64,000 nt of DNA. Source: Pseudomonadales bacterium (GTDB lineage: Bacteria > Pseudomonadota > Gammaproteobacteria > Pseudomonadales > Azotimanducaceae). Below the pieces are notes generated by a model. That model was not told the origin of the DNA. It worked only from the letters and a program-made list of their open reading frames with translations, and ran no database searches. Both the position numbers and the translations under genes were made by a program. This document shows, one piece after another, positions 1-64,000 of the stretch (positions within the stretch are counted from its first letter, which is position 1; each line of letters starts with the position of its first letter). The DNA lies in the NCBI GenBank assembly GCA_017854255.1, contig JAFMIA010000010.1:1-64000 (forward strand). Reading direction: 5' to 3'.

Positions 1-492
1 GCACACCTTTTACCTCTAGCGCATCGCTCACGCGCCAGACCGATTGAACGTTGTTGTTGTTTTTCAATTTCTACGCGTTATGACTGACTGCTTTGTATCT
101 TCGCCTTGCTGCGTTTTGCATTGTTTGGTGTTGTTTTATCCCGCTTGTTGTTGCGCGGCTTTGTTTTTGTTGAGCTATCAGCGCTGCCTGCTTAGACGTC
201 GCCAAACCTCATGACAATCAGTCTTTAAAAGCCGATCAACAGCCCTCTTTTCTATGTCGGTTTAAGACTCAAAAACCAGCTTGAATCAAAACCCGTCTCC
301 GGCATCACGAACCGAAAAACAGCCCTTAGTTTCCGCTCCGCCCTGGCGAGAATAGTAGCACAATAAGCCTTAAAAACCTACCGAGCCCAGACCCGGCCTA
401 TCGATGCAAGTCATTGTATTTAATGGTTTTTAATTATCGTCATTGACGGTAAACTAAAACCTATCTCATGACGTGAAAAAGGACTCGACAGC
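1..492. other. Gene-free left-edge region upstream of mtaD
   Basis: No reading frame of credible length crosses this stretch on either strand, and stop codons interrupt all frames near the left edge. The + strand is rich in G and T between about 45 and 175, with several TTGTTGTT-like runs. I recognise no tRNA or known RNA family. The last 80 bases should hold the promoter and leader of mtaD. A TTGACG at 443-448 resembles a -35 box, but no good -10 box follows at the right distance. An AGGA about ten bases before the ATG at 493 is a plausible ribosome binding site. Confidence 0.6.
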
Positions 493-1809
493 ATGGCCAA
501 TCTTGAGCGTCTACAACCTCGATGGCTGCTGCCCATTAGACCGAGTGCGACTCTTTTAATCGACCATGACCTGATCCACCAAAACGGTCAGATCATCGAC
601 ATTCTGCCTCGTGAGACTGCCAATCAAGACTACCCACTCGCCACCTGTCTGCCGCTGCCCGGCAAGGTGCTCATGCCCGGACTCGTTAACTGTCACGGCC
701 ACGCCGCCATGACGCTGTTACGCGGCTATGCCGATGACTACAAACTCATGACCTGGCTCAATGACTATATTTGGCCCGTTGAAGCCAAGGTGGTGAGTCC
801 TGAATTTGTCGAAGCCGGGGCCTGGCTCGCGGCGACCGAAATGATACAGTCTGGTACAACCTGCGCCGCTGACAGTTATTTTTTCCCCGAATCAACGGTC
901 GAAGGTTTCGCAAAGGTGGGTGTGCGCAGTCAAATCACCACGCCGATCTTAAATTTTCCAAGTGCCTGGGCAGATTCTGAAAGACACCATCTCGATAAAA
1001 GCCTCAATTTCTTTGAATGGGCTGTCGGGCGACCGAACTTAACCACCGGTTTCGCGCCACACGCCCCCTACACGGTCTCAGATGGCGGCTTCGAGCAGAT
1101 CCTTCGATATAGCAACGACCTCGATCTAATAATTCATCTCCACTTGCATGAATCGAAAGAGGAAATCACCCTGCATCAAGCGGAACATGGCAACCGTCCC
1201 ATTGCAAGGCTGCGGGCATTAGGACTGATCAATTCGCGCCTTCAAGCTGTGCACATGACGGACCTCACCGAGGTCGAGATCAACCAACTCGCCGCGGCAA
1301 AGGTTCGCATTGCCCACTGCCCGGAATCCAATCTCAAACTCGCCAGCGGCATTTGCCCGACTCAGACACTTCTCAAAAGAGGCGTTATCGTCGGACTCGG
1401 CACCGATGGCGCGGCCAGTAATAACGATCTAGATATGTTTCAAGAGCTCCGTGCTGCGGCAATGCTCGCCAAGGTCACCAGTGGCGACCCAACCGCCTTG
1501 GACGCCTTCAGCGCCCTCGAAATGGCAACCATCGGCGGCGCCGAGTTTTTAGGCTTATCTGACCTGATTGGCAGCCTGGAGCCTGGGAAAGCGGCCGATA
1601 TGATTGCCGTTGATCTGAGCGACATTCGACATCAGCCGGTGTATCATCCGATTTCTCAATTGGCCTACACCGCAACCGGTCAAGATGTCACGCATACTTG
1701 GGTTGCAGGCCAGTTATTATATGCAGAAAGACAACATAATTCGTCCGATGTCACCGCGCTCACCGCTGAGGTTGCCCGTTGGCAGGCCAAAATCCAAGGG
1801 ATGTCATGA
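493..1809 (+). CDS. mtaD: 5-methylthioadenosine/S-adenosylhomocysteine deaminase-like amidohydrolase
   Basis: This 438-residue cytosolic metal-dependent hydrolase of the TRZ/ATZ amidohydrolase family probably deaminates 5'-methylthioadenosine and/or S-adenosylhomocysteine, feeding methylthio salvage. The N-terminal metal motif CHGH lies near residues 68-71 (PGLVNCHGHAAMT), followed by the histidines of HLHLHES and the late GTDGAASNNDLD motif with its metal-binding Asp. The length is normal for the family. Its stop codon shares bases with the start of ubiG (ATGA at 1806-1809), so the two are probably translationally coupled. The mtaD-ubiG pairing is a conserved pseudomonad arrangement. The exact substrate (MTA, SAH or another adenosine derivative) is inferred from family and context. 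Confidence 0.88.
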   Translation: MANLERLQPRWLLPIRPSATLLIDHDLIHQNGQIIDILPRETANQDYPLATCLPLPGKVLMPGLVNCHGHAAMTLLRGYADDYKLMTWLNDYIWPVEAKVVSPEFVEAGAWLAATEMIQSGTTCAADSYFFPESTVEGFAKVGVRSQITTPILNFPSAWADSERHHLDKSLNFFEWAVGRPNLTTGFAPHAPYTVSDGGFEQILRYSNDLDLIIHLHLHESKEEITLHQAEHGNRPIARLRALGLINSRLQAVHMTDLTEVEINQLAAAKVRIAHCPESNLKLASGICPTQTLLKRGVIVGLGTDGAASNNDLDMFQELRAAAMLAKVTSGDPTALDAFSALEMATIGGAEFLGLSDLIGSLEPGKAADMIAVDLSDIRHQPVYHPISQLAYTATGQDVTHTWVAGQLLYAERQHNSSDVTALTAEVARWQAKIQGMS

Positions 1810-2516
1810 CCACCGCAGAGAACGTTGATCCGATCGAAATTCAGAAGTTCGAGGACATGGCGCGCCGGTGGTGGGATCCTGATAGCGAGTTTAAACCTTT
1901 GCATGCTATTAACCCGCTTCGCATGCACTACATTGCTGAACGCGCCACACTCGCTGGCAAGCGCGTCCTCGATATCGGCTGCGGGGGTGGATTATTGACC
2001 GAGGCTCTGGCAACGGCTGAGGCCTCTGTCACGGGCATCGACATGGGCACCTTACCCTTGCAGGTCGCCAAGCTTCACCAACACGAGTCCAATCTTGAGA
2101 TCGAGTATCTCCAGTCCACCGCAGAGGATTATGCTGAACAACACCCTGGCACCTTTGACGTTGTGACCTGTCTTGAAATGCTGGAGCACGTACCCGATCC
2201 TGATTCCATCATCAATGCCTGCGGGAAACTCCTCAAACCGGGCGGCGATCTATTTCTTTCAACCATTAATCGCAACCCAAAATCTTATCTTTTTGCGATC
2301 GTTGGCGCCGAATACTTTTTGCGACTGTTACCCAGGGGCACCCACGACTACCAAAAGTTCATCCGACCCTCGGAGCTTGCCAGCAGCCTTCGAACCCATC
2401 AGTTTGATTTACAGAATCTTGTGGGCATGACCTATAACCCGATCACACAGCATTATGCTTTGAGCGGGGACACGCAAGTTAACTACCTGATGCACGCGCG
2501 TTATGAACCCTTTTAG
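1806..2516 (+). CDS. ubiG: Ubiquinone biosynthesis O-methyltransferase UbiG
   Basis: UbiG is the SAM-dependent enzyme that carries out both O-methylation steps of ubiquinone synthesis on membrane-associated intermediates. The SAM-binding motif VLDIGCGGGLLTE lies near residues 55-67, followed by CLEMLEHVPDP and a C-terminal GTHDYQKFI block typical of UbiG. The frame is open from 1779, but the ATG at 1806 is chosen because MTTAENVDPIEIQKFEDMA matches the usual UbiG N-terminus and gives the classic ATGA overlap with mtaD. That makes 236 residues, a standard length. The 3' end overlaps yciK by 14 bases. In pseudomonads a mupP phosphatase gene normally lies between ubiG and yciK; it is absent here. 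Confidence 0.93.
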   Translation: MTTAENVDPIEIQKFEDMARRWWDPDSEFKPLHAINPLRMHYIAERATLAGKRVLDIGCGGGLLTEALATAEASVTGIDMGTLPLQVAKLHQHESNLEIEYLQSTAEDYAEQHPGTFDVVTCLEMLEHVPDPDSIINACGKLLKPGGDLFLSTINRNPKSYLFAIVGAEYFLRLLPRGTHDYQKFIRPSELASSLRTHQFDLQNLVGMTYNPITQHYALSGDTQVNYLMHARYEPF

Positions 2517-3285
2517 CTTTAAGGCCGAACCCAATACCTTTTCTGGCCGCGTCATTCTCATTACCGGCGCCACATCTGGCATAGGGCGAACCTTAGCGCT
2601 CGGTCTTGCTCAGCTTGGGGCGACGGTTCTGTTGTTGGGCCGCGATGTTGCCGCGCTTGAAGCGCTTTTTGATGAAATCATAGGCAACCACCATCCTGAG
2701 CCTGGGATTGTGCCTTTCGATCTGAGCCAAGACGACCCCGAGCGACTTACCGCCCTCAAGCAAGTTATTACCGAACGCTATGGCGTCTTACACGGCCTTA
2801 TTCATAATGCCGCGATTCTGGGCGATCGTGTCCCGTTTGAACACTACAAAACGACCACTTGGGCTCAGGTATTCAAGACGAACTTCGAGGCCCCAGTTGC
2901 TCTGACCCAGACCCTGCTACCCTTGCTTCGGCAATCAAGCGATAGCGCACTGATTTTTACAAGTTCGAGTGTTGGCTACTCGCCCAGAGCCTATTGGGGC
3001 GCCTATGCTGCCTCAAAATATGCTTTGGAGGGCGTTGCGACTTTGCTCAGCGAAGAACTCGAGAACACTTCGGAGGTTCGTGTGAGCGTGGTGAACCCAG
3101 GCGCCACTCGGACGAAGATGCGCCAAGCGGCGTTTCCTTCTGAAGACCCAGATTCCGTCAAACCGCCGGAAGATCTGTTCGCGCTTTATGCCTACTTGCT
3201 AAGCCCAACATCAGGTGCTCCGCGCGGCCATCGCTTTCAAAGTGATGGCCATCATCAACCGCTCAAGCACCGTGCTAACGATTAG
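2503..3285 (+). CDS. yciK: YciK-family short-chain dehydrogenase/reductase
   Basis: This 260-residue classical SDR has the cofactor motif TGATSGIG near residues 21-28, an HNAAILGD segment matching the NAG motif of the family, the catalytic Ser in FTSSSVGY and the YAASK Tyr-Lys pair (GAYAASKYALEG). The segments LLGRDVAALE, PFEHYKTTTWAQVF and NPGATRTKMRQAAFPSEDP are characteristic of YciK rather than of fatty-acid FabG. The NADP-dependent substrate is not established. It is the third gene of the mtaD-ubiG-yciK operon and starts inside the end of ubiG. Its 3' end overlaps the convergent rluB by 11 bases, so antisense transcription or shared termination is possible. Confidence 0.88.
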   Translation: MNPFSFKAEPNTFSGRVILITGATSGIGRTLALGLAQLGATVLLLGRDVAALEALFDEIIGNHHPEPGIVPFDLSQDDPERLTALKQVITERYGVLHGLIHNAAILGDRVPFEHYKTTTWAQVFKTNFEAPVALTQTLLPLLRQSSDSALIFTSSSVGYSPRAYWGAYAASKYALEGVATLLSEELENTSEVRVSVVNPGATRTKMRQAAFPSEDPDSVKPPEDLFALYAYLLSPTSGAPRGHRFQSDGHHQPLKHRAND

Positions 3286-4048
3286 ACCGACCTTTGCGCG
3301 GCTGGGTCATTGGCGGGGGCGTTAGACCGCCCAGCACGTAAAGATCCTGCTCGTCTTTGCCTAGAATCTCAATATAGCGACCCGACTTTACCGCAGCAGG
3401 AATAAAGAAACTGCCAAAACGCACCCGTTTGAGCCGGCTTACCGTGAGCCCTTGGGATTCGAATAACCGCCGAACTTCCCGGTTACGCCCCTCGGTCAAC
3501 GCAACGTAATACCATTGATTTGCCCCGGACTCGTCCCGACCCTTCCGGACATCAGAGAATTTCGCCACACCGTCTTCCAGCAATACACCATCGGTCAACG
3601 CCTGCAACTGCTCATCGCTCACATCGCCCAAGACCCGAGCGGCATACTCTCGATCGATATTACTGCGAGGATGCATCAGCCGATTGGCCAACTCACCGTC
3701 CGTGGTCAACAGCAAAAGCCCACTGGTATTAAAATCGAGCCGGCCCACAGAAATCCAACGTTGGTTATTCAGCTTTGGTAGCCGATTGAAAACCGTTGGA
3801 CGCCCCTCTGGATCATCCCGCGTGCAAATTTGGCCCGTCGGCTTGTTGTAGAGCAAATGTCGATGTTTTTGGGCGACCTGCATAATCGCCTTACCATCAA
3901 CCACAATCTTATCTTCGATCCCGACGCGATCACCGATCGTTGCGACCTGACCGTTCACCATCACCCGGCCCGCCTCGATCCAACCTTCCATCGTTCGGCG
4001 ACTGCCAAAACCCACGGTTGCCAACACTTTTTGTAGCTTTTCAGTCAT
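3275..4048 (-). CDS. rluB: 23S rRNA pseudouridine synthase RluB
   Basis: This protein isomerises a uridine in helix 80 of 23S rRNA (U2605 in E. coli). An S4-like RNA-binding domain occupies the first 60 residues (LQKVLATVGFGSRRTMEGWIEA). The RsuA/RluB/E/F catalytic domain follows, with the catalytic Asp in GRLDFNTSGLLLLTTDGELANRL and the NREVRRLFE motif near the C-terminus. At 257 residues it is at the short end for RluB and lacks the long basic tail of many orthologues. It is the last gene of the scpA-scpB-rluB run, a widespread bacterial neighbourhood, and starts 24 bases after scpB ends. RluE or RluF specificity cannot be fully excluded, but the scpB linkage argues for RluB. Confidence 0.9.
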   Translation of the reverse strand: MTEKLQKVLATVGFGSRRTMEGWIEAGRVMVNGQVATIGDRVGIEDKIVVDGKAIMQVAQKHRHLLYNKPTGQICTRDDPEGRPTVFNRLPKLNNQRWISVGRLDFNTSGLLLLTTDGELANRLMHPRSNIDREYAARVLGDVSDEQLQALTDGVLLEDGVAKFSDVRKGRDESGANQWYYVALTEGRNREVRRLFESQGLTVSRLKRVRFGSFFIPAAVKSGRYIEILGKDEQDLYVLGGLTPPPMTQPRKGRSNR

Positions 4049-4072
4049 CTTGGCCGCGCCTGTGTGATGGTC

Positions 4073-5121
<1,049 letters not shown>

Positions 5122-5125
<4 letters not shown>

Positions 5126-6003
5126 AAATTTTGCTCCGCGTTCTCAGAAGCGATCGTCGCCATCCGACGCCGGATGTGAATGGGCGCAAAGGGTTCGGTC
5201 TGCACCAATTCGATCAAGGATTCTTTAATCAACTCCAGCATCGCAATAAAGGTCACAACGACCCCCGCTCGACCTTCTTCAATACTGAACAACTCAATAA
5301 AAGGTTGGTACTGATCCCCACGTGCTTGAATCCGAGCCAAAATATGCGACATCCGCGCGCGCGTCGACAAGGGCTCAAGACTGATCTGATGACTGGCATT
5401 TTGATCCGTTCGGCGCAACACGCCCCCCAGCGCGATGAGCAATTCCTGAAGCGCAACATCCGGTAACGGTTTCGGCCGTGTCGACACGGGTGCGTCCGCG
5501 TTAGCAACCCAAAAGTCTCGGTTCGACCTCGGTAATTCATCAAGATTGAGCGCCGCCGATTTAAACTGCTCATACTCTTGCAGCCGTCGAATCAATTCGG
5601 CCCTAGGATCATCCTCTTCTGTTTCACCGGCTGCTTGTCGAGGCAAGAGCATCCGAGATTTAATTTCGGCAAGCATTGCCGCCATCACAAGATACTCTGC
5701 AGCCAGCTCAAACTGGAGTTCCGTCATCAAATCAATGTATTGCATGTACTGTTGCGTAATGTCCGCGACGCGAATATCTAAGATATCGAGATTTTGTCGT
5801 TTGATGAGATACAGCAAAAGGTCAAGCGGACCTTCGAATGCCTCGAGGAAGACTTCAAGGGCGTCGGGTGGAATGTACAGATCATCGGGTAAAGCCGTAT
5901 ACGGCACGCCCGCGACCAAGGCCAATTCACTTTGTTTGCGCAAGGTCGGCAGCAAGGGCGATGCTGGGGAATCATTTTCTGCCAGGTCCTGAGAATCCAT
6001 CAA
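5122..6003 (-). CDS. scpA: Condensin kleisin subunit ScpA
   Basis: ScpA is the kleisin that closes the Smc ring and recruits ScpB. The N-terminal Smc-head-binding segment is clear: EAFEGPLDLLLYLIKRQNLDILDI near residues 53-76, followed by ADITQQYMQYI and the helical block AAEYLVMAAMLAEIKSRMLLP. The C-terminal winged helix (FIAMLELIKESLIELVQTEPFAPIHI) ends the protein. The length, 293 residues, is slightly above the usual 240-270 because of an N-terminal extension of about 45 residues. It overlaps both neighbours by four bases (trpS upstream, scpB downstream). The partner smc is also in this window at 59881-63390. Confidence 0.94.
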
Positions 6004-7220
6004 AGCGACCTATAGTCCAAGCCCATCGCGGCACGAACTTCTTCAAGGGTCTCTCTGGCTTGGGTCCGCGCCTTCTCACAGCCTTCGGCAATAATACTTC
6101 GTACCAAATCAGGGCTTTCCTCAAATTGCAGCGCGCGTTCCCGCATAGGTTGCTGCTCTTGCAAAATCGCTTCGATTAAAGGCCCCTTGCAATCTAAGCA
6201 GCCAATACCGGCGGACATACAACCTTCTGTAATCCAAGCCTGGGTTGCCGGGTTCGAGTAAATTTTATGCAAATCAAATACCGGACACTTCTTCGGGTCC
6301 CCAGGATCGGTGCGCTTAACCCGTGCGGGGTCTGTGGTCATGGTCCTGACTTTCTTGGTGACGGAGTCGGGATCTTCCCGCAAAGAGATCGTGTTGTTAT
6401 AGCTTTTAGACATTTTCTGCCCATCGAGCCCTGGCATCACAGGGTTTTCTGTCAGCAGCGCTTTCGGCTCTGGCAGGATAATCTTTCCAGACCCCTCAGC
6501 GTAACCCAACAATCGGTCCCGGTCGCCCATCGACAAATTGCCCTGGCTGGCAACCAACGATTGCGCGCGGCTGAGGGATTCCTCGCTGCCCTGCTCGACA
6601 TAACTGCGGCGAAGCTCACGATATAGCTTGCCATTCTTTCGACCTAATTTTTTGACCGCTTCGTCAGCAGCCTTTTCAAAACCCTCATCTCGGCCGAACA
6701 GGTGATTAAATCGACGGGCCAGCTCACGGGTCATTTCAACATGCGGCACCTGGTCAGCCCCGACCGGCACTTGCCCAGCGCGATAAATCAAGATGTCCGC
6801 ACTTTGCAACACTGGGTACCCTAAAAAACCGTAGGTCGACAGATCCCGATCACGCTGTTTACTCACCTGATCTTTAAAGGTTGGGACCCGCTCAACCCAA
6901 CTGAGCGGCGTGATCATCGACAATAGCAAATGCAACTCAGCATGCTCAGGCACTTTGGATTGAATAAACAACGTTGTTGAGCTCGGATTAACGCCCGCCG
7001 CAAGCCAATCGATCACCATTTGCCAAGTGTTCTCTTCGATTAGACGGGTTTCTTCATAGTGGCTGGTCAGGGCATGCCAATCCGCCACGAAAAAGAAACT
7101 TTCGTACTCGAGCTGTAGCTTTACCCAGTTCTTTAAAACGCCATGGTAGTGGCCAAGATGCAAGCGGCCCGTTGGGCGCATACCAGACAATACTCTGGAT
7201 TGAGATTCGTTAAGACTCAA
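6000..7220 (-). CDS. trpS: Tryptophanyl-tRNA synthetase
   Basis: This cytosolic class I aminoacyl-tRNA synthetase charges tRNA-Trp. The HIGH-type motif is LHLGHYHG near residues 20-27, just after SGMRPTGR, and the KMSKS motif appears as GLDGQKMSKSYNN near residue 270. At 406 residues it is longer than the ~334-residue E. coli enzyme because of an insertion in the middle (around ELRRSYVEQGSEESL to GDRDRLLGYAEGSGK), also found in the longer pseudomonad-type enzyme. The C-terminal part has a Cys pair (GCLDCKGPL). The gene leads the trpS-scpA-scpB-rluB run and overlaps scpA by four bases. Confidence 0.95.
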   Translation of the reverse strand: MSLNESQSRVLSGMRPTGRLHLGHYHGVLKNWVKLQLEYESFFFVADWHALTSHYEETRLIEENTWQMVIDWLAAGVNPSSTTLFIQSKVPEHAELHLLLSMITPLSWVERVPTFKDQVSKQRDRDLSTYGFLGYPVLQSADILIYRAGQVPVGADQVPHVEMTRELARRFNHLFGRDEGFEKAADEAVKKLGRKNGKLYRELRRSYVEQGSEESLSRAQSLVASQGNLSMGDRDRLLGYAEGSGKIILPEPKALLTENPVMPGLDGQKMSKSYNNTISLREDPDSVTKKVRTMTTDPARVKRTDPGDPKKCPVFDLHKIYSNPATQAWITEGCMSAGIGCLDCKGPLIEAILQEQQPMRERALQFEESPDLVRSIIAEGCEKARTQARETLEEVRAAMGLDYRSL

Positions 7221-7350
7221 GCAATTACCTATTTAACCCGTTGATCGCATTTGGTGATGCCCGAACCGACGGGCTGGCATCAAATGATGCCTTCATCCCC
7301 CTTCCAAGCCTTGACCAGATTATAACCGGCAAGCATTGCAAAGTCTCAGC

Positions 7351-7974
7351 TTAGACGCCAAATAGTGCTGGATCCCCGCAACCACGACGCAATATCTCAG
7401 GCGTTGGGCCCGTAAAATCCACAACGGTTGTAGGATCTAAACCGCCGTATCCGCCATCAACAATGATTTCGACTTCTTGCTCCAAGACCGTCTTAATATC
7501 AAACGGGTCGTTCAGCGGGTATTCATCGCCCGGCATGGATAAGGTCGTACTCACTAGGGGGCCCCCGAAAGCCTCTAAAATAGCACGAATAATCTGATGA
7601 TCCGGCACGCGCAGCCCAATCGTTTTGCGCTTCGGTTGCACCAATCGTTTTGGCACCAGCTTACTGGCCTCCAAGATAAACGTATAAGGACCTGGCGTCG
7701 CTTGCTTTAAAGCTCGATAGACGGGGTTGGGGACCCGAGCGTACAAGCCTAGATCTGATAAATCTCGGCAGAGCAATGTAAACTCGTGATCTTCTTTTAA
7801 CTGACGTATGCGCCGAATCCGATCCATGCCGCGCTTATTGTCGAGACTACACCCAATGGCGTAGCAGGCATCCGTCGGATACACCACCACACCGCCCTGT
7901 TTTAGGCAATCTGCAACCTGCACAACCAATCGATTCTGCGGATTTTCTGAATGAATATTGAAGAACTGGCTCAT
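7351..7974 (-). CDS. YciO-like Sua5/YrdC-domain protein
   Basis: This protein has the Sua5/YrdC/YciO fold, whose characterised members make threonylcarbamoyl-AMP for t6A tRNA modification. The core motifs GGVVVYPTDACYAIGCSL (near residues 28-45) and RIRQLKEDHEFTLLCRDLSDL are YciO-like, as are PGPYTFILEAS and TIGLRVPDH. The frame is open from 8052, but ATG 7974 is preferred because MSQFFNIHSENPQNRL matches the conserved N-terminus of this subgroup; the extra residues look like translated leader. That gives 207 residues. It lies 130 bases upstream of trpS on the same strand and diverges from yciB. Whether it is the main TsaC or a YciO paralogue of uncertain role cannot be decided here. Confidence 0.85.
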   Translation of the reverse strand: MSQFFNIHSENPQNRLVVQVADCLKQGGVVVYPTDACYAIGCSLDNKRGMDRIRRIRQLKEDHEFTLLCRDLSDLGLYARVPNPVYRALKQATPGPYTFILEASKLVPKRLVQPKRKTIGLRVPDHQIIRAILEAFGGPLVSTTLSMPGDEYPLNDPFDIKTVLEQEVEIIVDGGYGGLDPTTVVDFTGPTPEILRRGCGDPALFGV

Positions 7975-8101
7975 GCGCTCAATCTGACATAAAGCCTTTG
8001 CGACCACAACTCTTAACCTCTTTAAACGACTGGGAAACACAATTTTCGGCAACCCTTCAGAAATGCGGTATCATCCAGCCAAATCACTCTTCAGCGATCT
8101 C

Positions 8102-8659
8102 ATGACAAAAATCTTAGAATTTGCAACCCCTATCGTATTTTTCGTCTGCTGGGTAATGACCGATGATATTTTCTTCAGCACCAAGGCACTGATTGCCATG
8201 GTGTGTCTCCAAGCCGGCTTTGAGTACTATCTCACCAAGACCTTGAAAACGATGACCAAGGTCCTGCTCGCAAGCGTTGTGATCATGGGCGGCCTCACGA
8301 TCGCCTTTCGAGATGAGACCTTTATCCTTTGGAAACCGACCATTATCAATTGGGTGCTGGCTGCCATCTTGGCCGGTAGCCAACTGGTGTTTGGCAAACC
8401 GCTTTTGCGCAGCTTCTTGGGCCAACAGCTTCAACTCCCGCAACCGGCTTGGTTTCGGTTGGGTTATGGTTGGGCCCTTGGATTTTTCATTGCGGGCAGC
8501 TTAAACCTTGTGATCGCCTACCAATTCAGTCTCGATTTCTGGATGAAATATAAACTGTTCGGCGGACCGGTTTTAACCTTCGCTTACATCATCATGACAG
8601 TTGTCTACCTGAACCAAATCGGGGCGCTCACCGACCCTAAAAAAGACGCCGCGGAGTAA
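8102..8659 (+). CDS. yciB: Inner membrane septation protein YciB (IspZ)
   Basis: YciB is a five-helix inner membrane protein linked to cell envelope integrity and septation. The N-terminus [17 protein letters not shown], the [14 protein letters not shown] segment and the middle block [15 protein letters not shown] followed by [13 protein letters not shown] are family hallmarks. The frame is open from 8063, but ATG 8102 gives the standard N-terminus and 185 residues, close to the usual ~180. It is followed six bases later by yciI, a common arrangement, and it is the first gene of a tightly spaced run that continues to mnmC. Confidence 0.92.
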
Positions 8660-8664
8660 AACGC

Positions 8665-8964
8665 ATGCTCTATATTATTATTGGTAAAGATCGACAGAAC
8701 AGCCTAGCAGACCGCTTATCAGTAAGGCCGGCCCATCTTGATCGCGTTCAGGCACTGCTGGACGAAGGTCGACTCATCATCGGCGGTCCCATGCCAGCGA
8801 TCGACAGCGAGAACCCGGGCGAAGCTGGGTTTCTTGGCTCTGTCATTATTGCGGAATTTGCCTCTCTACAGGCGGCTAAAGCCTGGGCTGAGGCCGATCC
8901 TTATACGGTCACCGGTGTCTTCGAAACACTAGAGGTGCATCCCTATAAGCAGGTTTTGCCATGA
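8665..8964 (+). CDS. yciI: YciI-family protein
   Basis: This 99-residue member of the YciI/YCII fold is a small cytosolic ferredoxin-like alpha-beta protein. Visible family features are the first strand [10 protein letters not shown], the conserved [24 protein letters not shown] segment with its His, and the Asp in [23 protein letters not shown]. Biochemical function is not firmly known for most members. It sits directly after yciB and its stop overlaps the start of the SH3 protein (8961-8964), indicating coupling. Confidence 0.88.
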
Positions 8965-9638
8965 AACAGCTCGTTAGCCTGATCTGTCTCGTATTCAGCA
9001 CCACGAGCCTTGCAGAAACCGTCTACATTCGAGACACACTGTACCTGCCCCTCCGCGCCGAACCCCTGGAGGCGTCAGAACTCATCCGAAAAGGGCTAAA
9101 AAGCGGTACCCCGCTAGAGAGCCTCGGTGAATTGACCCCCAATGGCTACCGCTGGGTTCGTTTTGAGGAAGACAATGGCAACGTGGTGGAAGGTTACATC
9201 CACGATCAGTATCTTGTGGATCAACCCATCGCGCGCACCCAACTGGAAACACTCAGCGCAAGGCTCGAGGCCGCAACCCAAGAGGCCAATGTGGCAAGTG
9301 CCGCTCTGAGCAAGGCCGTTATGATTCGGGACACTGCCTTAGCGGAGGCCGCAGACAGCGAGGAACAACTTCGCCTGGCCAATGACGAAATCATCCGCAT
9401 CAACACCTTATCGGTTGATGCGATCAACCTTGCCGCCGCCCTCGACACAGAACAACAGCGCACGCGCGATCAGGCCGCTGAAATTGAGGCGCTCAAAGCC
9501 CAGCGGGCAACCCTTAGCCAAGACGTTGAACAGCGCTGGTTTCTCATTGGCGGCGCCGTTGTCTTCAGCGGCGCGCTCATCGGATTCTGGGTAAGCCGGC
9601 GCATCTACCATCGCGGCTTTTCTGGAGGCTGGGGCTGA
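8961..9638 (+). CDS. SH3-domain protein with coiled coil and C-terminal membrane helix
   Basis: The 225-residue product starts with a signal peptide ([19 protein letters not shown]). A bacterial SH3-type domain follows at about residues 20-90 ([15 protein letters not shown]...[20 protein letters not shown]), then an Ala/Glu-rich coiled coil (about 92-190), and a C-terminal transmembrane helix ([22 protein letters not shown]). This architecture matches the periplasmic SH3/coiled-coil/C-terminal-TM family found in many proteobacteria (YgiM-like). The SH3 domain would lie in the periplasm, anchored to the inner membrane, where it might bind peptidoglycan or protein partners; that role is inferred. 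It overlaps yciI by four bases and pdxJ by one base. Confidence 0.8.
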
Positions 9639-10405
9639 TGACCCTGCTGAGCGTTAACCTGAATAAAGTTGCGTTGTTGCGAAATTCGCGCGATACCGTC
9701 ATTCCGAGCGTCATTGACGCCGCCAAAACCTGCATCGATTGCGGTGCGCGGGGCATCACTGTTCACCCAAGGCCCGATCAGAGGCACATTCGGGTCTCGG
9801 ATGTTTATGCTCTGAAAACTTTTTTAGCAGACTACCCAGACGTTGAGTTCAACATTGAGGGCAATCCCTTAGAAGGGCCACAGGCCAATGGTTATCCTGG
9901 ATTTATGCAACTCATCGAGGCCATTAAACCGGATCAGTGCACGCTGGTGCCGGATGATCCGGCGCAACTCACCAGCGATCATGGCTGGAACATCAATCAA
10001 AATCACAATATTTTGTCGCCTATTCTTGAAAAACTGCAGGTTTGGAGGATCCGATCCAGCGTTTTTCTAGATGCCGATCCATCTCAAATACCCCTCGCCC
10101 AGAAACTGGGCATTCAACGCGTTGAGCTGTATACGGGTCCTTACGCCGAGCACTTTGACCCACAGCAACCCCACAAGGGACTCACTGATTACCAAGAAAC
10201 CGCTCGCGCCGCAGACCAAGTAGGGATCGGCGTCAATGCCGGGCACGATTTGAACCTCGTTAATCTACCCTCGTTTGTTGCAGGCATTCCTGCGTTGAAA
10301 GAGGTGTCGATTGGTCACGCATTGATCACCGATGCCCTTTGGCTCGGATTACCTGAAACCGTAAAACGATATCTTAAAGCAGTTAATCGAGCAGACGGCC
10401 TTTAA
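9638..10405 (+). CDS. pdxJ: Pyridoxine 5'-phosphate synthase (Bacteroidota-type sequence)
   Basis: PdxJ condenses 1-deoxyxylulose-5-phosphate with 3-amino-1-hydroxyacetone phosphate to give pyridoxine 5'-phosphate. The TIM-barrel motifs are all visible: SVNLNKVALLRNSR (5-18), GITVHPRPDQRHIR (39-52), FNIEGNP (71-77), CTLVPDDP, RVELYTGPYA and GVNAGHDLN, then VSIGHALITDALWLGL. The wording (SVNxNKxAxLRNSR, HPRPDxRHIR, EFNIEGNP) is that of the PdxJ group common in Bacteroidota, not the IDHVATLRxAR / LREDRRHI form of E. coli and pseudomonads. The length of 255 residues is normal. It sits in an operon without the usual recO or acpS neighbours. Catalytic His and Glu positions appear intact. Confidence 0.9.
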   Translation: MTLLSVNLNKVALLRNSRDTVIPSVIDAAKTCIDCGARGITVHPRPDQRHIRVSDVYALKTFLADYPDVEFNIEGNPLEGPQANGYPGFMQLIEAIKPDQCTLVPDDPAQLTSDHGWNINQNHNILSPILEKLQVWRIRSSVFLDADPSQIPLAQKLGIQRVELYTGPYAEHFDPQQPHKGLTDYQETARAADQVGIGVNAGHDLNLVNLPSFVAGIPALKEVSIGHALITDALWLGLPETVKRYLKAVNRADGL

Positions 10406-10461
10406 CCCACCGGTCGGAACCAGTATGATCAACGCCCTCAATTCATGTCTTAAAGGTCACC

Positions 10462-10911
10462 ATGTTTACCAAATTACTGATCTCACTGGTTATGGCCGCG
10501 CTCACCGCTTTGGCGCTTGGCTATCTTGCTCATCAATCCTTTAGCCTACCCACGGACGCTGCAGCCTGGGGGCAGTTTGCCATCTTGTTTTTGGGTATCC
10601 TGACCGCCGTTCTGTTGGTCGCTCAAACCCAGTCCAGCGCCAGTCAAGGTTCCGACCATGACGATGACGATGATGAAGACGACTATGACGACTTCTCTGA
10701 GGAAGACTTCGAGGAAGGCGCTGTTAAGTGGTTTAACACCAAAAAAGGCTACGGCTTTATCACACGGGACCAGGGTGACGACATCTTCGTTCATTTCCGT
10801 AATATTAAAGGCCAAGGTCGACGTAGTCTGACCGATGGCGAGCGGGTCACGTTTGTTGTGACCGAGGGCGACAAGGGCTTACAAGCTGATCACGTTAGCC
10901 CCGTTGCTTAA
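10462..10911 (+). CDS. Membrane-anchored cold-shock-domain protein
   Basis: This 149-residue protein joins two predicted transmembrane helices (about residues 4-24 and 35-53) to a strongly acidic linker (about 65-87, mostly Asp/Glu) and a C-terminal cold-shock domain (about 86-149). The domain has both RNA-binding motifs, KGYGFITRD and DIFVHFRNI, after the usual GAVKWFNTKKGYGF start. It should bind single-stranded RNA or DNA at the cytoplasmic face of the inner membrane; that location is inferred from topology. Similar membrane-anchored CSD proteins occur in pseudomonads. The gene follows pdxJ by 56 bases and precedes an unknown gene by ten. Confidence 0.83.
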   Translation: MFTKLLISLVMAALTALALGYLAHQSFSLPTDAAAWGQFAILFLGILTAVLLVAQTQSSASQGSDHDDDDDEDDYDDFSEEDFEEGAVKWFNTKKGYGFITRDQGDDIFVHFRNIKGQGRRSLTDGERVTFVVTEGDKGLQADHVSPVA

Positions 10912-10921
10912 ACCTTAGACC

Positions 10922-11347
10922 ATGCCGGATGTATTCTTGCTTGGCTTACCTGAGGCGGTCGAGGCATTAGCGCCGGATGATCCGCCCGATGAGGTTGCCC
11001 TGTGCTTGAGCGCAGGCCCGCTGCACCGAGAGGCGCGACTGCCGCTGTATGCCTTGATGCATGGTTTGCTCCTTGACGAGGCTGCGAGTTTCGAGTTCTT
11101 GGTGCGCGCGTTGGCAGAAGAAGGGCCATTCTTGTTGGGCGTGGATCCACGCTTTTCAGAAAAACTTGCAACCCTTGAAGATGATGCCATTGAAACCCTC
11201 ATGGACCAATGGCGAACTTGCGCAGCTATAGAGGAACTCGAACTAGACTCTGAGGACCTACTGAAGTTTCTCTTTGAACTCGTTAACCTCTGCAAAATTC
11301 GAGATCAAGATAGCGCTTTAGAACTTTTCATCTACCACGAAGGGTAA
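10922..11347 (+). CDS. Conserved-looking protein of unknown function
   Basis: I do not recognise this 141-residue product. It is acidic, rich in Leu, Glu and Asp, with no signal peptide or membrane helix, and is predicted mostly alpha-helical. It starts MPDVFLLGLPEAVEAL and ends in ELFIYHEG. It sits between the cold-shock gene (10-base gap) and yciH (2-base gap), so it is very likely translated as part of the operon. Its neighbours (an RNA-binding CSD protein and a SUI1-type factor) hint at a link with RNA or translation, but nothing in the sequence proves this. Confidence 0.7.
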   Translation: MPDVFLLGLPEAVEALAPDDPPDEVALCLSAGPLHREARLPLYALMHGLLLDEAASFEFLVRALAEEGPFLLGVDPRFSEKLATLEDDAIETLMDQWRTCAAIEELELDSEDLLKFLFELVNLCKIRDQDSALELFIYHEG

Positions 11348-11349
11348 GC

Positions 11350-11688
11350 GTGGCCGTTTACTCTACTGATCTCGGTCGACTTTGTCCTGATTGCCATCAG
11401 CCCAAAGCGGACTGCGTCTGTGGGACTCAAATCAAACGCATCGCGTCTGATGGCGTGGTTCGGGTGCACCGAGAGATCAAGGGCCGGAGCGGTAAACCGG
11501 TTTCAATTATTCGCGGCTTGACCTTGAGTCCGCCGGCGCTCAAACAACTTTGCCAGCGATTAAAAAAATCTTGTGGGGTTGGCGGCAGCCTCAACGGCTC
11601 CGAGATTCTAATCCAAGGAGATCAACGCGAAAAAATTTTAACGATCCTTGCCACCGAGGGCATTCACGCCCTGAAAGGCGGCGGCTAA
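11350..11688 (+). CDS. yciH: SUI1/eIF1-family translation factor YciH
   Basis: YciH is the bacterial homologue of eukaryotic initiation factor eIF1. This 112-residue protein begins with a small Cys-containing segment (CPDCHQPKADCVCG, residues 11-24) and continues into the SUI1 domain, with RSGKPVSIIRGL and KKSCGVGGSLNGSEILIQGDQREKI clearly matching the family. The start is a GTG at 11350, two bases after the stop of the upstream gene, so translation is probably coupled. The TAATG junction at 11686-11690 couples it in turn to the sulfurtransferase gene. In bacteria the protein is thought to influence start selection or act under stress; it is usually not essential. Confidence 0.92.
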   Translation: MAVYSTDLGRLCPDCHQPKADCVCGTQIKRIASDGVVRVHREIKGRSGKPVSIIRGLTLSPPALKQLCQRLKKSCGVGGSLNGSEILIQGDQREKILTILATEGIHALKGGG

Positions 11689-12527
11689 TGTCCCACTTAA
11701 TCAGCTGCCAAGACCTCAACCAAAGCCTCGATACCGTCGAGGACCTGGTCGTAATCGATTGCCGCTTCGACCTTACCGCGCCAGCGCTTGGCCTAACCCA
11801 GTACCTTGCAGACCATATCCCTGGCGCACATTACCTACACCTGAATGATGACCTCAGCGGTCCAATTATCGCCAATCAGACCGGGCGACACCCACTGCCG
11901 AGCCAGAAGGTGCTCAGTCGCAAACTCGGCCAGATGGGGATTCAACGGGGCACACAGGTGGTTGCGTATGATCAAAACCAGGGCGCTTTTGCCGCGCGAC
12001 TTTGGTGGCTGCTGCGATGGTTGGGACACGACACCGTTCAGGTACTCAATGGTGGGTATGACGACTGGCGGGCGCACGAACACCCCATCACCCACGACTT
12101 ACCCGCGCCGCAACCGGCGCCCTTTGTGTCGCAACCACCGCTGACCCGAATCATGCAACAACCAGACTGGAACAAGCCCACGAACCAGTTGATCGACGTT
12201 CGCGACCCGGCCCGTTTTCGAGGTGATCATGAGCCCATCGATCCGATTGCTGGCCATATTCCCGGGGCGATGAACCTGCCCTTCTTGGACAACCTAGAAA
12301 GCGGACGATTCAAAGATGCCGCGATCCTGGCCAAACAATTTGCCAAAGCGGGGCTAGCAGACGCACAAACCTTGGTTTGCTATTGCGGGTCGGGCGTCAC
12401 CGCCACCCAAATGATTCTTGCGTTGCTTGAAGCGGGCTACCCAGAACCCGCTTTGTACCCAGGCTCTTGGAGCGAGTGGATTCTGGATCCAGCACATTTA
12501 GCAGCGCTGAGCGATGCAACCCGATAG
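11688..12527 (+). CDS. Tandem-rhodanese sulfurtransferase (3-mercaptopyruvate type)
   Basis: This 279-residue protein carries two rhodanese domains. The second contains the active Cys in CYCGSGVTA (Cys near residue 233); CGSGVT is the form typical of 3-mercaptopyruvate sulfurtransferase (SseA) rather than thiosulfate rhodanese. The first domain is the inactive copy (VVAYDQNQGAFAARLWWLLR). The frame is open from 11550, but ATG 11688 begins the conserved N-terminus MSHLISCQDL and overlaps the yciH stop by one base. Its 3' end overlaps mnmC by 14 bases. Neighbouring MnmC acts on the thiolated tRNA wobble uridine, so sulfur delivery to tRNA thiolation is possible, but that is inference. Confidence 0.88.
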   Translation: MSHLISCQDLNQSLDTVEDLVVIDCRFDLTAPALGLTQYLADHIPGAHYLHLNDDLSGPIIANQTGRHPLPSQKVLSRKLGQMGIQRGTQVVAYDQNQGAFAARLWWLLRWLGHDTVQVLNGGYDDWRAHEHPITHDLPAPQPAPFVSQPPLTRIMQQPDWNKPTNQLIDVRDPARFRGDHEPIDPIAGHIPGAMNLPFLDNLESGRFKDAAILAKQFAKAGLADAQTLVCYCGSGVTATQMILALLEAGYPEPALYPGSWSEWILDPAHLAALSDATR

Positions 12528-14250
12528 TCCTTATTGCACGAAAGCAAGCGACATTATCTGGCAGCAAGACACGCCCTCGTCAGTCGAGTTTGACGACAGT
12601 TATTGGTCCCAAGGGGACCCCTCTGAGGAAAAACAATGGGTCTTTCCGGGCCAGCATCAACTGCCATCCCGCGCCCAACAAGCCGATTTGATCGTTTTAT
12701 TAGAGCTGGGGTTTGGCTTCGGCCATAACTTTTTACAAACTATTGCGCTGTGGGAACAATCAAACTCAACCGCGCAACTGCATTACATCGCCATTGAGCG
12801 CTCACCACCCACCCTGGCAGCTTTGAAGCGAGTTCATGCTTTAACCAAAACCGCAGCAAGCAAGCGATTACTCGAGATCTACCCAGCAGGACTTGCGGCT
12901 TGGCATGTGGTTTGGTTCACAGATCAAATTCGGTTAACGCTCATTTTTGAAGACGCTCAAACGGCACTTCCGCGACTCGATGCTAAAGTGGATGTCTTTT
13001 ACCTTGATGGTTTTAAGCCCAGCCAAAACCCGGAACTCTTTAATCAATTTATCTTCGAGGGGATGCGCCGTTTGGCCCAACCGGGCGCATCCGCCAGCAC
13101 CTACTCAGTCGCAGGCGTCGTCAAACAAGGCTTACGAGCGGCCGGGTTTAGAATTGAAAAACGACAAGGCTGGGGGCGTAAACGAGAACTCTTGTTTGCC
13201 GAGGCGCCAGGCGACTGGCGCGGCCAACGACTGCGACGGCCGTCCGTGCAAATTATCGGCGCGGGTATCGCCGGGCAAAGCCTTGCTGGCAGTCTTAATC
13301 GATTCGACATTCAACCGATCATTCTGGCCGACCCGAATCACCCGGGCGCCTCGAGCCAACCCGCTTTAAACATTTACCCACAGTTATCGCTTCAGCGCGA
13401 TCGGCTGTCGGAATTTTCAATTGCCGGCTGTTACTTTGCCTTGCACAACCAAGAAGGCGTTCAGCGCAGGCCTCTACGCTGGCGCAGCGCAACACCTGCC
13501 AAGATTCAAAGAATGCAGCGTCTCAGCCAACTCTTTCCGGATGACTATCTTGAGCAAATCGACAATGAGGTGACTTACCATCAGGCTGGCATTTGGCAGG
13601 GCCTCTCCCCGGCAGGCCTGCAAGACGCAAAGGTCTGCGAATTGAGGCCCAGTAAGGGTCAAATGCGGCTTTATGATGCAGCGGGTCATGCGCTATCACA
13701 GGCGGACGTTACGCTCCTGGCAGCTGGCGCTGGCATGCACACCCTGACGAGTCTGGCGCTGAAAAATGTTCGGGGTCAGAGTATTCGCATTCAATCCAAA
13801 CACGCTTTGCCAGAATTTTTAACTGGGGATATTAATATCACGCACCTTGACGGCCACGACTTCTTAGTGGGCAGTACGTACGAACTGGGCAGCAACGATT
13901 CGCAAACGCGCTTGCTCGATACCGATCGGCTAATGTCAGATCTTGCGCAGACCCTTCAGCATCGTGACTTTACCTTGACCTCTGCACATGCCGGCATCCG
14001 AACAACGTTTTCAGACCGGGTTATTGGCGCCGGCCTGCTGCCGACTGACGCGCTCACCACGGCTATTATGGATCAGGGCGTTGGTCAACATTTAGAGCCT
14101 ATGCCTGCGTGTTACGCGCTGATGGGGCTCGGCTCCCATGGGGCAACCCATGCGCCCCTCGCGGCAGAAGCCATTGTCAGTGCGTTTTGCGGCGCCCCCA
14201 GCCCGCTACCCAGGGATCTAGCCCACTTGATCCGACTGGATCGCTTCTAA
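12514..14250 (+). CDS. mnmC: Bifunctional tRNA wobble-uridine modification enzyme MnmC
   Basis: MnmC completes mnm5s2U at the wobble position of tRNAs. The C-terminal FAD domain removes the carboxymethyl group from cmnm5U and the N-terminal domain then methylates nm5U with SAM. The methyltransferase domain (residues ~1-230) shows ELGFGFGHNFLQTI, VFYLDGFKPSQNPELF and the ASTYSVAGVVKQGLRAAGF block. The FAD domain starts at VQIIGAGIAGQSLAG (about 248) and includes ALNIYPQLS and VGSTYELGS. At 578 residues it is shorter than the 668-residue E. coli protein, but both domains look complete. It is the last gene of the yciB-mnmC run and stops 18 bases before the convergent serA. Confidence 0.92.
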   Translation: MQPDSPYCTKASDIIWQQDTPSSVEFDDSYWSQGDPSEEKQWVFPGQHQLPSRAQQADLIVLLELGFGFGHNFLQTIALWEQSNSTAQLHYIAIERSPPTLAALKRVHALTKTAASKRLLEIYPAGLAAWHVVWFTDQIRLTLIFEDAQTALPRLDAKVDVFYLDGFKPSQNPELFNQFIFEGMRRLAQPGASASTYSVAGVVKQGLRAAGFRIEKRQGWGRKRELLFAEAPGDWRGQRLRRPSVQIIGAGIAGQSLAGSLNRFDIQPIILADPNHPGASSQPALNIYPQLSLQRDRLSEFSIAGCYFALHNQEGVQRRPLRWRSATPAKIQRMQRLSQLFPDDYLEQIDNEVTYHQAGIWQGLSPAGLQDAKVCELRPSKGQMRLYDAAGHALSQADVTLLAAGAGMHTLTSLALKNVRGQSIRIQSKHALPEFLTGDINITHLDGHDFLVGSTYELGSNDSQTRLLDTDRLMSDLAQTLQHRDFTLTSAHAGIRTTFSDRVIGAGLLPTDALTTAIMDQGVGQHLEPMPACYALMGLGSHGATHAPLAAEAIVSAFCGAPSPLPRDLAHLIRLDRF

Positions 14251-14268
14251 GCGCAGCAGCGTTACGCC

Positions 14269-15444
14269 TTAAGCCAGCAATCGCACATTGATCACATCAT
14301 CGATAGCCGAAAGCGCCTCTGTCAGCTCCGCTGAAGGCGCGCTTTCGATATCAATCAAGTTATAGGCGATTTCGTTACGGCTCTTATTAATCATGTCGAT
14401 CACATTAATATTCCTGTCCGCTAATTCCGACAAGACGCGACCCAAAATCCTAGGCACGTTCCGGTTCGACAAGGCAATCCGGCAGCCTAATTGGCTTCGC
14501 TCTAAATACAAGTTGGGGAAGTTAACCGAATTTTTGATATTGCCGTTGGTCAGGAAGTCCATTAATTGATCAGCCGCCATGATCGCGCAATTATCTTCTG
14601 CCTCATCGGTACTCGCCCCCAAATGAGGCGTTGCCAGAACACCCGGCAAATTAACGAGTTCTGGAACGGGGAAGTCAGAAATGTATTGCCCCAGTTGGCC
14701 ATTTGTCAGGGAGGCTTCAATCGCCGCCGTATCAACAATCTCACCGCGGGCAAAATTCAGCAGTACCGAGCCGGGCTTCATTGCGGCAAGGAGCGTTGCG
14801 TTCACCATTTTTTCCGTTTCAGGCAAGGCCGGCACGTGCAACGTCACGAGGTCAGAGCGCGCAAACAGCGCCTCAATGCTGTCCATCTTTTGCACCCGGC
14901 TCGATAGCCGCCATGCCGATTCAACCGACAATGCTGGGTCGAAACCCAAAACCTTCATATCGAGTTGCAGTGCAATGTCCGCCACCATCGAGCCAATCGC
15001 CCCCAGCCCCAGAACCCCTAAGGTTCGGCCTTTGAGCTCCGAGCCCTTAAACGCCTTTTTACTGGCTTCGACCTGCGTATTCAGAGCCGCCTTATCGGTC
15101 ACCTCAGACAAGCCCGAAACATAGTCAATGCCTTGAACGATTCCACGACGGGATAGCAGCATACCAGCGACCACCAACTCTTTAACCGCATTTGCATTGG
15201 CGCCGGGCGTGTTAAACACCACAATGCCGCGATCGGTATAAGCATCCACTGGAATATTATTCACGCCCGCGCCTGCACGGCCAACCGCCAGCAAACCTTC
15301 CGTGGCATGATCGGGCGTCAGCTTAAAGCTCCGGAGTAAAATAGCATCCGGTTGTGGCAGCGCATCAGAAACGTTAAAGGCCGTCTTATCGAACCTGACC
15401 AGACCTTTTTCGGAAATATTATTCAGGGTAAGCACGTTAAACAT
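14269..15444 (-). CDS. serA: D-3-phosphoglycerate dehydrogenase
   Basis: SerA oxidises 3-phosphoglycerate to 3-phosphohydroxypyruvate, the first step of serine synthesis. The 391-residue protein has an N-terminal substrate domain (LLRSFKLT, VGRAGAGVNNIPVDAYTDRGIVVFNTPGANANAVKEL), a Rossmann NAD motif (GRTLGVLGLGAIGSMVADIA), the catalytic region LNFARGEIVDT and TPHLGASTDEAEDN, and a C-terminal ACT domain (LADRNINVIDMINKSRNEIAYNLIDIE). The frame is open to 15492, but ATG 15444 gives MFNVLTLNNISEKGL, the normal N-terminus. A possible -10 box (TACAAT on the minus strand, 15473-15478) also lies downstream of the longer start. The short ACT-only form differs from the long form with an extra domain. 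Confidence 0.93.
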   Translation of the reverse strand: MFNVLTLNNISEKGLVRFDKTAFNVSDALPQPDAILLRSFKLTPDHATEGLLAVGRAGAGVNNIPVDAYTDRGIVVFNTPGANANAVKELVVAGMLLSRRGIVQGIDYVSGLSEVTDKAALNTQVEASKKAFKGSELKGRTLGVLGLGAIGSMVADIALQLDMKVLGFDPALSVESAWRLSSRVQKMDSIEALFARSDLVTLHVPALPETEKMVNATLLAAMKPGSVLLNFARGEIVDTAAIEASLTNGQLGQYISDFPVPELVNLPGVLATPHLGASTDEAEDNCAIMAADQLMDFLTNGNIKNSVNFPNLYLERSQLGCRIALSNRNVPRILGRVLSELADRNINVIDMINKSRNEIAYNLIDIESAPSAELTEALSAIDDVINVRLLA

Positions 15445-15575
15445 GGCGGCATCCGACATTTGAAAGGGCGATATTGTACACACCCCGCGCAAATTTGATC
15501 GGTTTTATTCTCACGAAAGCCGTGAATCCATCTCAGCTTGCCAACCAAACCGTTGCCTTGAGTCTGAGCCAGCGC

Positions 15576-15761
15576 TTATCGCAGCTGTTGATCCAGTAAA
15601 AACCGTTGGATCTTTCGGAAGGTTTTCAAAGAGATCTGACCTTGCTCATAAGCCACTGTAATCCGCCTCATCTGCTCCAATGACGTCGGCGTGTTGAGAT
15701 AGGCCAAGGAACTAAAGGTTGCAAGCAGCAACAGCACAGCCAAAAATTGCTTAAATTTCAT
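15576..15761 (-). CDS. Small single-helix membrane or secreted protein, last gene of the ABC operon
   Basis: This 61-residue product starts MKFKQFLAVLLLLATFSSLAY, a hydrophobic segment that could be a signal anchor or an uncleaved signal peptide. A polar, basic tail follows (RRITVAYEQGQISLKTFRKIQRFLLDQQLR). The ATG at 15761 overlaps the last 11 bases of the permease gene and is preceded at a good distance by GGAGG, which supports translation and decides the start over the in-frame ATG six codons upstream. I do not recognise the family. Its position at the end of a regulator-ATPase-permease operon suggests an accessory role, but this is inference. Confidence 0.65.
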   Translation of the reverse strand: MKFKQFLAVLLLLATFSSLAYLNTPTSLEQMRRITVAYEQGQISLKTFRKIQRFLLDQQLR

Positions 15762-16611
15762 GAAAGTGCCTCCGTCCAAAGACTGTTAAACCAAACAATA
15801 TTAGCCCAATGCCCGCTGCCAAGAAACCATCCGCCAAGTCAATCGACGCGCTGCCCATCATGGGGTTCCAAGCGCCTGCAAACGGTAGCGGCGTTGCATG
15901 GGCATAGAACCAGTCAAAGACCCGCGCTTCAGACAAAAGCGACTTTTCAACCACCAACACCAGTAACGGGATCCCCATCGCCCAGATGAGCGGCTGCCCA
16001 CGCGCAAGCCCAGACACGAGCAGCACCCATAGAAAAACCGGCGCGCCCCAGATAATCTGCAACGCAAACACCCTAAGCGCCTCGCCAACGACAGCCAGCC
16101 CAGCCATTAAAAATCCGTCAAACAGCGCTGTGCCAGGCAAAAGGAACGTCATTCCCAGACTCAACACGACGGTGACCAGCATGAACGTCAGCATCGCAGC
16201 CAGCAAATACAGACCGGGAATCACCACCAAACCCATCAGTGCTTTACTGAGCACAACCTGAAAATCCGAGACCGGTAGAGACTTCCAAAATAAGATGCTC
16301 CGGTCTTTTCGCTCTTCATACAAAGCAGATAGCAAATAGCCAATCGCAACCATCTGACTTAACAAGAAGTAACTTAATAAAAAGAAGGTCGCCGCGGCTT
16401 GACCTGGCCCGCCTTGATCAAAGGATAGGTCCTGGCTGTTGAATTCGAATTTGAAATTTTCGGTGCCAAAGTATTGCAAACCAAGACTCACCGACGCGAT
16501 CGCCAGGACAACATTCAGGATCACTAGACCCACCGGGAGCCGCCAAATTAAATTAGGGTGTTCCCAACTTTCACGCTGGAACAAGGCCATAAGCGTTGTA
16601 ACTTGATTCAT
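15751..16611 (-). CDS. ABC-2-type transporter permease
   Basis: This 286-residue inner membrane protein has six predicted helices, including LPVGLVILNVVLAIASVSLGLQYF, FFLLSYFLLSQMVAIGYLLSALY, the VIPGLYLLAAMLTFMLVTVVL region and a final LAAGIGLILFGLTVFG. The cytoplasmic motif EERKDRSILFWKSLPVSDFQVVLSKAL after the second helix is characteristic of ABC-2 export permeases paired with YtrA-type regulators. With the ATPase 60 bases upstream it should form a homodimeric exporter; the cargo is unknown. Its last 11 bases overlap the small membrane-protein gene. Confidence 0.88.
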   Translation of the reverse strand: MNQVTTLMALFQRESWEHPNLIWRLPVGLVILNVVLAIASVSLGLQYFGTENFKFEFNSQDLSFDQGGPGQAAATFFLLSYFLLSQMVAIGYLLSALYEERKDRSILFWKSLPVSDFQVVLSKALMGLVVIPGLYLLAAMLTFMLVTVVLSLGMTFLLPGTALFDGFLMAGLAVVGEALRVFALQIIWGAPVFLWVLLVSGLARGQPLIWAMGIPLLVLVVEKSLLSEARVFDWFYAHATPLPFAGAWNPMMGSASIDLADGFLAAGIGLILFGLTVFGRRHFHEI

Positions 16612-16671
16612 TTTAAGTCCTCTTTAAAAGCGGATTGGCGCGAATTCGCGTGCAACCAGTTGATCCTTGTT

Positions 16672-17544
16672 TTAAATCGACGCGGTTGATTTAGTTTCAC
16701 GCGTCATCATGGCGACAAAAAGCTCAGCGATGCCCACGCGCCGCGTCGTGCCGAGTTCCGCAAGACTTTCAGCGCTCACCCCATCAAAAATCATGCAGGC
16801 TCCCTCGATCTGAGCTTGCTCGGACAAAGGCTTCAATCCTCGGGCGGCGCTCATCTGCGACTTTACGACATCAACCGCTCGATACCGGCTATAGACATCA
16901 TCCAACGCGGCATCGAGACGAATCTTGCCCTGGTCGATAAAAATGAGGTGGGTTAGCAACGACTCAATTTCCTCAACCTGATGGGTACTGATGAGTAGGG
17001 TCCGGTCTTCTGATAAAAATTCATTCAATATTTGTTGATAAAATTGACTGCGATATACGATATCCAAACCCAGGGTCGGCTCATCCAGAATAAGCAACTG
17101 GACATCCATCGCTAATACCAGCGCGAGATGCAGTTGCGTCACCATACCCTTGGAGAGCGCTTTCACGCGCTGCTTTAGCGGTATATCGGTCTTAGCGAGG
17201 ATGGCGTGGGCTTTTTCGAGGTCAAATTGCGGGTGAATGGCCTGGGTAAATTTCAACGCATCATTGACTTTTAGCCAGCGGGGCAAGATTCCCACATCTG
17301 AAATGTAGCCAACCGAGGTCATCATTTGATGCGGCGCAGAGCGCGGTGACTTACCCAGCACCTCGACCGTACCCTCAAAGGCCGACAAGCCCAAGATCGC
17401 TTTCAGCGCGGTTGTTTTACCCGCGCCATTGGGCCCGATCAGCCCGACCACAGCGCCTTTCGGCACTTCAAACGAGACGCGATCTAAGGCTTGGTGATCA
17501 CCAAATCGTTTGCTCAAACTCTGGACTGAAATAGCGTTGCTCAC
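16672..17544 (-). CDS. ABC transporter ATP-binding protein
   Basis: This 290-residue ATPase has Walker A GPNGAGKTTA, a signature-like ALSKGMVTQLHLALVLAMD, Walker B LLILDEPTLGLD and the switch His in LISTHQVEEIE. The signature loop (SKGM rather than SGGQ) is of the variant seen in bacitracin/YtrB-type exporters. The start is taken as the GTG at 17544, which gives MSNAISVQSLSKRFG, has AGGAG upstream and overlaps the GntR stop as GTGA (17541-17544). The frame itself is open to 17613 through the regulator gene. It pairs with the ABC-2 permease downstream and is probably controlled by the GntR protein just upstream. Confidence 0.9.
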   Translation of the reverse strand: MSNAISVQSLSKRFGDHQALDRVSFEVPKGAVVGLIGPNGAGKTTALKAILGLSAFEGTVEVLGKSPRSAPHQMMTSVGYISDVGILPRWLKVNDALKFTQAIHPQFDLEKAHAILAKTDIPLKQRVKALSKGMVTQLHLALVLAMDVQLLILDEPTLGLDIVYRSQFYQQILNEFLSEDRTLLISTHQVEEIESLLTHLIFIDQGKIRLDAALDDVYSRYRAVDVVKSQMSAARGLKPLSEQAQIEGACMIFDGVSAESLAELGTTRRVGIAELFVAMMTRETKSTASI

Positions 17545-17894
17545 GATGGCTCCTTTAATAAATCTGTTAACGATAACCCCAGCAACGTGATCCGTTGATG
17601 GATACTCGGCCACTCCTCCGACAGAAATCGAGCACGCAACTGAATCTTGAGTTGCTCGGCGGCACCCTCGGCGACAAACATACCCAGCCCCCGGCGCTTC
17701 AGCGCGATGCCATCCTCAACCAGCATCGCAATGGCCTTTGATACCGTGATGGGGTTCACATGTTGCGCGACCGCTAACTGGCGAACTGACGGCAAGGCAT
17801 CCCCCTCTTGGATCACGCCCTCTAAAATTAACTGGGCGAGGTATTGGTGAATCTGCAGGTATATCGGATCTTTCTCATTCCAAACAATCTTCAT
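17541..17894 (-). CDS. GntR-family regulator, YtrA subfamily
   Basis: This short (117-residue) GntR regulator has only the winged helix-turn-helix (residues ~10-75: PIYLQIHQYLAQLILEGVIQEGDALPSVRQLAVAQHVNPITVSKAIAMLVEDG) and a short helical tail for dimerisation. This is the YtrA architecture, which normally sits first in, and represses, an ABC exporter operon. The genes downstream are exactly an ATPase and an ABC-2 permease. A palindrome overlaps the -10 box of the operon's likely promoter (17997-18014), which fits autorepression. The inducing signal is unknown; relatives in other bacteria respond to cell-wall-active compounds. Confidence 0.9.
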   Translation of the reverse strand: MKIVWNEKDPIYLQIHQYLAQLILEGVIQEGDALPSVRQLAVAQHVNPITVSKAIAMLVEDGIALKRRGLGMFVAEGAAEQLKIQLRARFLSEEWPSIHQRITLLGLSLTDLLKEPS

Positions 17895-17996
17895 CCGTGA
17901 CGCGCCATCGGCGGCATCGGGATCATCCGACCTGATGTCTCAAAATACGGTTGAGGGTTATAGAACATACAGCTGACCGGCGTTAAGAGGTTTAGT

Positions 17997-18014
17997 GTTA
18001 TACCTAAGTATAAC
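17997..18014. promoter_or_regulatory. Palindromic operator candidate GTTATAC-N4-GTATAAC
   Basis: A perfect inverted repeat of seven bases per arm with a four-base centre lies about 100 bases upstream of the GntR gene. It covers the -10 box of the promoter described at 18007-18034. The size and symmetry fit a dimeric winged-helix repressor such as the adjacent YtrA-type regulator. Binding itself is inferred. Confidence 0.6.
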
Positions 18015-18034
18015 GCTTGAATAAACCCCGTCAA
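18007..18034 (-). promoter_or_regulatory. Sigma-70-type promoter of the GntR-ABC operon
   Basis: On the minus strand, TTGACG (18034-18029) and TATACT (18012-18007) are separated by 16 bases, a near-consensus -35/-10 pair. Transcription would start near position 18000, leaving a leader of about 105 bases before the GntR ATG at 17894. The -10 box sits inside the palindrome at 17997-18014, so a bound repressor would block RNA polymerase. Confidence 0.65.
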
Positions 18035-18094
18035 CCCCCGGATGCAAAAAGCTTAAGCGTTGAGACGTTCGACAGCGGCGCGCGGAGGGCCTGC

Positions 18095-19606
18095 TTATCG
18101 TCGATAATCAAGGGGCGGCGCGCGGTCGCCGAGGAGCGCTTCGTAAACAAAATCAGGACCTCGGCGCTGCTCGAACTCGACGGCTGCCGCGTCGAGATGA
18201 CTGGGCGCCAAAAACAAAGCCTGAGCGGTTAGGGCCAGGGTTTTTGCAGCAACCATCATCCCCTGAATACCGATACTCGTTCCACCGGCGGCAATCGCCT
18301 GCCAACTGTGGGCGGCAGTCCCGGGCACCCAGGTGGCCGTACTAAGGCCAACCGTCGGCACGGTCCAACTGACATCGCCAACATCGGTTGAGCCCTTACT
18401 CTCGGTAAAGCCAAAGGGCAGGACCTTTTCTTCAAGTCCTAAGACACTCGGCTGATTGATAAAACTTTGGGACAAGACCTCAGCAAAAGCCCGCTCTGAG
18501 GCCGTCATCGTATAGCCACCGACCGTGCTCAAGCTTTGATGCATCACGCGCGCCAAGGTTTCATTTGGCAAAATTGAATGATTGCCATGCATGGTTTCGA
18601 TCTTAACCTCGGTTCCCGTTCCCAGCGCCGCTGCGTGGGCGGTGTTCATCACCCGATCCCAAATATTGGCGAGCTCACTGGCTTGGGGATGACGCACGTA
18701 GTAGTAGACTTCCGCAAAATCCGGCACCACGTTGGGCGCCTTACCGCCACTGGTGATCACATAGTGAATCCTTGTGCTATCGGGCACATGCTCTCTCATG
18801 AGATTGACCATGTAGTTCATGGCCTCGACGCCATCCAATGCTGACCGTCCCCGTTCGGGTGCTGCCGCGGCATGTGCGGATCGGCCATAGAACCGAACTC
18901 GGGCGGATTTATTCGCAAGTGTCGTGCCGGGATTCGCAGCGTTTCGATCGGCCCCATGCCAATGCAGTACCGTATCAACATCGTCAAACAGCCCAGCACG
19001 TACCAAATACACTTTCCCCGAACCCCCTTCTTCGGCGGGGGTACCATAAAGTCGAATGGTGCCGGCTTGGCCCGTTTCAGCGAGCCATCGTTTTACCGCG
19101 ATTGCAGCAGCCGTGGAGCCAGCGCCAAAGAGATGGTGGCCGCAGGCATGGCCCGCAGTCTTATCCGCAAGCACCGATCGAGTCGGCACCGCCGCCTGGC
19201 TAATTCCAGGCAACGCATCAAACTCGGCCAAAATGCCAATCACCGGCTCGCCTTGACCAAAACTTGCAACAAACGCGGTTGGGATCTCTGCGACGCCGGC
19301 GCTCACTTCGAAGCCTTCATCCGCAAGGGTATCTTGCAACAGCTGACTACTCCGGGTCTCTTGATAGCCAAGCTCGGCATAGTCCCAGATTTTTAACGCA
19401 ATGCCTGCGTAGTGCTCGCGCTCGGTTTCAAGCAAAGCCGTCAATTGAGCGCCGGCATCGGCCTGAACCTGCGACGCCACAGCGGCCCAAACAAGCCCCA
19501 TGATGAGCCCTGTGCAACGTATAGCGTGTTTTACGTCTGCTTTCGCATTCCATCCGGCACGCGTCGCCCCTTGCAGGCGCCCCTGACCCATTTTTTTCTT
19601 CGCCAT
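18095..19606 (-). CDS. Exported M20-family amidohydrolase/peptidase (AbgB-like)
   Basis: The product is a metallo-amidohydrolase of the M20D group, related to the p-aminobenzoyl-glutamate hydrolase subunit AbgB and to aminoacylases. The metal-site motifs are EFDALPGISQ, GHACGHHLFGAG, GTPAEEGGSGK and LHWHGADRNAA, with a C-terminal GTAAHSWQ. An N-terminal hydrophobic stretch (IMGLVWAAVASQVQADA) after a basic leader looks like a signal peptide, so the enzyme is probably periplasmic, unlike cytosolic AbgB. The length of 503 residues includes a long leader of about 50 residues, and a later start is possible. The peptide or acyl-amino-acid substrate is unknown. It is not obviously part of a neighbouring operon. 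Confidence 0.85.
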   Translation of the reverse strand: MAKKKMGQGRLQGATRAGWNAKADVKHAIRCTGLIMGLVWAAVASQVQADAGAQLTALLETEREHYAGIALKIWDYAELGYQETRSSQLLQDTLADEGFEVSAGVAEIPTAFVASFGQGEPVIGILAEFDALPGISQAAVPTRSVLADKTAGHACGHHLFGAGSTAAAIAVKRWLAETGQAGTIRLYGTPAEEGGSGKVYLVRAGLFDDVDTVLHWHGADRNAANPGTTLANKSARVRFYGRSAHAAAAPERGRSALDGVEAMNYMVNLMREHVPDSTRIHYVITSGGKAPNVVPDFAEVYYYVRHPQASELANIWDRVMNTAHAAALGTGTEVKIETMHGNHSILPNETLARVMHQSLSTVGGYTMTASERAFAEVLSQSFINQPSVLGLEEKVLPFGFTESKGSTDVGDVSWTVPTVGLSTATWVPGTAAHSWQAIAAGGTSIGIQGMMVAAKTLALTAQALFLAPSHLDAAAVEFEQRRGPDFVYEALLGDRAPPLDYRR

Positions 19607-19660
19607 CGAAATACCCTTTTTTTGATTTCGCCGATCTGCCTCGAAGACTTGCTTGACCGC

Positions 19661-20740
19661 CTAGTTTGCCGCGGCGGCCGCTTCAATCGCTTGACGGATC
19701 AAACCTAAGCTGTCTGGTAGACTGACCGAGCCAAGGCGCCGGGCCATATCAAACCGCACCATCCAAACAGAATCAACCGCCCGCGCCAGCGCCCCCGGAC
19801 CAAGATCTCGCTCCTGACAAACCTGGGCATACCCTTTTTGCTCAAACAACGCCGCATTCTGCAGTTGATCCCCGCGGCTTGCAGCACTGGGCAGCGGAAT
19901 AAGCAGTTGGGGTTTTTTAAACCACAAAAACTCGAACAAAGCATTTGCCCCTGCCCGAGAGATCACAACATCTGAGGCCGCAACCACATCACCATAGGGT
20001 TCATCCAAATATTCAAACTGCTGGTAGTGCGGGGTTTCCACAAACTCCGGATCAATACCGCCGCCGCCCACCACATGAACGACATGAAAGCGTTCAGTGA
20101 GCTGCGCAAGGTCGGCGCGCACCAAGCGATTGATGGCTTGCGCGCCTAAACTGCCACCCACCACCAATAAAATCGGCTGGGTCTCACCCACTGCCTTGAA
20201 ACCGTTTAGCCACTGTCGACCCCGCTCGCCGTCGGATTGAACCAAACCTGCTCTGAGCGGCGTGCCCGTTACCCGAGTGGCTCGCTGGGCGAAATGAGCC
20301 GCTGTTTCTTCAAAATTAAGGCATATCCTTCGACAAAATGGGGCACTCAAGCGGTTTGCCAAACCGGGCGTCAAATCTGACTCGTGGATCACAACGGGGA
20401 TCCGGAGGCTCCACGCTGCAATGACCACGGGCACCGCGACAAATCCACCTTTGGAAAACAACACATCGGGTCGGCGCCACAGTAGGATCCAGAGTGCCTG
20501 AAAGAATCCAAAAAAAATCTTCACAGGATCAATGAAGTTCTGCCAATCGAAGTACCGCCGAAGCTTGCCGGAGGCGATGCCGTAAAAATCCAGATTGAGC
20601 CCAGACACCAACGTGGCCTCAATGCCCACTTTGGAGCCAATATAAAAACACTCAACGCCATCACGCTGGAACGACTCAATAAGCGCAAGGTTGGGTGTAA
20701 CGTGCCCGGCTGTCCCCCCACCGGTGAAGACAACTTTCAT
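19661..20740 (-). CDS. murG: MurG-family glycosyltransferase of the Firmicutes type
   Basis: The 359-residue GT-B protein resembles MurG, the enzyme that adds GlcNAc to lipid I to make lipid II at the inner face of the membrane. The N-terminal motif FTGGGTAGHVTPN (5-17), the acceptor-side SSGKLRRY-like segment (SGKLRRYFDW), FSKGGFVAVPVVIAA (95-109), IHESDLTPGLANRL (118-131) and the donor-site motifs VVGGSLGAQAINR and SRAGANALFEFLW are present. The wording matches Staphylococcus-type MurG (SKGGFVSVPVVIAA, HESDLTPGLAN), not the HEQN..GLTN form of gammaproteobacteria. It lies outside any dcw cluster, two bases after hda. It could be the only MurG or a second, specialised copy. Confidence 0.85.
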   Translation of the reverse strand: MKVVFTGGGTAGHVTPNLALIESFQRDGVECFYIGSKVGIEATLVSGLNLDFYGIASGKLRRYFDWQNFIDPVKIFFGFFQALWILLWRRPDVLFSKGGFVAVPVVIAAWSLRIPVVIHESDLTPGLANRLSAPFCRRICLNFEETAAHFAQRATRVTGTPLRAGLVQSDGERGRQWLNGFKAVGETQPILLVVGGSLGAQAINRLVRADLAQLTERFHVVHVVGGGGIDPEFVETPHYQQFEYLDEPYGDVVAASDVVISRAGANALFEFLWFKKPQLLIPLPSAASRGDQLQNAALFEQKGYAQVCQERDLGPGALARAVDSVWMVRFDMARRLGSVSLPDSLGLIRQAIEAAAAAN

Positions 20741-20742
20741 CT

Positions 20743-21411
20743 TTAAATACCCAACACGCGTTTCAAAAAGGGAATGGTGATCCGGCGCTGAGCCTTAAGA
20801 CTCTCGTCGGCAAGCCGGTTCAAAACTTGGATCAGCGCGCCGATTTCACGGGGCGCGCGATCCAGTAAAAAAGTGAGAACCTCTTCTGGCAGATGAAACC
20901 CCGTTTCCTCGGCCAGTCGCCGCAAGACCAGCGCTTTTTCAATATCGGTTAACTGGCCTGTCTGGAGCCAATGCATTGCACGACTTCGGGACGCAAGATC
21001 GGCTAGACAGAACGGCACATCCGGCAGCGGACATCTTGACGCCATCAGCAGCCAGGCATCGTGGGTGTCAGCGACCGCATTCATCAAATCAAATAAAGCC
21101 AGTTCCCAATCCCGATCCCCGACAACGTGATCAAGCCCATCTAACGCCACCAAATCAAAATCGGCTAGATTAGAAAGTACATCGGGTCTTAAATCCTGAT
21201 TGGATAAACTTAAGTAAAACGCGCGGCCCGCTTGATGCTCTGATCGCTGGCAAAGACCTTGCAGTAAATGTGATTTACCCGACTCTCTCGGGCCACTAAT
21301 CCAAACCGGCTCCTTAGATAGCGCAAGTGCGCGCTCGCCCAAATCACCTACAAACCGCTCGAGGGTATAGGCGCGTTTAAGCGGGAACGCAAGGGTCAGC
21401 TGCTCGCTCAA
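20743..21411 (-). CDS. hda: DnaA regulatory inactivator Hda
   Basis: Hda binds the DNA sliding clamp and stimulates ATP hydrolysis by DnaA after initiation, preventing re-initiation. At the N-terminus QLTLAF (residues 4-9) matches the clamp-binding pentapeptide class. The AAA+ core has a degenerate Walker A (GPRESGKSHLLQG), Walker B-like LVALDGLDHV and the conserved end QRRITIPFLKRVLGI. At 222 residues it has the normal size. Its ATG overlaps the stop of the PerM gene (21408-21411), and murG follows after two bases. The DUF2066-perM-hda order is a conserved pseudomonad arrangement. Confidence 0.92.
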   Translation of the reverse strand: MSEQLTLAFPLKRAYTLERFVGDLGERALALSKEPVWISGPRESGKSHLLQGLCQRSEHQAGRAFYLSLSNQDLRPDVLSNLADFDLVALDGLDHVVGDRDWELALFDLMNAVADTHDAWLLMASRCPLPDVPFCLADLASRSRAMHWLQTGQLTDIEKALVLRRLAEETGFHLPEEVLTFLLDRAPREIGALIQVLNRLADESLKAQRRITIPFLKRVLGI

Positions 21412-22592
21412 AGTGTTGACGCGTCCGTTGCCTCAGAGACCATGTCTGGATCGATTGTCTCTGACTCGATCGTCGCGGCAGGCGGGGTGTTCAGGGCTGC
21501 GCCTTCCTCGGATAGATCGCACGTTGCAGGAACAGCATCACCAAGATAAAACCCACTGGCCAGGTAACGGCCCAGCCAATACCGCACTAAAACCATGAGC
21601 ACGGCGGCCACGGGCAAGGCCAAGAGCACCCCAATAAAACCGAACAATTGCCCACCGGCGAGCACGGCAAAAATAACAGCAACCGGATGCAAGCCAATGC
21701 GATCCCCGACAAGCCAAGGGGTTAGCAGACTGCCCTCTAAAATCTGTCCCAGAATAAACACCGTGAGCACATACACAGGATGAACCCAATCTTGGAATTG
21801 GTAAGCGGCAGCAATGGTTGCCATCAGGAGTCCCAAGATGAAACCAAGGTAGGGCACGATACTGGCGAGACCGGCAATGAGACCGATGATCAGCGCCATA
21901 TCCAACCCAACCAACCCGAGACCCACGGCATAAAAAATGCCAAGTAAGATCATGACCAAAAACTGACCCCGAATGAAAGCGGCCAGCATTTCATCACCGG
22001 CTGCCGTTAGCTGACGGACCACATTAATTTGGGGCCGAGGGATCAATTGATCGAGTCGCGTCAGCAAATGATCCCAATCTCGCATCAAATAAAAAGCGAC
22101 CACTGGCGTCAACGCAAGCGTCATCAGACTGCCGAATATTGCAAGGCCCGACTGGGTTATCTGACCCAAAAGGTACCCCATGATATCGCTGGACTGCTGC
22201 CACTCACCTAGAAAGTTTTGCGCGAGACCTTTTAGGTCAAGCGCTTGCAAGTTGAAACCAGTCCAATCTTTGATCAGCGGCCCCAGCGTCGACTGAAGCC
22301 ATAAAAAGCTTGCCGGTAACCCTTGTAGTAATTCACTCAACTCCAGCGCCAGCAAGGGTAAAAAAAGCATCAGGGCGGCCAACATCACAGCGGCAATCAA
22401 CGCAAATACTAAGGTTGCACTCAGCGCACGACCCAAACCCCATGCTTCAAAGCGGTCAACCCATGGATCCCCTAAATACGCCAGAAAGGCGCCGAGAAAG
22501 AAGGGCGTTAAAATCGGTCCCAGCAAGCTAACCGACACGGCAACCAAGCCAATAAGGCCCAGTCCGACAAGACTATTGATCAATACGTTCAT
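21408..22592 (-). CDS. perM: AI-2E/PerM-family inner membrane transporter
   Basis: This 394-residue protein has about eight membrane helices and the hallmark AI-2E/PerM segments: an N-terminal helical pair (LVGLGLIGLVAVSVSLLGPILTPFFLGAFLAYLGDPWVD), the central VVAFYLMRDWDHLLTRL motif and the later GLIAGLASIVPYLGFILG and DRIGLHPVAVIFAVLAGGQLFGFIG. Members of this family export small molecules or ions; the substrate here is unknown. A cytosolic C-terminal tail of ~45 residues is acidic and low in complexity. It is coupled to hda by an ATGA overlap. Confidence 0.88.
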   Translation of the reverse strand: MNVLINSLVGLGLIGLVAVSVSLLGPILTPFFLGAFLAYLGDPWVDRFEAWGLGRALSATLVFALIAAVMLAALMLFLPLLALELSELLQGLPASFLWLQSTLGPLIKDWTGFNLQALDLKGLAQNFLGEWQQSSDIMGYLLGQITQSGLAIFGSLMTLALTPVVAFYLMRDWDHLLTRLDQLIPRPQINVVRQLTAAGDEMLAAFIRGQFLVMILLGIFYAVGLGLVGLDMALIIGLIAGLASIVPYLGFILGLLMATIAAAYQFQDWVHPVYVLTVFILGQILEGSLLTPWLVGDRIGLHPVAVIFAVLAGGQLFGFIGVLLALPVAAVLMVLVRYWLGRYLASGFYLGDAVPATCDLSEEGAALNTPPAATIESETIDPDMVSEATDASTL

Positions 22593-22641
22593 GGCTTTAA
22601 AACCCTTTTATTAGGTCACCTTAGCCGGCGACTGCGCGTGG

Positions 22642-23772
22642 CTATGGCGTCCAACGGTACCATAAGGTCGACGACGACTCATCCAGGCGCAGCAGTGTTA
22701 ACTTGCGATCGAGCGCAATCACATCAATGATTTGCTGCACCTCCCCTTCACTGCGCAGTTTAAACTCAACCATATCCGTAAGGATCCTAACCGGCTGAAC
22801 ACTCATAACTTGCGTCAGGCCCTCAAGATATCGACTCACCTCGGCGTAATCTTGAATCTCGGTGATGCCCTCGACCGTCAAACGCACTTCCGACCGGGTC
22901 GAGGTAACGGCATACTGCTCGCTCAGCACACTGGCCAGGACCCCAACTAAAGCCGTTGCCAACTGCGCCTGACTCTCACCATAAACTGTGCCGCTGCGCC
23001 ACTGCCCCCCTTCCCCCAAGGACCAATCGCCCCGCCATTGGTTGCTGAATTCGGACTCTGCTCTGAACACCAAGATCTTATCCGGCGAGTACCGTTTTGA
23101 TGCGGCCTCGATTCGGCCTAGAAATCGGCCCCAAATCTCAGAGGACGACACGCCCCGACTGTCCTCCAAGTCCCATAATGGCAAGAGTAAGGGCACGCCA
23201 CGGGCTCGCGCGGCCTGATTCAAGGTTTTAGCGAATAACGACGGGTTCGCTTCTCCCAGCACCTGACGGCCAGATTCATCATCGATGGCCATCCAACTCA
23301 GAACAGACGGACGATTGCTGCCCCAAACCGGCAGATCGGCCTCGCGTAAAATTTTTGCGATCAAACTCGGCGCAAACCGAATGCGCATGACCTGACGCGG
23401 CGTCTCAGCAGGCAATGGGTCAAGCCCCGGTTGAGGCAGCGCGGCCGCCGCATCGTTGACGGCTTCAACCCGAGCATAGCTAAATTCCGAATAGTATTGT
23501 TCCGGCGTTTTTAGCGCGGCAACAATAACCGGGTTCTGAAGAATATCCGAGCGACCCGATACACGCATGAGCACCTGCGAGAGCCCCTCTGAGGCATCAA
23601 TACGACGCTGCGCATCGCTTTGAGATTCGGATAACACTTCAGCCTGATACAAGTTTTCCAGGGTGACGGCGTCGAGCTTCTGGGCGACGACCAGCAACAA
23701 AACAAGTAAAGTAAGGGAACTTTTAGCAGCAATGACCCTTCTTACTGGTATGGATTTCTTGAACATAGACAA
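22642..23772 (-). CDS. Exported DUF2066 protein
   Basis: The 376-residue product starts with a basic leader and a hydrophobic helix (SSLTLLVLLLVVAQKLDAVTL), consistent with export. Its body matches the DUF2066 family by position and sequence (ENLYQAEVLSESQSDAQRRIDASEGLSQVLMRVSGR). The function of the family is unknown. It is encoded upstream of perM-hda, exactly as in pseudomonads, where purM-purN and a DUF3108 gene lie beyond. Here the DUF3108 gene is directly divergent with only 24 bases between the two annotated starts and purMN is absent. A slightly later start at 23766 is possible. Confidence 0.83.
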   Translation of the reverse strand: MSMFKKSIPVRRVIAAKSSLTLLVLLLVVAQKLDAVTLENLYQAEVLSESQSDAQRRIDASEGLSQVLMRVSGRSDILQNPVIVAALKTPEQYYSEFSYARVEAVNDAAAALPQPGLDPLPAETPRQVMRIRFAPSLIAKILREADLPVWGSNRPSVLSWMAIDDESGRQVLGEANPSLFAKTLNQAARARGVPLLLPLWDLEDSRGVSSSEIWGRFLGRIEAASKRYSPDKILVFRAESEFSNQWRGDWSLGEGGQWRSGTVYGESQAQLATALVGVLASVLSEQYAVTSTRSEVRLTVEGITEIQDYAEVSRYLEGLTQVMSVQPVRILTDMVEFKLRSEGEVQQIIDVIALDRKLTLLRLDESSSTLWYRWTP

Positions 23773-23796
23773 AACACAACTTTTCGGTAATGGCCT

Positions 23797-24687
23797 ATGT
23801 TACACATTAACCACGTGATTACTGAAGTAACCGATACAGGCGATCGGCGCGACCGAGGCGCCGCGCCGCAATCCTTGCCGGCGCAATGGGTACGCAGTCT
23901 GAGCAAGCAAGCCCGGGTCGCGCTGATGATCGCATTGAGTCTCACCATCGCGATGCAACACGCAGCGGGCGAACAAGCCAGGCTGCTACACCCCCAACCC
24001 TTTAAGGTTATCTACCAAGCAGACTATAAAGGCCTGCCCATTAGCGCCACGGGCATTCGCGAGTTGTCCTGGCAAAACCTTGAGGGCGCAGAGGCGCCGC
24101 TTTATACCCTTACCTCGTCTGCTCTGAGCATTTTCGCAAAATTCACAGAACAATCCGATTTCGTAATGATTGATGGCACGGCCAGGCCGCAGTTTTACCG
24201 GTACGACCGAACCGGCTTGGGGCGCAACAAGCGTATTCGCTTGAATTTTGATTGGGACCAAAATCAGGTTAACGATCTCGACTCAGGCGAGCATTGGCCG
24301 CTCGCCGACGCCCAGATATCCGATCGATTGCTGTACCAGTTTCAATTGCAAACCGATCTGCTCAATCAAGGCGCAGACATTGCGTTGGGCACGCAGCATC
24401 GCTACCAAATCCAAGATCAAGATACCCTTAAAGATTATATTTTTTCCGTCAAGGCGAAGGTCACGCTTGAAACCCCATTAGGCCTCGTCGAGACCTATGA
24501 GATTGTTCGATCGAATGATCAAGAAAAGCGCGCCACCACCCTTTGGCTTGCGCCTGCGTTTGAATACATGTTGGTCCGGTTCGAACAAACCTCGAGCGAC
24601 GGTGAAAATTTTTCGCTGGCCATTGAAAAAGCCTATCTCAACGAGACGCCTATTACTGATTTTAGCGCTGGCGCGCCGAGCTCCTGA
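23797..24687 (+). CDS. Exported DUF3108 protein
   Basis: The product matches the DUF3108 family of beta-rich envelope proteins: PFKVIYQADYKGLPISATGIRELSW, the long strand-rich middle and the late EIVRSNDQEKRATTLWLAPAFEYMLVRFEQ block. A hydrophobic segment (VALMIALSLTIAMQHAAG, about residues 41-58) looks like a signal peptide. The annotated start at 23797 leaves a 40-residue leader that looks non-native and only 24 bases to the divergent DUF2066 start, so the true start is probably downstream, possibly at a non-ATG codon. Function is unknown; it is probably periplasmic. Confidence 0.75.
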   Translation: MLHINHVITEVTDTGDRRDRGAAPQSLPAQWVRSLSKQARVALMIALSLTIAMQHAAGEQARLLHPQPFKVIYQADYKGLPISATGIRELSWQNLEGAEAPLYTLTSSALSIFAKFTEQSDFVMIDGTARPQFYRYDRTGLGRNKRIRLNFDWDQNQVNDLDSGEHWPLADAQISDRLLYQFQLQTDLLNQGADIALGTQHRYQIQDQDTLKDYIFSVKAKVTLETPLGLVETYEIVRSNDQEKRATTLWLAPAFEYMLVRFEQTSSDGENFSLAIEKAYLNETPITDFSAGAPSS

Positions 24688-24802
24688 ACCGGGTGGCGAA
24701 ACTTTATTTAACGCGTTTGCTGCCTGGGTTAGGCGTTGCGACCATTTTGCTTCTAGCTTGTAACGCAATCCGCATGGTGGTTCAGCCAAAACTTGGATAC
24801 CA

Positions 24803-25369
24803 CTAGGTCTTAGGTAGTGTCACCCCAGTCTGACCTTGGTATTTGCCACCTCGGTCGCGATAACTGGTTTGACAAACCTCATCACTTTCGAAAAACAGCA
24901 TTTGCGCCACCCCTTCGTTCGCATAGATTTTCGCCGGCAAGGTGGTCGTATTTGAAAATTCCAAGGTCACATGACCCTCCCACTCTGGCTCGAGCGGCGT
25001 CACGTTGACGATGATGCCGCACCGGGCATAAGTCGATTTCCCAAGACAGATGGTCAAAACGCTTCTTGGAATTTTGAAATACTCAACCGTTCTTGCCAGC
25101 GCAAATGAGTTGGGTGGAATCACGCAAACATCACTTTTAACATCGACAAAGCTACGCTCATCGAAGGCCTTCGGGTCAACCGTTGCCGAATGAATATTGG
25201 TGAAGACCTTAAACTCATCAGCGCAGCGGACATCATAGCCATAGCTCGATGTGCCCCAGGAAATAACTCGGGCGCCCCGATCCTCACGCACTTGACCTGG
25301 CTCGAAGGGCGAAATCATGTCCTGCTCCGCCGCCATTCTTTGAATCCATGAATCTGATTTGATCGTCAT
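24803..25369 (-). CDS. dcd: dCTP deaminase
   Basis: Dcd deaminates dCTP to dUTP, supplying dUMP for thymidylate synthesis. The 188-residue protein carries the conserved segments [32 protein letters not shown], the catalytic region [35 protein letters not shown] (with the essential Glu of LEPEWEG) and the C-terminal [14 protein letters not shown]. The length is normal. It lies 76 bases downstream of mrp on the same strand; the mrp-dcd pair next to divergent metG is a conserved pseudomonad neighbourhood. Confidence 0.96.
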
Positions 25370-25445
25370 GCTCTTCCTCCTAATGCCCTTGCATCATCGC
25401 GTTATCCGTAAACGGCTGCTGGTCATCGACCTGGCAGGTCCTTCC

Positions 25446-26279
25446 TTAATCATCCACAATCGAAATCATCGGCGCTGTGGGCGCCGTTTGATTCGCGAGC
25501 AGCTGCAACACCTCGTCTGCAAGCGTCTTAAAGATTTTACCCGCGACACTGTCCCCTTCATTGGCAATTGGCCTGCCTGCGTCTGAAGTTTGACGGGTCT
25601 CAAGGCTCAGTGGCAGCCGCGCTAGAACGGGAACAGAAAACTCTTCAGCAATTCGATCGCCGCCGCCTTCACCAAAGATTGCGCTGTTTTCGCCACAGTG
25701 TGGGCACACAAACGTGCTCATATTTTCGACAACGCCATAAACCGGGACGCGGACCTTTCGAAACATTTCAATGCCCTTGCGCGCATCGAGTAACGCGATA
25801 TCCTGGGGCGTTGTCACGATTAACGCGCCATCAACCGGCACCCGCTGGGCGAGGGTTAATTGAATATCCCCCGTACCCGGCGGCATATCGATGACCAAAA
25901 CATCTAGGTCTGGCCAATCCGTCTGCATCAGCATCTGTTGCAAAGCCCCACTCGCCATGGGTCCACGCCAAATGGCAGGTGTTTTACTCGAGGCTAGAAA
26001 GCTCATCGACATGCAATACACGCCGTGCGCTAGGATCGGCACCAGCAGTTGGTCAACCACCTCAGGTTTGGTGCCACTGGCCAACCCAAATAGCGTGCCC
26101 TGACTGGGGCCATAGATGTCCGCATCGAGCAAACCAACCCGTCGCCCGGCGGCCTTGAGCGCAACCGCCAGGTTCGTCGCGATGGTCGATTTTCCAACGC
26201 CGCCCTTGCCCGAGGCGACCGCAACAATCTGGGCAACGCCTTTGATCGCCAATGGCGCAACCTTTGTTTGTTCTGACAC
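25446..26279 (-). CDS. mrp: Mrp/ApbC iron-sulfur carrier ATPase
   Basis: Mrp (ApbC) is a P-loop ATPase that binds and transfers [4Fe-4S] clusters to apoproteins as a dimer. The deviant Walker A is [11 protein letters not shown] (near residues 23-33), followed by [29 protein letters not shown] and the cluster-binding CPHCG motif (CxxC near residue 191). The protein has 277 residues and lacks the N-terminal MIP18/DUF59 domain present in many longer Mrp proteins, so it is a core-only form. It is divergent from metG with about 160 bases between their starts and is followed by dcd. Several Fe-S proteins in this window (Rnf subunits, Nth) are possible clients. Confidence 0.93.
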
Positions 26280-26441
26280 AAATCCTTCCTCATCACTGGC
26301 AAAGCGTTATTGTACCTAGCACGGCCGCTAAAAGCAGGTCAGCCGCTCAAGGATTATCCTGATCCGTGTTTCATCTTGATGAACCCTAGCGTCACCCATC
26401 CAGATCCCCTAAACTTGCGCCTTCACTTTCGGAGACTAGCC

Positions 26442-28454
26442 ATGACAACTCGGCGACGAATCCTAGTAACCAGCGCCCTACCCTATGCCAACGGCGCCAT
26501 TCATCTCGGCCATATGCTCGAACACGTTCAAACGGACATCTTTGTTCGATTCCAGCGATTGCAAGGCCATGAATGCCTCTACGTTTGTGCCGATGATGTC
26601 CATGGCACGGCCGTCATGTTGAATGCGCAAGCTGCGGGGCAGACCCCTTTAGACTATGCCGCCGAGATCACCAAGGCGCATATTCAGGACTTCCAAGCGT
26701 TTCAGATCAGTCACGATTGCTACGACAGCACCCACTCCGAAGACAATGAGCAATTGTCCGCTGAGATTTATTCACGGCTTCTCGCGTCCGGGAATATTGA
26801 AAAAGCCGCTGTTGAGCAACTGTTTGATACCGAAAAGGGCCTATTTCTTGCCGATCGGTTCGTTGTCGGCGGTTGTCCTTCTTGCAAAACCCCTGAGCAG
26901 TATGGTGACAACTGTGATGCTTGCGGTGCTACCTATGCTGCGACCGATTTAATCGACCCGAGATCAAAGCTATCGGGATCTAAACCCGAACTGAGAACGT
27001 CTGAACACATCTTCTTTGCGCTTTCAAAGCACACCGAATTCCTAAAAACCTGGACCCAAAGCGGCGCCTTACATCCAGCTGTCACCAACAAGCTGTCTGA
27101 ATGGCTCGATACCGGACTTCAAAACTGGGACATTTCCAGAGACGCGCCGTATTTTGGATTTGAGATTCCCGGCGAGCCCGGAAAGTATTTTTATGTCTGG
27201 CTGGACGCGCCGATCGGGTATATCTCCAGCTTTAAACGCTACTGCGCAGGTCATGGTATCGATTATGAGGATTACTGGCGAGCCGATTCGGATTGTGAAG
27301 TGCATCATTTTATTGGCAAAGATATCGTCAACTTCCACGCCCTGTTTTGGCCTGCCATGTTGTCGGCTGCTGATTTCCGAACGCCGACCAAGGTCAACGT
27401 CCATGGGTTCTTAACGATTAACGGCGAGAAGATGTCGAAATCAAAAGGCACCTTTATCAACGCTCGGACCTATCTCGATCAATTGTCGCCAGAATACTTA
27501 CGGTACTACTTTGCGGCAAAATTAAATCCTAGCGTTGCAGACCTGGACCTTAATCTTGAAGATTTTGTGCAGAAGGTGAATGCCGACTTAGTGGGCAAAG
27601 TCGCCAACATTGCCAGTCGGTGCGCCGGCTTTATCAACAAACAGTTCGGCGGGGTGATGAAGGCCTCAACGGGGACGCCACTGATTGGGCAGTTTCAGTC
27701 CGCGGCTCATGAGATCGCAGACCTGTACGAAGCACGAGAATTCAGTAAGGCCATGCGGGTTATCATGGGCCTTGCAGATCAAGCCAATCAATTCATCGCA
27801 GAGGAGCAACCCTGGCAACTGATCAAAAACCCAGAGACGCGAGATCGCGCGGAAGCCGTTTGCGCCGACGGTTTGAATCTATTTCGATTGCTAACGCTGT
27901 ATTTAAAGCCCGTTCTGCCCGGTCTCGCTGAGCGCGCCGAGGCCTTTCTCGCAATCGAACCACTGACTTGGGCAGACCATAACACCCAACTTGAAGGTCA
28001 CACGATTGCGGCCTTTCAACCGCTCATTCAGCGTATTGAACTCGCCCAAGTCCAGGCCATGATCGAGATCGAGCAAGCCCAAGGCCAACCCGCTCCGTCC
28101 ACTGAGGTTGCGGGCACCCCCAAAGAAGACACCATTGATATTGCAGCGTTTGCCCAAGTTGATCTGCGTGTTGCCCGGATCGTTGCAGCGGAGGCCGTTG
28201 TCGGGGCTGACAAACTGCTTGCCCTGACTCTCGATGTAGGGGATCACCAGCGCAACGTCTTTTCCGGTATCAAATCGGCCTATCAACCGGAAGACTTGAT
28301 CGGGAAGTTGACCGTCCTGGTCGCGAACCTTGCCCCCCGAAAAATGAAATTTGGCCTCTCTGAAGGCATGATTCTGGCAGCGGGGCCCGGTGGCTCTGAT
28401 ATTTTCCTCATCAGTCCCGATTCCGGCGCAACACCAGGCATGAAGGTGAGCTGA
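26442..28454 (+). CDS. metG: Methionyl-tRNA synthetase
   Basis: This class I synthetase charges both initiator and elongator tRNA-Met. The HIGH-type motif is HLGH at residues 21-24 ([18 protein letters not shown]), a zinc site is formed by CPSC...CDAC, KMSKS lies near residue 330 ([11 protein letters not shown]), and a C-terminal tRNA-binding/dimerisation domain covers about residues 565-670 ([15 protein letters not shown]). The frame is open from 26310, but ATG 26442 is preceded by GGAGA and begins the conserved [15 protein letters not shown]. The length is 670 residues. rnfA begins six bases after its stop, so metG probably leads the rnf-nth transcription unit. Confidence 0.96.
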
Positions 28455-28460
28455 GTAGCC

Positions 28461-29045
28461 ATGTTCACCGAGGCCCTATTGGTACTCTTTACTGCGATCT
28501 TCGTGAACAACTTTGTTGTCGTCCAATTCCTTGGGTTGTGCCCCTTTTTAGGCGCCAGCCAGAGGCTGTCGAGTGCTGCCGGTTTGGCCAGCGCCACGCT
28601 TTTTGTACTGACCTTGAGTGCCGGGGCGGCCTATTTGCTCGAGCAGTATGTGCTGCAACCCTTCGGCCTAACCGGCCTGCGGATTTTGACGTTTATTCTG
28701 ATCATTGCCGCCTTGGTGCAATTCATGGAAATTGTGATTCGAGCCACTCAGCCGGTCTTACATCAGTTCTTGGGGGTTTACATCCCGCTCATCACCACCA
28801 ACTGCATGGTCTTAGGGGTCGCCCTAATCAACGCAAGGACCAGCCAATCGTTTTTTGAGGCACTGCTTTTAGGACTCGGCGCGGGGTTGGGGTTTGGCCT
28901 GCTGCTCTTAATGTTTGCCGCCCTGCGCGAGCATCAATCGGTGTTAAACGTGCCGAAACCGTTTCAAGGCGCGGCCATTAACATGATTACGGCCGGTCTT
29001 ATTGCCCTTGGGTTTTCAGGTTTAACGGCGATGCAATTCTCATGA
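28461..29045 (+). CDS. rnfA: Rnf electron transport complex subunit A
   Basis: RnfA is one of the two homologous six-helix membrane subunits of the Rnf/Rsx complex, which couples electron transfer between NADH and ferredoxin to ion movement. The 194-residue protein shows the conserved NNFVVVQFLGLCPFLGASQ near residues 16-34 and TTNCMVLGVALIN in the middle; the Cys residues in FLGLCPF and TNCM correspond to those that bind an iron-sulfur cluster between RnfA and RnfE. It starts six bases after metG and overlaps rnfB by four bases. Confidence 0.95.
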   Translation: MFTEALLVLFTAIFVNNFVVVQFLGLCPFLGASQRLSSAAGLASATLFVLTLSAGAAYLLEQYVLQPFGLTGLRILTFILIIAALVQFMEIVIRATQPVLHQFLGVYIPLITTNCMVLGVALINARTSQSFFEALLLGLGAGLGFGLLLLMFAALREHQSVLNVPKPFQGAAINMITAGLIALGFSGLTAMQFS

Positions 29046-29932
29046 TACTCGGTTATCTGATGGTACTGCTCGGCTGCGCCCTTCTGACCTTCGGCGTTGT
29101 CTATTTCGGCCACCGCGCTTTCCCGCAGACACCCAACGTCGTTGAAGATTTGATCTATCGAACGCTGCCCCAGACCCAATGCGCCCAATGCGGCTACCCG
29201 GGCTGCCGGCCCTATGCCGCAGCCGTCGCGAAAGGGGAAGCCATTAATCGCTGCCCGCCGGGGGGTGAAGCCTTGATCCAAACCCTCGCGGACCTATTAA
29301 ACCGGCCGGCGAGCCCACTGGCCAGCGAGCTCAAAGCGGTCCCTGTGCCGCTGATCGCACGGATTCAAGAATCAAATTGTATCGGCTGCATGCTCTGCAT
29401 TAAGGCGTGTCCCGTTGATGCCATTATCGGAAGCCAGAACCTGATGCATACGGTCATCGAGTCCGAGTGTACGGGGTGCGAGCTGTGCCTACCGCCTTGT
29501 CCAGTTGATTGTATTGACCTTATCGAAACGGACAGTCCTTGCGACCTCACCTTGCGTCCAGAATCCGAGGAAGCCTGCATTTTTTGCAGCGACTGTGTGA
29601 CCGCTTGTCCTAAGTCGCTGACGCCACAACATTTATTCCTGGCCTTTGACCAGCCTGAGCGTAGTGCGGAACTCGGTTTATCGGCGTGCATCGAATGTAC
29701 GCTTTGCGATCAAATTTGTCCGAGCGAGCTGCCGCTGACAGAATCCTTTAAGCGCATGAAAGCCAATCAGCGAATCATTGCCCAAGCAGCCCAGACCGCT
29801 GAAGCCACGGAGCAGCGATTTTTACGAAGAGAAACGCGCATTCAAACCGCCGCGGCGACGCTCAAAGTGCGGCCGAAGCCCAAAGACGCCCTCGCGCTGA
29901 TCGCGCAAATCAAGGGTGGGTCAGGGTCATGA
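29042..29932 (+). CDS. rnfB: Rnf subunit B fused to an RnfC-like ferredoxin/helical tail
   Basis: The first ~170 of 296 residues are a normal RnfB: a membrane anchor (1-27), an Fe-S domain with Cys47/50/55/71 (CAQCGYPGC...NRCPPGG) and two [4Fe-4S] motifs at Cys113-123 and 143-153. Standard RnfB/RsxB then ends at roughly 190-200 residues. Here it continues with two further motifs, CIFCSDCVTACP (179-190) and CIECTLCDQICPS (216-228), then PLTESFKRMKANQRI and a charged helix (EATEQRFLRRETRIQ) ending KDALALIAQI. This mirrors the ferredoxin domain and start of the coiled-coil tail of RnfC (CIRCSACxxACP...CIECGACxxVCPSNIPLVQYFR). rnfC itself is absent: rnfD starts inside the end of this gene. The N-terminal NADH/FMN part of RnfC is missing. 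Confidence 0.93.
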   Translation: MILGYLMVLLGCALLTFGVVYFGHRAFPQTPNVVEDLIYRTLPQTQCAQCGYPGCRPYAAAVAKGEAINRCPPGGEALIQTLADLLNRPASPLASELKAVPVPLIARIQESNCIGCMLCIKACPVDAIIGSQNLMHTVIESECTGCELCLPPCPVDCIDLIETDSPCDLTLRPESEEACIFCSDCVTACPKSLTPQHLFLAFDQPERSAELGLSACIECTLCDQICPSELPLTESFKRMKANQRIIAQAAQTAEATEQRFLRRETRIQTAAATLKVRPKPKDALALIAQIKGGSGS

Positions 29933-30882
29933 ACAGTAACCAAATCATGACCAGAACGGGCATGGCCCTCATCCCAGGCTTCTTGGCGAGTGTTTGGGTT
30001 TTTGGACTTGGGATCTTACTCAACGTGGCCGCCGCGCTCTTAGCCGCACTGGTATTGGAGATGGCTTATCACCAAGTCCGGCGACGACCGCAAACCCAGG
30101 CCAGTCTCAGCAGTGGTTTGCTGGCCGCCGTTCTACTCGCACTGTGTCTACCGCCGATGCTCCCCTTTGGACTGGTTGTCTTCGGGGTCGCCTTTGCGCT
30201 GATTTTCGGTAAGTTCGTTTATGGCGGCTTGGGGCAAAACCTCTTCAACCCTGCAATGGTAGGCTATGGAGGACTGATCTTATCGTCGCCCTTACTCATG
30301 ACCCAATGGCTACCCGAATCTGGCGTTACGCCTTCGACCCTCGATCTGTTCCGCATCAAAATCGGCCTGCAAAGCTTGGATGGCTATACTGGGGCCACCG
30401 CCCTCGATCTGCTCCGCAATCGGCAAGGGATGACCTTAAGCGAATATTGGCAGCTCGCAGAACCCGTTTTCAATGATCAAATCTTGATCAGCCTTGGCTA
30501 CCTGCTGGGCGGCATCTATCTCATCCAAGCCCGCATTATTTCGTTCAAGCTGCCTTTGGCAATGCTCATTGGATTATTGGTGCCCAGCCTCTTTCTGTAT
30601 GATGCCGGGAGCTCGAGCAGCCTCGGTTCACCCTGGCTGCATGGGTTGGCCGGCGCAACCATGATTGGCGCTTTTTTCATCATCACCGATCCCGTAAGCT
30701 CGCCGAATACCACGCAAGGACTCTGGATTTATGGGCTACTTGTCGGCGGTTTGACGTTTCTCATCCGAGGGTTTGGCGCCTACCCAGATGGTTTGGCCTT
30801 TGCGGTGCTGCTCAGCAATGCGGCAGCCCCCTTAATAGACCGCGTCGTTCAATTGCGTTCTGAGCGAGCACAAAACCGATGA
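29929..30882 (+). CDS. rnfD: Rnf electron transport complex subunit D
   Basis: RnfD is a polytopic membrane subunit of the NqrB/RnfD family with covalently bound FMN. The 317-residue protein has about nine to ten helices. The flavinylation site is preserved as TGAT near residues 154-157 (SLDGYTGATALDLLR). Other conserved parts are FGKFVYGGLGQNLFNPAMVGY, HGLAGATMIGAFFIITDPVSSPNTTQG and FAVLLSNAAAPLIDR. Its start overlaps the rnfB stop by four bases, leaving no room for rnfC. It overlaps rnfG by four bases at the other end. Confidence 0.94.
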   Translation: MNSNQIMTRTGMALIPGFLASVWVFGLGILLNVAAALLAALVLEMAYHQVRRRPQTQASLSSGLLAAVLLALCLPPMLPFGLVVFGVAFALIFGKFVYGGLGQNLFNPAMVGYGGLILSSPLLMTQWLPESGVTPSTLDLFRIKIGLQSLDGYTGATALDLLRNRQGMTLSEYWQLAEPVFNDQILISLGYLLGGIYLIQARIISFKLPLAMLIGLLVPSLFLYDAGSSSSLGSPWLHGLAGATMIGAFFIITDPVSSPNTTQGLWIYGLLVGGLTFLIRGFGAYPDGLAFAVLLSNAAAPLIDRVVQLRSERAQNR

Positions 30883-31427
30883 AACCCGCCTTTTTAATGC
30901 TCGTCCTGGCAGCCGCTGTCGCTGCACTGATCATTGGCGGCTTAGCAGAGTCCACGCATCAGCGCATTGCGCAGAATCAAGTAGACTATGATTTAAAGCA
31001 ATTGCAACGGGCCATCAACAATCCATCAATGACCCTCATTCAGCCCGATTCAGACAGCCCCCATTTTGAACTGTGGTCCGACAACCAGCGGCAAGGCTTT
31101 TTGTTATCCATTGAAACAACCCAGGGCTACAACGGCACCATTCGCGCCTGGCTCGCAGTCGATCAAGCCGGATTGATCACCGCGGTGTCGACGCATCACC
31201 ACCAAGAAACCCCTGGCATTGGCGACATTATTAATGCGGATGCGCCCTGGCTTGACCAGTTTTATAGCCGAACCCTTCGGCAACATCAGTTTCGCCTCAA
31301 ACGCTGGGGTGGGGATTTCGATCATGTCACCGGGGCGACAATAACCAGTCGCGCCTATATCGAGATGGTGGGCCAGGGGCTCAAAGATCACGCGCATCGA
31401 TTTAAGACCGAGGACGCTGATGAGTAA
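30879..31427 (+). CDS. rnfG: Rnf electron transport complex subunit G
   Basis: RnfG is a membrane-anchored periplasmic flavoprotein subunit with FMN covalently attached to Thr. The 182-residue protein has one N-terminal helix (residues 3-23) and an FMN-binding domain. The flavinylation motif is intact at TGATITS (Thr154), and the conserved HHQETPGIGD segment is present near residues 107-116. It overlaps rnfD by four bases and rnfE by eight. Flavinylation would need an ApbE transferase, which is not in this window. Confidence 0.94.
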   Translation: MKPAFLMLVLAAAVAALIIGGLAESTHQRIAQNQVDYDLKQLQRAINNPSMTLIQPDSDSPHFELWSDNQRQGFLLSIETTQGYNGTIRAWLAVDQAGLITAVSTHHHQETPGIGDIINADAPWLDQFYSRTLRQHQFRLKRWGGDFDHVTGATITSRAYIEMVGQGLKDHAHRFKTEDADE

Positions 31428-32109
31428 CGCCCGTACGCTTGCGCTCGACGGGGTTTGGCGCAACAACCCCGCCCTCGTCCAACTCTTGGGTTTGTGCCCG
31501 CTCCTCGCGGTCAGTCAAACGCTGGTGACGAGTTTAACGCTCGGCCTGATTACGCTTGCCGTTTTAGTCGGGGCCAATACCCTGATAAGCCTCTTAAAGC
31601 GGACCCTCGTTGACACGGTACGACTCCCGCTGCAAATTCTTGTGATTGCGACGATGGTCTCAGCAGCAGACCTGCTTATGCAGACTTACTTTTTTGAACT
31701 CTATCAACGGATCGGGCTCTTTATTGCGTTGATTGTCACCAATTGCACGATTCTTGGACGGGCCGAACTCTTTGCCCGGCGGAATCCCATTATGGCCTCG
31801 ATGGCGGATGGCTTCTGGATGGGGCTGGGTTTTTTGTGGGCCATTACCCTGCTCGGTGGCGTGCGGGAAGTGATTGGCCGGGGCACTTTATTTGACGGGA
31901 TGGCGCAATTACTCGGTCCTTCCGGCGATGCCTGGCGGATTGAGGTTCATCAAAGTCCCATTTTAATTATGATGCTAGCCCCTGGGGCCTTCTTGGCGCT
32001 GGGGTGTTTGATTGCCCTGAAAAATTGTCTGGACGGATACTATGAATCGAGAAAAACGAATCGCCTTCTTGAGCACCCTACGCCAAGAGAATCCAACCCC
32101 AACCACTGA
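31420..32109 (+). CDS. rnfE: Rnf electron transport complex subunit E
   Basis: RnfE is the second six-helix membrane subunit, homologous to RnfA and inserted in the opposite orientation. The 229-residue protein shows NNPALVQLLGLCPLLAVSQTL near the start, LIVTNCTILGRAELFARRNP in the middle and FWAITLLGGVREVIGRGTLF-like sequence later. The Cys residues in LGLCP and TNCT are the expected Fe-S ligands. The start overlaps rnfG by eight bases, and the last 68 bases overlap nth in another frame, encoding a polar cytosolic tail. Confidence 0.94.
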   Translation: MSNARTLALDGVWRNNPALVQLLGLCPLLAVSQTLVTSLTLGLITLAVLVGANTLISLLKRTLVDTVRLPLQILVIATMVSAADLLMQTYFFELYQRIGLFIALIVTNCTILGRAELFARRNPIMASMADGFWMGLGFLWAITLLGGVREVIGRGTLFDGMAQLLGPSGDAWRIEVHQSPILIMMLAPGAFLALGCLIALKNCLDGYYESRKTNRLLEHPTPRESNPNH

Positions 32110-32695
32110 ACTCGAATACGACAACCCCTTTCAACTCCTGATCGCCGTCATCTTATCGGCGCAATCAACCGACGTCGGCGTGAATAAAGCCACGCGCAAA
32201 CTCTTTCCAGTGGCTGGCACGCCCAAGGCCATTGCGGCGTTAGAGGTTGACGGTTTGAAACCCTACATTAAGACCATCGGACTGTTTAACAGCAAAGCCG
32301 AAAATATCATCAAAACCTGTAACCGATTGCTCACCGAGCATGCAGGGGAAGTGCCGACCACGCGCGAGGCCCTCGAAGACCTGCCCGGCGTCGGCCGCAA
32401 GACCGCCAACGTCGTCTTAAACACCGCCTTTGGTGAACCTACTATGGCGGTTGATACCCATATTTTTCGCGTCTCGAACCGAACGCGCTTTGCGCCAGGC
32501 AAAAATGTCCTGCAAGTGGAAAAAAAACTGCTCAAAGTGATTCCGGATGAATTCATCCGAGACGCCCACCACTGGTTCATTCTGCACGGTCGCTATACTT
32601 GCACCGCGCGCAGTCCGAAGTGCGCCGCGTGTACGGTGTTCGATCTGTGCGAATACCCGCGGCGAGAGAAGCAAGCCCTCCTTGCCAAAGATTAA
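32042..32695 (+). CDS. nth: Endonuclease III
   Basis: Nth is a DNA glycosylase/AP lyase that removes oxidised pyrimidines. The 217-residue protein carries the catalytic Lys in LPGVGRKTANVVLN (helix-hairpin-helix near residues 114-127), the catalytic Asp in MAVDTHIFRV, and the C-terminal [4Fe-4S] Cys set in CTARSPKCAACTVFDLC. The start at 32042 (MNREKRIAFLSTLRQENPTPTTELEYDNPF) matches the conserved N-terminus very well, so the 68-base overlap with rnfE is real. nth downstream of rnfE is a widespread gammaproteobacterial arrangement. Confidence 0.96.
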   Translation: MNREKRIAFLSTLRQENPTPTTELEYDNPFQLLIAVILSAQSTDVGVNKATRKLFPVAGTPKAIAALEVDGLKPYIKTIGLFNSKAENIIKTCNRLLTEHAGEVPTTREALEDLPGVGRKTANVVLNTAFGEPTMAVDTHIFRVSNRTRFAPGKNVLQVEKKLLKVIPDEFIRDAHHWFILHGRYTCTARSPKCAACTVFDLCEYPRREKQALLAKD

Positions 32696-32776
32696 AGCGC
32701 CTAGATTAACAGGCCTCTTTTAGATCATCGTTGCAAGCGGCCAGGCTTTAACAGCCTAACCCCAGCAGCTGTTGTC

Positions 32777-34000
32777 TTAGGGTTGTTTTGATTGTCGCAG
32801 GCTGGCCATCTTTAACCGCAAGGCATTGAGCTTGATAAAGCCGGCTGCATCTTTTTGATCATAGGCGCCGGCGTCGTCCTCAAAGGTGACAATATTGCCG
32901 TCATACAGGCTGTCGTGTTCGGACCAACGACCCACCACCGTGACGTTGCCTTTATACAGTTTAAGGCGAACCGTACCGTTAACATGGCGTTGTGACTCGT
33001 CGATTAACGCCTGCAACGCCAAACGTTCTGGACTCCACCAATAGCCGTTATAGATTAAAGACGCATAGCGCGGCATCAGCTCATCTTTCAAATGACCCAA
33101 TTCACGATCAAGCGTAATGGACTCGATCGCCCGATGCGCTTTCAGCAAGATGGTGCCGCCCGGCGTTTCATAGCAACCCCGAGCCTTCATACCAACATAC
33201 CGATTCTCAACGATATCAACCCGGCCGACGCCATTACGGCCGCCCACTTGATTCAAAAGCGCCAACAGTTGCGCCGGCGTTTGCGCCTGCCCATCCACCG
33301 CAATCGGATCGCCGCCCTGGTAGGTCAATTCGAGATAGGTCGGCGTATCAGGCGCCGCCTCTGGCGACACGGACCAAAGCCACATCGCTTCTTCCGGCTC
33401 CGCACTGGGATCTTCTAAGATGCCGCCCTCATAGGAGATGTGAAGCAGGTTGGCATCCATCGAGTACGGCGACTTTTCGCCCGATCGTTTTTGCTCTACC
33501 GGAATTTGATGCTTCTCACAGAAATCCATCAGTGATTCGCGAGAATTCAGATCCCACTCGCGCCAAGGCGCAATCACCTGAATCGAGGGATCTAAGGCAT
33601 AAGCCCCCAACTCAAATCGAACCTGGTCATTGCCCTTACCGGTTGCACCATGGGAAATGGCTTGGGAATTCGTTTCAGCGGCGACCTCAACCAAGCGCTT
33701 GGCAATGAGCGGGCGCGCGATACTCGTTCCCAACAAATACTCGCCCTCATACAGCGCGTTACAACGAAACATCGGAAACACAAAATCAGCAACAAATTCT
33801 TCGCGAACATCGTCTATGAAGATTTCTTGAACCCCCATACTCTCGGCTTTTTTTCTTGCAGGCTCGAGCTCCTCGCCTTGACCCAAATCCGCGGTATAGG
33901 TCACCACCTCGCAGTCATAGGTCTCTTGCAACCAACGCAGAATGACCGATGTATCCAAGCCACCTGAGTAGGCCAACACGACTTTGTTTAATTTCGGCAT
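32777..34000 (-). CDS. argG: Argininosuccinate synthase
   Basis: ArgG condenses citrulline and aspartate with ATP to argininosuccinate in arginine synthesis. The N-terminal ATP-binding motif is AYSGGLDTS (residues ~10-18), followed by [15 protein letters not shown] and the [24 protein letters not shown] block. The frame is open to 34132, but ATG 34000 starts the conserved [14 protein letters not shown] and gives the normal 407 residues. It is divergent from pyrC. The argG/pyrC-rnt/grxD order is also found in pseudomonads. Confidence 0.97.
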
Positions 34001-34087
34001 CTCAAAGCACCCATAAAAAAAGGAGTGTATGGTAATCGTTTGCTGCATCGGAGACCAGTTTTCAGCGAAGGGTGATACAATTCTTTT

Positions 34088-35140
34088 ATGCAAACACTGA
34101 CGCTTACCCGACCCGATGACTGGCACATCCATCTACGCGATGGTGATTACTTGCCCAGTACTGTGTCGGACGTGGCTGAACGATTTGGCCGGGCTATTGT
34201 CATGCCCAATTTGACACCGCCGGTCACAACGGTGCCGCAAGCTTTGGCCTACCGTGATCAAATTCTATTAAACCGTCCCCCTGGGTCCGACTTCCAGCCC
34301 CTGATGACGTTGTATCTAACGGACCAAACCCGCCCAAGCGACATCATTGCGGCCGCGCAATCACCCCACGTATATGGGTGCAAACTGTATCCGGCCGGTG
34401 CCACCACCAATTCAGACGCCGGCGTCGGCTCGATCAAAGCCTTGTACCCGATTTTTGAAACGATGCAGCAACACCAAGTCCCGCTGCTCATTCATGGCGA
34501 AGTCACTGACGCCCAGATCGATATTTTCGATCGGGAACAGGTTTTTATCGACCAATACCTCATCCCGATCATTGCGACCTTTCCCGACCTTAAAATCGTT
34601 TTTGAGCATATTACGACGGAAGACGCAGCCCGCTTTGTTGCCGAACAAAGCGCAAACATTGCCGCAACGATCACGGCGCACCATCTTTTGTACCATCGAA
34701 CCGATATGCTCAGTGGTGGCATGAAGCCGATTTTGTTTTGCCTGCCCATACTGAAACGAGACACCCATCAGGCCGCCTTGATTCAGGCAGCAACCTCTGG
34801 CGATCCATCCTTCTTTTTAGGCACCGATTCAGCGCCCCATCCTCGCACGCGCAAAGAAGATGCCTGCGGTTGTGCGGCGGGTTGTTATACCGCTCACGCC
34901 GCCATTGAGCTCTATGCCGAGGCCTTTGAGCAAGCGGGCAAACTGGATTATCTAGAAGGCTTTGCGAGCCACTTTGGCGCCGACTTTTATGGTCTCCCGC
35001 GACATTTAGACACGATTACCCTCGAAGCGATCCCCTGGGTTCCGCCCAAAGCGATCCCCTTTGGGATGGATGAATTAATGCCGCTCCGCGGCGGTGAAAC
35101 CATTAAGTGGCGCCTAGTGCACCCGGAAGCCGGCTCATGA
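34088..35140 (+). CDS. pyrC: Dihydroorotase (class II)
   Basis: PyrC cyclises carbamoyl aspartate to dihydroorotate in pyrimidine synthesis. The binuclear zinc site is visible as [10 protein letters not shown] (His13, His15), the carboxylated Lys in [15 protein letters not shown] (about Lys99), [18 protein letters not shown] and the catalytic Asp of [14 protein letters not shown]. The 350-residue length matches the E. coli class II enzyme. Its stop overlaps the rnt start as ATGA (35137-35140). Confidence 0.97.
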
Positions 35141-35793
35141 ACGATGCAAAGTTACCAATCGCCTACCGCTTTCGGGGCTTTTTACCCGTTGTGATTGACG
35201 TCGAAACCGGAGGATTCAATGCTCAAACCGATGCCTTGCTTGAAATCGCAGCGGTCCTGATCGGCATGGATGACAAGGGAAGACTCCACGCGGCCGAGCA
35301 GTTTTTTTTCAACGTGGAGCCCTTCGAAGGCGCCAACCTAGAGCCCGCGGCGCTAGAGTTCACTGGGATCAATCCCTCAAGCGCGTTACGGGGCGCGGTA
35401 CCGGAAAAGGATGCTATGGCCGCCATTTTCAGCGCCGTTCGAGCCGAGGTAAAGCGCACCGGCTGTCAGCGCGCAATTGTGGTCGCCCACAATGCTTCCT
35501 TCGATCAAGGTTTTCTCAATCAAGCCGCTGCGCGTTGCAACCTTAAACGCAACCCGTTTCACCCCTTTTCAAGCTTCGATACGGCCACCCTCGCCGGCCT
35601 GGTTTACGGCCAGACAGTACTCGCACGGGCCTGCGCTGCCGCGGGGATTGCTTTTAACAATAAGGAAGCGCATTCAGCAATCTATGATTGCGAACGCACG
35701 GCTGAGGTTTTTTGCGACATCGTAAATCGCTGGCCTGCGCCCTATGACGTGGCCGCAAGCAACGAAAGCGCAGCGGCCTTCGACGCAGACTAA
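35137..35793 (+). CDS. rnt: Ribonuclease T
   Basis: RNase T is a DEDDh 3'-5' exoribonuclease that trims tRNA and other stable RNA ends. The catalytic Asp and Glu are in [20 protein letters not shown] (Asp21, Glu23); [14 protein letters not shown] supplies the second Asp, and [16 protein letters not shown] supplies the His and last Asp. The frame is open from 35107, but ATG 35137 fits the family N-terminus and the coupling to pyrC; this gives 218 residues. Its 3' end overlaps the convergent grxD by four bases. Confidence 0.95.
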
Positions 35794-36119
35794 TCCGCCT
35801 CGGGCAGTGGCACTTCGTCGAGCAGTGTTTGTAACTCACCACTTTGGTACATCTCGGTGATAATGTCACAGCCCCCAACCAATTCACCTTGCACAAACAA
35901 CTGGGGGAAAGTTGGCCAATCCGAAAACTTCGGTAAATTAGACCGGATTTCAGGGTTCGACAAAATATCGATGTAAGCGAACGGCTTGCCACAAGCCATC
36001 AGCATCTGTGAGGATTGCGACGAGAACCCACACTGCGGCTGTTCGGGCGACCCTTTCATATAGATGAGGATTGGATTGTTCTCAACCTGTTCTTGGATGC
36101 TTTGTAAAATATCACTCAT
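35790..36119 (-). CDS. grxD: Monothiol glutaredoxin GrxD
   Basis: GrxD binds and delivers [2Fe-2S] clusters as a glutathione-ligated dimer. The 109-residue protein has the monothiol active site CGFS at residues 30-33 ([15 protein letters not shown]), the glutathione-binding [19 protein letters not shown] block and the [11 protein letters not shown] end. It is convergent with rnt, and the two stop regions share four bases. It probably has its own promoter in the 85-base gap towards hyuB. Confidence 0.96.
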
Positions 36120-36204
36120 GCCCGCTCCGCCGATCGATGAAAAACCGCATTTTAGCCTTTTTTGACCAAAGTTAAACGGCCTGATTCAAATTTTAAGTTG
36201 CCCC

Positions 36205-37740
36205 TTAATCCTTATCACCCCAACCCCCACCGCCGGGGGTTTCGATTCGAAGAACTTGATTGGGTAACACCGAGAGTTGAATTTTATCCGGCAGGCGCTG
36301 CCCATCCAGGTAATTCATCCCGGACAATCCTGGGTCACCGCCCGCCAGCCCCCAAGGCGCTGATACTCGACGCTCAGTAATAAGGGTGACCTCGGTTTCT
36401 GCCAAAAACCGATAACTACGTACTAGCCCGCAGCCACCGACTTGTTTGCCCGCGCCGCCGGATCCGGCCCGGACAGAATACTCAAGGACTTGGATCGGGT
36501 AATTGGATTCCAGCACTTCAATCGGCGTATTGAGCGTATTGGTCATATGGCTTTGGACCGCATCAATACCCTTTTGATTCGCGCTGGCGCCGGTACCACC
36601 GCCGAGCGTTTCGTAATAATCCCAATGCCCAACCTGCCCCATCGCAACATTGTTCATGGTGCCTTGGCTGGCTGCGGGGATTTCGTTGGGTAAGGCCTCG
36701 GCCAGCGCCCCCAACATACAATCGACAATGCGCATGGACGTTTCCACATTACCCGCGGCGGTGGCCGCGGGCCGCTGAGCATGCACTAAGCAGCCGGGCG
36801 TTGCCTGAATCGTCACGACATCAAATGCGCCCGCACAGGCCGGGGTCTCAGGGGGCAACAAACAGCGAATAACGTAAAAAACCCCGGCGGCGGTTACTGA
36901 AAGTGGACAATTGATATTGCCCGGGACCGCCGAACTGGTTCCGGTAAAATCAACCTGCACTGCGGCATCGGCCACTGTGATCGCAACCTTAATGGTGCAG
37001 TTGGCTGCGGCATGACCGTCACTGTCCATCACATCTTCAAAGCAGTAACGCCCATCAGGAATCCGGCGCACCCCCGCCTCCGCCACTGCCCGACCATAAC
37101 CATTGAGCTGATCAATCGCGTTACCATATCGCTCGGCAGACAAGGCGGTGATCAGCTGCTCGAGTCGATCGATACCAACGCGGTTAGCGCTCGATTGGGC
37201 CGCCAGGTCTGCGGCAGTCCCCGCGCCGAGTGCAGCTTGCAATGACGCGCGTAATGCGCGGTTAACCTCGCCCCCTTCAAACAACAAGGTCGGCGGAATC
37301 ACCAAACCTTCCTCATCCAGATGCTTTGACAAAGGCATTGAGCCTGGAGTGGCCGCCCCAATTTGCGCATGATGGGCTCGGTTGGCCACAAACCCCAGCA
37401 ATTCGGACCCCGAAAAAAAAGGTCGGACCAAGGTGACATCCGGCAAATGCGTGCCGCCTAAGAAGGGGTCATTCCAAATCAGCTCATCACCCGCTTGCCA
37501 CTGCCGCAGCCCAACCACTTGCTGCATCGCAAAGGCCATGCTGCCCAAATGCACAGGCACATGCGCGGCTTGCGCAAACATCCGCCCATCAGCGTCAAAC
37601 AAGGCGCAGGAATAATCCAGTCGATCTTTGATATTGGGCGAAAACGCCGCAGACCGAAGAATCAACCCCATCTCATCACAAACCGCTGCACAGCGCGCAA
37701 CAAACACAGCCAGTTCAATCGGGTTTAGAGATTCACTCAT
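36205..37740 (-). CDS. HyuB-type hydantoinase/oxoprolinase subunit, without HyuA
   Basis: This 511-residue protein belongs to the hydantoinase B/oxoprolinase family, whose members normally act with a HyuA ATPase subunit to open N-carbamoyl or oxoproline-type rings using ATP. Conserved segments are SPNIKDRLDYSCALFDADGRMFAQAAHVPVHLGSM, GDELIWNDPFLGGTHLPDVTLVRP, ANRAHHAQIGAATPGSM, the VQVDFTGTSSAVPGNINCPLSVT block and the terminal GGGGWG. No HyuA gene lies on either side: grxD is downstream and an argD-like aminotransferase is divergent upstream. HyuA may be elsewhere, or the protein may have a different partner. Confidence 0.87.
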   Translation of the reverse strand: MSESLNPIELAVFVARCAAVCDEMGLILRSAAFSPNIKDRLDYSCALFDADGRMFAQAAHVPVHLGSMAFAMQQVVGLRQWQAGDELIWNDPFLGGTHLPDVTLVRPFFSGSELLGFVANRAHHAQIGAATPGSMPLSKHLDEEGLVIPPTLLFEGGEVNRALRASLQAALGAGTAADLAAQSSANRVGIDRLEQLITALSAERYGNAIDQLNGYGRAVAEAGVRRIPDGRYCFEDVMDSDGHAAANCTIKVAITVADAAVQVDFTGTSSAVPGNINCPLSVTAAGVFYVIRCLLPPETPACAGAFDVVTIQATPGCLVHAQRPAATAAGNVETSMRIVDCMLGALAEALPNEIPAASQGTMNNVAMGQVGHWDYYETLGGGTGASANQKGIDAVQSHMTNTLNTPIEVLESNYPIQVLEYSVRAGSGGAGKQVGGCGLVRSYRFLAETEVTLITERRVSAPWGLAGGDPGLSGMNYLDGQRLPDKIQLSVLPNQVLRIETPGGGGWGDKD

Positions 37741-37838
37741 AGCGCGGCTTTAGTGGTTAACGAAACTGGTTTATGATCCAAGGCTTTCGGCCCGCTGCTC
37801 GACGGCAGCATTGACTCGACCCAAATAAGGACTGTCTC

Positions 37839-39005
37839 ATGAACCCAGCTGTTATGCCAACCTATGGCCGTACCGATGTTCAGTTTGTTCGGGGCGAGGG
37901 TGCTTGGCTAATCGATCACCATGGCGAGCGCTATCTTGACGCCCTGTCGGGCCTTGGTGTTGTCGCGCTCGGTCATGCCAATGAGGCCGTCGCCCAAGCG
38001 CTCACGCACCAAAGCCAGAATCTGCTGCATACTTCTAACCTTTATCGAATTCCTGGCCAAGAGCGCCTAGCCGAACGCCTTGCGATCATTTCCGGCATGG
38101 ACAATATGTTTTTCGGGAACTCTGGCGCCGAAGCCTGTGAGTGCGCCATAAAAATTGCGCGCCTGTATGGTCATAACAAAGGCTTCTCGGACCCCACCAT
38201 CATCGTCGCCGAATCTGCCTTTCATGGTCGCACCATGGCGACGCTTACCGCAACCGGCAACCGAAAAGTACAAGCGGGATTCGAGCCCTTGGTTTCGGGT
38301 TTTTTAAGAGTGCCCTTTAATGACGTTCCTGCCATTGAAAAAATCGCGGAGACCGCCAACCAAGTCACCGCTATTTTTGTCGAGCCCATCCAAGGCGAAG
38401 GCGGTATTCAAGTACCGGATCCGACGTATCTGCCAAGACTGAGAGCCCTCTGTGATGCCAATGACTGGCTTTTAATCGTGGACGAAGTGCAGTCGGGCAA
38501 TGCCCGAACCGGCGCCTATTTTTGTTATCAACACAGCGGGATCTTGCCGGATCTTGTGACCACGGCAAAAGGCCTGGGTAATGGCGTGCCGATTGGCGTG
38601 TGTTTGGCTCGAGGCGCAGCCGCTGAAGTGTTCAAACCCGGTAATCATGGATCAACTTTTGGCGGCAATCCGCTTTCCTGCGCGGCGGCGAATGCCGTTT
38701 TAGATGAATTTGAACGCTTGAACCTGATTCAGCATGCTGCTGAGATGGGGGACTATATCCAAGCGCAATTTAGAAGCCACTTGGCTGGCGATAATCGCGT
38801 ACGCGACATTCGCGGCATGGGCCTGATGATCGGAGTGGAACTCGCCAAGCCCTGTACAGAACTCATTCAACAGGCTTTCGAACGCAAGCTTTTACTCAAT
38901 GTGACGGCAGATTCCGTGATCCGATTGCTGCCACCTTTGATTATTAATCAGTCGGAAGCCGATCTAATCGTCGGCACCGTTTGCGATTTGATCAAACAGA
39001 TTTAA
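37839..39005 (+). CDS. argD: ArgD-like class III aminotransferase
   Basis: This PLP-dependent enzyme of the acetylornithine aminotransferase group converts N-acetylornithine and 2-oxoglutarate to the semialdehyde and glutamate, and may also act on succinyl-diaminopimelate. In 388 residues it shows [34 protein letters not shown], the PLP Asp region [15 protein letters not shown], the Lys region [16 protein letters not shown] and [16 protein letters not shown]. It is divergent from the hyuB gene, and its 3' end overlaps glpK by 14 bases. It is not next to argG, which lies about 4 kb away. Confidence 0.9.
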
Positions 39006-40473
39006 CTCTAGCCACAGCATCGACCCAGCCCGCATAGCGCTGCGCCGCGGCCTGGGCGGGCAGTTCTCGCTTAAAACAACGCGCCAGCTGCCAACCCTCG
39101 GCTATGGCGTCCAAAGAGGGGTAAACCCCTAGGGCAAGACCCGCAAGGTAGGCCGCGCCCAGAGCGGTGGTTTCGGTAACGGCGGGTCGATGGACCTCGA
39201 TGCCCAACTGATCGGCTAGATTTTGGGCCATCCAATCATTTTCAATCATGCCGCCATCCACGCGCACCACCGTGGGCGCAACACCATCACTGGCCATCGC
39301 ATTCAACAAATCCTGCGATTGATAACTCACCGACTGCAGGGTCGCGGTCACAATATCGGCGACACCGGCATCCCGCGTGAGCCCAAAAATACCGCCCCGG
39401 GCCTCGGCATCCCAATGTGGCGCGCCGAGCCCTGTAAACGCCGGCACCACATAGACGCCATGACTATCAGGATTCGACGCAGCAATCGCCTCGGTCTCAC
39501 TTGCATGATCAATCACTTTTAAGGCATCCCGAAGCCACTGCACCGATGCCCCAGCAATAAAGATGGACCCTTCTAGGCCATAGCAAACCACGCCATTTAA
39601 CCGATAGGCAACGGTCGTGAGCAGTTGATGCTCAGAGCGAACCGGCTCTGACCCTGTGTTGAGGATCATAAAGCAACCCGTGCCATAGGTGCTTTTCATC
39701 ATGCCGACGTTGAAACAACACTGTCCCACTAGCGCGGCTTGCTGATCGCCAGCAATCCCGGTAATCGGAATCTCGTGAGCAATTTCAGGAATGTTCGTCA
39801 CCCCAAAGTGCGCACTGCAATCGAGCACTTCCGGCAGCATGCTGCGCGGAATATTCAATAGGGCCAGTATGTCGTCGTCCCAATCCTGGGTCAGGATATT
39901 GAACAAGAGGGTTCGGGCGGCATTCGTTGCATCCGTGCGATGCACCTGCCCCGCAGTTAATCGCCAAAGCAAAAACGAATCAATCGTCCCAAAACACAGC
40001 TCACCCGCTTCTGCACGCGCCTGGCCATCGACAACATGGTCTAAGATCCAGCGCACCTTGGTTGCGGAAAAATAAGGATCCAGTAGTAAACCGGTTTTTT
40101 CGCGGACCTCGGCTTCATGACCCGCCGCCTTGAGGGATTGGCACAATGCATGGGTGCGGCGGTCCTGCCAAACGATCGCAGGATACACGGACGCGCCGGT
40201 TGCCCGGTCCCAAACAACCGTTGTCTCGCGTTGATTGGTGATACCAATGGCGCCAATCTGATCGGCGCGCAAATCCGCGCTGCCGAGCGCGCGATCAACC
40301 ACCTGGAGCACCGACTGCCAGATTTCCTCAGGATCGTGCTCAACCCAGCCATCTTCCGGAAAATATTGCGGGAACTCCTCCTGACCGACCCCAACAATCT
40401 GGCTGTCCTCATCAAATACCATGGCACGAGAGCTGGTGGTGCCTTGGTCAATGGCAAGAATATAGTGCGGCAT
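38992..40473 (-). CDS. glpK: Glycerol kinase
   Basis: GlpK phosphorylates glycerol to glycerol-3-phosphate. The 493-residue FGGY kinase begins with the phosphate-binding [21 protein letters not shown] and carries [17 protein letters not shown], the FGGY-type [37 protein letters not shown] and [16 protein letters not shown]. The length is standard. There is no glpF or glpD beside it, so the gene stands alone; it is convergent with the argD-like gene and divergent from the hexosaminidase gene. Confidence 0.96.
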
Positions 40474-40542
40474 GGGTAACCCCTGACTGGTGTGGGACCG
40501 AAGATTATGTATTAATCACTTTAAATTACAACGATCAAGCCC

Positions 40543-42393
40543 ATGCACCTGTACCCGCCACCGAAGCAACTCACTTTAACCGACGGTCGATTGCGCTTGT
40601 CGGGCCGCGCCTGGGTACAGCTCAACCCAAGCCTCGGTCATCGCATTGCAAAGGCCGCCAGCCGCCTCGCGCAGATCAGACCCGGTATTGGCGTAAGCTA
40701 CGGCCAGGGCCTTGCAAGCCAATGTCTTTTAAACGTCCAACCTAAAAGCGGTTTGGGGCCAGAAGGCTATCAATTGGTGATTACCAATACGGGCGCGAAG
40801 CTTCGATACGCCGAGGAGGCCGGCGCGTTTCGCGGACTGGCGACGTTTGCCCAAATTTTAAAACAAGCGGCGCAGCGCAGCGGCTCTATCGCGTGTTTAA
40901 AAATCGTTGATCAACCCGACTTCGATCATCGCGGCGTCATGCTCGACATCAGTCGTTGTAAAGTGCCAACCCTTGGGACCCTGAAAGGTCTGATTGACCA
41001 ATTGGCGCAGTTGAAATTCAATCAGCTTCAGCTGTACACCGAGCACACCTTTGCGTTCGCCAACCACGCGCAGGTGTGGCAGCACGCCTCCCCCTTGACG
41101 ACGGCAGATCTGTTGGAGATTCAACAGTATTGCCAAGACCGCTTTATCGATTTGGTTCCAAACCTTAATTCCTTCGGGCACTTTGAACGCTGGTTGCGCC
41201 ATCCCACCTACCAACCCTTAGCGGAATGCCCTGACGGGTTTGTTCACCCCCTGACCGGCCAACGCAGTCCTTGGGGCTCGACCCTCAAGCCCAACCGGGC
41301 GAGCCTTTCGTTTTTAGAGGGCTTGTACAATGAATACCTGCCCTTATTTCAGGATGCACGCTTCAATATCGGGGGCGATGAGCCTTGGGAACTTGGCCAT
41401 GGCGCGAGCCGCGCCCGATGCACGCGCCAAGGCACCACAGCAGTTTATGTCGACTTCCTTGCCAAGATTCAGACGCTTGCGCGCAAGTTTGATCGCCAGC
41501 CCATGTTCTGGAGCGACATCGTTTTAAAAGATCCGTCCTGCTTAAAAACCCTCTCTCGGGAAGCCACCGCCTTAATTTGGGGCTATGAGCACGACCATCC
41601 TTTTGAAACCGAGTGCGAGCACCTTGCCAAAGCCAGGCTGCCATTTTATGTTTGCCCAGGTACTGCCAGCTGGAACGCGATTGCTGGCAGGCTCGGCAAC
41701 GCGACGACGAATCTGAAAAGCGCCGCTAGCGCCGGTTTAAAATTTGGCGCTGAAGGTTACCTGGTCACCGATTGGGGCGATCATGGCCATCATCAATATT
41801 TGCCGCTCAGTTATCCAGGCTTTCTGCTTGGCGGTTGTAACAGCTGGAATCAACGAGGTAGTGCGGCCCTAAACCTGGCTGATGGGCTAAACCGTATTTT
41901 CTTCGACAATCAGGCGTCGTCAACCGTTCGGGCACTGATTCAGCTCGGGCACCTCTCAGAACGGGTTCCGACCCAGCTTCGAAATGCCACCGTCTTCAAT
42001 CGCGCATTATTCTGGAACATGAAACACGAGCCGTCCGTCTTGGCCGCGATCACCGACGCTGAGCTGCAAGTTTGGCTCGATGCGCTAACAGCCCTACCCT
42101 TGCAAATGACGCCGAGTAAGGCGCCAGGTCTTGAGCTGGTTCAGCGAGAACTCAGGCAGGCCGCCGCTTTGTGCCAGCACGGTCTTGAAAAACTCCAGCT
42201 GAAACGTCTCGCGACCGCCGGCATCCTATCGCCTGCCAAACAGCGCATACGCTTTAACCGCCTAAAGCAGTCTCAATCAAGCCTGATCGATGAACATCAA
42301 GCGCTTTGGCTCAGCCGAAACCGGCTGGGGGGCTTAAAAGAGAGCGTCGCACATTTGGCCGTGCGCTTACCGGCTGCGCGCCCCAATCATTGA
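40543..42393 (+). CDS. Family GH20 beta-N-acetylhexosaminidase
   Basis: This 616-residue glycoside hydrolase probably removes terminal N-acetylhexosamine residues by substrate-assisted catalysis. The N-terminal GH20b-like domain (1-~120) precedes the TIM barrel, which starts at FDHRGVMLDISRCKVPTL. The catalytic Asp-Glu pair is visible in NIGGDEPWELGHG (Asp279, Glu280). PNLNSFGHFERWL and LVTDWGDHGHHQYLP are also typical. No signal peptide is seen, so the enzyme is probably cytosolic and would act on imported amino sugars or glycans, for example from chitin or cell-wall turnover. The NagZ (GH3) wall-recycling enzyme is a different family. It is divergent from glpK with about 70 bases between. 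Confidence 0.87.
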   Translation: MHLYPPPKQLTLTDGRLRLSGRAWVQLNPSLGHRIAKAASRLAQIRPGIGVSYGQGLASQCLLNVQPKSGLGPEGYQLVITNTGAKLRYAEEAGAFRGLATFAQILKQAAQRSGSIACLKIVDQPDFDHRGVMLDISRCKVPTLGTLKGLIDQLAQLKFNQLQLYTEHTFAFANHAQVWQHASPLTTADLLEIQQYCQDRFIDLVPNLNSFGHFERWLRHPTYQPLAECPDGFVHPLTGQRSPWGSTLKPNRASLSFLEGLYNEYLPLFQDARFNIGGDEPWELGHGASRARCTRQGTTAVYVDFLAKIQTLARKFDRQPMFWSDIVLKDPSCLKTLSREATALIWGYEHDHPFETECEHLAKARLPFYVCPGTASWNAIAGRLGNATTNLKSAASAGLKFGAEGYLVTDWGDHGHHQYLPLSYPGFLLGGCNSWNQRGSAALNLADGLNRIFFDNQASSTVRALIQLGHLSERVPTQLRNATVFNRALFWNMKHEPSVLAAITDAELQVWLDALTALPLQMTPSKAPGLELVQRELRQAAALCQHGLEKLQLKRLATAGILSPAKQRIRFNRLKQSQSSLIDEHQALWLSRNRLGGLKESVAHLAVRLPAARPNH

Positions 42394-42425
42394 AATTGAT
42401 GACCCGATGAAAGAGCCCTTGCCCT

Positions 42426-42441
42426 AGGTTGTCTACAACCT
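42426..42441. promoter_or_regulatory. Palindrome AGGTTGT-N2-ACAACCT upstream of thiolase
   Basis: A perfect inverted repeat of seven bases per arm with a two-base centre lies 58 bases before the thiolase ATG. GCCCT and AGGGC elements flank it and could pair around it. The spacing of the arms fits an operator for a dimeric repressor better than a terminator, because no T-run follows. The binding protein is unknown. Confidence 0.4.
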
Positions 42442-42498
42442 TGTATTCAGGGCACAATGAACGTCCTTTTTAGCAGCATAAACTAATGGAGATGCCCT

Positions 42499-43686
42499 AT
42501 GCGTGACGTAGTAATCGTGGATAGTGTTCGCACTGGCCTTGCAAAGTCCTTTCGTGGAACCTTTAACCTGACTCGGCCTGACGACATGGTTGCGCATTGT
42601 ATTGACGCGCTACTGGCGCGCAACACGCAGCTTGATCCTGCAGAAGTCGAGGATGTCATCGTTGGCGCTGCAAGCCAAACGGGTGAGCAAGGCGGCAACA
42701 TCGCACGACTCGCTGTGATCTTGTCACAACTGCCGGTCACCGTTGCAGGCAGCACAATTTCAAGGGCCTGCTCTTCTGGCTTGAACTCCATTGCGTTCGC
42801 TGCCAATCAGATTGCCAGCGGTTGCTCTGAAGTCATGATCGCAGGTGGCGTTGAGTCCATCTCAGCCGGCACGCGGCAGTCCCCTGGTAAATCAGAACTG
42901 CATCCCACGATTCGCGAAAAAGCGCCCGATATCTTCATGGCGATGGGCGATACCGCAGAAGTTGTGGCGACCCGTTATAACCTATCTCGCGAATATCAAG
43001 ACGAATTCTCGCTCGAAAGCCAAATGCGAACCGCCGCGGCCCAGCAAGCTGGCTTGTTCGATGACGAAATCGTGCCCATGCACGTTAAGTGGCAAAAAGT
43101 CGTTAATAAAGAAACCAAAGAAACCGAAGTCGTTGATGGCGTTTGTGATCGCGACGAGTGCAATCGACCGGAAACCACCATCGAAGGGCTCGCCAAGCTA
43201 GGCCCTGTTTTTCGAGAAGGTGGCACGGTGACCGCCGGTAATTCTTCGCAGTTATCGGATGGCGCTTCTATGACCTTGGTGATGAGCGCTGATCGCGCCG
43301 CGCAGTTAGGTCTTGAGCCACTGGCTTATTTCAGAGGCTGGACGGTTGCAGGTTGCGAGCCGGACGAAATGGGCATTGGTCCTGTTTTTGCCGTGCCAAA
43401 GCTTTTGAAAGCCAACGGTTTGCGCACGGAAGACATCGATCTGGTGGAGCTGAATGAAGCCTTCGCGTCGCAGTGTCTGTATAGCCGAGATACGCTGGGT
43501 TTTGATCCGTCGATCTACAACGTCAACGGTGGTTCGATTTCAATTGGCCATCCCTTCGGCATGACCGGCTCGCGTTTAACCGGTCACATTGTTCGGGAAC
43601 TCAAGCGTCGTAATAAGAAGTACGGTATCGTCAGCATGTGTATTGGTGGCGGCATGGGCGCGGCAGGTTTGTTTGAAGCCTGCTAA
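42499..43686 (+). CDS. Acetyl-CoA acyltransferase (thiolase)
   Basis: This 395-residue thiolase cleaves or forms 3-ketoacyl-CoA. The nucleophilic Cys is in ISRACSSGLNSIAF (Cys91), the catalytic His in NVNGGSISIGHPFGMTGSR and the second Cys in SMCIGGGMGAAGLFEA. VELNEAFASQCLYSRD is the usual NEAFA motif. It resembles acetyl-CoA acetyl/acyltransferases of fatty-acid or PHA metabolism; the chain length cannot be told. A good ribosome binding site (GGAGA) precedes ATG 42499, and a rho-independent terminator follows at 43728. It stands as a single gene, with an acyl-CoA dehydrogenase operon 2 kb away on the other strand. Confidence 0.92.
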   Translation: MRDVVIVDSVRTGLAKSFRGTFNLTRPDDMVAHCIDALLARNTQLDPAEVEDVIVGAASQTGEQGGNIARLAVILSQLPVTVAGSTISRACSSGLNSIAFAANQIASGCSEVMIAGGVESISAGTRQSPGKSELHPTIREKAPDIFMAMGDTAEVVATRYNLSREYQDEFSLESQMRTAAAQQAGLFDDEIVPMHVKWQKVVNKETKETEVVDGVCDRDECNRPETTIEGLAKLGPVFREGGTVTAGNSSQLSDGASMTLVMSADRAAQLGLEPLAYFRGWTVAGCEPDEMGIGPVFAVPKLLKANGLRTEDIDLVELNEAFASQCLYSRDTLGFDPSIYNVNGGSISIGHPFGMTGSRLTGHIVRELKRRNKKYGIVSMCIGGGMGAAGLFEAC

Positions 43687-43727
43687 TGCCCCAAGGACGA
43701 GCCCTTGATGAAAGGGGCATGTTGATC

Positions 43728-43756
43728 AAAAAGGCGCTTAACGGCGCCTTTTTTTT
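43728..43756 (+). terminator. Rho-independent terminator after thiolase gene
   Basis: AAAAAGGCGC (43728-43737) can pair with GCGCCTTTTT (43744-43753) around a six-base loop, and the T-run continues to 43756. It lies 42 bases after the thiolase stop. The A-run on the 5' side could also allow some function in the reverse direction. Confidence 0.88.
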
Positions 43757-44288
43757 GCGCGACCCAAACTGGGCAACCAACGCCTTGCTGCCCAGGCGTT
43801 TTGAGAACCCTATCCTGCGCCTATACATTGAACAGAGCGCTTTCCGCGCCCCAATTCAAAGACAGCAGGCCGTGCGTTTTGGCTTAGGTACCCTTTAAAC
43901 CGCGCACGACTTTGCCGCGATAAGGTTTGCAGCCTACTCATCAAAAAGAAGATCGAAGCAACCTTAAACCAGCACGCTTAATAACGCGCCCAATGACACA
44001 GTTGGGCGGTCATGCATCATTGTGAGTTCGCGGGCGCAGAACCTGAAATGAACGCTGAGAAGGCGTCCTGCTCAGTCAAAGCGCGATTCTAACTCGGATC
44101 AAGGTGGCGGGCCGCGCGCGTTAGCAGGGGCTTAAGGGCGCAACCACAGCGCCTCGGGGGATTTTTCTCAGGGCTTGGTACACGAAGGTTTAGACAACCC
44201 GTTTCGGCTAGGGGCCTTTAGGAACCCCGTTTTAGATTCAGCGCTTAAGGATCCGCGCCCCGGCCTACGGGTTCTTACCAACGCCGCT
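43757..44288. other. Gene-free stretch between thiolase terminator and alpha/beta hydrolase
   Basis: About 530 bases with no credible reading frame. An open frame of 70 codons (43686-43898) runs through the terminator and has no ribosome binding site or recognisable product. I see no tRNA, repeat or recognisable RNA. It may hold a decayed gene or an unrecognised small RNA. Confidence 0.5.
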
Positions 44289-45146
44289 TTAAAACTGCGC
44301 CAACGCGGCCTTGAGTTGCGCGATAAACGTAATCGGTTGATCTAGAAACAAATGGTGCTGCGCATCTTTTAACACCTCGACGTTCAAACTGGGATTCAGA
44401 GCGCGCATATGTTCAGCACTTTTGACCGAAAAAGAAGCGGAATGCTCGCCATAAATCAGTGAAACCGGGCACTGCAGACCCACAAAATCCGCTTCAAAGT
44501 CACCCGTGATTTTCATTCGGCTATTCAGTTCATCATCAAATTTCCACACAAACCCATCCGCAATCGCATCAATAGAATGCCGGGCAATGTGATTAACCAG
44601 AAACGCATGCTCGCAGGTTTGTGGCGGTTGAAGCCGAAATCGCGAGCGGGCGACTTCCAGATCAGGATAGACCTTGGGTTTGGTCCAACGCTCTGGGCCT
44701 TTCGGGCTCTCGTCATCGGGATGTTTCACCCCCGAGTCCAGCAGGATCAAGCCTTTGAACCGATCCTTAAACCGCGCCAGCGCCCGAATCGCCATTAAGC
44801 CACCGAAGCTATGCGCCACCACAATCGTGTTGGTGCTTAACCCCGCGGCATCAGCGACCTGACACAGCTCTTCGGCATATAAGTCGGCGGAGTATTCGTC
44901 TCGATGATCGCTATCCCCCATACCACTGAGGTCAGGCGCAACAACGTGGTAGTGGCTTGCGAAACTCGGCGCAATAAAATCCCACCAATGAGCATGGGCA
45001 TTATGACCGTGAACCAGCATCAGGCCAGGCGCCTCAGCTTGCCCCCATTGCAGATAGTGCAACTCGACCTCGCCGGCACTGACATAGCCGTCTTCTGGGG
45101 TTTGATCAATTGCTTCCCAAAACCAATCGGGGGCATCTGCCATCAC
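44289..45146 (-). CDS. Alpha/beta-fold hydrolase
   Basis: This 285-residue hydrolase has the classic alpha/beta elements: oxyanion motif LMLVHGHNAHAHWWDF, PDLSGMGDSDHRDEYS, the nucleophile elbow VAHSFGGLMAI (Ser near residue 112), an acid region around LIYGEHSAS and the His in KDAQHHLFLDQP. It probably hydrolyses an ester, lactone or thioester. It starts 20 bases after the acyl-CoA dehydrogenase gene on the same strand, so the two may act in one pathway for acyl substrates. The substrate cannot be told from sequence. Confidence 0.87.
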   Translation of the reverse strand: MMADAPDWFWEAIDQTPEDGYVSAGEVELHYLQWGQAEAPGLMLVHGHNAHAHWWDFIAPSFASHYHVVAPDLSGMGDSDHRDEYSADLYAEELCQVADAAGLSTNTIVVAHSFGGLMAIRALARFKDRFKGLILLDSGVKHPDDESPKGPERWTKPKVYPDLEVARSRFRLQPPQTCEHAFLVNHIARHSIDAIADGFVWKFDDELNSRMKITGDFEADFVGLQCPVSLIYGEHSASFSVKSAEHMRALNPSLNVEVLKDAQHHLFLDQPITFIAQLKAALAQF

Positions 45147-45166
45147 GGTCTCCTTGCGCGGGGCGT

Positions 45167-46297
45167 TTACAGTGACGCGTAACGCTTCAGATGAAAGTCG
45201 GTATTGCCGTAGAGTGTTTCTATGGCTGTGAGTCGCTTGAAATAGTGGCCAATGTTCAATTCATTGGTCATACCCATCCCACCATGAAGTTGCACCGCTT
45301 GCTGACCCACCATCGTGCCACCCTTGCCCACTTGCACCTTCAAAGCTGACAGCGCCTTGCGGGATGCGTCGTTATACCCTTCTGCAAGCTTCATCGCCGC
45401 CATAAACGCCAAGGACTTGGTTTGCTCGTGTTCGATGAACATATCGACCATTCGATGTTGCAGAACCTGGAATTTACCAATGGGTTGCCCAAACTGCTCT
45501 CGGGTCTTGCAGTATTCCACCGTGCTCTTATACAACACTTCCATCGCGCCAACGGCCTCGGCCGCCGCGCCCATCATGCCTTGATCAAGCCCGTACTGGA
45601 GCAGCGCAAGACCCTGATCCACGGAGCCCAAGACCGCATCTTTCGTGACAGACACCTGGGTTAAGGTAATCTCGGAGGCCCTAAACCCATCAATGGTTGG
45701 ATAATCGCGACGACTCACCCCATCCGCCTTCGCATCGATCACAAATAAGGTGATCCCCTCGGCATCGCTCTGATTGCCTGACGTCCGCGCCGGAACAATC
45801 AAAAGATCCGCAAACGGCCCACCCAGCACGACGCCTTTGAAACCATTGATCGAATAGCCATCCGCCTGCGCGGTGGCTGTGGTTTTAACATCATTCACAT
45901 TGAACCGCGCTTGGGGCTCTATATAAGCCACCGCAGGCAACGAGGTCCCGGCAATCAGAGGCTCTAGCCAAGCTTGCTTTTGCTCGGACGTGCCGCCTTT
46001 GGCGATCATCATACCGGCCTGTAACACCGCTGAAATATAAGGTTCAACCACCAGCCCCTTGCCAAAGGCTTCCAGCAAGATCATGGTTTCAACCGCTGTA
46101 CCGCCAAAGCCGCCATCTTCCTCTGAAAACGGCAAGCCCAACCAACCCATATCGGCGAACTGCGCCCAAAGTGCTCGACTAAAGCCTTCATCACCCTCAG
46201 CAATTTTCTGACGGGCATCGAAGCCATAATTATTTTGAATAAAACGCTGAACGCTGTCCTCGAGCATGTTTTGCTCATCGGAAAAAGAAAAATCCAT
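45167..46297 (-). CDS. Acyl-CoA dehydrogenase
   Basis: This FAD-dependent enzyme introduces a 2,3 double bond in an acyl-CoA or a related thioester. The 376-residue protein starts MDFSFSDEQNMLEDSVQRFIQNNY and carries GWLGLPFSEEDGGFGGTAVETMI, the FAD/substrate-binding TREQFGQPIGKFQVLQHRMVDM, and QLHGGMGMTNELNIGHYFKRL near the end. The usual catalytic-Glu position is not obvious, as in several divergent subfamilies that occur in pairs. The start is set at 46297 because GGAGAG lies six bases upstream; the frame continues to 46354. A partner dehydrogenase is not in this window. It forms an operon with the alpha/beta hydrolase. Confidence 0.9.
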   Translation of the reverse strand: MDFSFSDEQNMLEDSVQRFIQNNYGFDARQKIAEGDEGFSRALWAQFADMGWLGLPFSEEDGGFGGTAVETMILLEAFGKGLVVEPYISAVLQAGMMIAKGGTSEQKQAWLEPLIAGTSLPAVAYIEPQARFNVNDVKTTATAQADGYSINGFKGVVLGGPFADLLIVPARTSGNQSDAEGITLFVIDAKADGVSRRDYPTIDGFRASEITLTQVSVTKDAVLGSVDQGLALLQYGLDQGMMGAAAEAVGAMEVLYKSTVEYCKTREQFGQPIGKFQVLQHRMVDMFIEHEQTKSLAFMAAMKLAEGYNDASRKALSALKVQVGKGGTMVGQQAVQLHGGMGMTNELNIGHYFKRLTAIETLYGNTDFHLKRYASL

Positions 46298-46395
46298 ATT
46301 GCTCTCCATTTTTGATTCGCACTGAAACACCCACTTCTTTACGACTTTGATCAAAGACCCTGATCAACGACTTTGCGCGAAGCGCTCATTATCGC

Positions 46396-46425
46396 TTGTG
46401 AACACGGAAATCATCAAGGTACGAT
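46396..46425 (+). promoter_or_regulatory. Possible sigma-70 promoter of the CDGSH gene
   Basis: TTGTGA (46396-46401) and TACGAT (46420-46425) are 18 bases apart, a moderate -35/-10 pair. It is followed 28 bases later by the ATG of the CDGSH gene, with AGGAAC as ribosome binding site. The match is weak and untested. Confidence 0.35.
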
Positions 46426-46453
46426 GTCATCTATTCACCAATAGGAACAATTC

Positions 46454-46690
46454 ATGGATCAGCCCGTTGTTGCACAAAACGCCCCCTACCCGATCGAAGT
46501 CGAAGCCGGTAAGTCCTATTTCTGGTGTGCCTGCGGTAAAAGCGGTCAACAACCCTTTTGCGATGGCTCGCATCAAGGCACCAGCATTTTGCCCGAGAAA
46601 TTTACCGCGACCGAAAGCAAAAAAGTCTACTTCTGCGGCTGCAAAAAAACGGCGAAATCGCCCTTGTGCGATGGTAGTCATAACGCCTAG
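46454..46690 (+). CDS. CDGSH iron-sulfur domain protein
   Basis: This 78-residue protein has two mitoNEET-type CDGSH motifs, CACGKSGQQPFCDGSH (25-40) and CGCKKTAKSPLCDGSH (62-77). Each provides three Cys and one His for a [2Fe-2S] cluster, so the protein probably binds two clusters. It has no signal peptide or membrane helix. Double-CDGSH proteins of this size are common in bacteria; their role in electron transfer or iron/redox sensing is not settled. It is a single gene facing the convergent sensor kinase gene, 25 bases away. Confidence 0.93.
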   Translation: MDQPVVAQNAPYPIEVEAGKSYFWCACGKSGQQPFCDGSHQGTSILPEKFTATESKKVYFCGCKKTAKSPLCDGSHNA

Positions 46691-46715
46691 CCCGGTGCCT
46701 GCGCGCGTTATCGGC

Positions 46716-48083
46716 TTATAGTTTCAGCACCAAGTCAAAACACGCGCCACCCAACTTGCTGCGACTGATGGCGAGCGCGCCATCGTAACGGCTGGCGATT
46801 TCGCTCACCACTGCCAGCCCAATGCCTTGACCCGGGGCCCGCGTGTCGAGTCGCGCGCCGCGCTGTAGCACCTGCTCATGAGACGCGTCCGCAATACCCG
46901 GCCCATCGTCCTCAACCCGAAGCAGGATCCCCTGCGCGTTTTTTGATACGGTGATTTGAATCGAGCCCGCACAATACTTATAGGCGTTGTCGATCAAATT
47001 CCCCCAGGCTTCTTGAATATCACGCTCGCTAGCACGCAACGCAAGGTTCTCACCCTGCACCTCGGCGGCCACAACCTTGTCTCGATAAACTTTCTGCATC
47101 GCGCCGTTCAAACGATCCAGCACGACCCTCGCCTGGAGCTGATCTTTAGCCTGGTGCGTACTCGCAATTACCGCCCGCTCAAGCTGATAGGCAATCAGTT
47201 CATCCATCTGAGTAATCTGAACCTCGATCTCAGCACGGTGATCTTCCGGCTGCCCCATCGGCGGCGCCATCGTCAGCGCATTGCGGATAATCGACAAGGG
47301 CGTCTTTAGGCTGTGCGCTAAGTTCGCAAGCGTCGTTCGATACCGAGCAGCTTGCTGGCGCTCATGATCCACTAAACGATTTAACGTTTGCGCAAGCGGC
47401 GCAAGCTCCTGGACATAGGGTCCAGACAACGCCCGTTGGTCGCCCTCGGTCATGGCTTCAATATCCCGCGTGAAGGCACCAAGCGGTTTTAACCCCCAGC
47501 GCATCACGACAAACTGCAGGGCCATTAGCAGGCCGATAATGCCTGCAAGCCAACCCCAGAGCCTGGCTCGGAAACCTTCGACCTCGGCCTCGAGCAACGT
47601 GCTCTGTTCCATCACAACATAATCATAAAGCCCCGTATGACGCTCCCCCAGCCACTGCACTCGATAGGCTAAATATCGCAGCTTGTCAGACCCGTCGGAA
47701 ACCACCCCAGCGCGCGGAACCCCCGTCGCCACGGTCTCATCGAGGGCTGCCGCTAATTCAGACGGCAAGGCTTGATCCATTGCAGACTGGCTGCGCCAAA
47801 CCAGCGTCCCTCGATCGTCCAGTACCAGACCAAAGTGACCCGATCCAAGTTGATTCATTAAGGGATCCGTTAAGGCCGGTGGCAGCAACACCGTCATGTC
47901 ATTGTCTTCTGTGACGGACAAGAGGCCGTAAACTTGTTGCAGCAGGCGGCCATTCAATGCCGCCAAGGCACTGCTCCGAAACGCATTTTCAAGCACGAGC
48001 CCCATAGTGCCCAGAAAGGCAATCAGCAAGACGGTTGCCGAGATCATCAAGCGTCCTCGCAACGACCCTAATAAACCCTTCAA
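46716..48083 (-). CDS. PhoQ-like sensor histidine kinase
   Basis: This 455-residue membrane sensor kinase has a first helix at about 12-31, a periplasmic sensor of ~140 residues, a second helix (175-194), a HAMP-like linker and a kinase core. The H-box is LANLAHSLKTPLSIIRNAL (His257), whose SLKTPL wording is the PhoQ type. The N-box is NLIDNAYKYC and the G-boxes are VEDDGPGIAD and GQGIGLAVV. The long acidic stretch of E. coli PhoQ is not evident, so the signal may differ. It overlaps the regulator gene by four bases. The operon also encodes PepSY and glycine-zipper envelope proteins upstream, suggesting an envelope or divalent-cation signal. Confidence 0.9.
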   Translation of the reverse strand: MKGLLGSLRGRLMISATVLLIAFLGTMGLVLENAFRSSALAALNGRLLQQVYGLLSVTEDNDMTVLLPPALTDPLMNQLGSGHFGLVLDDRGTLVWRSQSAMDQALPSELAAALDETVATGVPRAGVVSDGSDKLRYLAYRVQWLGERHTGLYDYVVMEQSTLLEAEVEGFRARLWGWLAGIIGLLMALQFVVMRWGLKPLGAFTRDIEAMTEGDQRALSGPYVQELAPLAQTLNRLVDHERQQAARYRTTLANLAHSLKTPLSIIRNALTMAPPMGQPEDHRAEIEVQITQMDELIAYQLERAVIASTHQAKDQLQARVVLDRLNGAMQKVYRDKVVAAEVQGENLALRASERDIQEAWGNLIDNAYKYCAGSIQITVSKNAQGILLRVEDDGPGIADASHEQVLQRGARLDTRAPGQGIGLAVVSEIASRYDGALAISRSKLGGACFDLVLKL

Positions 48084-48766
48084 CTGACGCTATGCTGCAT
48101 GAGGCGGTAGCCCTGCCCGCGGTGAGTTTCGATCTGCAATTCGCTGGTTTCAGCCGCCAGCTTCCGTCTGAGCCGACCCACAAAAACCTCGATCACATTA
48201 CTATCTCGATCCAAATCTTCTTGGTAGAGGTGATCGGATAATTCATTTTTAGAGACGATTTGGCCTTCTCGCCTGAGAAACAGGGTCAACAAGCCGTACT
48301 CATAGGCCGTCAGCGACAAGGCGACTTCTCCCACGCAAACTGATTTTGCCTTCACATCCACGGTTAAGGGCCCCAGCGATAGCGCGGTCTGCAATGCACC
48401 GTCTGCTCGCCGCGAGAGCGCGCCAAGGCGCGCCACGAGCTCTTCAATGTGAAAGGGTTTTACCAGGTAGTCATCCGCGCCGGCTTCGAGGCCCTCGACT
48501 TTATCGTGCCAGTCGCCTCGCGCCGTTAAAATCAAAATCGGTTGGTCTAGACCCGAGGCTCGCAGCGTTTTCACGAGATCTAAGCCGGGCAGCTTTGGCA
48601 GACCCAGATCGATCACCGCGAGATCAAAGATTTGATTCAAACCAAAATCGAGGGCCGCGGCGCCATCCCCGAAACTTTCAACCACAAACTGGCGCGCGGT
48701 TAATAGGTCAATGAGTTGACCTCGCAGCAATTCGTCGTCTTCAGCCAACAGGACCCGTTGCACCAT
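48080..48766 (-). CDS. PhoP-like OmpR-family response regulator
   Basis: The 228-residue protein has an N-terminal receiver (phospho-acceptor Asp53 in AVIDLGLPKLPG, acidic pair in AEDDELL, Lys in DDYLVKPFHIEEL) and a C-terminal winged-helix DNA-binding domain (LTAYEYGLLTLFLRREGQIVSKNELSDHLY...VFVGRLRRKL, then HRGQGYRL). LGLPxxxGLxLVKTLR and ARGDWHDKVEGLEAGADDYLVKPFHIEE are close to PhoP. It starts nine bases after the PepSY gene and overlaps the kinase by four bases. Confidence 0.93.
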   Translation of the reverse strand: MVQRVLLAEDDELLRGQLIDLLTARQFVVESFGDGAAALDFGLNQIFDLAVIDLGLPKLPGLDLVKTLRASGLDQPILILTARGDWHDKVEGLEAGADDYLVKPFHIEELVARLGALSRRADGALQTALSLGPLTVDVKAKSVCVGEVALSLTAYEYGLLTLFLRREGQIVSKNELSDHLYQEDLDRDSNVIEVFVGRLRRKLAAETSELQIETHRGQGYRLMQHSVS

Positions 48767-48775
48767 AGCGGCCTC

Positions 48776-49120
48776 CTATTGCGTTAGCGCGCCGGATTCT
48801 GCGTCAACGTTCACAAACGCCACCACGCCCTCTGCCGACAAGGTCTTAACCTGATAAAGTGTTTTGTTGCGGCGCTGGATCAGTTTAATGCCCAAAATCC
48901 GCCGATCCCGAAAGCGCTCTTTGACTCGGCGCGCCGCAGACTGATTATCAATCGCGGGGCCTCGTGCACGAACTTCCGTACTGTAGGCGTTGCGCGTTGG
49001 CAAACTATTGATCGGGTCACCCGAGTTGCGAGGGCCTTCACCCGGCTTAGGCGCAGCATCCAGCTCTAGGCCCATGGTCAACAGCCCCAGCATCACGATG
49101 CCCTTGATCGATCCTTTCAA
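48776..49120 (-). CDS. Exported PepSY-domain protein
   Basis: The 114-residue product has an N-terminal signal peptide (MKGSIKGIVMLGLLTMGLELDA) and a C-terminal PepSY-like domain (AARRVKERFRDRRILGIKLIQRRNKTLYQVKTLSAEGVVAFVNVDAESGALTQ). The middle is a Pro/Asn-rich linker. PepSY proteins encoded beside two-component systems are thought to modulate sensor kinases or periplasmic proteases; here the gene is just upstream of the PhoPQ-like pair with a nine-base gap, so co-expression is very likely. Confidence 0.8.
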   Translation of the reverse strand: MKGSIKGIVMLGLLTMGLELDAAPKPGEGPRNSGDPINSLPTRNAYSTEVRARGPAIDNQSAARRVKERFRDRRILGIKLIQRRNKTLYQVKTLSAEGVVAFVNVDAESGALTQ

Positions 49121-49150
49121 AACACCATCCTTTCACAGCCGTGCTCAAGC

Positions 49151-49654
49151 TTACCCTATCGGCGTGTGCGACACCCTCAACCGCACCTGCGCGCCAGGAT
49201 CTGAGCCCATGCGTACGTTATAAACCTGACCATTATACTCATAGGCCACATCATAACCGAGTAATCGCGCTTCAATCCGTGCCGTGTGATGCGTCTCACA
49301 GACTTCCCGGTCTTCATATCGCGTCTGACCGTGACGATTCTTTGCCATCGCATTCCCAACGGTTGCGCCCAATACAGAACCCAGTAGCGCCCCGACCTGC
49401 TTATTGCGCTTTTTGTGGCCGACCGCATGACCAATCGCGCCGCCCACCACGCCACCGACAACCAAACCCACGCCATGGTCCGTATTGCGACGGACCGCCA
49501 CGCGCTCAACCCAACAGGCTCGGGATGGGGTTTGGACTGAAACCTGCTCAAACACAGGAACAGCGCTCAATACCACCGCTTCCTCAAACGCGACAGAACT
49601 CGCGAGTGCCATTGGGGCAAGGCTGGATAACAAAAACATTGCTGCGATTTTCAT
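49151..49654 (-). CDS. Glycine-zipper (2TM) outer-envelope protein
   Basis: The 167-residue product has a signal peptide (MKIAAMFLLSSLAPMALAS) and a glycine-zipper hairpin (GVGLVVGGVVGGAIGHAVGHKKRNKQVGALLGSVLGATVGNAM, about residues 61-103). The C-terminal beta-rich part (VCETHHTARIEARLLGYDVAYEYNGQVYNVRM) is also typical of this family, which includes SlyB/RcnB-like envelope proteins. It lacks an obvious lipobox Cys. It lies 30 bases upstream of the PepSY gene and is probably part of the same operon, possibly under PhoP-like control as slyB is in enterobacteria; this regulation is inference. Confidence 0.8.
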   Translation of the reverse strand: MKIAAMFLLSSLAPMALASSVAFEEAVVLSAVPVFEQVSVQTPSRACWVERVAVRRNTDHGVGLVVGGVVGGAIGHAVGHKKRNKQVGALLGSVLGATVGNAMAKNRHGQTRYEDREVCETHHTARIEARLLGYDVAYEYNGQVYNVRMGSDPGAQVRLRVSHTPIG

Positions 49655-49684
49655 AATAGGTCCTCCTGTTAGACTGCAAGGACT

Positions 49685-50554
49685 TTAAGACGACAGAGAT
49701 GAACCGAAGCTGAATTCCAAATCACCCTGAACCGCAGCAATCGAATGATCCGGATTTAACGTGACAACAAGATCTGCCCGACCCGGCGCATCCAGCAGCA
49801 TCCACTGCGTAATGCGCTGATAATAGCCAATGAATGCCTCGATCTCTGACCGGGTCATAGCCTTAGGTCCTTGATTAAAACGCGCTTCCTGCTCTGCCCG
49901 CCAATCTAAAATGGCCTCGAAATTAGGCGCCTTGAAATAAACCCAATAATCCACGGTGAACAACTGCTGATAGGCTTGCCCGGCGAGGTATTCGTTCACG
50001 CCATGCCGCCAAAGACCTTGTGGATCCTGCTCGGCCTCTAGCGCATTAACCGGCGTTGCCAAATCCAGGGCCGGCTCAGGCGTTGCCCCGAAACACCAGC
50101 CTTCAAGCAAGACCTTCTCGCAGCCGGCGGGAATCGTCATGGTGCCAGCACGATCATCAAGCCCTTTATCGAATACCGGTACCTGCGCCGCTCGGCCCGC
50201 GCACAAGGCCAATTTTGCTTGCTGCATGAGATCAATATCGTGGGTACCGGGGACACCGCGCACTTGAAACATCGGGTGTTCTCTCATCATTTGGGTCCGC
50301 GCCGAGCGCGTCTTGTAAAAATCATCCAGCGACAGACTCGCAACCCTTAAACCTTGCGCCTGCTCAAGCACCGCTTTTAATACGCTGACCAAGGTCGACT
50401 TACCGCTGCCTTGACTGCCAGAAAAGCCAATGGTTTTGTTTCGCTCAAGGGCCACCTTGGCCACCAGGGCCTTGAGCATTGCATGGTAGGCTGGATCGCT
50501 AATCTGGGCTTGCGCCAACTGCTCGACAATCACGGTATCAATCGAGGATTTCAT
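49685..50554 (-). CDS. D-glycerate 3-kinase-like P-loop kinase
   Basis: This 289-residue kinase resembles the plant/cyanobacterial D-glycerate 3-kinase and yeast Tda10 group. The Walker A motif is GFSGSQGSGKSTL, followed by SLDDFYKTRSARTQM, the HPMFQVRGVPGTHD segment and EGWCFGATPEP, all typical. It would phosphorylate D-glycerate to 3-phosphoglycerate in the cytosol. The frame is open to 50608, but ATG 50554 is preferred because a GGAGGAGG run lies upstream and MKSSIDTVIVEQL starts the conserved part. It is 31 bases upstream of the glycine-zipper gene but may be a separate unit. Pantothenate kinase or uridine kinase relatives are less likely. Confidence 0.82.
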   Translation of the reverse strand: MKSSIDTVIVEQLAQAQISDPAYHAMLKALVAKVALERNKTIGFSGSQGSGKSTLVSVLKAVLEQAQGLRVASLSLDDFYKTRSARTQMMREHPMFQVRGVPGTHDIDLMQQAKLALCAGRAAQVPVFDKGLDDRAGTMTIPAGCEKVLLEGWCFGATPEPALDLATPVNALEAEQDPQGLWRHGVNEYLAGQAYQQLFTVDYWVYFKAPNFEAILDWRAEQEARFNQGPKAMTRSEIEAFIGYYQRITQWMLLDAPGRADLVVTLNPDHSIAAVQGDLEFSFGSSLSS

Positions 50555-50705
50555 AATGGTGCCTGCCTCCTCCTGTTCGTTCGTGCATTGTATGACGGAT
50601 GCACTCACGGCTTAAGCATCCCGACTGGCGGGTTGCGTGCTTGCGCTTTAGGCGCGCCATCCAGACCGCATCGTATTCAAGTCAGATCAAAATCCGCTTA
50701 CCGTT

Positions 50706-50803
50706 ACCGACTTAGTTTTACCGACTTAGTTTTACCGACCTAGCTTTACCGACTTAGTTTTACCGACCTAGCTTTACCGACGGAGCTTAACCGACGGAGC
50801 TTA
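50706..50803. repeat. Seven tandem 14-bp repeats at the dinG 3' end
   Basis: Seven direct copies of a 14-bp unit (ACCGACTTAGTTTT and variants ACCGACCTAGCTTT and ACCGACGGAGCTTA) stand head to tail without spacers. The last unit includes the dinG stop codon (50801-50803). Units 1, 2 and 4 are identical, units 3 and 5 are identical and units 6 and 7 are identical, which points to recent duplication in blocks. The array lies between dinG and the glycerate kinase on the same strand. No secondary function is evident. Confidence 0.92.
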
Positions 50804-52918
50804 ACCCGCTGTATTTGGATCCCATCGAAACGGCGGCAAGGCCGCAATGAGCTTTCGACCATAGGCCTTGGTGGTGAGTCGAGCGTCGAGAATCGTAACA
50901 ACCCCTGAATCCTGCTCGGTTCGAAGCAACCGCCCCGCGGCCTGAGTCAACCGCAAGGCCGCATGGGGCAACATCAGCTCATAAAACGCATTGCCCCCTC
51001 TGGCTTCAACCCACTCCTGCTGAGTCGCCCCCACCGGGTCATCGGGAACGCTAAAGGGGATCTTGGCAATGATCACTTGTTGACAATAATCCCCTGGCAA
51101 GTCGACCCCTTCGGCGAAGCTTGCCAGCCCCATTAAATAGCTTCGTTTTCCTGCGTCAACTCGGGCGCGATGTTGGTTCAGCAATTCCGCTTTACTGATT
51201 TCACCCTGAAGCAAGCAATCCCCCCGCAGATCGGCTGGCAAGGCATCGATCACCGCAAAAAATTGTCGCCAAGAGGTGAACAATACCAACGCACTTTGGC
51301 TCTCGGTTAAAAGCCCTGGCATCAAACTGGCAATTTCCTCGGTATGCGCATTCGGATCCGATGGATTTTGTTGCATTTTCGGCACCCGTAGCCGGCCTTG
51401 CTGGGCATAATCAAACGGGCTGGGCACAATCAACCCCACCACGTCCTCGGGCAAGCCAAGATCGGCGGCAACCAATTCAAAATCTTGTCCGACGGCAAGG
51501 GTAGCTGAGGTCAGCACTGCGCCTGCGCAGCGCGTCCAAAGCTTTTCATACAACAAATCATCGACTTGAATCGGCGTGCAGTGCACCAACAGATCATCGG
51601 ATCTAAAGTCCAACCATCGCGCAGAAGGTGATGCGTCCGGGGCTTGCTGCTGACCAAATAATTGCAGCAGCCGTTGCGCGGCAACAAACCGGCTTGAAAA
51701 GCCGCCCAGCACGGGAATCAAACCTTCCAGCGCCATTCGCTCTTTTACGGTCGCGCCGCTGACCGATTGTTCTAGGGTTCGTCGCCAATCCTGAACCGCA
51801 CGGTCCAATTGCCCCAAGAGGCTCGCCAAGTAGTGACATTCCGTCTGCAAGCTCGGATCGATTTCGCCGCCGGCAAAGCGGTACCGTCCGACATCACCTT
51901 GGTGGGTTGCGTCCGCTTCGAAACCCGCTAGATGTTGCATGAGTTGATCAAAACACGTGAGCGCCTCGGCAATGACCACTGCAAAACCCGGTTTTCCCGA
52001 CAAAATCTGTGAGATCTCGGTTAGCTCGGCGGCCGCCAGATCCTGCTCAAGCTGATCCAGTAAGGTCGCGCCCGCCTCCAACACGCTGCGGGTCGTCGAA
52101 CGGCCTAAAAACCCCGCCCATTGCGATCGCGCCTTTTCAACCAAATGATGGGCTTCGTCAAACACATACACACTGGACTCTGGCGGTGGCAGAATCTGGC
52201 TTTCTTCAGAGGCCAAATCGGCCAACAGCAAATCGTGGTTGGTTATGATCACATCGACCTGATCTAAGCCTTCTCTCGCTCTGAAAAAAGCACACTGGCT
52301 GAAAAAACTGCATTGCCGATTGGTGCATTGACTCCGATCAGTACTGACGCCGCGCCAAATCTGATCTTCAACGACGACCGCTAACGAGTCGCGATCGCCA
52401 TCCCAAGTGCCGTTACCGTAACTGTCTAACAACAACGACAAGACTTGTGCTTGATTGGGCGCGTTGACCAACAATTCATCTGGAAAGAAGTCTGAGGTTT
52501 TTGAGGATTGGCCCCGACCCTCCAAGCTGGCATCCAGTTTGGATAGGCAAAGATACCGGCGCCGGCCTTTGGCTAGCGAGAAGGTAAAGTTCATCCCCGC
52601 CTTGGCCTGTATGTCGGGCAAATCACGCAATACCAACTGCTCCTGAAGGGCAATGGTGGCCGTTGAGATGATCAAGGTTTTGTCTTTGGCCGCAGCAATC
52701 AAGGCGCCGGTTAAAGCATAGGCCACCGTTTTGCCGGTACCCGTGCCGGCTTGCACCAATGCAATGGGCGACGTGTCGATTCCGGCGGTGTCCCCGGCTA
52801 ACCGTCGTGCGACCTCTGCAATCATTAATCTCTGGCCATATCGGGGCCGGAATTGCTTTGCCGATAAAAAAGAGGAATAGTAGCCCTGAATTTCGTCACG
52901 AAGAGATTGTTCAATCAT
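50801..52918 (-). CDS. dinG: ATP-dependent DNA helicase DinG
   Basis: DinG is a 5'-3' SF2 helicase of the XPD type with an Fe-S cluster, which unwinds D-loops, R-loops and G-quadruplexes. The 705-residue protein shows Walker A VQAGTGTGKTVAYALTG, the Fe-S Cys set between motifs Ia and II (CLSKL... and CTNRQCSFFSQC), Walker B-like VFDEAHHL, and the later VLTSATL, LFTSWRQF and QAAGRLLRTEQD motifs. The ATG at 52918 is used rather than the one two codons earlier. This start overlaps the start of the divergent sugar dehydrogenase gene. The 3' end runs into a 14-bp tandem array. Confidence 0.93.
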   Translation of the reverse strand: MIEQSLRDEIQGYYSSFLSAKQFRPRYGQRLMIAEVARRLAGDTAGIDTSPIALVQAGTGTGKTVAYALTGALIAAAKDKTLIISTATIALQEQLVLRDLPDIQAKAGMNFTFSLAKGRRRYLCLSKLDASLEGRGQSSKTSDFFPDELLVNAPNQAQVLSLLLDSYGNGTWDGDRDSLAVVVEDQIWRGVSTDRSQCTNRQCSFFSQCAFFRAREGLDQVDVIITNHDLLLADLASEESQILPPPESSVYVFDEAHHLVEKARSQWAGFLGRSTTRSVLEAGATLLDQLEQDLAAAELTEISQILSGKPGFAVVIAEALTCFDQLMQHLAGFEADATHQGDVGRYRFAGGEIDPSLQTECHYLASLLGQLDRAVQDWRRTLEQSVSGATVKERMALEGLIPVLGGFSSRFVAAQRLLQLFGQQQAPDASPSARWLDFRSDDLLVHCTPIQVDDLLYEKLWTRCAGAVLTSATLAVGQDFELVAADLGLPEDVVGLIVPSPFDYAQQGRLRVPKMQQNPSDPNAHTEEIASLMPGLLTESQSALVLFTSWRQFFAVIDALPADLRGDCLLQGEISKAELLNQHRARVDAGKRSYLMGLASFAEGVDLPGDYCQQVIIAKIPFSVPDDPVGATQQEWVEARGGNAFYELMLPHAALRLTQAAGRLLRTEQDSGVVTILDARLTTKAYGRKLIAALPPFRWDPNTAG

Positions 52919-54131
52919 GATCACCGCAGCTCAAGGTAAGGGTTATTTCAGAAAGCGTGGATTCATCGAACCACTTCCACGACGTTGGGGCGTCTGCGTT
53001 GCCATCATACTCGGTGTCACCCTAGGATTTAAAGCGAGCGCCGCATTACCGCTGGAGCAACTCTCCTTGCCCGCGGGCTTCCAAATCAGCATTTACGCAG
53101 AGGTCGAGAATCCCAGACAACTGGCTTTGGATGACCAAGGCGTACTCTATGCCGGTAGTCGTCGCGCTGGACGGGTTCATGCTATTTGGGATCAAGACCA
53201 CGACGGGTTTGCGGAAACGGTCAAAGTCATTGCCTCGGACCTCACCATGCCCTCTGGGATTGCGATCAAAGACAACCAGCTCTACATTGCAGCGGTTGAT
53301 ACCATCTATCAAACTGGTCCGCTGGATGAGGTGCTTCTAAAGCCTGTAACGCTGAGTCCCGTTTTCACCCAGCTCCCCAAAGACAAACACCATGGTTGGA
53401 AATTCATCGATTTCGGGCCGGATGGCTTGCTGTACATTCCGGTGGGAGCGCCGTGCAACATCTGCCTGTCTGACAATTCCGTTTATGCCTCGATTCAAAC
53501 CTTGGACCTTTCAGTCACGCCCAAAGCGCTCAAAGCGTTTGCCCACGGTGTTCGAAACTCGGTGGGGTTTACTTGGCACCCCGAAACCCAAGCGCTTTGG
53601 TTTACCGACAATGGCCGGGATCACTTAGGCGATGACAGCCCAGCGTGCGAACTCAACATCGCAAGTACCCGCGGCCTGCATTTTGGCTACCCTTATCGCC
53701 ACGGCCTGGATGTGATTGATCCAGAATTTGGCGCCCGAACGCCGGACCGAGTCTTAACGCCCCCCGCGCTCGCGCTCGGGCCCCACGTTGCCCCCTTGGG
53801 GGTTGCCTTTGCCACGGGCGCTCAGTTCCCCGCCCCGTATCAAAACCAACTCTTCATTGCCGAGCATGGTAGCTGGAACCGCACAGCGGACGCGGGACAC
53901 ACCGGCCACCGCATCACGATTGCCCGGGGCCAGTCCGATGACTTGCGGGCAGAGACCTTCATAGAAGGATGGCTGCAAAACAATCAAGCCTGGGGCCGGC
54001 CGGCCGATTTGCTGTTCCATCCAGATGGTAGCCTGTTGATTGCCGATGACCTGGCCAACGTCATTTATCGCGTCACCTTTGAGGCCAAAGTTGCCGCCGT
54101 CGGCCAAGCGCTGCCAATGCCTGCGTCGTGA
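52917..54131 (+). CDS. PQQ-type sugar dehydrogenase (glucose/sorbosone family)
   Basis: The 404-residue protein has a basic leader and hydrophobic helix (GVCVAIILGVTLGFKASAALP), a likely signal peptide, then a six-bladed beta-propeller of the soluble glucose/sorbosone dehydrogenase type. Visible blade motifs include LPAGFQISIYAEVENPRQLALDDQGVLYAGSR, WKFIDFGPDGLLYIPVGAPCNIC, HGVRNSVGFTWHPETQALWFTDNGRD and LFIAEHGSWNRT. It would oxidise an aldose in the periplasm with PQQ; substrate and electron acceptor are unknown. The first ATG overlaps the divergent dinG start, so the real start may lie downstream at a non-ATG codon. The stop overlaps the next gene (GTGA). Confidence 0.83.
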   Translation: MITAAQGKGYFRKRGFIEPLPRRWGVCVAIILGVTLGFKASAALPLEQLSLPAGFQISIYAEVENPRQLALDDQGVLYAGSRRAGRVHAIWDQDHDGFAETVKVIASDLTMPSGIAIKDNQLYIAAVDTIYQTGPLDEVLLKPVTLSPVFTQLPKDKHHGWKFIDFGPDGLLYIPVGAPCNICLSDNSVYASIQTLDLSVTPKALKAFAHGVRNSVGFTWHPETQALWFTDNGRDHLGDDSPACELNIASTRGLHFGYPYRHGLDVIDPEFGARTPDRVLTPPALALGPHVAPLGVAFATGAQFPAPYQNQLFIAEHGSWNRTADAGHTGHRITIARGQSDDLRAETFIEGWLQNNQAWGRPADLLFHPDGSLLIADDLANVIYRVTFEAKVAAVGQALPMPAS

Positions 54132-55894
54132 GTTTGGGATCACAAGACCTTTCCTCTATCCAAAGGCCTACCAAGCCCTTTCTCGCTGTACCGACCACCG
54201 AGGGACTGTTTCAGCTGATCCTTGCGGTGTACTTCCTGGTCTGCGCGCACTACACCTTCCCAAACTTTGGTGGCTATGGCCTCACGTTGCCCGCCAATTA
54301 TGTGGCGTGGATGATGATGTCGATCCTGATTGGCCTTGGGCTCTGGCAATGGGCGCGGGCGCGAGCCCTCATGGTGACCCCCCAACTGATCTTGTTTTGG
54401 CTGGGCGGTCTTGTGTTAACCCTGCCTTTGCTCGCGCCCAGTATCGAGGATTTATCGCTTGCTGGTCCCAGAGTGGCCGCTCTCATCGCGGGGTTGTTGT
54501 TGTACACCGCAATCCTGCAATTTCGAGTCACCAGCGCGATTTGGCAGCAACTGCTCCCGCTCATTTTGGCAGGGGCGGTTCTTCAGAGCCTGATTGGCCT
54601 GGTGCAATATTGTGTTCTTGAGCCGGGCAATTTCATGGGCTATAACACCGCCGATAACCGCCCTAACGGCACCTTCCAGCAGGTCAATGTGATGGCCAGT
54701 TTCATGGCCACGGGGTTTGCGATCAGCCTGTTTTTAGCGCTCATGCCCCAAGAGAAGCCGGTATCCCGTTTGGTTCAGACACTGCTGCTGATGATGGCGT
54801 TTTCAGGTCCCTTGTTACTGGTTGTGATTCAATCCCGAACCGGCCAATTGGCGGGCTTGGCGGTGCTGCTTTTGAGCCTGCCCCTGATCTTGAAGACTCA
54901 AGCGCTGTCGAAACCTTTTAATAAGGCCTGGTTAGGGTTGGCAACCCTTGGGCTGATTACCGGCCTCACCGCCCTCAATAACGTGGATAGCGTCAAGCGC
55001 GGCGCCGATATCTATCAAGATCCTGGCGCACGTGTTGCCATCTACGGCGGAAGTCTGGATGTGATCCGCCAGGCGCCACTCTTTGGCGCCGGGTACGGCC
55101 AATTTGAATCCGCATGGCGCGCGCAGCATGCAGCCGATGCCAGCCCGCCGGGCAACGTCATTCAGGGCCTGCATGCCTTATCGCATCCCCACAACGAAAC
55201 CCTGCTTTGGGTGGTTGAAGGCGGGCTCGTCGCCTTCATCGGGCTCTTGCTACTGGCTGCTGGCTTTCTCACAACCTTGTTCCGACTGCCCTGGGCCACG
55301 GGCTTGGTGGGCCTTGCGCTCACCGCGCCAATCCTAATCCATACCCAAACCGAGTATCCGCTCTACCATTCTGGCCTGCACTGGATCACCTTGATTCTAT
55401 TGCTGGCGTTTGTCGATACGCATCAATCCCCGCCGAAAGCAGTCGCTTTTCCGAGGATCATTCTGCCCTTGAGCCTCGCCTTTTTAACGCCGCTTTTGGT
55501 CATTCCCTTTATGGTGACCGGCTTACAATCCTTAGCTGTAATAACCCAGTTAGAAGCCAGTAAGCCGCGGCAATACCACCGCTTATTGGACGTCACCAAT
55601 CCAGCCGCTGATATGAACCGTTTCCAATGGCATCTTTGGGCGCTGCGCCTCAACACGGCGCTGGCGGAGGGCAATCGGCAAGAATTGACCGCCTACCTAG
55701 CATGGTCCGAAAAAATGAGTCGCGGGACACCACGGTCCCCTTTATGGGTCAATCAAATGATCGCGCTGCGGGCCCTAGGCGACTTTGATGCGGCAGAGGC
55801 CAAACTGGCTGAAGCGCGGTATTTGTTTGGTGATAAAGATGATTTACGACCCTTTATCGGTCTCGATCGTTCCACGCGGCTTCAAATCCAATAA
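54128..55894 (+). CDS. PglL/O-antigen-ligase-like polymerase (Wzy_C family)
   Basis: This 588-residue polytopic inner membrane protein has about 11-12 helices and belongs to the O-antigen ligase / PglL oligosaccharyltransferase family. The first conserved site is in a periplasmic loop: YNTADNRPNGTFQQVNVMASFMATG near residues 175-199, matching the GTF.Q.N motif of PglL; the second is LHALSHPHNETLLWVVEGG near residues 345-363, matching the catalytic His-x-His-Asn loop. A C-terminal ~120-residue soluble, TPR-like region follows. PglL enzymes transfer lipid-linked glycans to pilins or other periplasmic proteins; WaaL-type ligases use lipid A. No pilin gene is adjacent. Translation starts at GTG 54128, coupled to the sugar dehydrogenase. 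Confidence 0.82.
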   Translation: MSLGSQDLSSIQRPTKPFLAVPTTEGLFQLILAVYFLVCAHYTFPNFGGYGLTLPANYVAWMMMSILIGLGLWQWARARALMVTPQLILFWLGGLVLTLPLLAPSIEDLSLAGPRVAALIAGLLLYTAILQFRVTSAIWQQLLPLILAGAVLQSLIGLVQYCVLEPGNFMGYNTADNRPNGTFQQVNVMASFMATGFAISLFLALMPQEKPVSRLVQTLLLMMAFSGPLLLVVIQSRTGQLAGLAVLLLSLPLILKTQALSKPFNKAWLGLATLGLITGLTALNNVDSVKRGADIYQDPGARVAIYGGSLDVIRQAPLFGAGYGQFESAWRAQHAADASPPGNVIQGLHALSHPHNETLLWVVEGGLVAFIGLLLLAAGFLTTLFRLPWATGLVGLALTAPILIHTQTEYPLYHSGLHWITLILLLAFVDTHQSPPKAVAFPRIILPLSLAFLTPLLVIPFMVTGLQSLAVITQLEASKPRQYHRLLDVTNPAADMNRFQWHLWALRLNTALAEGNRQELTAYLAWSEKMSRGTPRSPLWVNQMIALRALGDFDAAEAKLAEARYLFGDKDDLRPFIGLDRSTRLQIQ

Positions 55895-56010
55895 CCTAGC
55901 CGGCGCTAGCGCCTTCGGCCCGGAGCATGCCTTGGCCACGTCCGTCGGGGTATCCAACCCCCGCGTATCGCACGCTTTTGCGCCGCGCCGCAGGTTTTTT
56001 CGTTTTGTCC

Positions 56011-59512
<3,502 letters not shown>

Positions 59513-59880
59513 AATGACCTCTCTTTTGACGTCTTTGCCGCTTACCTGTTTTGCTCAACCCGCCGCAATCTACGCGTGCGCCTCAGGTCGATGTGTTCTG
59601 CAACCCTTTTTAGCTTGGCCGGGTTGGCCGACCTGCCCTACAACTGGACTGCTCGATATCGGCGAACCGCTGACTCAGCCCTTTAGGGTGCTCTGCTAAC
59701 CCTGTTTTTATCACTCGTTTTTATCATTCGTCTTTATCATTCGTTTTTAAAGGGTGTTTTTAACACTTGTTTTTAAAACGAGTTTTAAACATCTATTTTC
59801 AACAAAAGTACTGTCTATAGCGCAGGTTTCTCAATTGGGTCGCGCTTACTGACCCTTTTCTTAAAAGCATAGGACTCAGC
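59513..59880. other. Intergenic region between smc and zipA
   Basis: No credible gene lies in these 368 bases. The part next to zipA (59513-59700) has moderate GC and no recognisable signal. The part from 59704 to 59794 is a T-rich tandem array, described separately. Because smc and zipA are read on the minus strand, the region holds the smc 3' end and the zipA promoter. Confidence 0.6.
59704..59794. repeat. Seven decaying 13-bp T-rich tandem repeats
   Basis: Seven head-to-tail units of 13 bp begin with GTTTTTA or close variants (for example GTTTTTATCACTC, GTTTTTATCATTC and GTTTTTAACACTT); the next 13 bases keep weak similarity. The first half of each unit is conserved and the second half varies. 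On the minus strand the array reads as repeated TAAAAAC tracts between smc and zipA. Confidence 0.85.
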
Positions 59881-62800
59881 CTAAACCGCCGACATCGCAA
59901 CCGCTTCTTCAACGTCGACAGACACCAATCGAGATACCCCAGGCTCATGCATTGTGACGCCCATTAATTGCTCCGCCATTTCCATGGCCACTTTGTTGTG
60001 CGTGATATAGATAAACTGCACCGTGCGCGACATCTCCTTCACCAGTTCGGAATAGCGCATGACATTGGCATCATCCAATGGCGCATCGACCTCGTCCAGC
60101 AAACAAAAGGGCGCCGGATTCAAACTGAAAATTGAAAATACCAAGGCAATCGCGGTCAGTGCTTTCTCACCACCCGACAGCAAGTGAATGCTGCTGTTTC
60201 GTTTACCAGGCGGCCTTGCCATCAAGGCAACACCCGTGTCGAGCAGGTCTTCACCCGTCATTTCTAAATAGGCATGGCCACCCCCAAACAACTTCGGAAA
60301 GAGCTGCTGAAGTTTGGTGTTGACCAAATCGAAGGTTTCTTTAAATCGGGTGCGGGTTTCAATATCGATTTTTCGAATGGCCATCATTAGGGTATCGAGT
60401 GCTTTCTCTAAATCGTCATTTTGTGCATCCAAATAGGCTTTACGCTCGGCTTGAACTTTGTATTCTTCAATCGCCGCTAAATTGATGGCGCCCAAACGCT
60501 GAATGCGGTTCTCTATTTTTGTCAGTTCGGTTTCCCAGACTGGGATATCCGCGTCTTCCGGCATGGCGCTTATGACATCCTGTAACACTGCGCCGGCCTC
60601 TTTGAGGAGGTCTTCAATCGTACTGCGCTTAACATCCAGGGTTTGGAATTCTAAGCGGGCCTTTTCGAGCTGGCCTCGCACCTGATCGACGCCCTCTTCA
60701 AACAGTGCGCGCTGACTTTCATTGCTGCGGATATCAAATTCAATCTTCTGCGCAACCTGACGACCCGCCAGTAATTCGGCTTCAATGCCCTGGCGCGTCT
60801 GAAGTCGCTCCTGCAGGTTCGCTTGCAGCGCCGTTGTCGGTTCGGCCAGCGCCGCAATGTCCGCTTCAAGCGTTTGCTTGCGCTCAAGCAGGCTTGTTTG
60901 TCGAGCGGACAAACGCGTAATCGCCTGACCCGTTGCGGTCAACTGCGCTGTGAGATTTTGCGTTCGCAGCGCCAATTGATGATTGGCGTCCCGATCCGCT
61001 TGCGCTTGTTGACGTAACGTCACCAAAGCTTGTTGCGCGCTGTGCCGTTGCTCAGCCAACTCGGCACGGGTGGCCTCAACGCCTTCCATCTCGTCCATGG
61101 CACCACCCAATCGCGACCGCGCCGCCTGCAACTGGACGGAATCCGTCTCCAGTTGCGCCTGAGAATGGGTAATTTCTCGATCGGCGCGTTCGAGTTCGGA
61201 CGCAATTTGTTCTGCTTGGATGCGCTTGGCCGTCAGCCGGGCTCTCGTTTCACCATAAGCGCGCTGCTGCTCGGCGAGACGGCTCTGCAAGGCATCGCGA
61301 TCTTGTTCTAAGACGGTCAAGTTAATCGCGCCAGCTGCCAATTCCTCATCTGTTGTATCAATCAGAGTTTCCAAGGCTTCAATTTGCGCAATCAAACTGG
61401 TGAGCTCTTTTTGCCGCTGCAGCACGCCCGCCGTGACGTCTTTATCCGCGCTCACGCGAATCCAGCTCGCCCCCATCCATAGGCCATCGCGCGTGACAAC
61501 TGATTCATCTGGCGCAAGATTTTCGGCAAGGCTTAAGGCATCTTCTAAGTCTTCCGCGACAAACACGTGGCTTAACCAGGCAGACAGCTCTGCGCTGGAC
61601 TGAATTTTCGCGGCAAGCGAGACCCGCGCTTCACCCTGTACAACGGGCGCATGTGTATCCGACATCCCCAGCAGGGTTATCGAGCCTTGGGTCAATCGCG
61701 CGACCGCTGGCGACAATTCTCGAAGATTACTGACGAGGATCCCTTGTAACGCATCCCCAAGGACCGCTTCCACCGCCTCTTCCCAGCCCGCGTCGACCTC
61801 TAGCGATTCGCCAACCCGAAGGGCTGATTCAAGCCCCTGCTCGCTGACCCAAGCCGTATCATCGCCAGCCTGACCAAGAGCCGCTTGCTGGAGGGCGTCG
61901 AGAGAGGCTCGTCGACCGGCAAGATGCTGCATTTCGCTGCGCTGCTCGTTGAGGGTGCGCGATAATTGTTCATTTTGAACCCGCTGGCTTTGAAGCTGAC
62001 TCGCCAAACCATCAAATTCCGACTGAATGCGCCCAACTTGTTCTTCCTGGGTCTCGATCATGGCTTCTAACGGACCAATTTCTTCCGCCACGGCCTGCTC
62101 ACTAAGCCGGGTTTTATCATCACCCACCGCTTTGAGGCGCTGATTCAAACGTTGGAGCGAATCTTCGAGCAACGCGATTTTTGATTGTTCTATTTCACCG
62201 GCCTGGGCCACCTTGGCCGCTTCCGAGGTAAATTGGTCCCAGCGCTGCTGCAGTTCCGCAACGTGATGCTCGGCCATCTCCAGTTGGTCTTTCGAGGCAA
62301 TCTCGGAGTCGCTCAGGGCCGCTTGCTCCGGCGCCAGGCGCTCGAGCTGCTCAGCTAAATCGCGAATCAGCGCTTCATCACTCCCCAAGCTCGCCGCGGT
62401 TTCTGTCCGTTCCTGATCGGTTTGCCGCAAGCTATCGGCCAGGGTTCGAGCGCGCTCTGATTGGTACTGAATACTTTCTTCAATCCGCGCAATCTCAGTA
62501 CCTTCATCATAGAAGCGCTGCTGCACCGCGGCGAGGCTATCATTCGAGCCAATCAATTGATCCCGCAGCGCAACAATCTCGGCTTCAACCCGGCGTTGGT
62601 CACTGATTCGGGCTTGTAATTCAATTTCAAATTGATCGATCTGTTGCTGCTGGACTCCAGCCTTTTGATCAAGATTTTGCCACCTAAGGGCCGAGAGCTG
62701 CGCACTGACCTCGCGCTCTTCCTTTTTAAACTCGGTGTAGCGCTCGGCATTCTTAGCTTGACGCTCTAAGTGATGAATCTGACGCTCGAGTTCCTCGCGC

Positions 62801-63390
62801 AGATCGGTCAATCGGTCGAGGTTATCTCGCGTGTGTGAGATTCGGCGCTCGGTTTCTTTTCGGCGTTCTTTATATTTTGATATGCCGGCCGCTTCTTCGA
62901 GATAAACCCGCAACTCTTCGGGCTTTGCCTCGATCAATTGGCTAATCATGCCCTGCTCAATAATCGAGTAGCTTCTGGGCCCCAAACCGGTCCCTAAAAA
63001 GATATCGGTAATGTCTTTGCGCCGACACTTAACGCTATTCAGAAAATAGCTGGATTGACCGTCCCGTGAGACTTGCCGTTTTATCGAGATTTCAGAATAC
63101 GCGGCATACTCGCCGGTTAATCGACCCGCAGAATTGTCAAACAACAGCTCGATGGTGGCCTGACCAACCGGCTTGCGGTTACTGGCGCCGTTGAAGATCA
63201 CGTCGGTCATCGACTCGCCCCGTAAATTCTTAGCGGAACCCTCCCCCATGACCCAACGAATCGCATCAATAATATTCGACTTACCGCACCCATTTGGGCC
63301 GACAACGGCGCAAAGATTATTGGGGAATGGCACGGTCGTGGCATCCACAAAAGATTTGAATCCGGCCAGTTTTATCGCTTGAAGTCGCAT
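59881..63390 (-). CDS. smc: Chromosome segregation ATPase Smc
   Basis: Smc is the condensin ATPase that, with ScpA and ScpB, loops and organises the chromosome. The 1169-residue protein has Walker A VGPNGCGKSNIIDAIRWVMGE at residues 30-50, a long N-terminal coiled coil, a hinge (about residues 515-640, EAVLGDALQGILVSN), a second coiled coil, the ABC signature HLLSGGEKALTAIAL and Walker B CLLDEVDAPLDDAN near the C-terminus. The length is normal. Its partners are encoded in this window by scpA and scpB (4073-6003). The gene is followed by a 13-bp repeat array and then zipA-ligA. Confidence 0.97.
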   Translation of the reverse strand: MRLQAIKLAGFKSFVDATTVPFPNNLCAVVGPNGCGKSNIIDAIRWVMGEGSAKNLRGESMTDVIFNGASNRKPVGQATIELLFDNSAGRLTGEYAAYSEISIKRQVSRDGQSSYFLNSVKCRRKDITDIFLGTGLGPRSYSIIEQGMISQLIEAKPEELRVYLEEAAGISKYKERRKETERRISHTRDNLDRLTDLREELERQIHHLERQAKNAERYTEFKKEEREVSAQLSALRWQNLDQKAGVQQQQIDQFEIELQARISDQRRVEAEIVALRDQLIGSNDSLAAVQQRFYDEGTEIARIEESIQYQSERARTLADSLRQTDQERTETAASLGSDEALIRDLAEQLERLAPEQAALSDSEIASKDQLEMAEHHVAELQQRWDQFTSEAAKVAQAGEIEQSKIALLEDSLQRLNQRLKAVGDDKTRLSEQAVAEEIGPLEAMIETQEEQVGRIQSEFDGLASQLQSQRVQNEQLSRTLNEQRSEMQHLAGRRASLDALQQAALGQAGDDTAWVSEQGLESALRVGESLEVDAGWEEAVEAVLGDALQGILVSNLRELSPAVARLTQGSITLLGMSDTHAPVVQGEARVSLAAKIQSSAELSAWLSHVFVAEDLEDALSLAENLAPDESVVTRDGLWMGASWIRVSADKDVTAGVLQRQKELTSLIAQIEALETLIDTTDEELAAGAINLTVLEQDRDALQSRLAEQQRAYGETRARLTAKRIQAEQIASELERADREITHSQAQLETDSVQLQAARSRLGGAMDEMEGVEATRAELAEQRHSAQQALVTLRQQAQADRDANHQLALRTQNLTAQLTATGQAITRLSARQTSLLERKQTLEADIAALAEPTTALQANLQERLQTRQGIEAELLAGRQVAQKIEFDIRSNESQRALFEEGVDQVRGQLEKARLEFQTLDVKRSTIEDLLKEAGAVLQDVISAMPEDADIPVWETELTKIENRIQRLGAINLAAIEEYKVQAERKAYLDAQNDDLEKALDTLMMAIRKIDIETRTRFKETFDLVNTKLQQLFPKLFGGGHAYLEMTGEDLLDTGVALMARPPGKRNSSIHLLSGGEKALTAIALVFSIFSLNPAPFCLLDEVDAPLDDANVMRYSELVKEMSRTVQFIYITHNKVAMEMAEQLMGVTMHEPGVSRLVSVDVEEAVAMSAV

Positions 63391-63566
63391 GTTGGAATCT
63401 TACTGTAATGCGCCATTAAGCGAAACAAAAAGATCGAAACGCGGTACTATTTACCCTTGATTACAGGGCGCGCGTCACCCGTTTGACCGCTGGTCACGTC
63501 TGGCTGATTTGACCCGCACCGCGCAATTGATGCCTGACCTGACAATTCCACCGCGATAGGTTCCCG

Positions 63567-64000
63567 ATGCTAAAACGCCCCAAACTTTCCAACCAAACCC
63601 CAGCGTCTCGCGTGCCCCAAAACCTGCCCGTCAAGGACCTCAGCGGCTGGCTGCGGGATTACGAGGCGCAGCAGCCTTTGGTTGTTGAAGGCGGCGCCGC
63701 GAGAATCCGCTATCAAGATCCTGAAAACCCAACCCAAACCCCGTTTGCCTTTTTGGGAATCCATGGCTTCTCGGCTTGTCGTCAGGAAACCGCGCCGGTC
63801 ACCCAGCGGTTGGCCGACGACTTCAACGCCAACTTGATCGAAGCACGTCTGGCAGGTCATGGCCTGACTGAGAACGGCATGGATTGTGCGGCTGAAGACT
63901 GGTTGGCGAGCGTCGTGGACAGCTACGATCTTGCTTGCCGATTGGGCGAGCAAGTGATCTTGGTCGGCACCTCAACCGGTGCGCCCTTGGCGTGCTGGGC
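63567..64000 (+). CDS. Alpha/beta hydrolase, truncated by the window edge
   Basis: An open frame runs from ATG 63567 to the end of the window (144 complete codons) without a stop. It encodes an alpha/beta hydrolase N-terminal half: GIHGFSACRQETAPV (oxyanion region), ARLAGHGLTENGMDCAAEDWL and the nucleophile elbow LVGTSTGAPLACW (GTSTG, Ser near residue 137). It resembles serine esterases/lipases of the carboxylesterase type. The opposite strand over the same bases is open but only as an antisense shadow. It is divergent from smc with 176 bases between the starts. Confidence 0.82.
   Translation, partial: MLKRPKLSNQTPASRVPQNLPVKDLSGWLRDYEAQQPLVVEGGAARIRYQDPENPTQTPFAFLGIHGFSACRQETAPVTQRLADDFNANLIEARLAGHGLTENGMDCAAEDWLASVVDSYDLACRLGEQVILVGTSTGAPLACW

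Follow-up and report, generated by a model that had tools for sequence, protein, structure and literature searches.

A conserved probable operator across the promoter of a YtrA-type gntR-ABC exporter operon in an Azotimanducaceae bacterium, and a predicted second target at a DUF2884 gene

The window analyzed here is a 64,000-nucleotide stretch of contig JAFMIA010000010.1 (assembly GCA_017854255.1) from a Pseudomonadales bacterium of the family Azotimanducaceae. On the minus strand, positions 15576-18034 of the window carry a promoter with a palindrome and, after these, gntR, an ABC ATPase gene, a permease gene and a 61-aa ORF, four genes in all (Table 1). The GTG start codon of the ATPase gene overlaps the gntR stop codon (GTGA), and the place of the permease gene after the ATPase gene is conserved among the neighborhood loci. 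Both the ABC and the permease genes lie downstream of gntR in 32 of the 40 neighborhood loci, the others being partly masked by simple ORF picking. The ORFs, their Pfam matches and the conserved gene order thus bear out the proposal of the first-pass annotation that a short GntR gene heads an ABC exporter operon. No solved structure is similar to the permease by sequence at E 0.1.

The 61-aa membrane protein gene is a newly recognized member of the gntR operon, absent from the first-pass annotation. Its relatives were found by tblastn in five of the 40 neighborhood loci (49-93% identity), and similar ORFs were recognized by eye in two more. The protein, scanned without its last four residues, matched no credible Pfam or NCBIfam family; by eye only, its tail has a SHOCT-like look. 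A leader peptide upstream of gntR is also possible. The candidate reading frame is open in all five of the closest relatives, with an in-frame 9-nt deletion in one, and many residues differ between the relatives, so the evidence for it is weak. No clear Shine-Dalgarno sequence was seen before gntR. Just upstream of the operon are a MurG-like glycosyltransferase ORF (19661-20740, minus strand) and an amidohydrolase-like ORF (18095-19606), both named from the look of their sequences, and homologues of the two (clusters c5 and c6) adjoin the operon in many loci of the family.

Table 1. Positions of the genes and control elements of the gntR operon in the window, and of the second operator copy elsewhere in the same genome
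Feature	Position	Strand	Basis and remarks
-35 hexamer TTGACG	18029..18034	-	promoter scan; TTG at the same distance from the operator in 28/49 aligned orthologues
-10 hexamer TATACT	18007..18012	-	inner end of the operator left arm plus first two spacer bases; TATA[GC]T in 35/49
Operator, 26 bp	17993..18018	-	AAGCGTTATA-CTTAGG-TATAACACTA; consensus TRGTGTTATA-N6-TATAACACYA; phylogenetic footprint and genome-wide specificity
Perfect palindrome GTTATAC-N4-GTATAAC	17997..18014	.	inner part of the 26-bp operator
Possible leader ORF, 25 codons	17891..17968	-	ends in ATGA over the gntR start, within the untranslated leader
gntR, YtrA-subfamily regulator, 117 aa	17541..17894	-	PF00392 E 9.5e-15, 54.5 bits (cut-off 27); structure model
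ABC transporter ATPase	16672..17544	-	PF00005 (ABC_tran) E 2.8e-22, 80.2 bits; GTG start; AAAGGAG upstream
Permease, ABC-2-like, 286 aa	15751..16611	-	PF13346 (ABC2_membrane_5) 22.6 bits, under the cut-off of 25; eight hydrophobic segments
Fourth gene, 61 aa	15576..15761	-	one N-terminal hydrophobic segment; start overlaps permease end by 11 nt
Second operator, exact 16/16	L097:1499-1524, contig C86		own genome; 23 nt before the first DUF2884 start codon

The first-pass annotation had described a TTGACG-16-TATACT promoter on the minus strand, a perfect GTTATAC-N4-GTATAAC palindrome and an operator inside the promoter. Promoter and palindrome are both present, and the promoter, with its 16-nt spacer between the -35 and -10 hexamers, is the best match (10/12) among six promoter-like sites in 7 kb, for which shuffled sequences average 4.1 sites. 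The placement of the operator inside the promoter is likewise supported, but its boundaries had to be redrawn, the real conserved unit being the longer one of 26 bp. The innermost C/G pair of GTTATAC-N4-GTATAAC is part of the -10 box and not of the conserved arms. Eight of ten positions of the window operator are symmetric, and its left arm contains one mismatch, GCG instead of GTG.

The palindrome is not significant by itself. It exists as a single exact copy in the 3.36-Mb assembly with four other places at two mismatches, a level at which the reversed control gave more matches (six) than the pattern did (five). The window contains eight perfect N4 palindromes with 7-bp arms, where 20 Markov copies have 5.3 on average. 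When only the 200-bp upstream region was modeled, 62 of its 500 Markov copies contained a palindrome with 7-bp arms and a spacer of 0-10. The significance of the palindrome lies in its being conserved, and not in its being rare in the window.

Conservation upstream of orthologues, the lack of which the first-pass annotation had named as refuting its proposal, was found in each of the 30 family loci scored. The motif TRGTGTTATA-N6-TATAACACYA is present upstream of gntR in 30/30 loci, where the regulators are 50-100% identical to that of the window, with scores of 15-20 of 20, whereas 50 mononucleotide shuffles of each region reach at best 12-15. As these 30 loci had themselves supplied the consensus, it was then tested genome-wide. 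In 200 genomes of the family, including that of the window, GTGTTATA-N6-TATAACAC occurs with up to one mismatch at 46 places in 42 genomes, compared with four places for the reversed pattern, and 41 of the 46 precede a gntR orthologue by 20-179 bp; the motif is thus gntR-specific genome-wide. Such a site is carried by 41 of the 68 gntR orthologues (E <= about 1e-26) and is absent from 27. Among the 40 neighborhood loci, 20 of whose genomes belonged already to the first set, 32 have an operator of 16/20 or better, and the eight without one comprise six distant paralogues (E 1e-12 to 1e-18) and two true orthologues (L166 and L171). Sites with two mismatches were rejected as meaningful; in the genus they number 17 against 15 for the reversed control, a near-equality that makes this level uninformative, and in the own genome the two- and three-mismatch levels are also at control.

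The register of operator and promoter was examined in 50 upstream regions, reduced to 49 by setting aside L158, where the operator extends into the start of gntR; duplicates (L031-L034), L039, which has no site, and L042-L096, which are outside the clade, were left out of the alignment. The distance from the start of a TTG to the operator is exactly 16 nt in 28 of the 49, the next commonest distances occurring seven times each. The -10 sequence within the operator is TATAGT in 28 and TATACT, as in the window, in seven. The constant distance of TTG and the constant place of TATA[GC]T indicate that operator and promoter have been kept in one register. From this layout we infer that the operator overlies both the -10 box and the presumed start of transcription, at about position 18000.

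The AlphaFold model of the GntR protein (45 sequences) has a mean pLDDT of 90 and consists of a winged helix followed by helices 79-105 and 109-113. In this model the C-terminal domain appears reduced to two helices, in agreement with the domain of about 50 residues by which the YtrA subfamily is recognized, and the long palindrome with GT/AC far from its center, the other mark of the subfamily, is found in the clade as TRGT....TA-N6-TA....ACYA. The best solved folds found by Foldseek are short GntR proteins, led by Coxiella 3tqn (TM 0.79 by query), which also matches the GntR protein by sequence at E 4.6e-26; further matches are 2ek5/2du9 of C. glutamicum, 3neu/4r1h of Listeria and the archaeal YtrA 6sbs. 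The earlier assignment to the YtrA type is therefore borne out by the Pfam GntR match, the two modeled C-terminal helices and the nearest solved folds. The regulator is 90-98% identical to the closest named records, which come from Gammaproteobacteria or Pseudomonadales metagenome assemblies. Identification of the regulator as PmtR was rejected, as the NCBIfam score is 48.2 bits against a cut-off of 200 (the model matches residues 2-84), and so was that of the ATPase as PmtA (146.6 against 350 bits).

The half-sites of more distant relatives were surveyed by taking the best N6 dyad upstream of each regulator, with no consensus imposed, and grouping the results by eye; a good number of the rows are GC-rich chance dyads, one row is masked by N, and six are under 7/10. 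As read in this way, regulators with PSVR..NPxTV pair with half-sites GTGTKATA, GTGTGTTA or GTGTACTA, those with YSQY..NPATA pair with GTRCATTA, and those with PST[NT]E..NPATA pair with GTTCATTA or GTTAGTTA. The half-site GTGTGTTA is found in Maritalea, GTGTACTA in some members of the family, GTRCATTA in Bacilli, and GTTCATTA or GTTAGTTA in many actinobacterial and clostridial loci. By eye, the N6 spacing is constant while the middle of the half-site and the HTH residues change between lineages. In G809, a second, distant GntR gene (locus L253) has a different upstream palindrome, TAGTGCATTA-N6-TAATGCACAC (by eye, shifted inside the printed stretch), and this palindrome of its own suggests two specificities in one cell.

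Searching the own genome at up to three mismatches gave six places, namely one exact match on contig C86, the window operator with one mismatch, and four with three mismatches; the reversed control gave seven places, none of them at one mismatch or fewer. The exact copy precedes a gene for a DUF2884 protein of 251 aa (92.3 bits, cut-off 30.6) with a signal-like N-terminus. A -10-like TATACT is located inside this palindrome as well, and no well-spaced -35 sequence was seen there by eye. Genes for an ABM-monooxygenase and a Rieske oxygenase are neighbors of this gene, and the contig ends soon after. An exact operator is also present before a DUF2884 gene in G071, whose protein is 99% identical to that of the own genome, and before a dissimilar DUF2884 gene (25% identity) in G127. 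In total, three of the 13 DUF2884 loci found in the family have the operator. The gene is broken by stops in G104 and only a fragment remains in G135 (L123 and L124, both close relatives), neither with the operator, and another DUF2884 gene of the own genome, on contig C150, also lacks it. The second, unlinked site is new here, and the shared operator predicts a regulon of more than one locus. As for the published Toastrack module, GntR, ATPase and permease are present in one operon in the window, from which the DUF2884 gene is absent and in which no Toastrack gene was found. One DUF2807 (Toastrack) protein was found in the own genome (L233:1441-2178, contig C48), and the 3.6-kb locus around it contains no operator of 15/20 or better.

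Beyond the family, sites with up to one mismatch occur at the order level in 20 of 293 genomes, at 25 places compared with nine for the control; two of these places remaining after the others were assigned are those of the own genome. Among 19 such loci (L102-L120), 13 have a GntR relative, 11 of these also with DUF2807 beside the site (Pfam-confirmed for the six scanned), and six have neither. The operons with the operator in front of them in sister families are thus of the type DUF2807 (Toastrack)-GntR-ABC-permease. Four further places lie before RND pump genes in G329, G238 and G445 (with 441 nt between in G445) and before a DUF2884 gene in G329, a genome of another family, and at L223 the operon runs on into a membrane-fusion gene and an RND gene. 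At the class level, exact matches were detected in six of 369 genomes, at eight places, with none for the control. The seven outside the own genome precede GntR-ABC-permease operons (two), operons in which an ABC ATPase is followed by large proteins (two), and one each of a membrane-fusion plus MacB-type operon, an outer-membrane efflux gene and a secreted protein of no family.

A close GntR orthologue (E 6e-38 or better) is encoded in all five of the non-own genomes with exact class-level sites. In four of them, whose gntR locus was fetched besides L248, gntR is preceded by a site of 17-19/20 at a distance of 52 to about 1000 nt. The seven genomes in which the sites are context-free have no orthologue at E 1e-10, two of these assemblies being only 87% complete. 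Presence of the regulator thus matches the reality of the site, because the genomes with sites at export genes have the orthologue (5/5) and those with context-free sites do not (0/7). The order-level sites L102, L104, L105, L115, L116 and L120, with no GntR or Toastrack nearby and no orthologue in the genome, are probably chance occurrences, as are the G067 site, in a genome without an orthologue at E 1e-10, and the site at G127:C42, which falls within coding sequence.

The sequence elements at the locus and their conservation, the gntR specificity of the motif and the second site can be brought together in one reading, to which as a whole we assign a probability of about 0.83: a YtrA-subfamily dimer acts on the palindrome, with negative autoregulation of the operon and probable control of DUF2884 in trans. 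The GntR protein would bind as a dimer to the two-turn palindrome TRGTGTTATA-N6-TATAACACYA, where, over the -10 box and presumed start, it would block RNA polymerase and so repress its own operon, a mode of control with which the layout is consistent. A signal would release the repressor, whereupon gntR, the ABC ATPase, the permease and the 61-aa membrane protein would be made. The same repressor probably acts in trans on the gene for the secreted DUF2884 protein of contig C86. Points against this reading are the 27 of 68 orthologues and the two true orthologues among the neighborhood loci that lack a site, the mismatch in the left arm of the window operator, the DUF2884 site having no well-spaced -35 sequence by eye, and the existence of short GntR regulators that activate.

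That the palindrome is a site for another factor, or a mere AT-rich feature of the promoter linked to GntR by proximity, would fit the finding that the bare palindrome is no rarer than chance in the window, but gntR accounts for 41 of the 46 near-perfect sites in the 200 genomes, the half-sites change along with the HTH, and the regulator is present in 5/5 against 0/7 genomes, all of which make this reading highly improbable. It is also improbable, if somewhat less so, that the regulator binds the palindrome and mainly activates, or both activates and represses, the operon and other genes. The Xanthomonas HpaR1/YtrA protein is reported to activate several genes, though the abstract also states autorepression (PMC4730234, PMC7831014), and a GntR heading an ABC operon in A. 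baumannii is reported as an activator, its subfamily unnamed there (PMC13104710). However, the -10 box and presumed start are covered here by an operator of near-constant register, where a bound dimer would exclude RNA polymerase, and the -35/-10 pair forms a fair consensus promoter, which should need no activator.

A coincidental DUF2884 site, with the regulon consisting of a single operon as, by the published description of the subfamily, most YtrA regulons do (PMC4494728), is a rather unlikely reading but carries more weight than those two. The operator is at only three of 13 family DUF2884 loci, and chance placement in one lineage is possible, G000 and G071 being near-identical there (99%). 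Against coincidence are the exact 16/16 match, when the reversed control has no match at one mismatch or fewer in the own genome, the exact site at the dissimilar DUF2884 gene (25% identity) in G127, together with the one in G329 of another family, and the presence of DUF2884 in published operons with GntR-ABC (PMC11237479). The most probable of the alternatives concerns the signal, which on this account would be no small ligand, the short C-terminal helices having no pocket, and release would take place via a peptide, a membrane component (the 61-aa protein or the transporter) or competition at the DNA. We consider this unlikely on balance, with a substantial minority chance. The C-terminal part is modeled as the two helices 79-105 and 109-113, a YtrA member is described for which no biologically relevant ligand was found (PMC6746942), PSM peptides release PmtR, with direct disruption at the DNA offered as one model (PMC5080381), and the 61-aa membrane protein belongs to the operon. 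Its relatives, however, were detected by tblastn in only 5/40 loci, so the 61-aa protein cannot be the general signal.

Repression by the YtrA-type dimer remains the preferred reading for the window operon, and its wider extension is put forward more tentatively, at a little under even odds. The palindrome may be the signature of a gammaproteobacterial envelope-export regulon, in which one YtrA-type repressor would coordinate its ABC exporter and a DUF2884 partner with Toastrack proteins and, depending on the lineage, with RND pumps, MacB-type exporters or an outer-membrane efflux protein, and in which the Toastrack-GntR-ABC-DUF2884 neighborhood could scatter yet stay coupled through the operator. 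The locus provides an exact candidate DNA target, with orthologues and natural half-site variants, for a class of regulators with few known natural signals. Together with the second site, those of other families single out a few genes that would have to respond together (DUF2884, Toastrack, RND, MacB-type and outer-membrane efflux), so that what the system senses and the role of DUF2884 become open to simple testing. With the layout itself confirmed and the type of control known, it is the predicted regulon of several loci that deserves to be followed, and the shared palindrome at a second envelope gene makes it testable.

An autorepressing GntR protein at the head of an ABC operon is a known type of control, as in PmtR and YtrA. 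In the pmtABCD system of Staphylococcus aureus, whose regulator PmtR is of the YtrA subfamily, a short GntR gene likewise heads an ABC exporter operon with one promoter, and the PmtR footprint is reported as 36 bp over the transcription start (PMC5080381). In contrast, that operon has two ATPases and two permeases where the window has one each, no PSM peptides are known here, and the window proteins are far under the PmtR and PmtA cut-offs, as stated above. The motif of X. citri YtrA, cited in a later paper as GGTG-N16-CACC (PMC6746942), resembles ours in geometry, RGTG-TTATA-N6-TATAA-CACY keeping the same 16-nt distance; X. citri YtrA and X. campestris HpaR1 differ in their reported role, which is global and includes activation, and the HpaR1 site at gumB has a different geometry, with arms 1 bp apart (PMC4730234). 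The YtrA of Sulfolobus acidocaldarius (6SBS) shares the fold (TM-score 0.59-0.64 by query) and is described as an autorepressor with a site covering the transcription start and a two-target regulon of membrane proteins (PMC6746942), whereas its 14-bp core motif spans one DNA turn, compared with the two-turn N6 palindrome here.

Comparison with the YtrA regulons of Suvorova et al. 2015 (PMC4494728; 25 gammaproteobacterial factors) is by the subfamily description, which also gives a long palindrome with GT/AC far from the center, a single site, an ABC operon and autoregulation, as well as HTH specificity residues that vary with the half-site, in agreement with our survey; the regulons there are mostly single operons, whereas a second locus is predicted here. 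Searches of open-access papers found none joining GIN domain, GntR and ABC transporter with this combination of terms and, judged by title, apparently none among those listed on YtrA with RND/MacB that concerns the present system, and the listed matches to the motif letters are apparently primer and genome strings. The closest counterpart comes from a study of phage-shock-type envelope stress, which describes operons of Toastrack (DUF2154/DUF4097/DUF2807), ABC ATPase, permease, GNTR-HTH and DUF2884 lipoprotein, and suggests DUF2884 as the partner of the transporter (PMC11237479). The gene types are the same, and we found the operator at Toastrack operons of sister families; the window operon differs in having no Toastrack gene and its DUF2884 gene on another contig, and the passages seen name no operator. 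Our link to DUF2884 was reached through the operator, independently of that study, and the Toastrack-type module is apparently split in the window genome and tied together by the shared operator.
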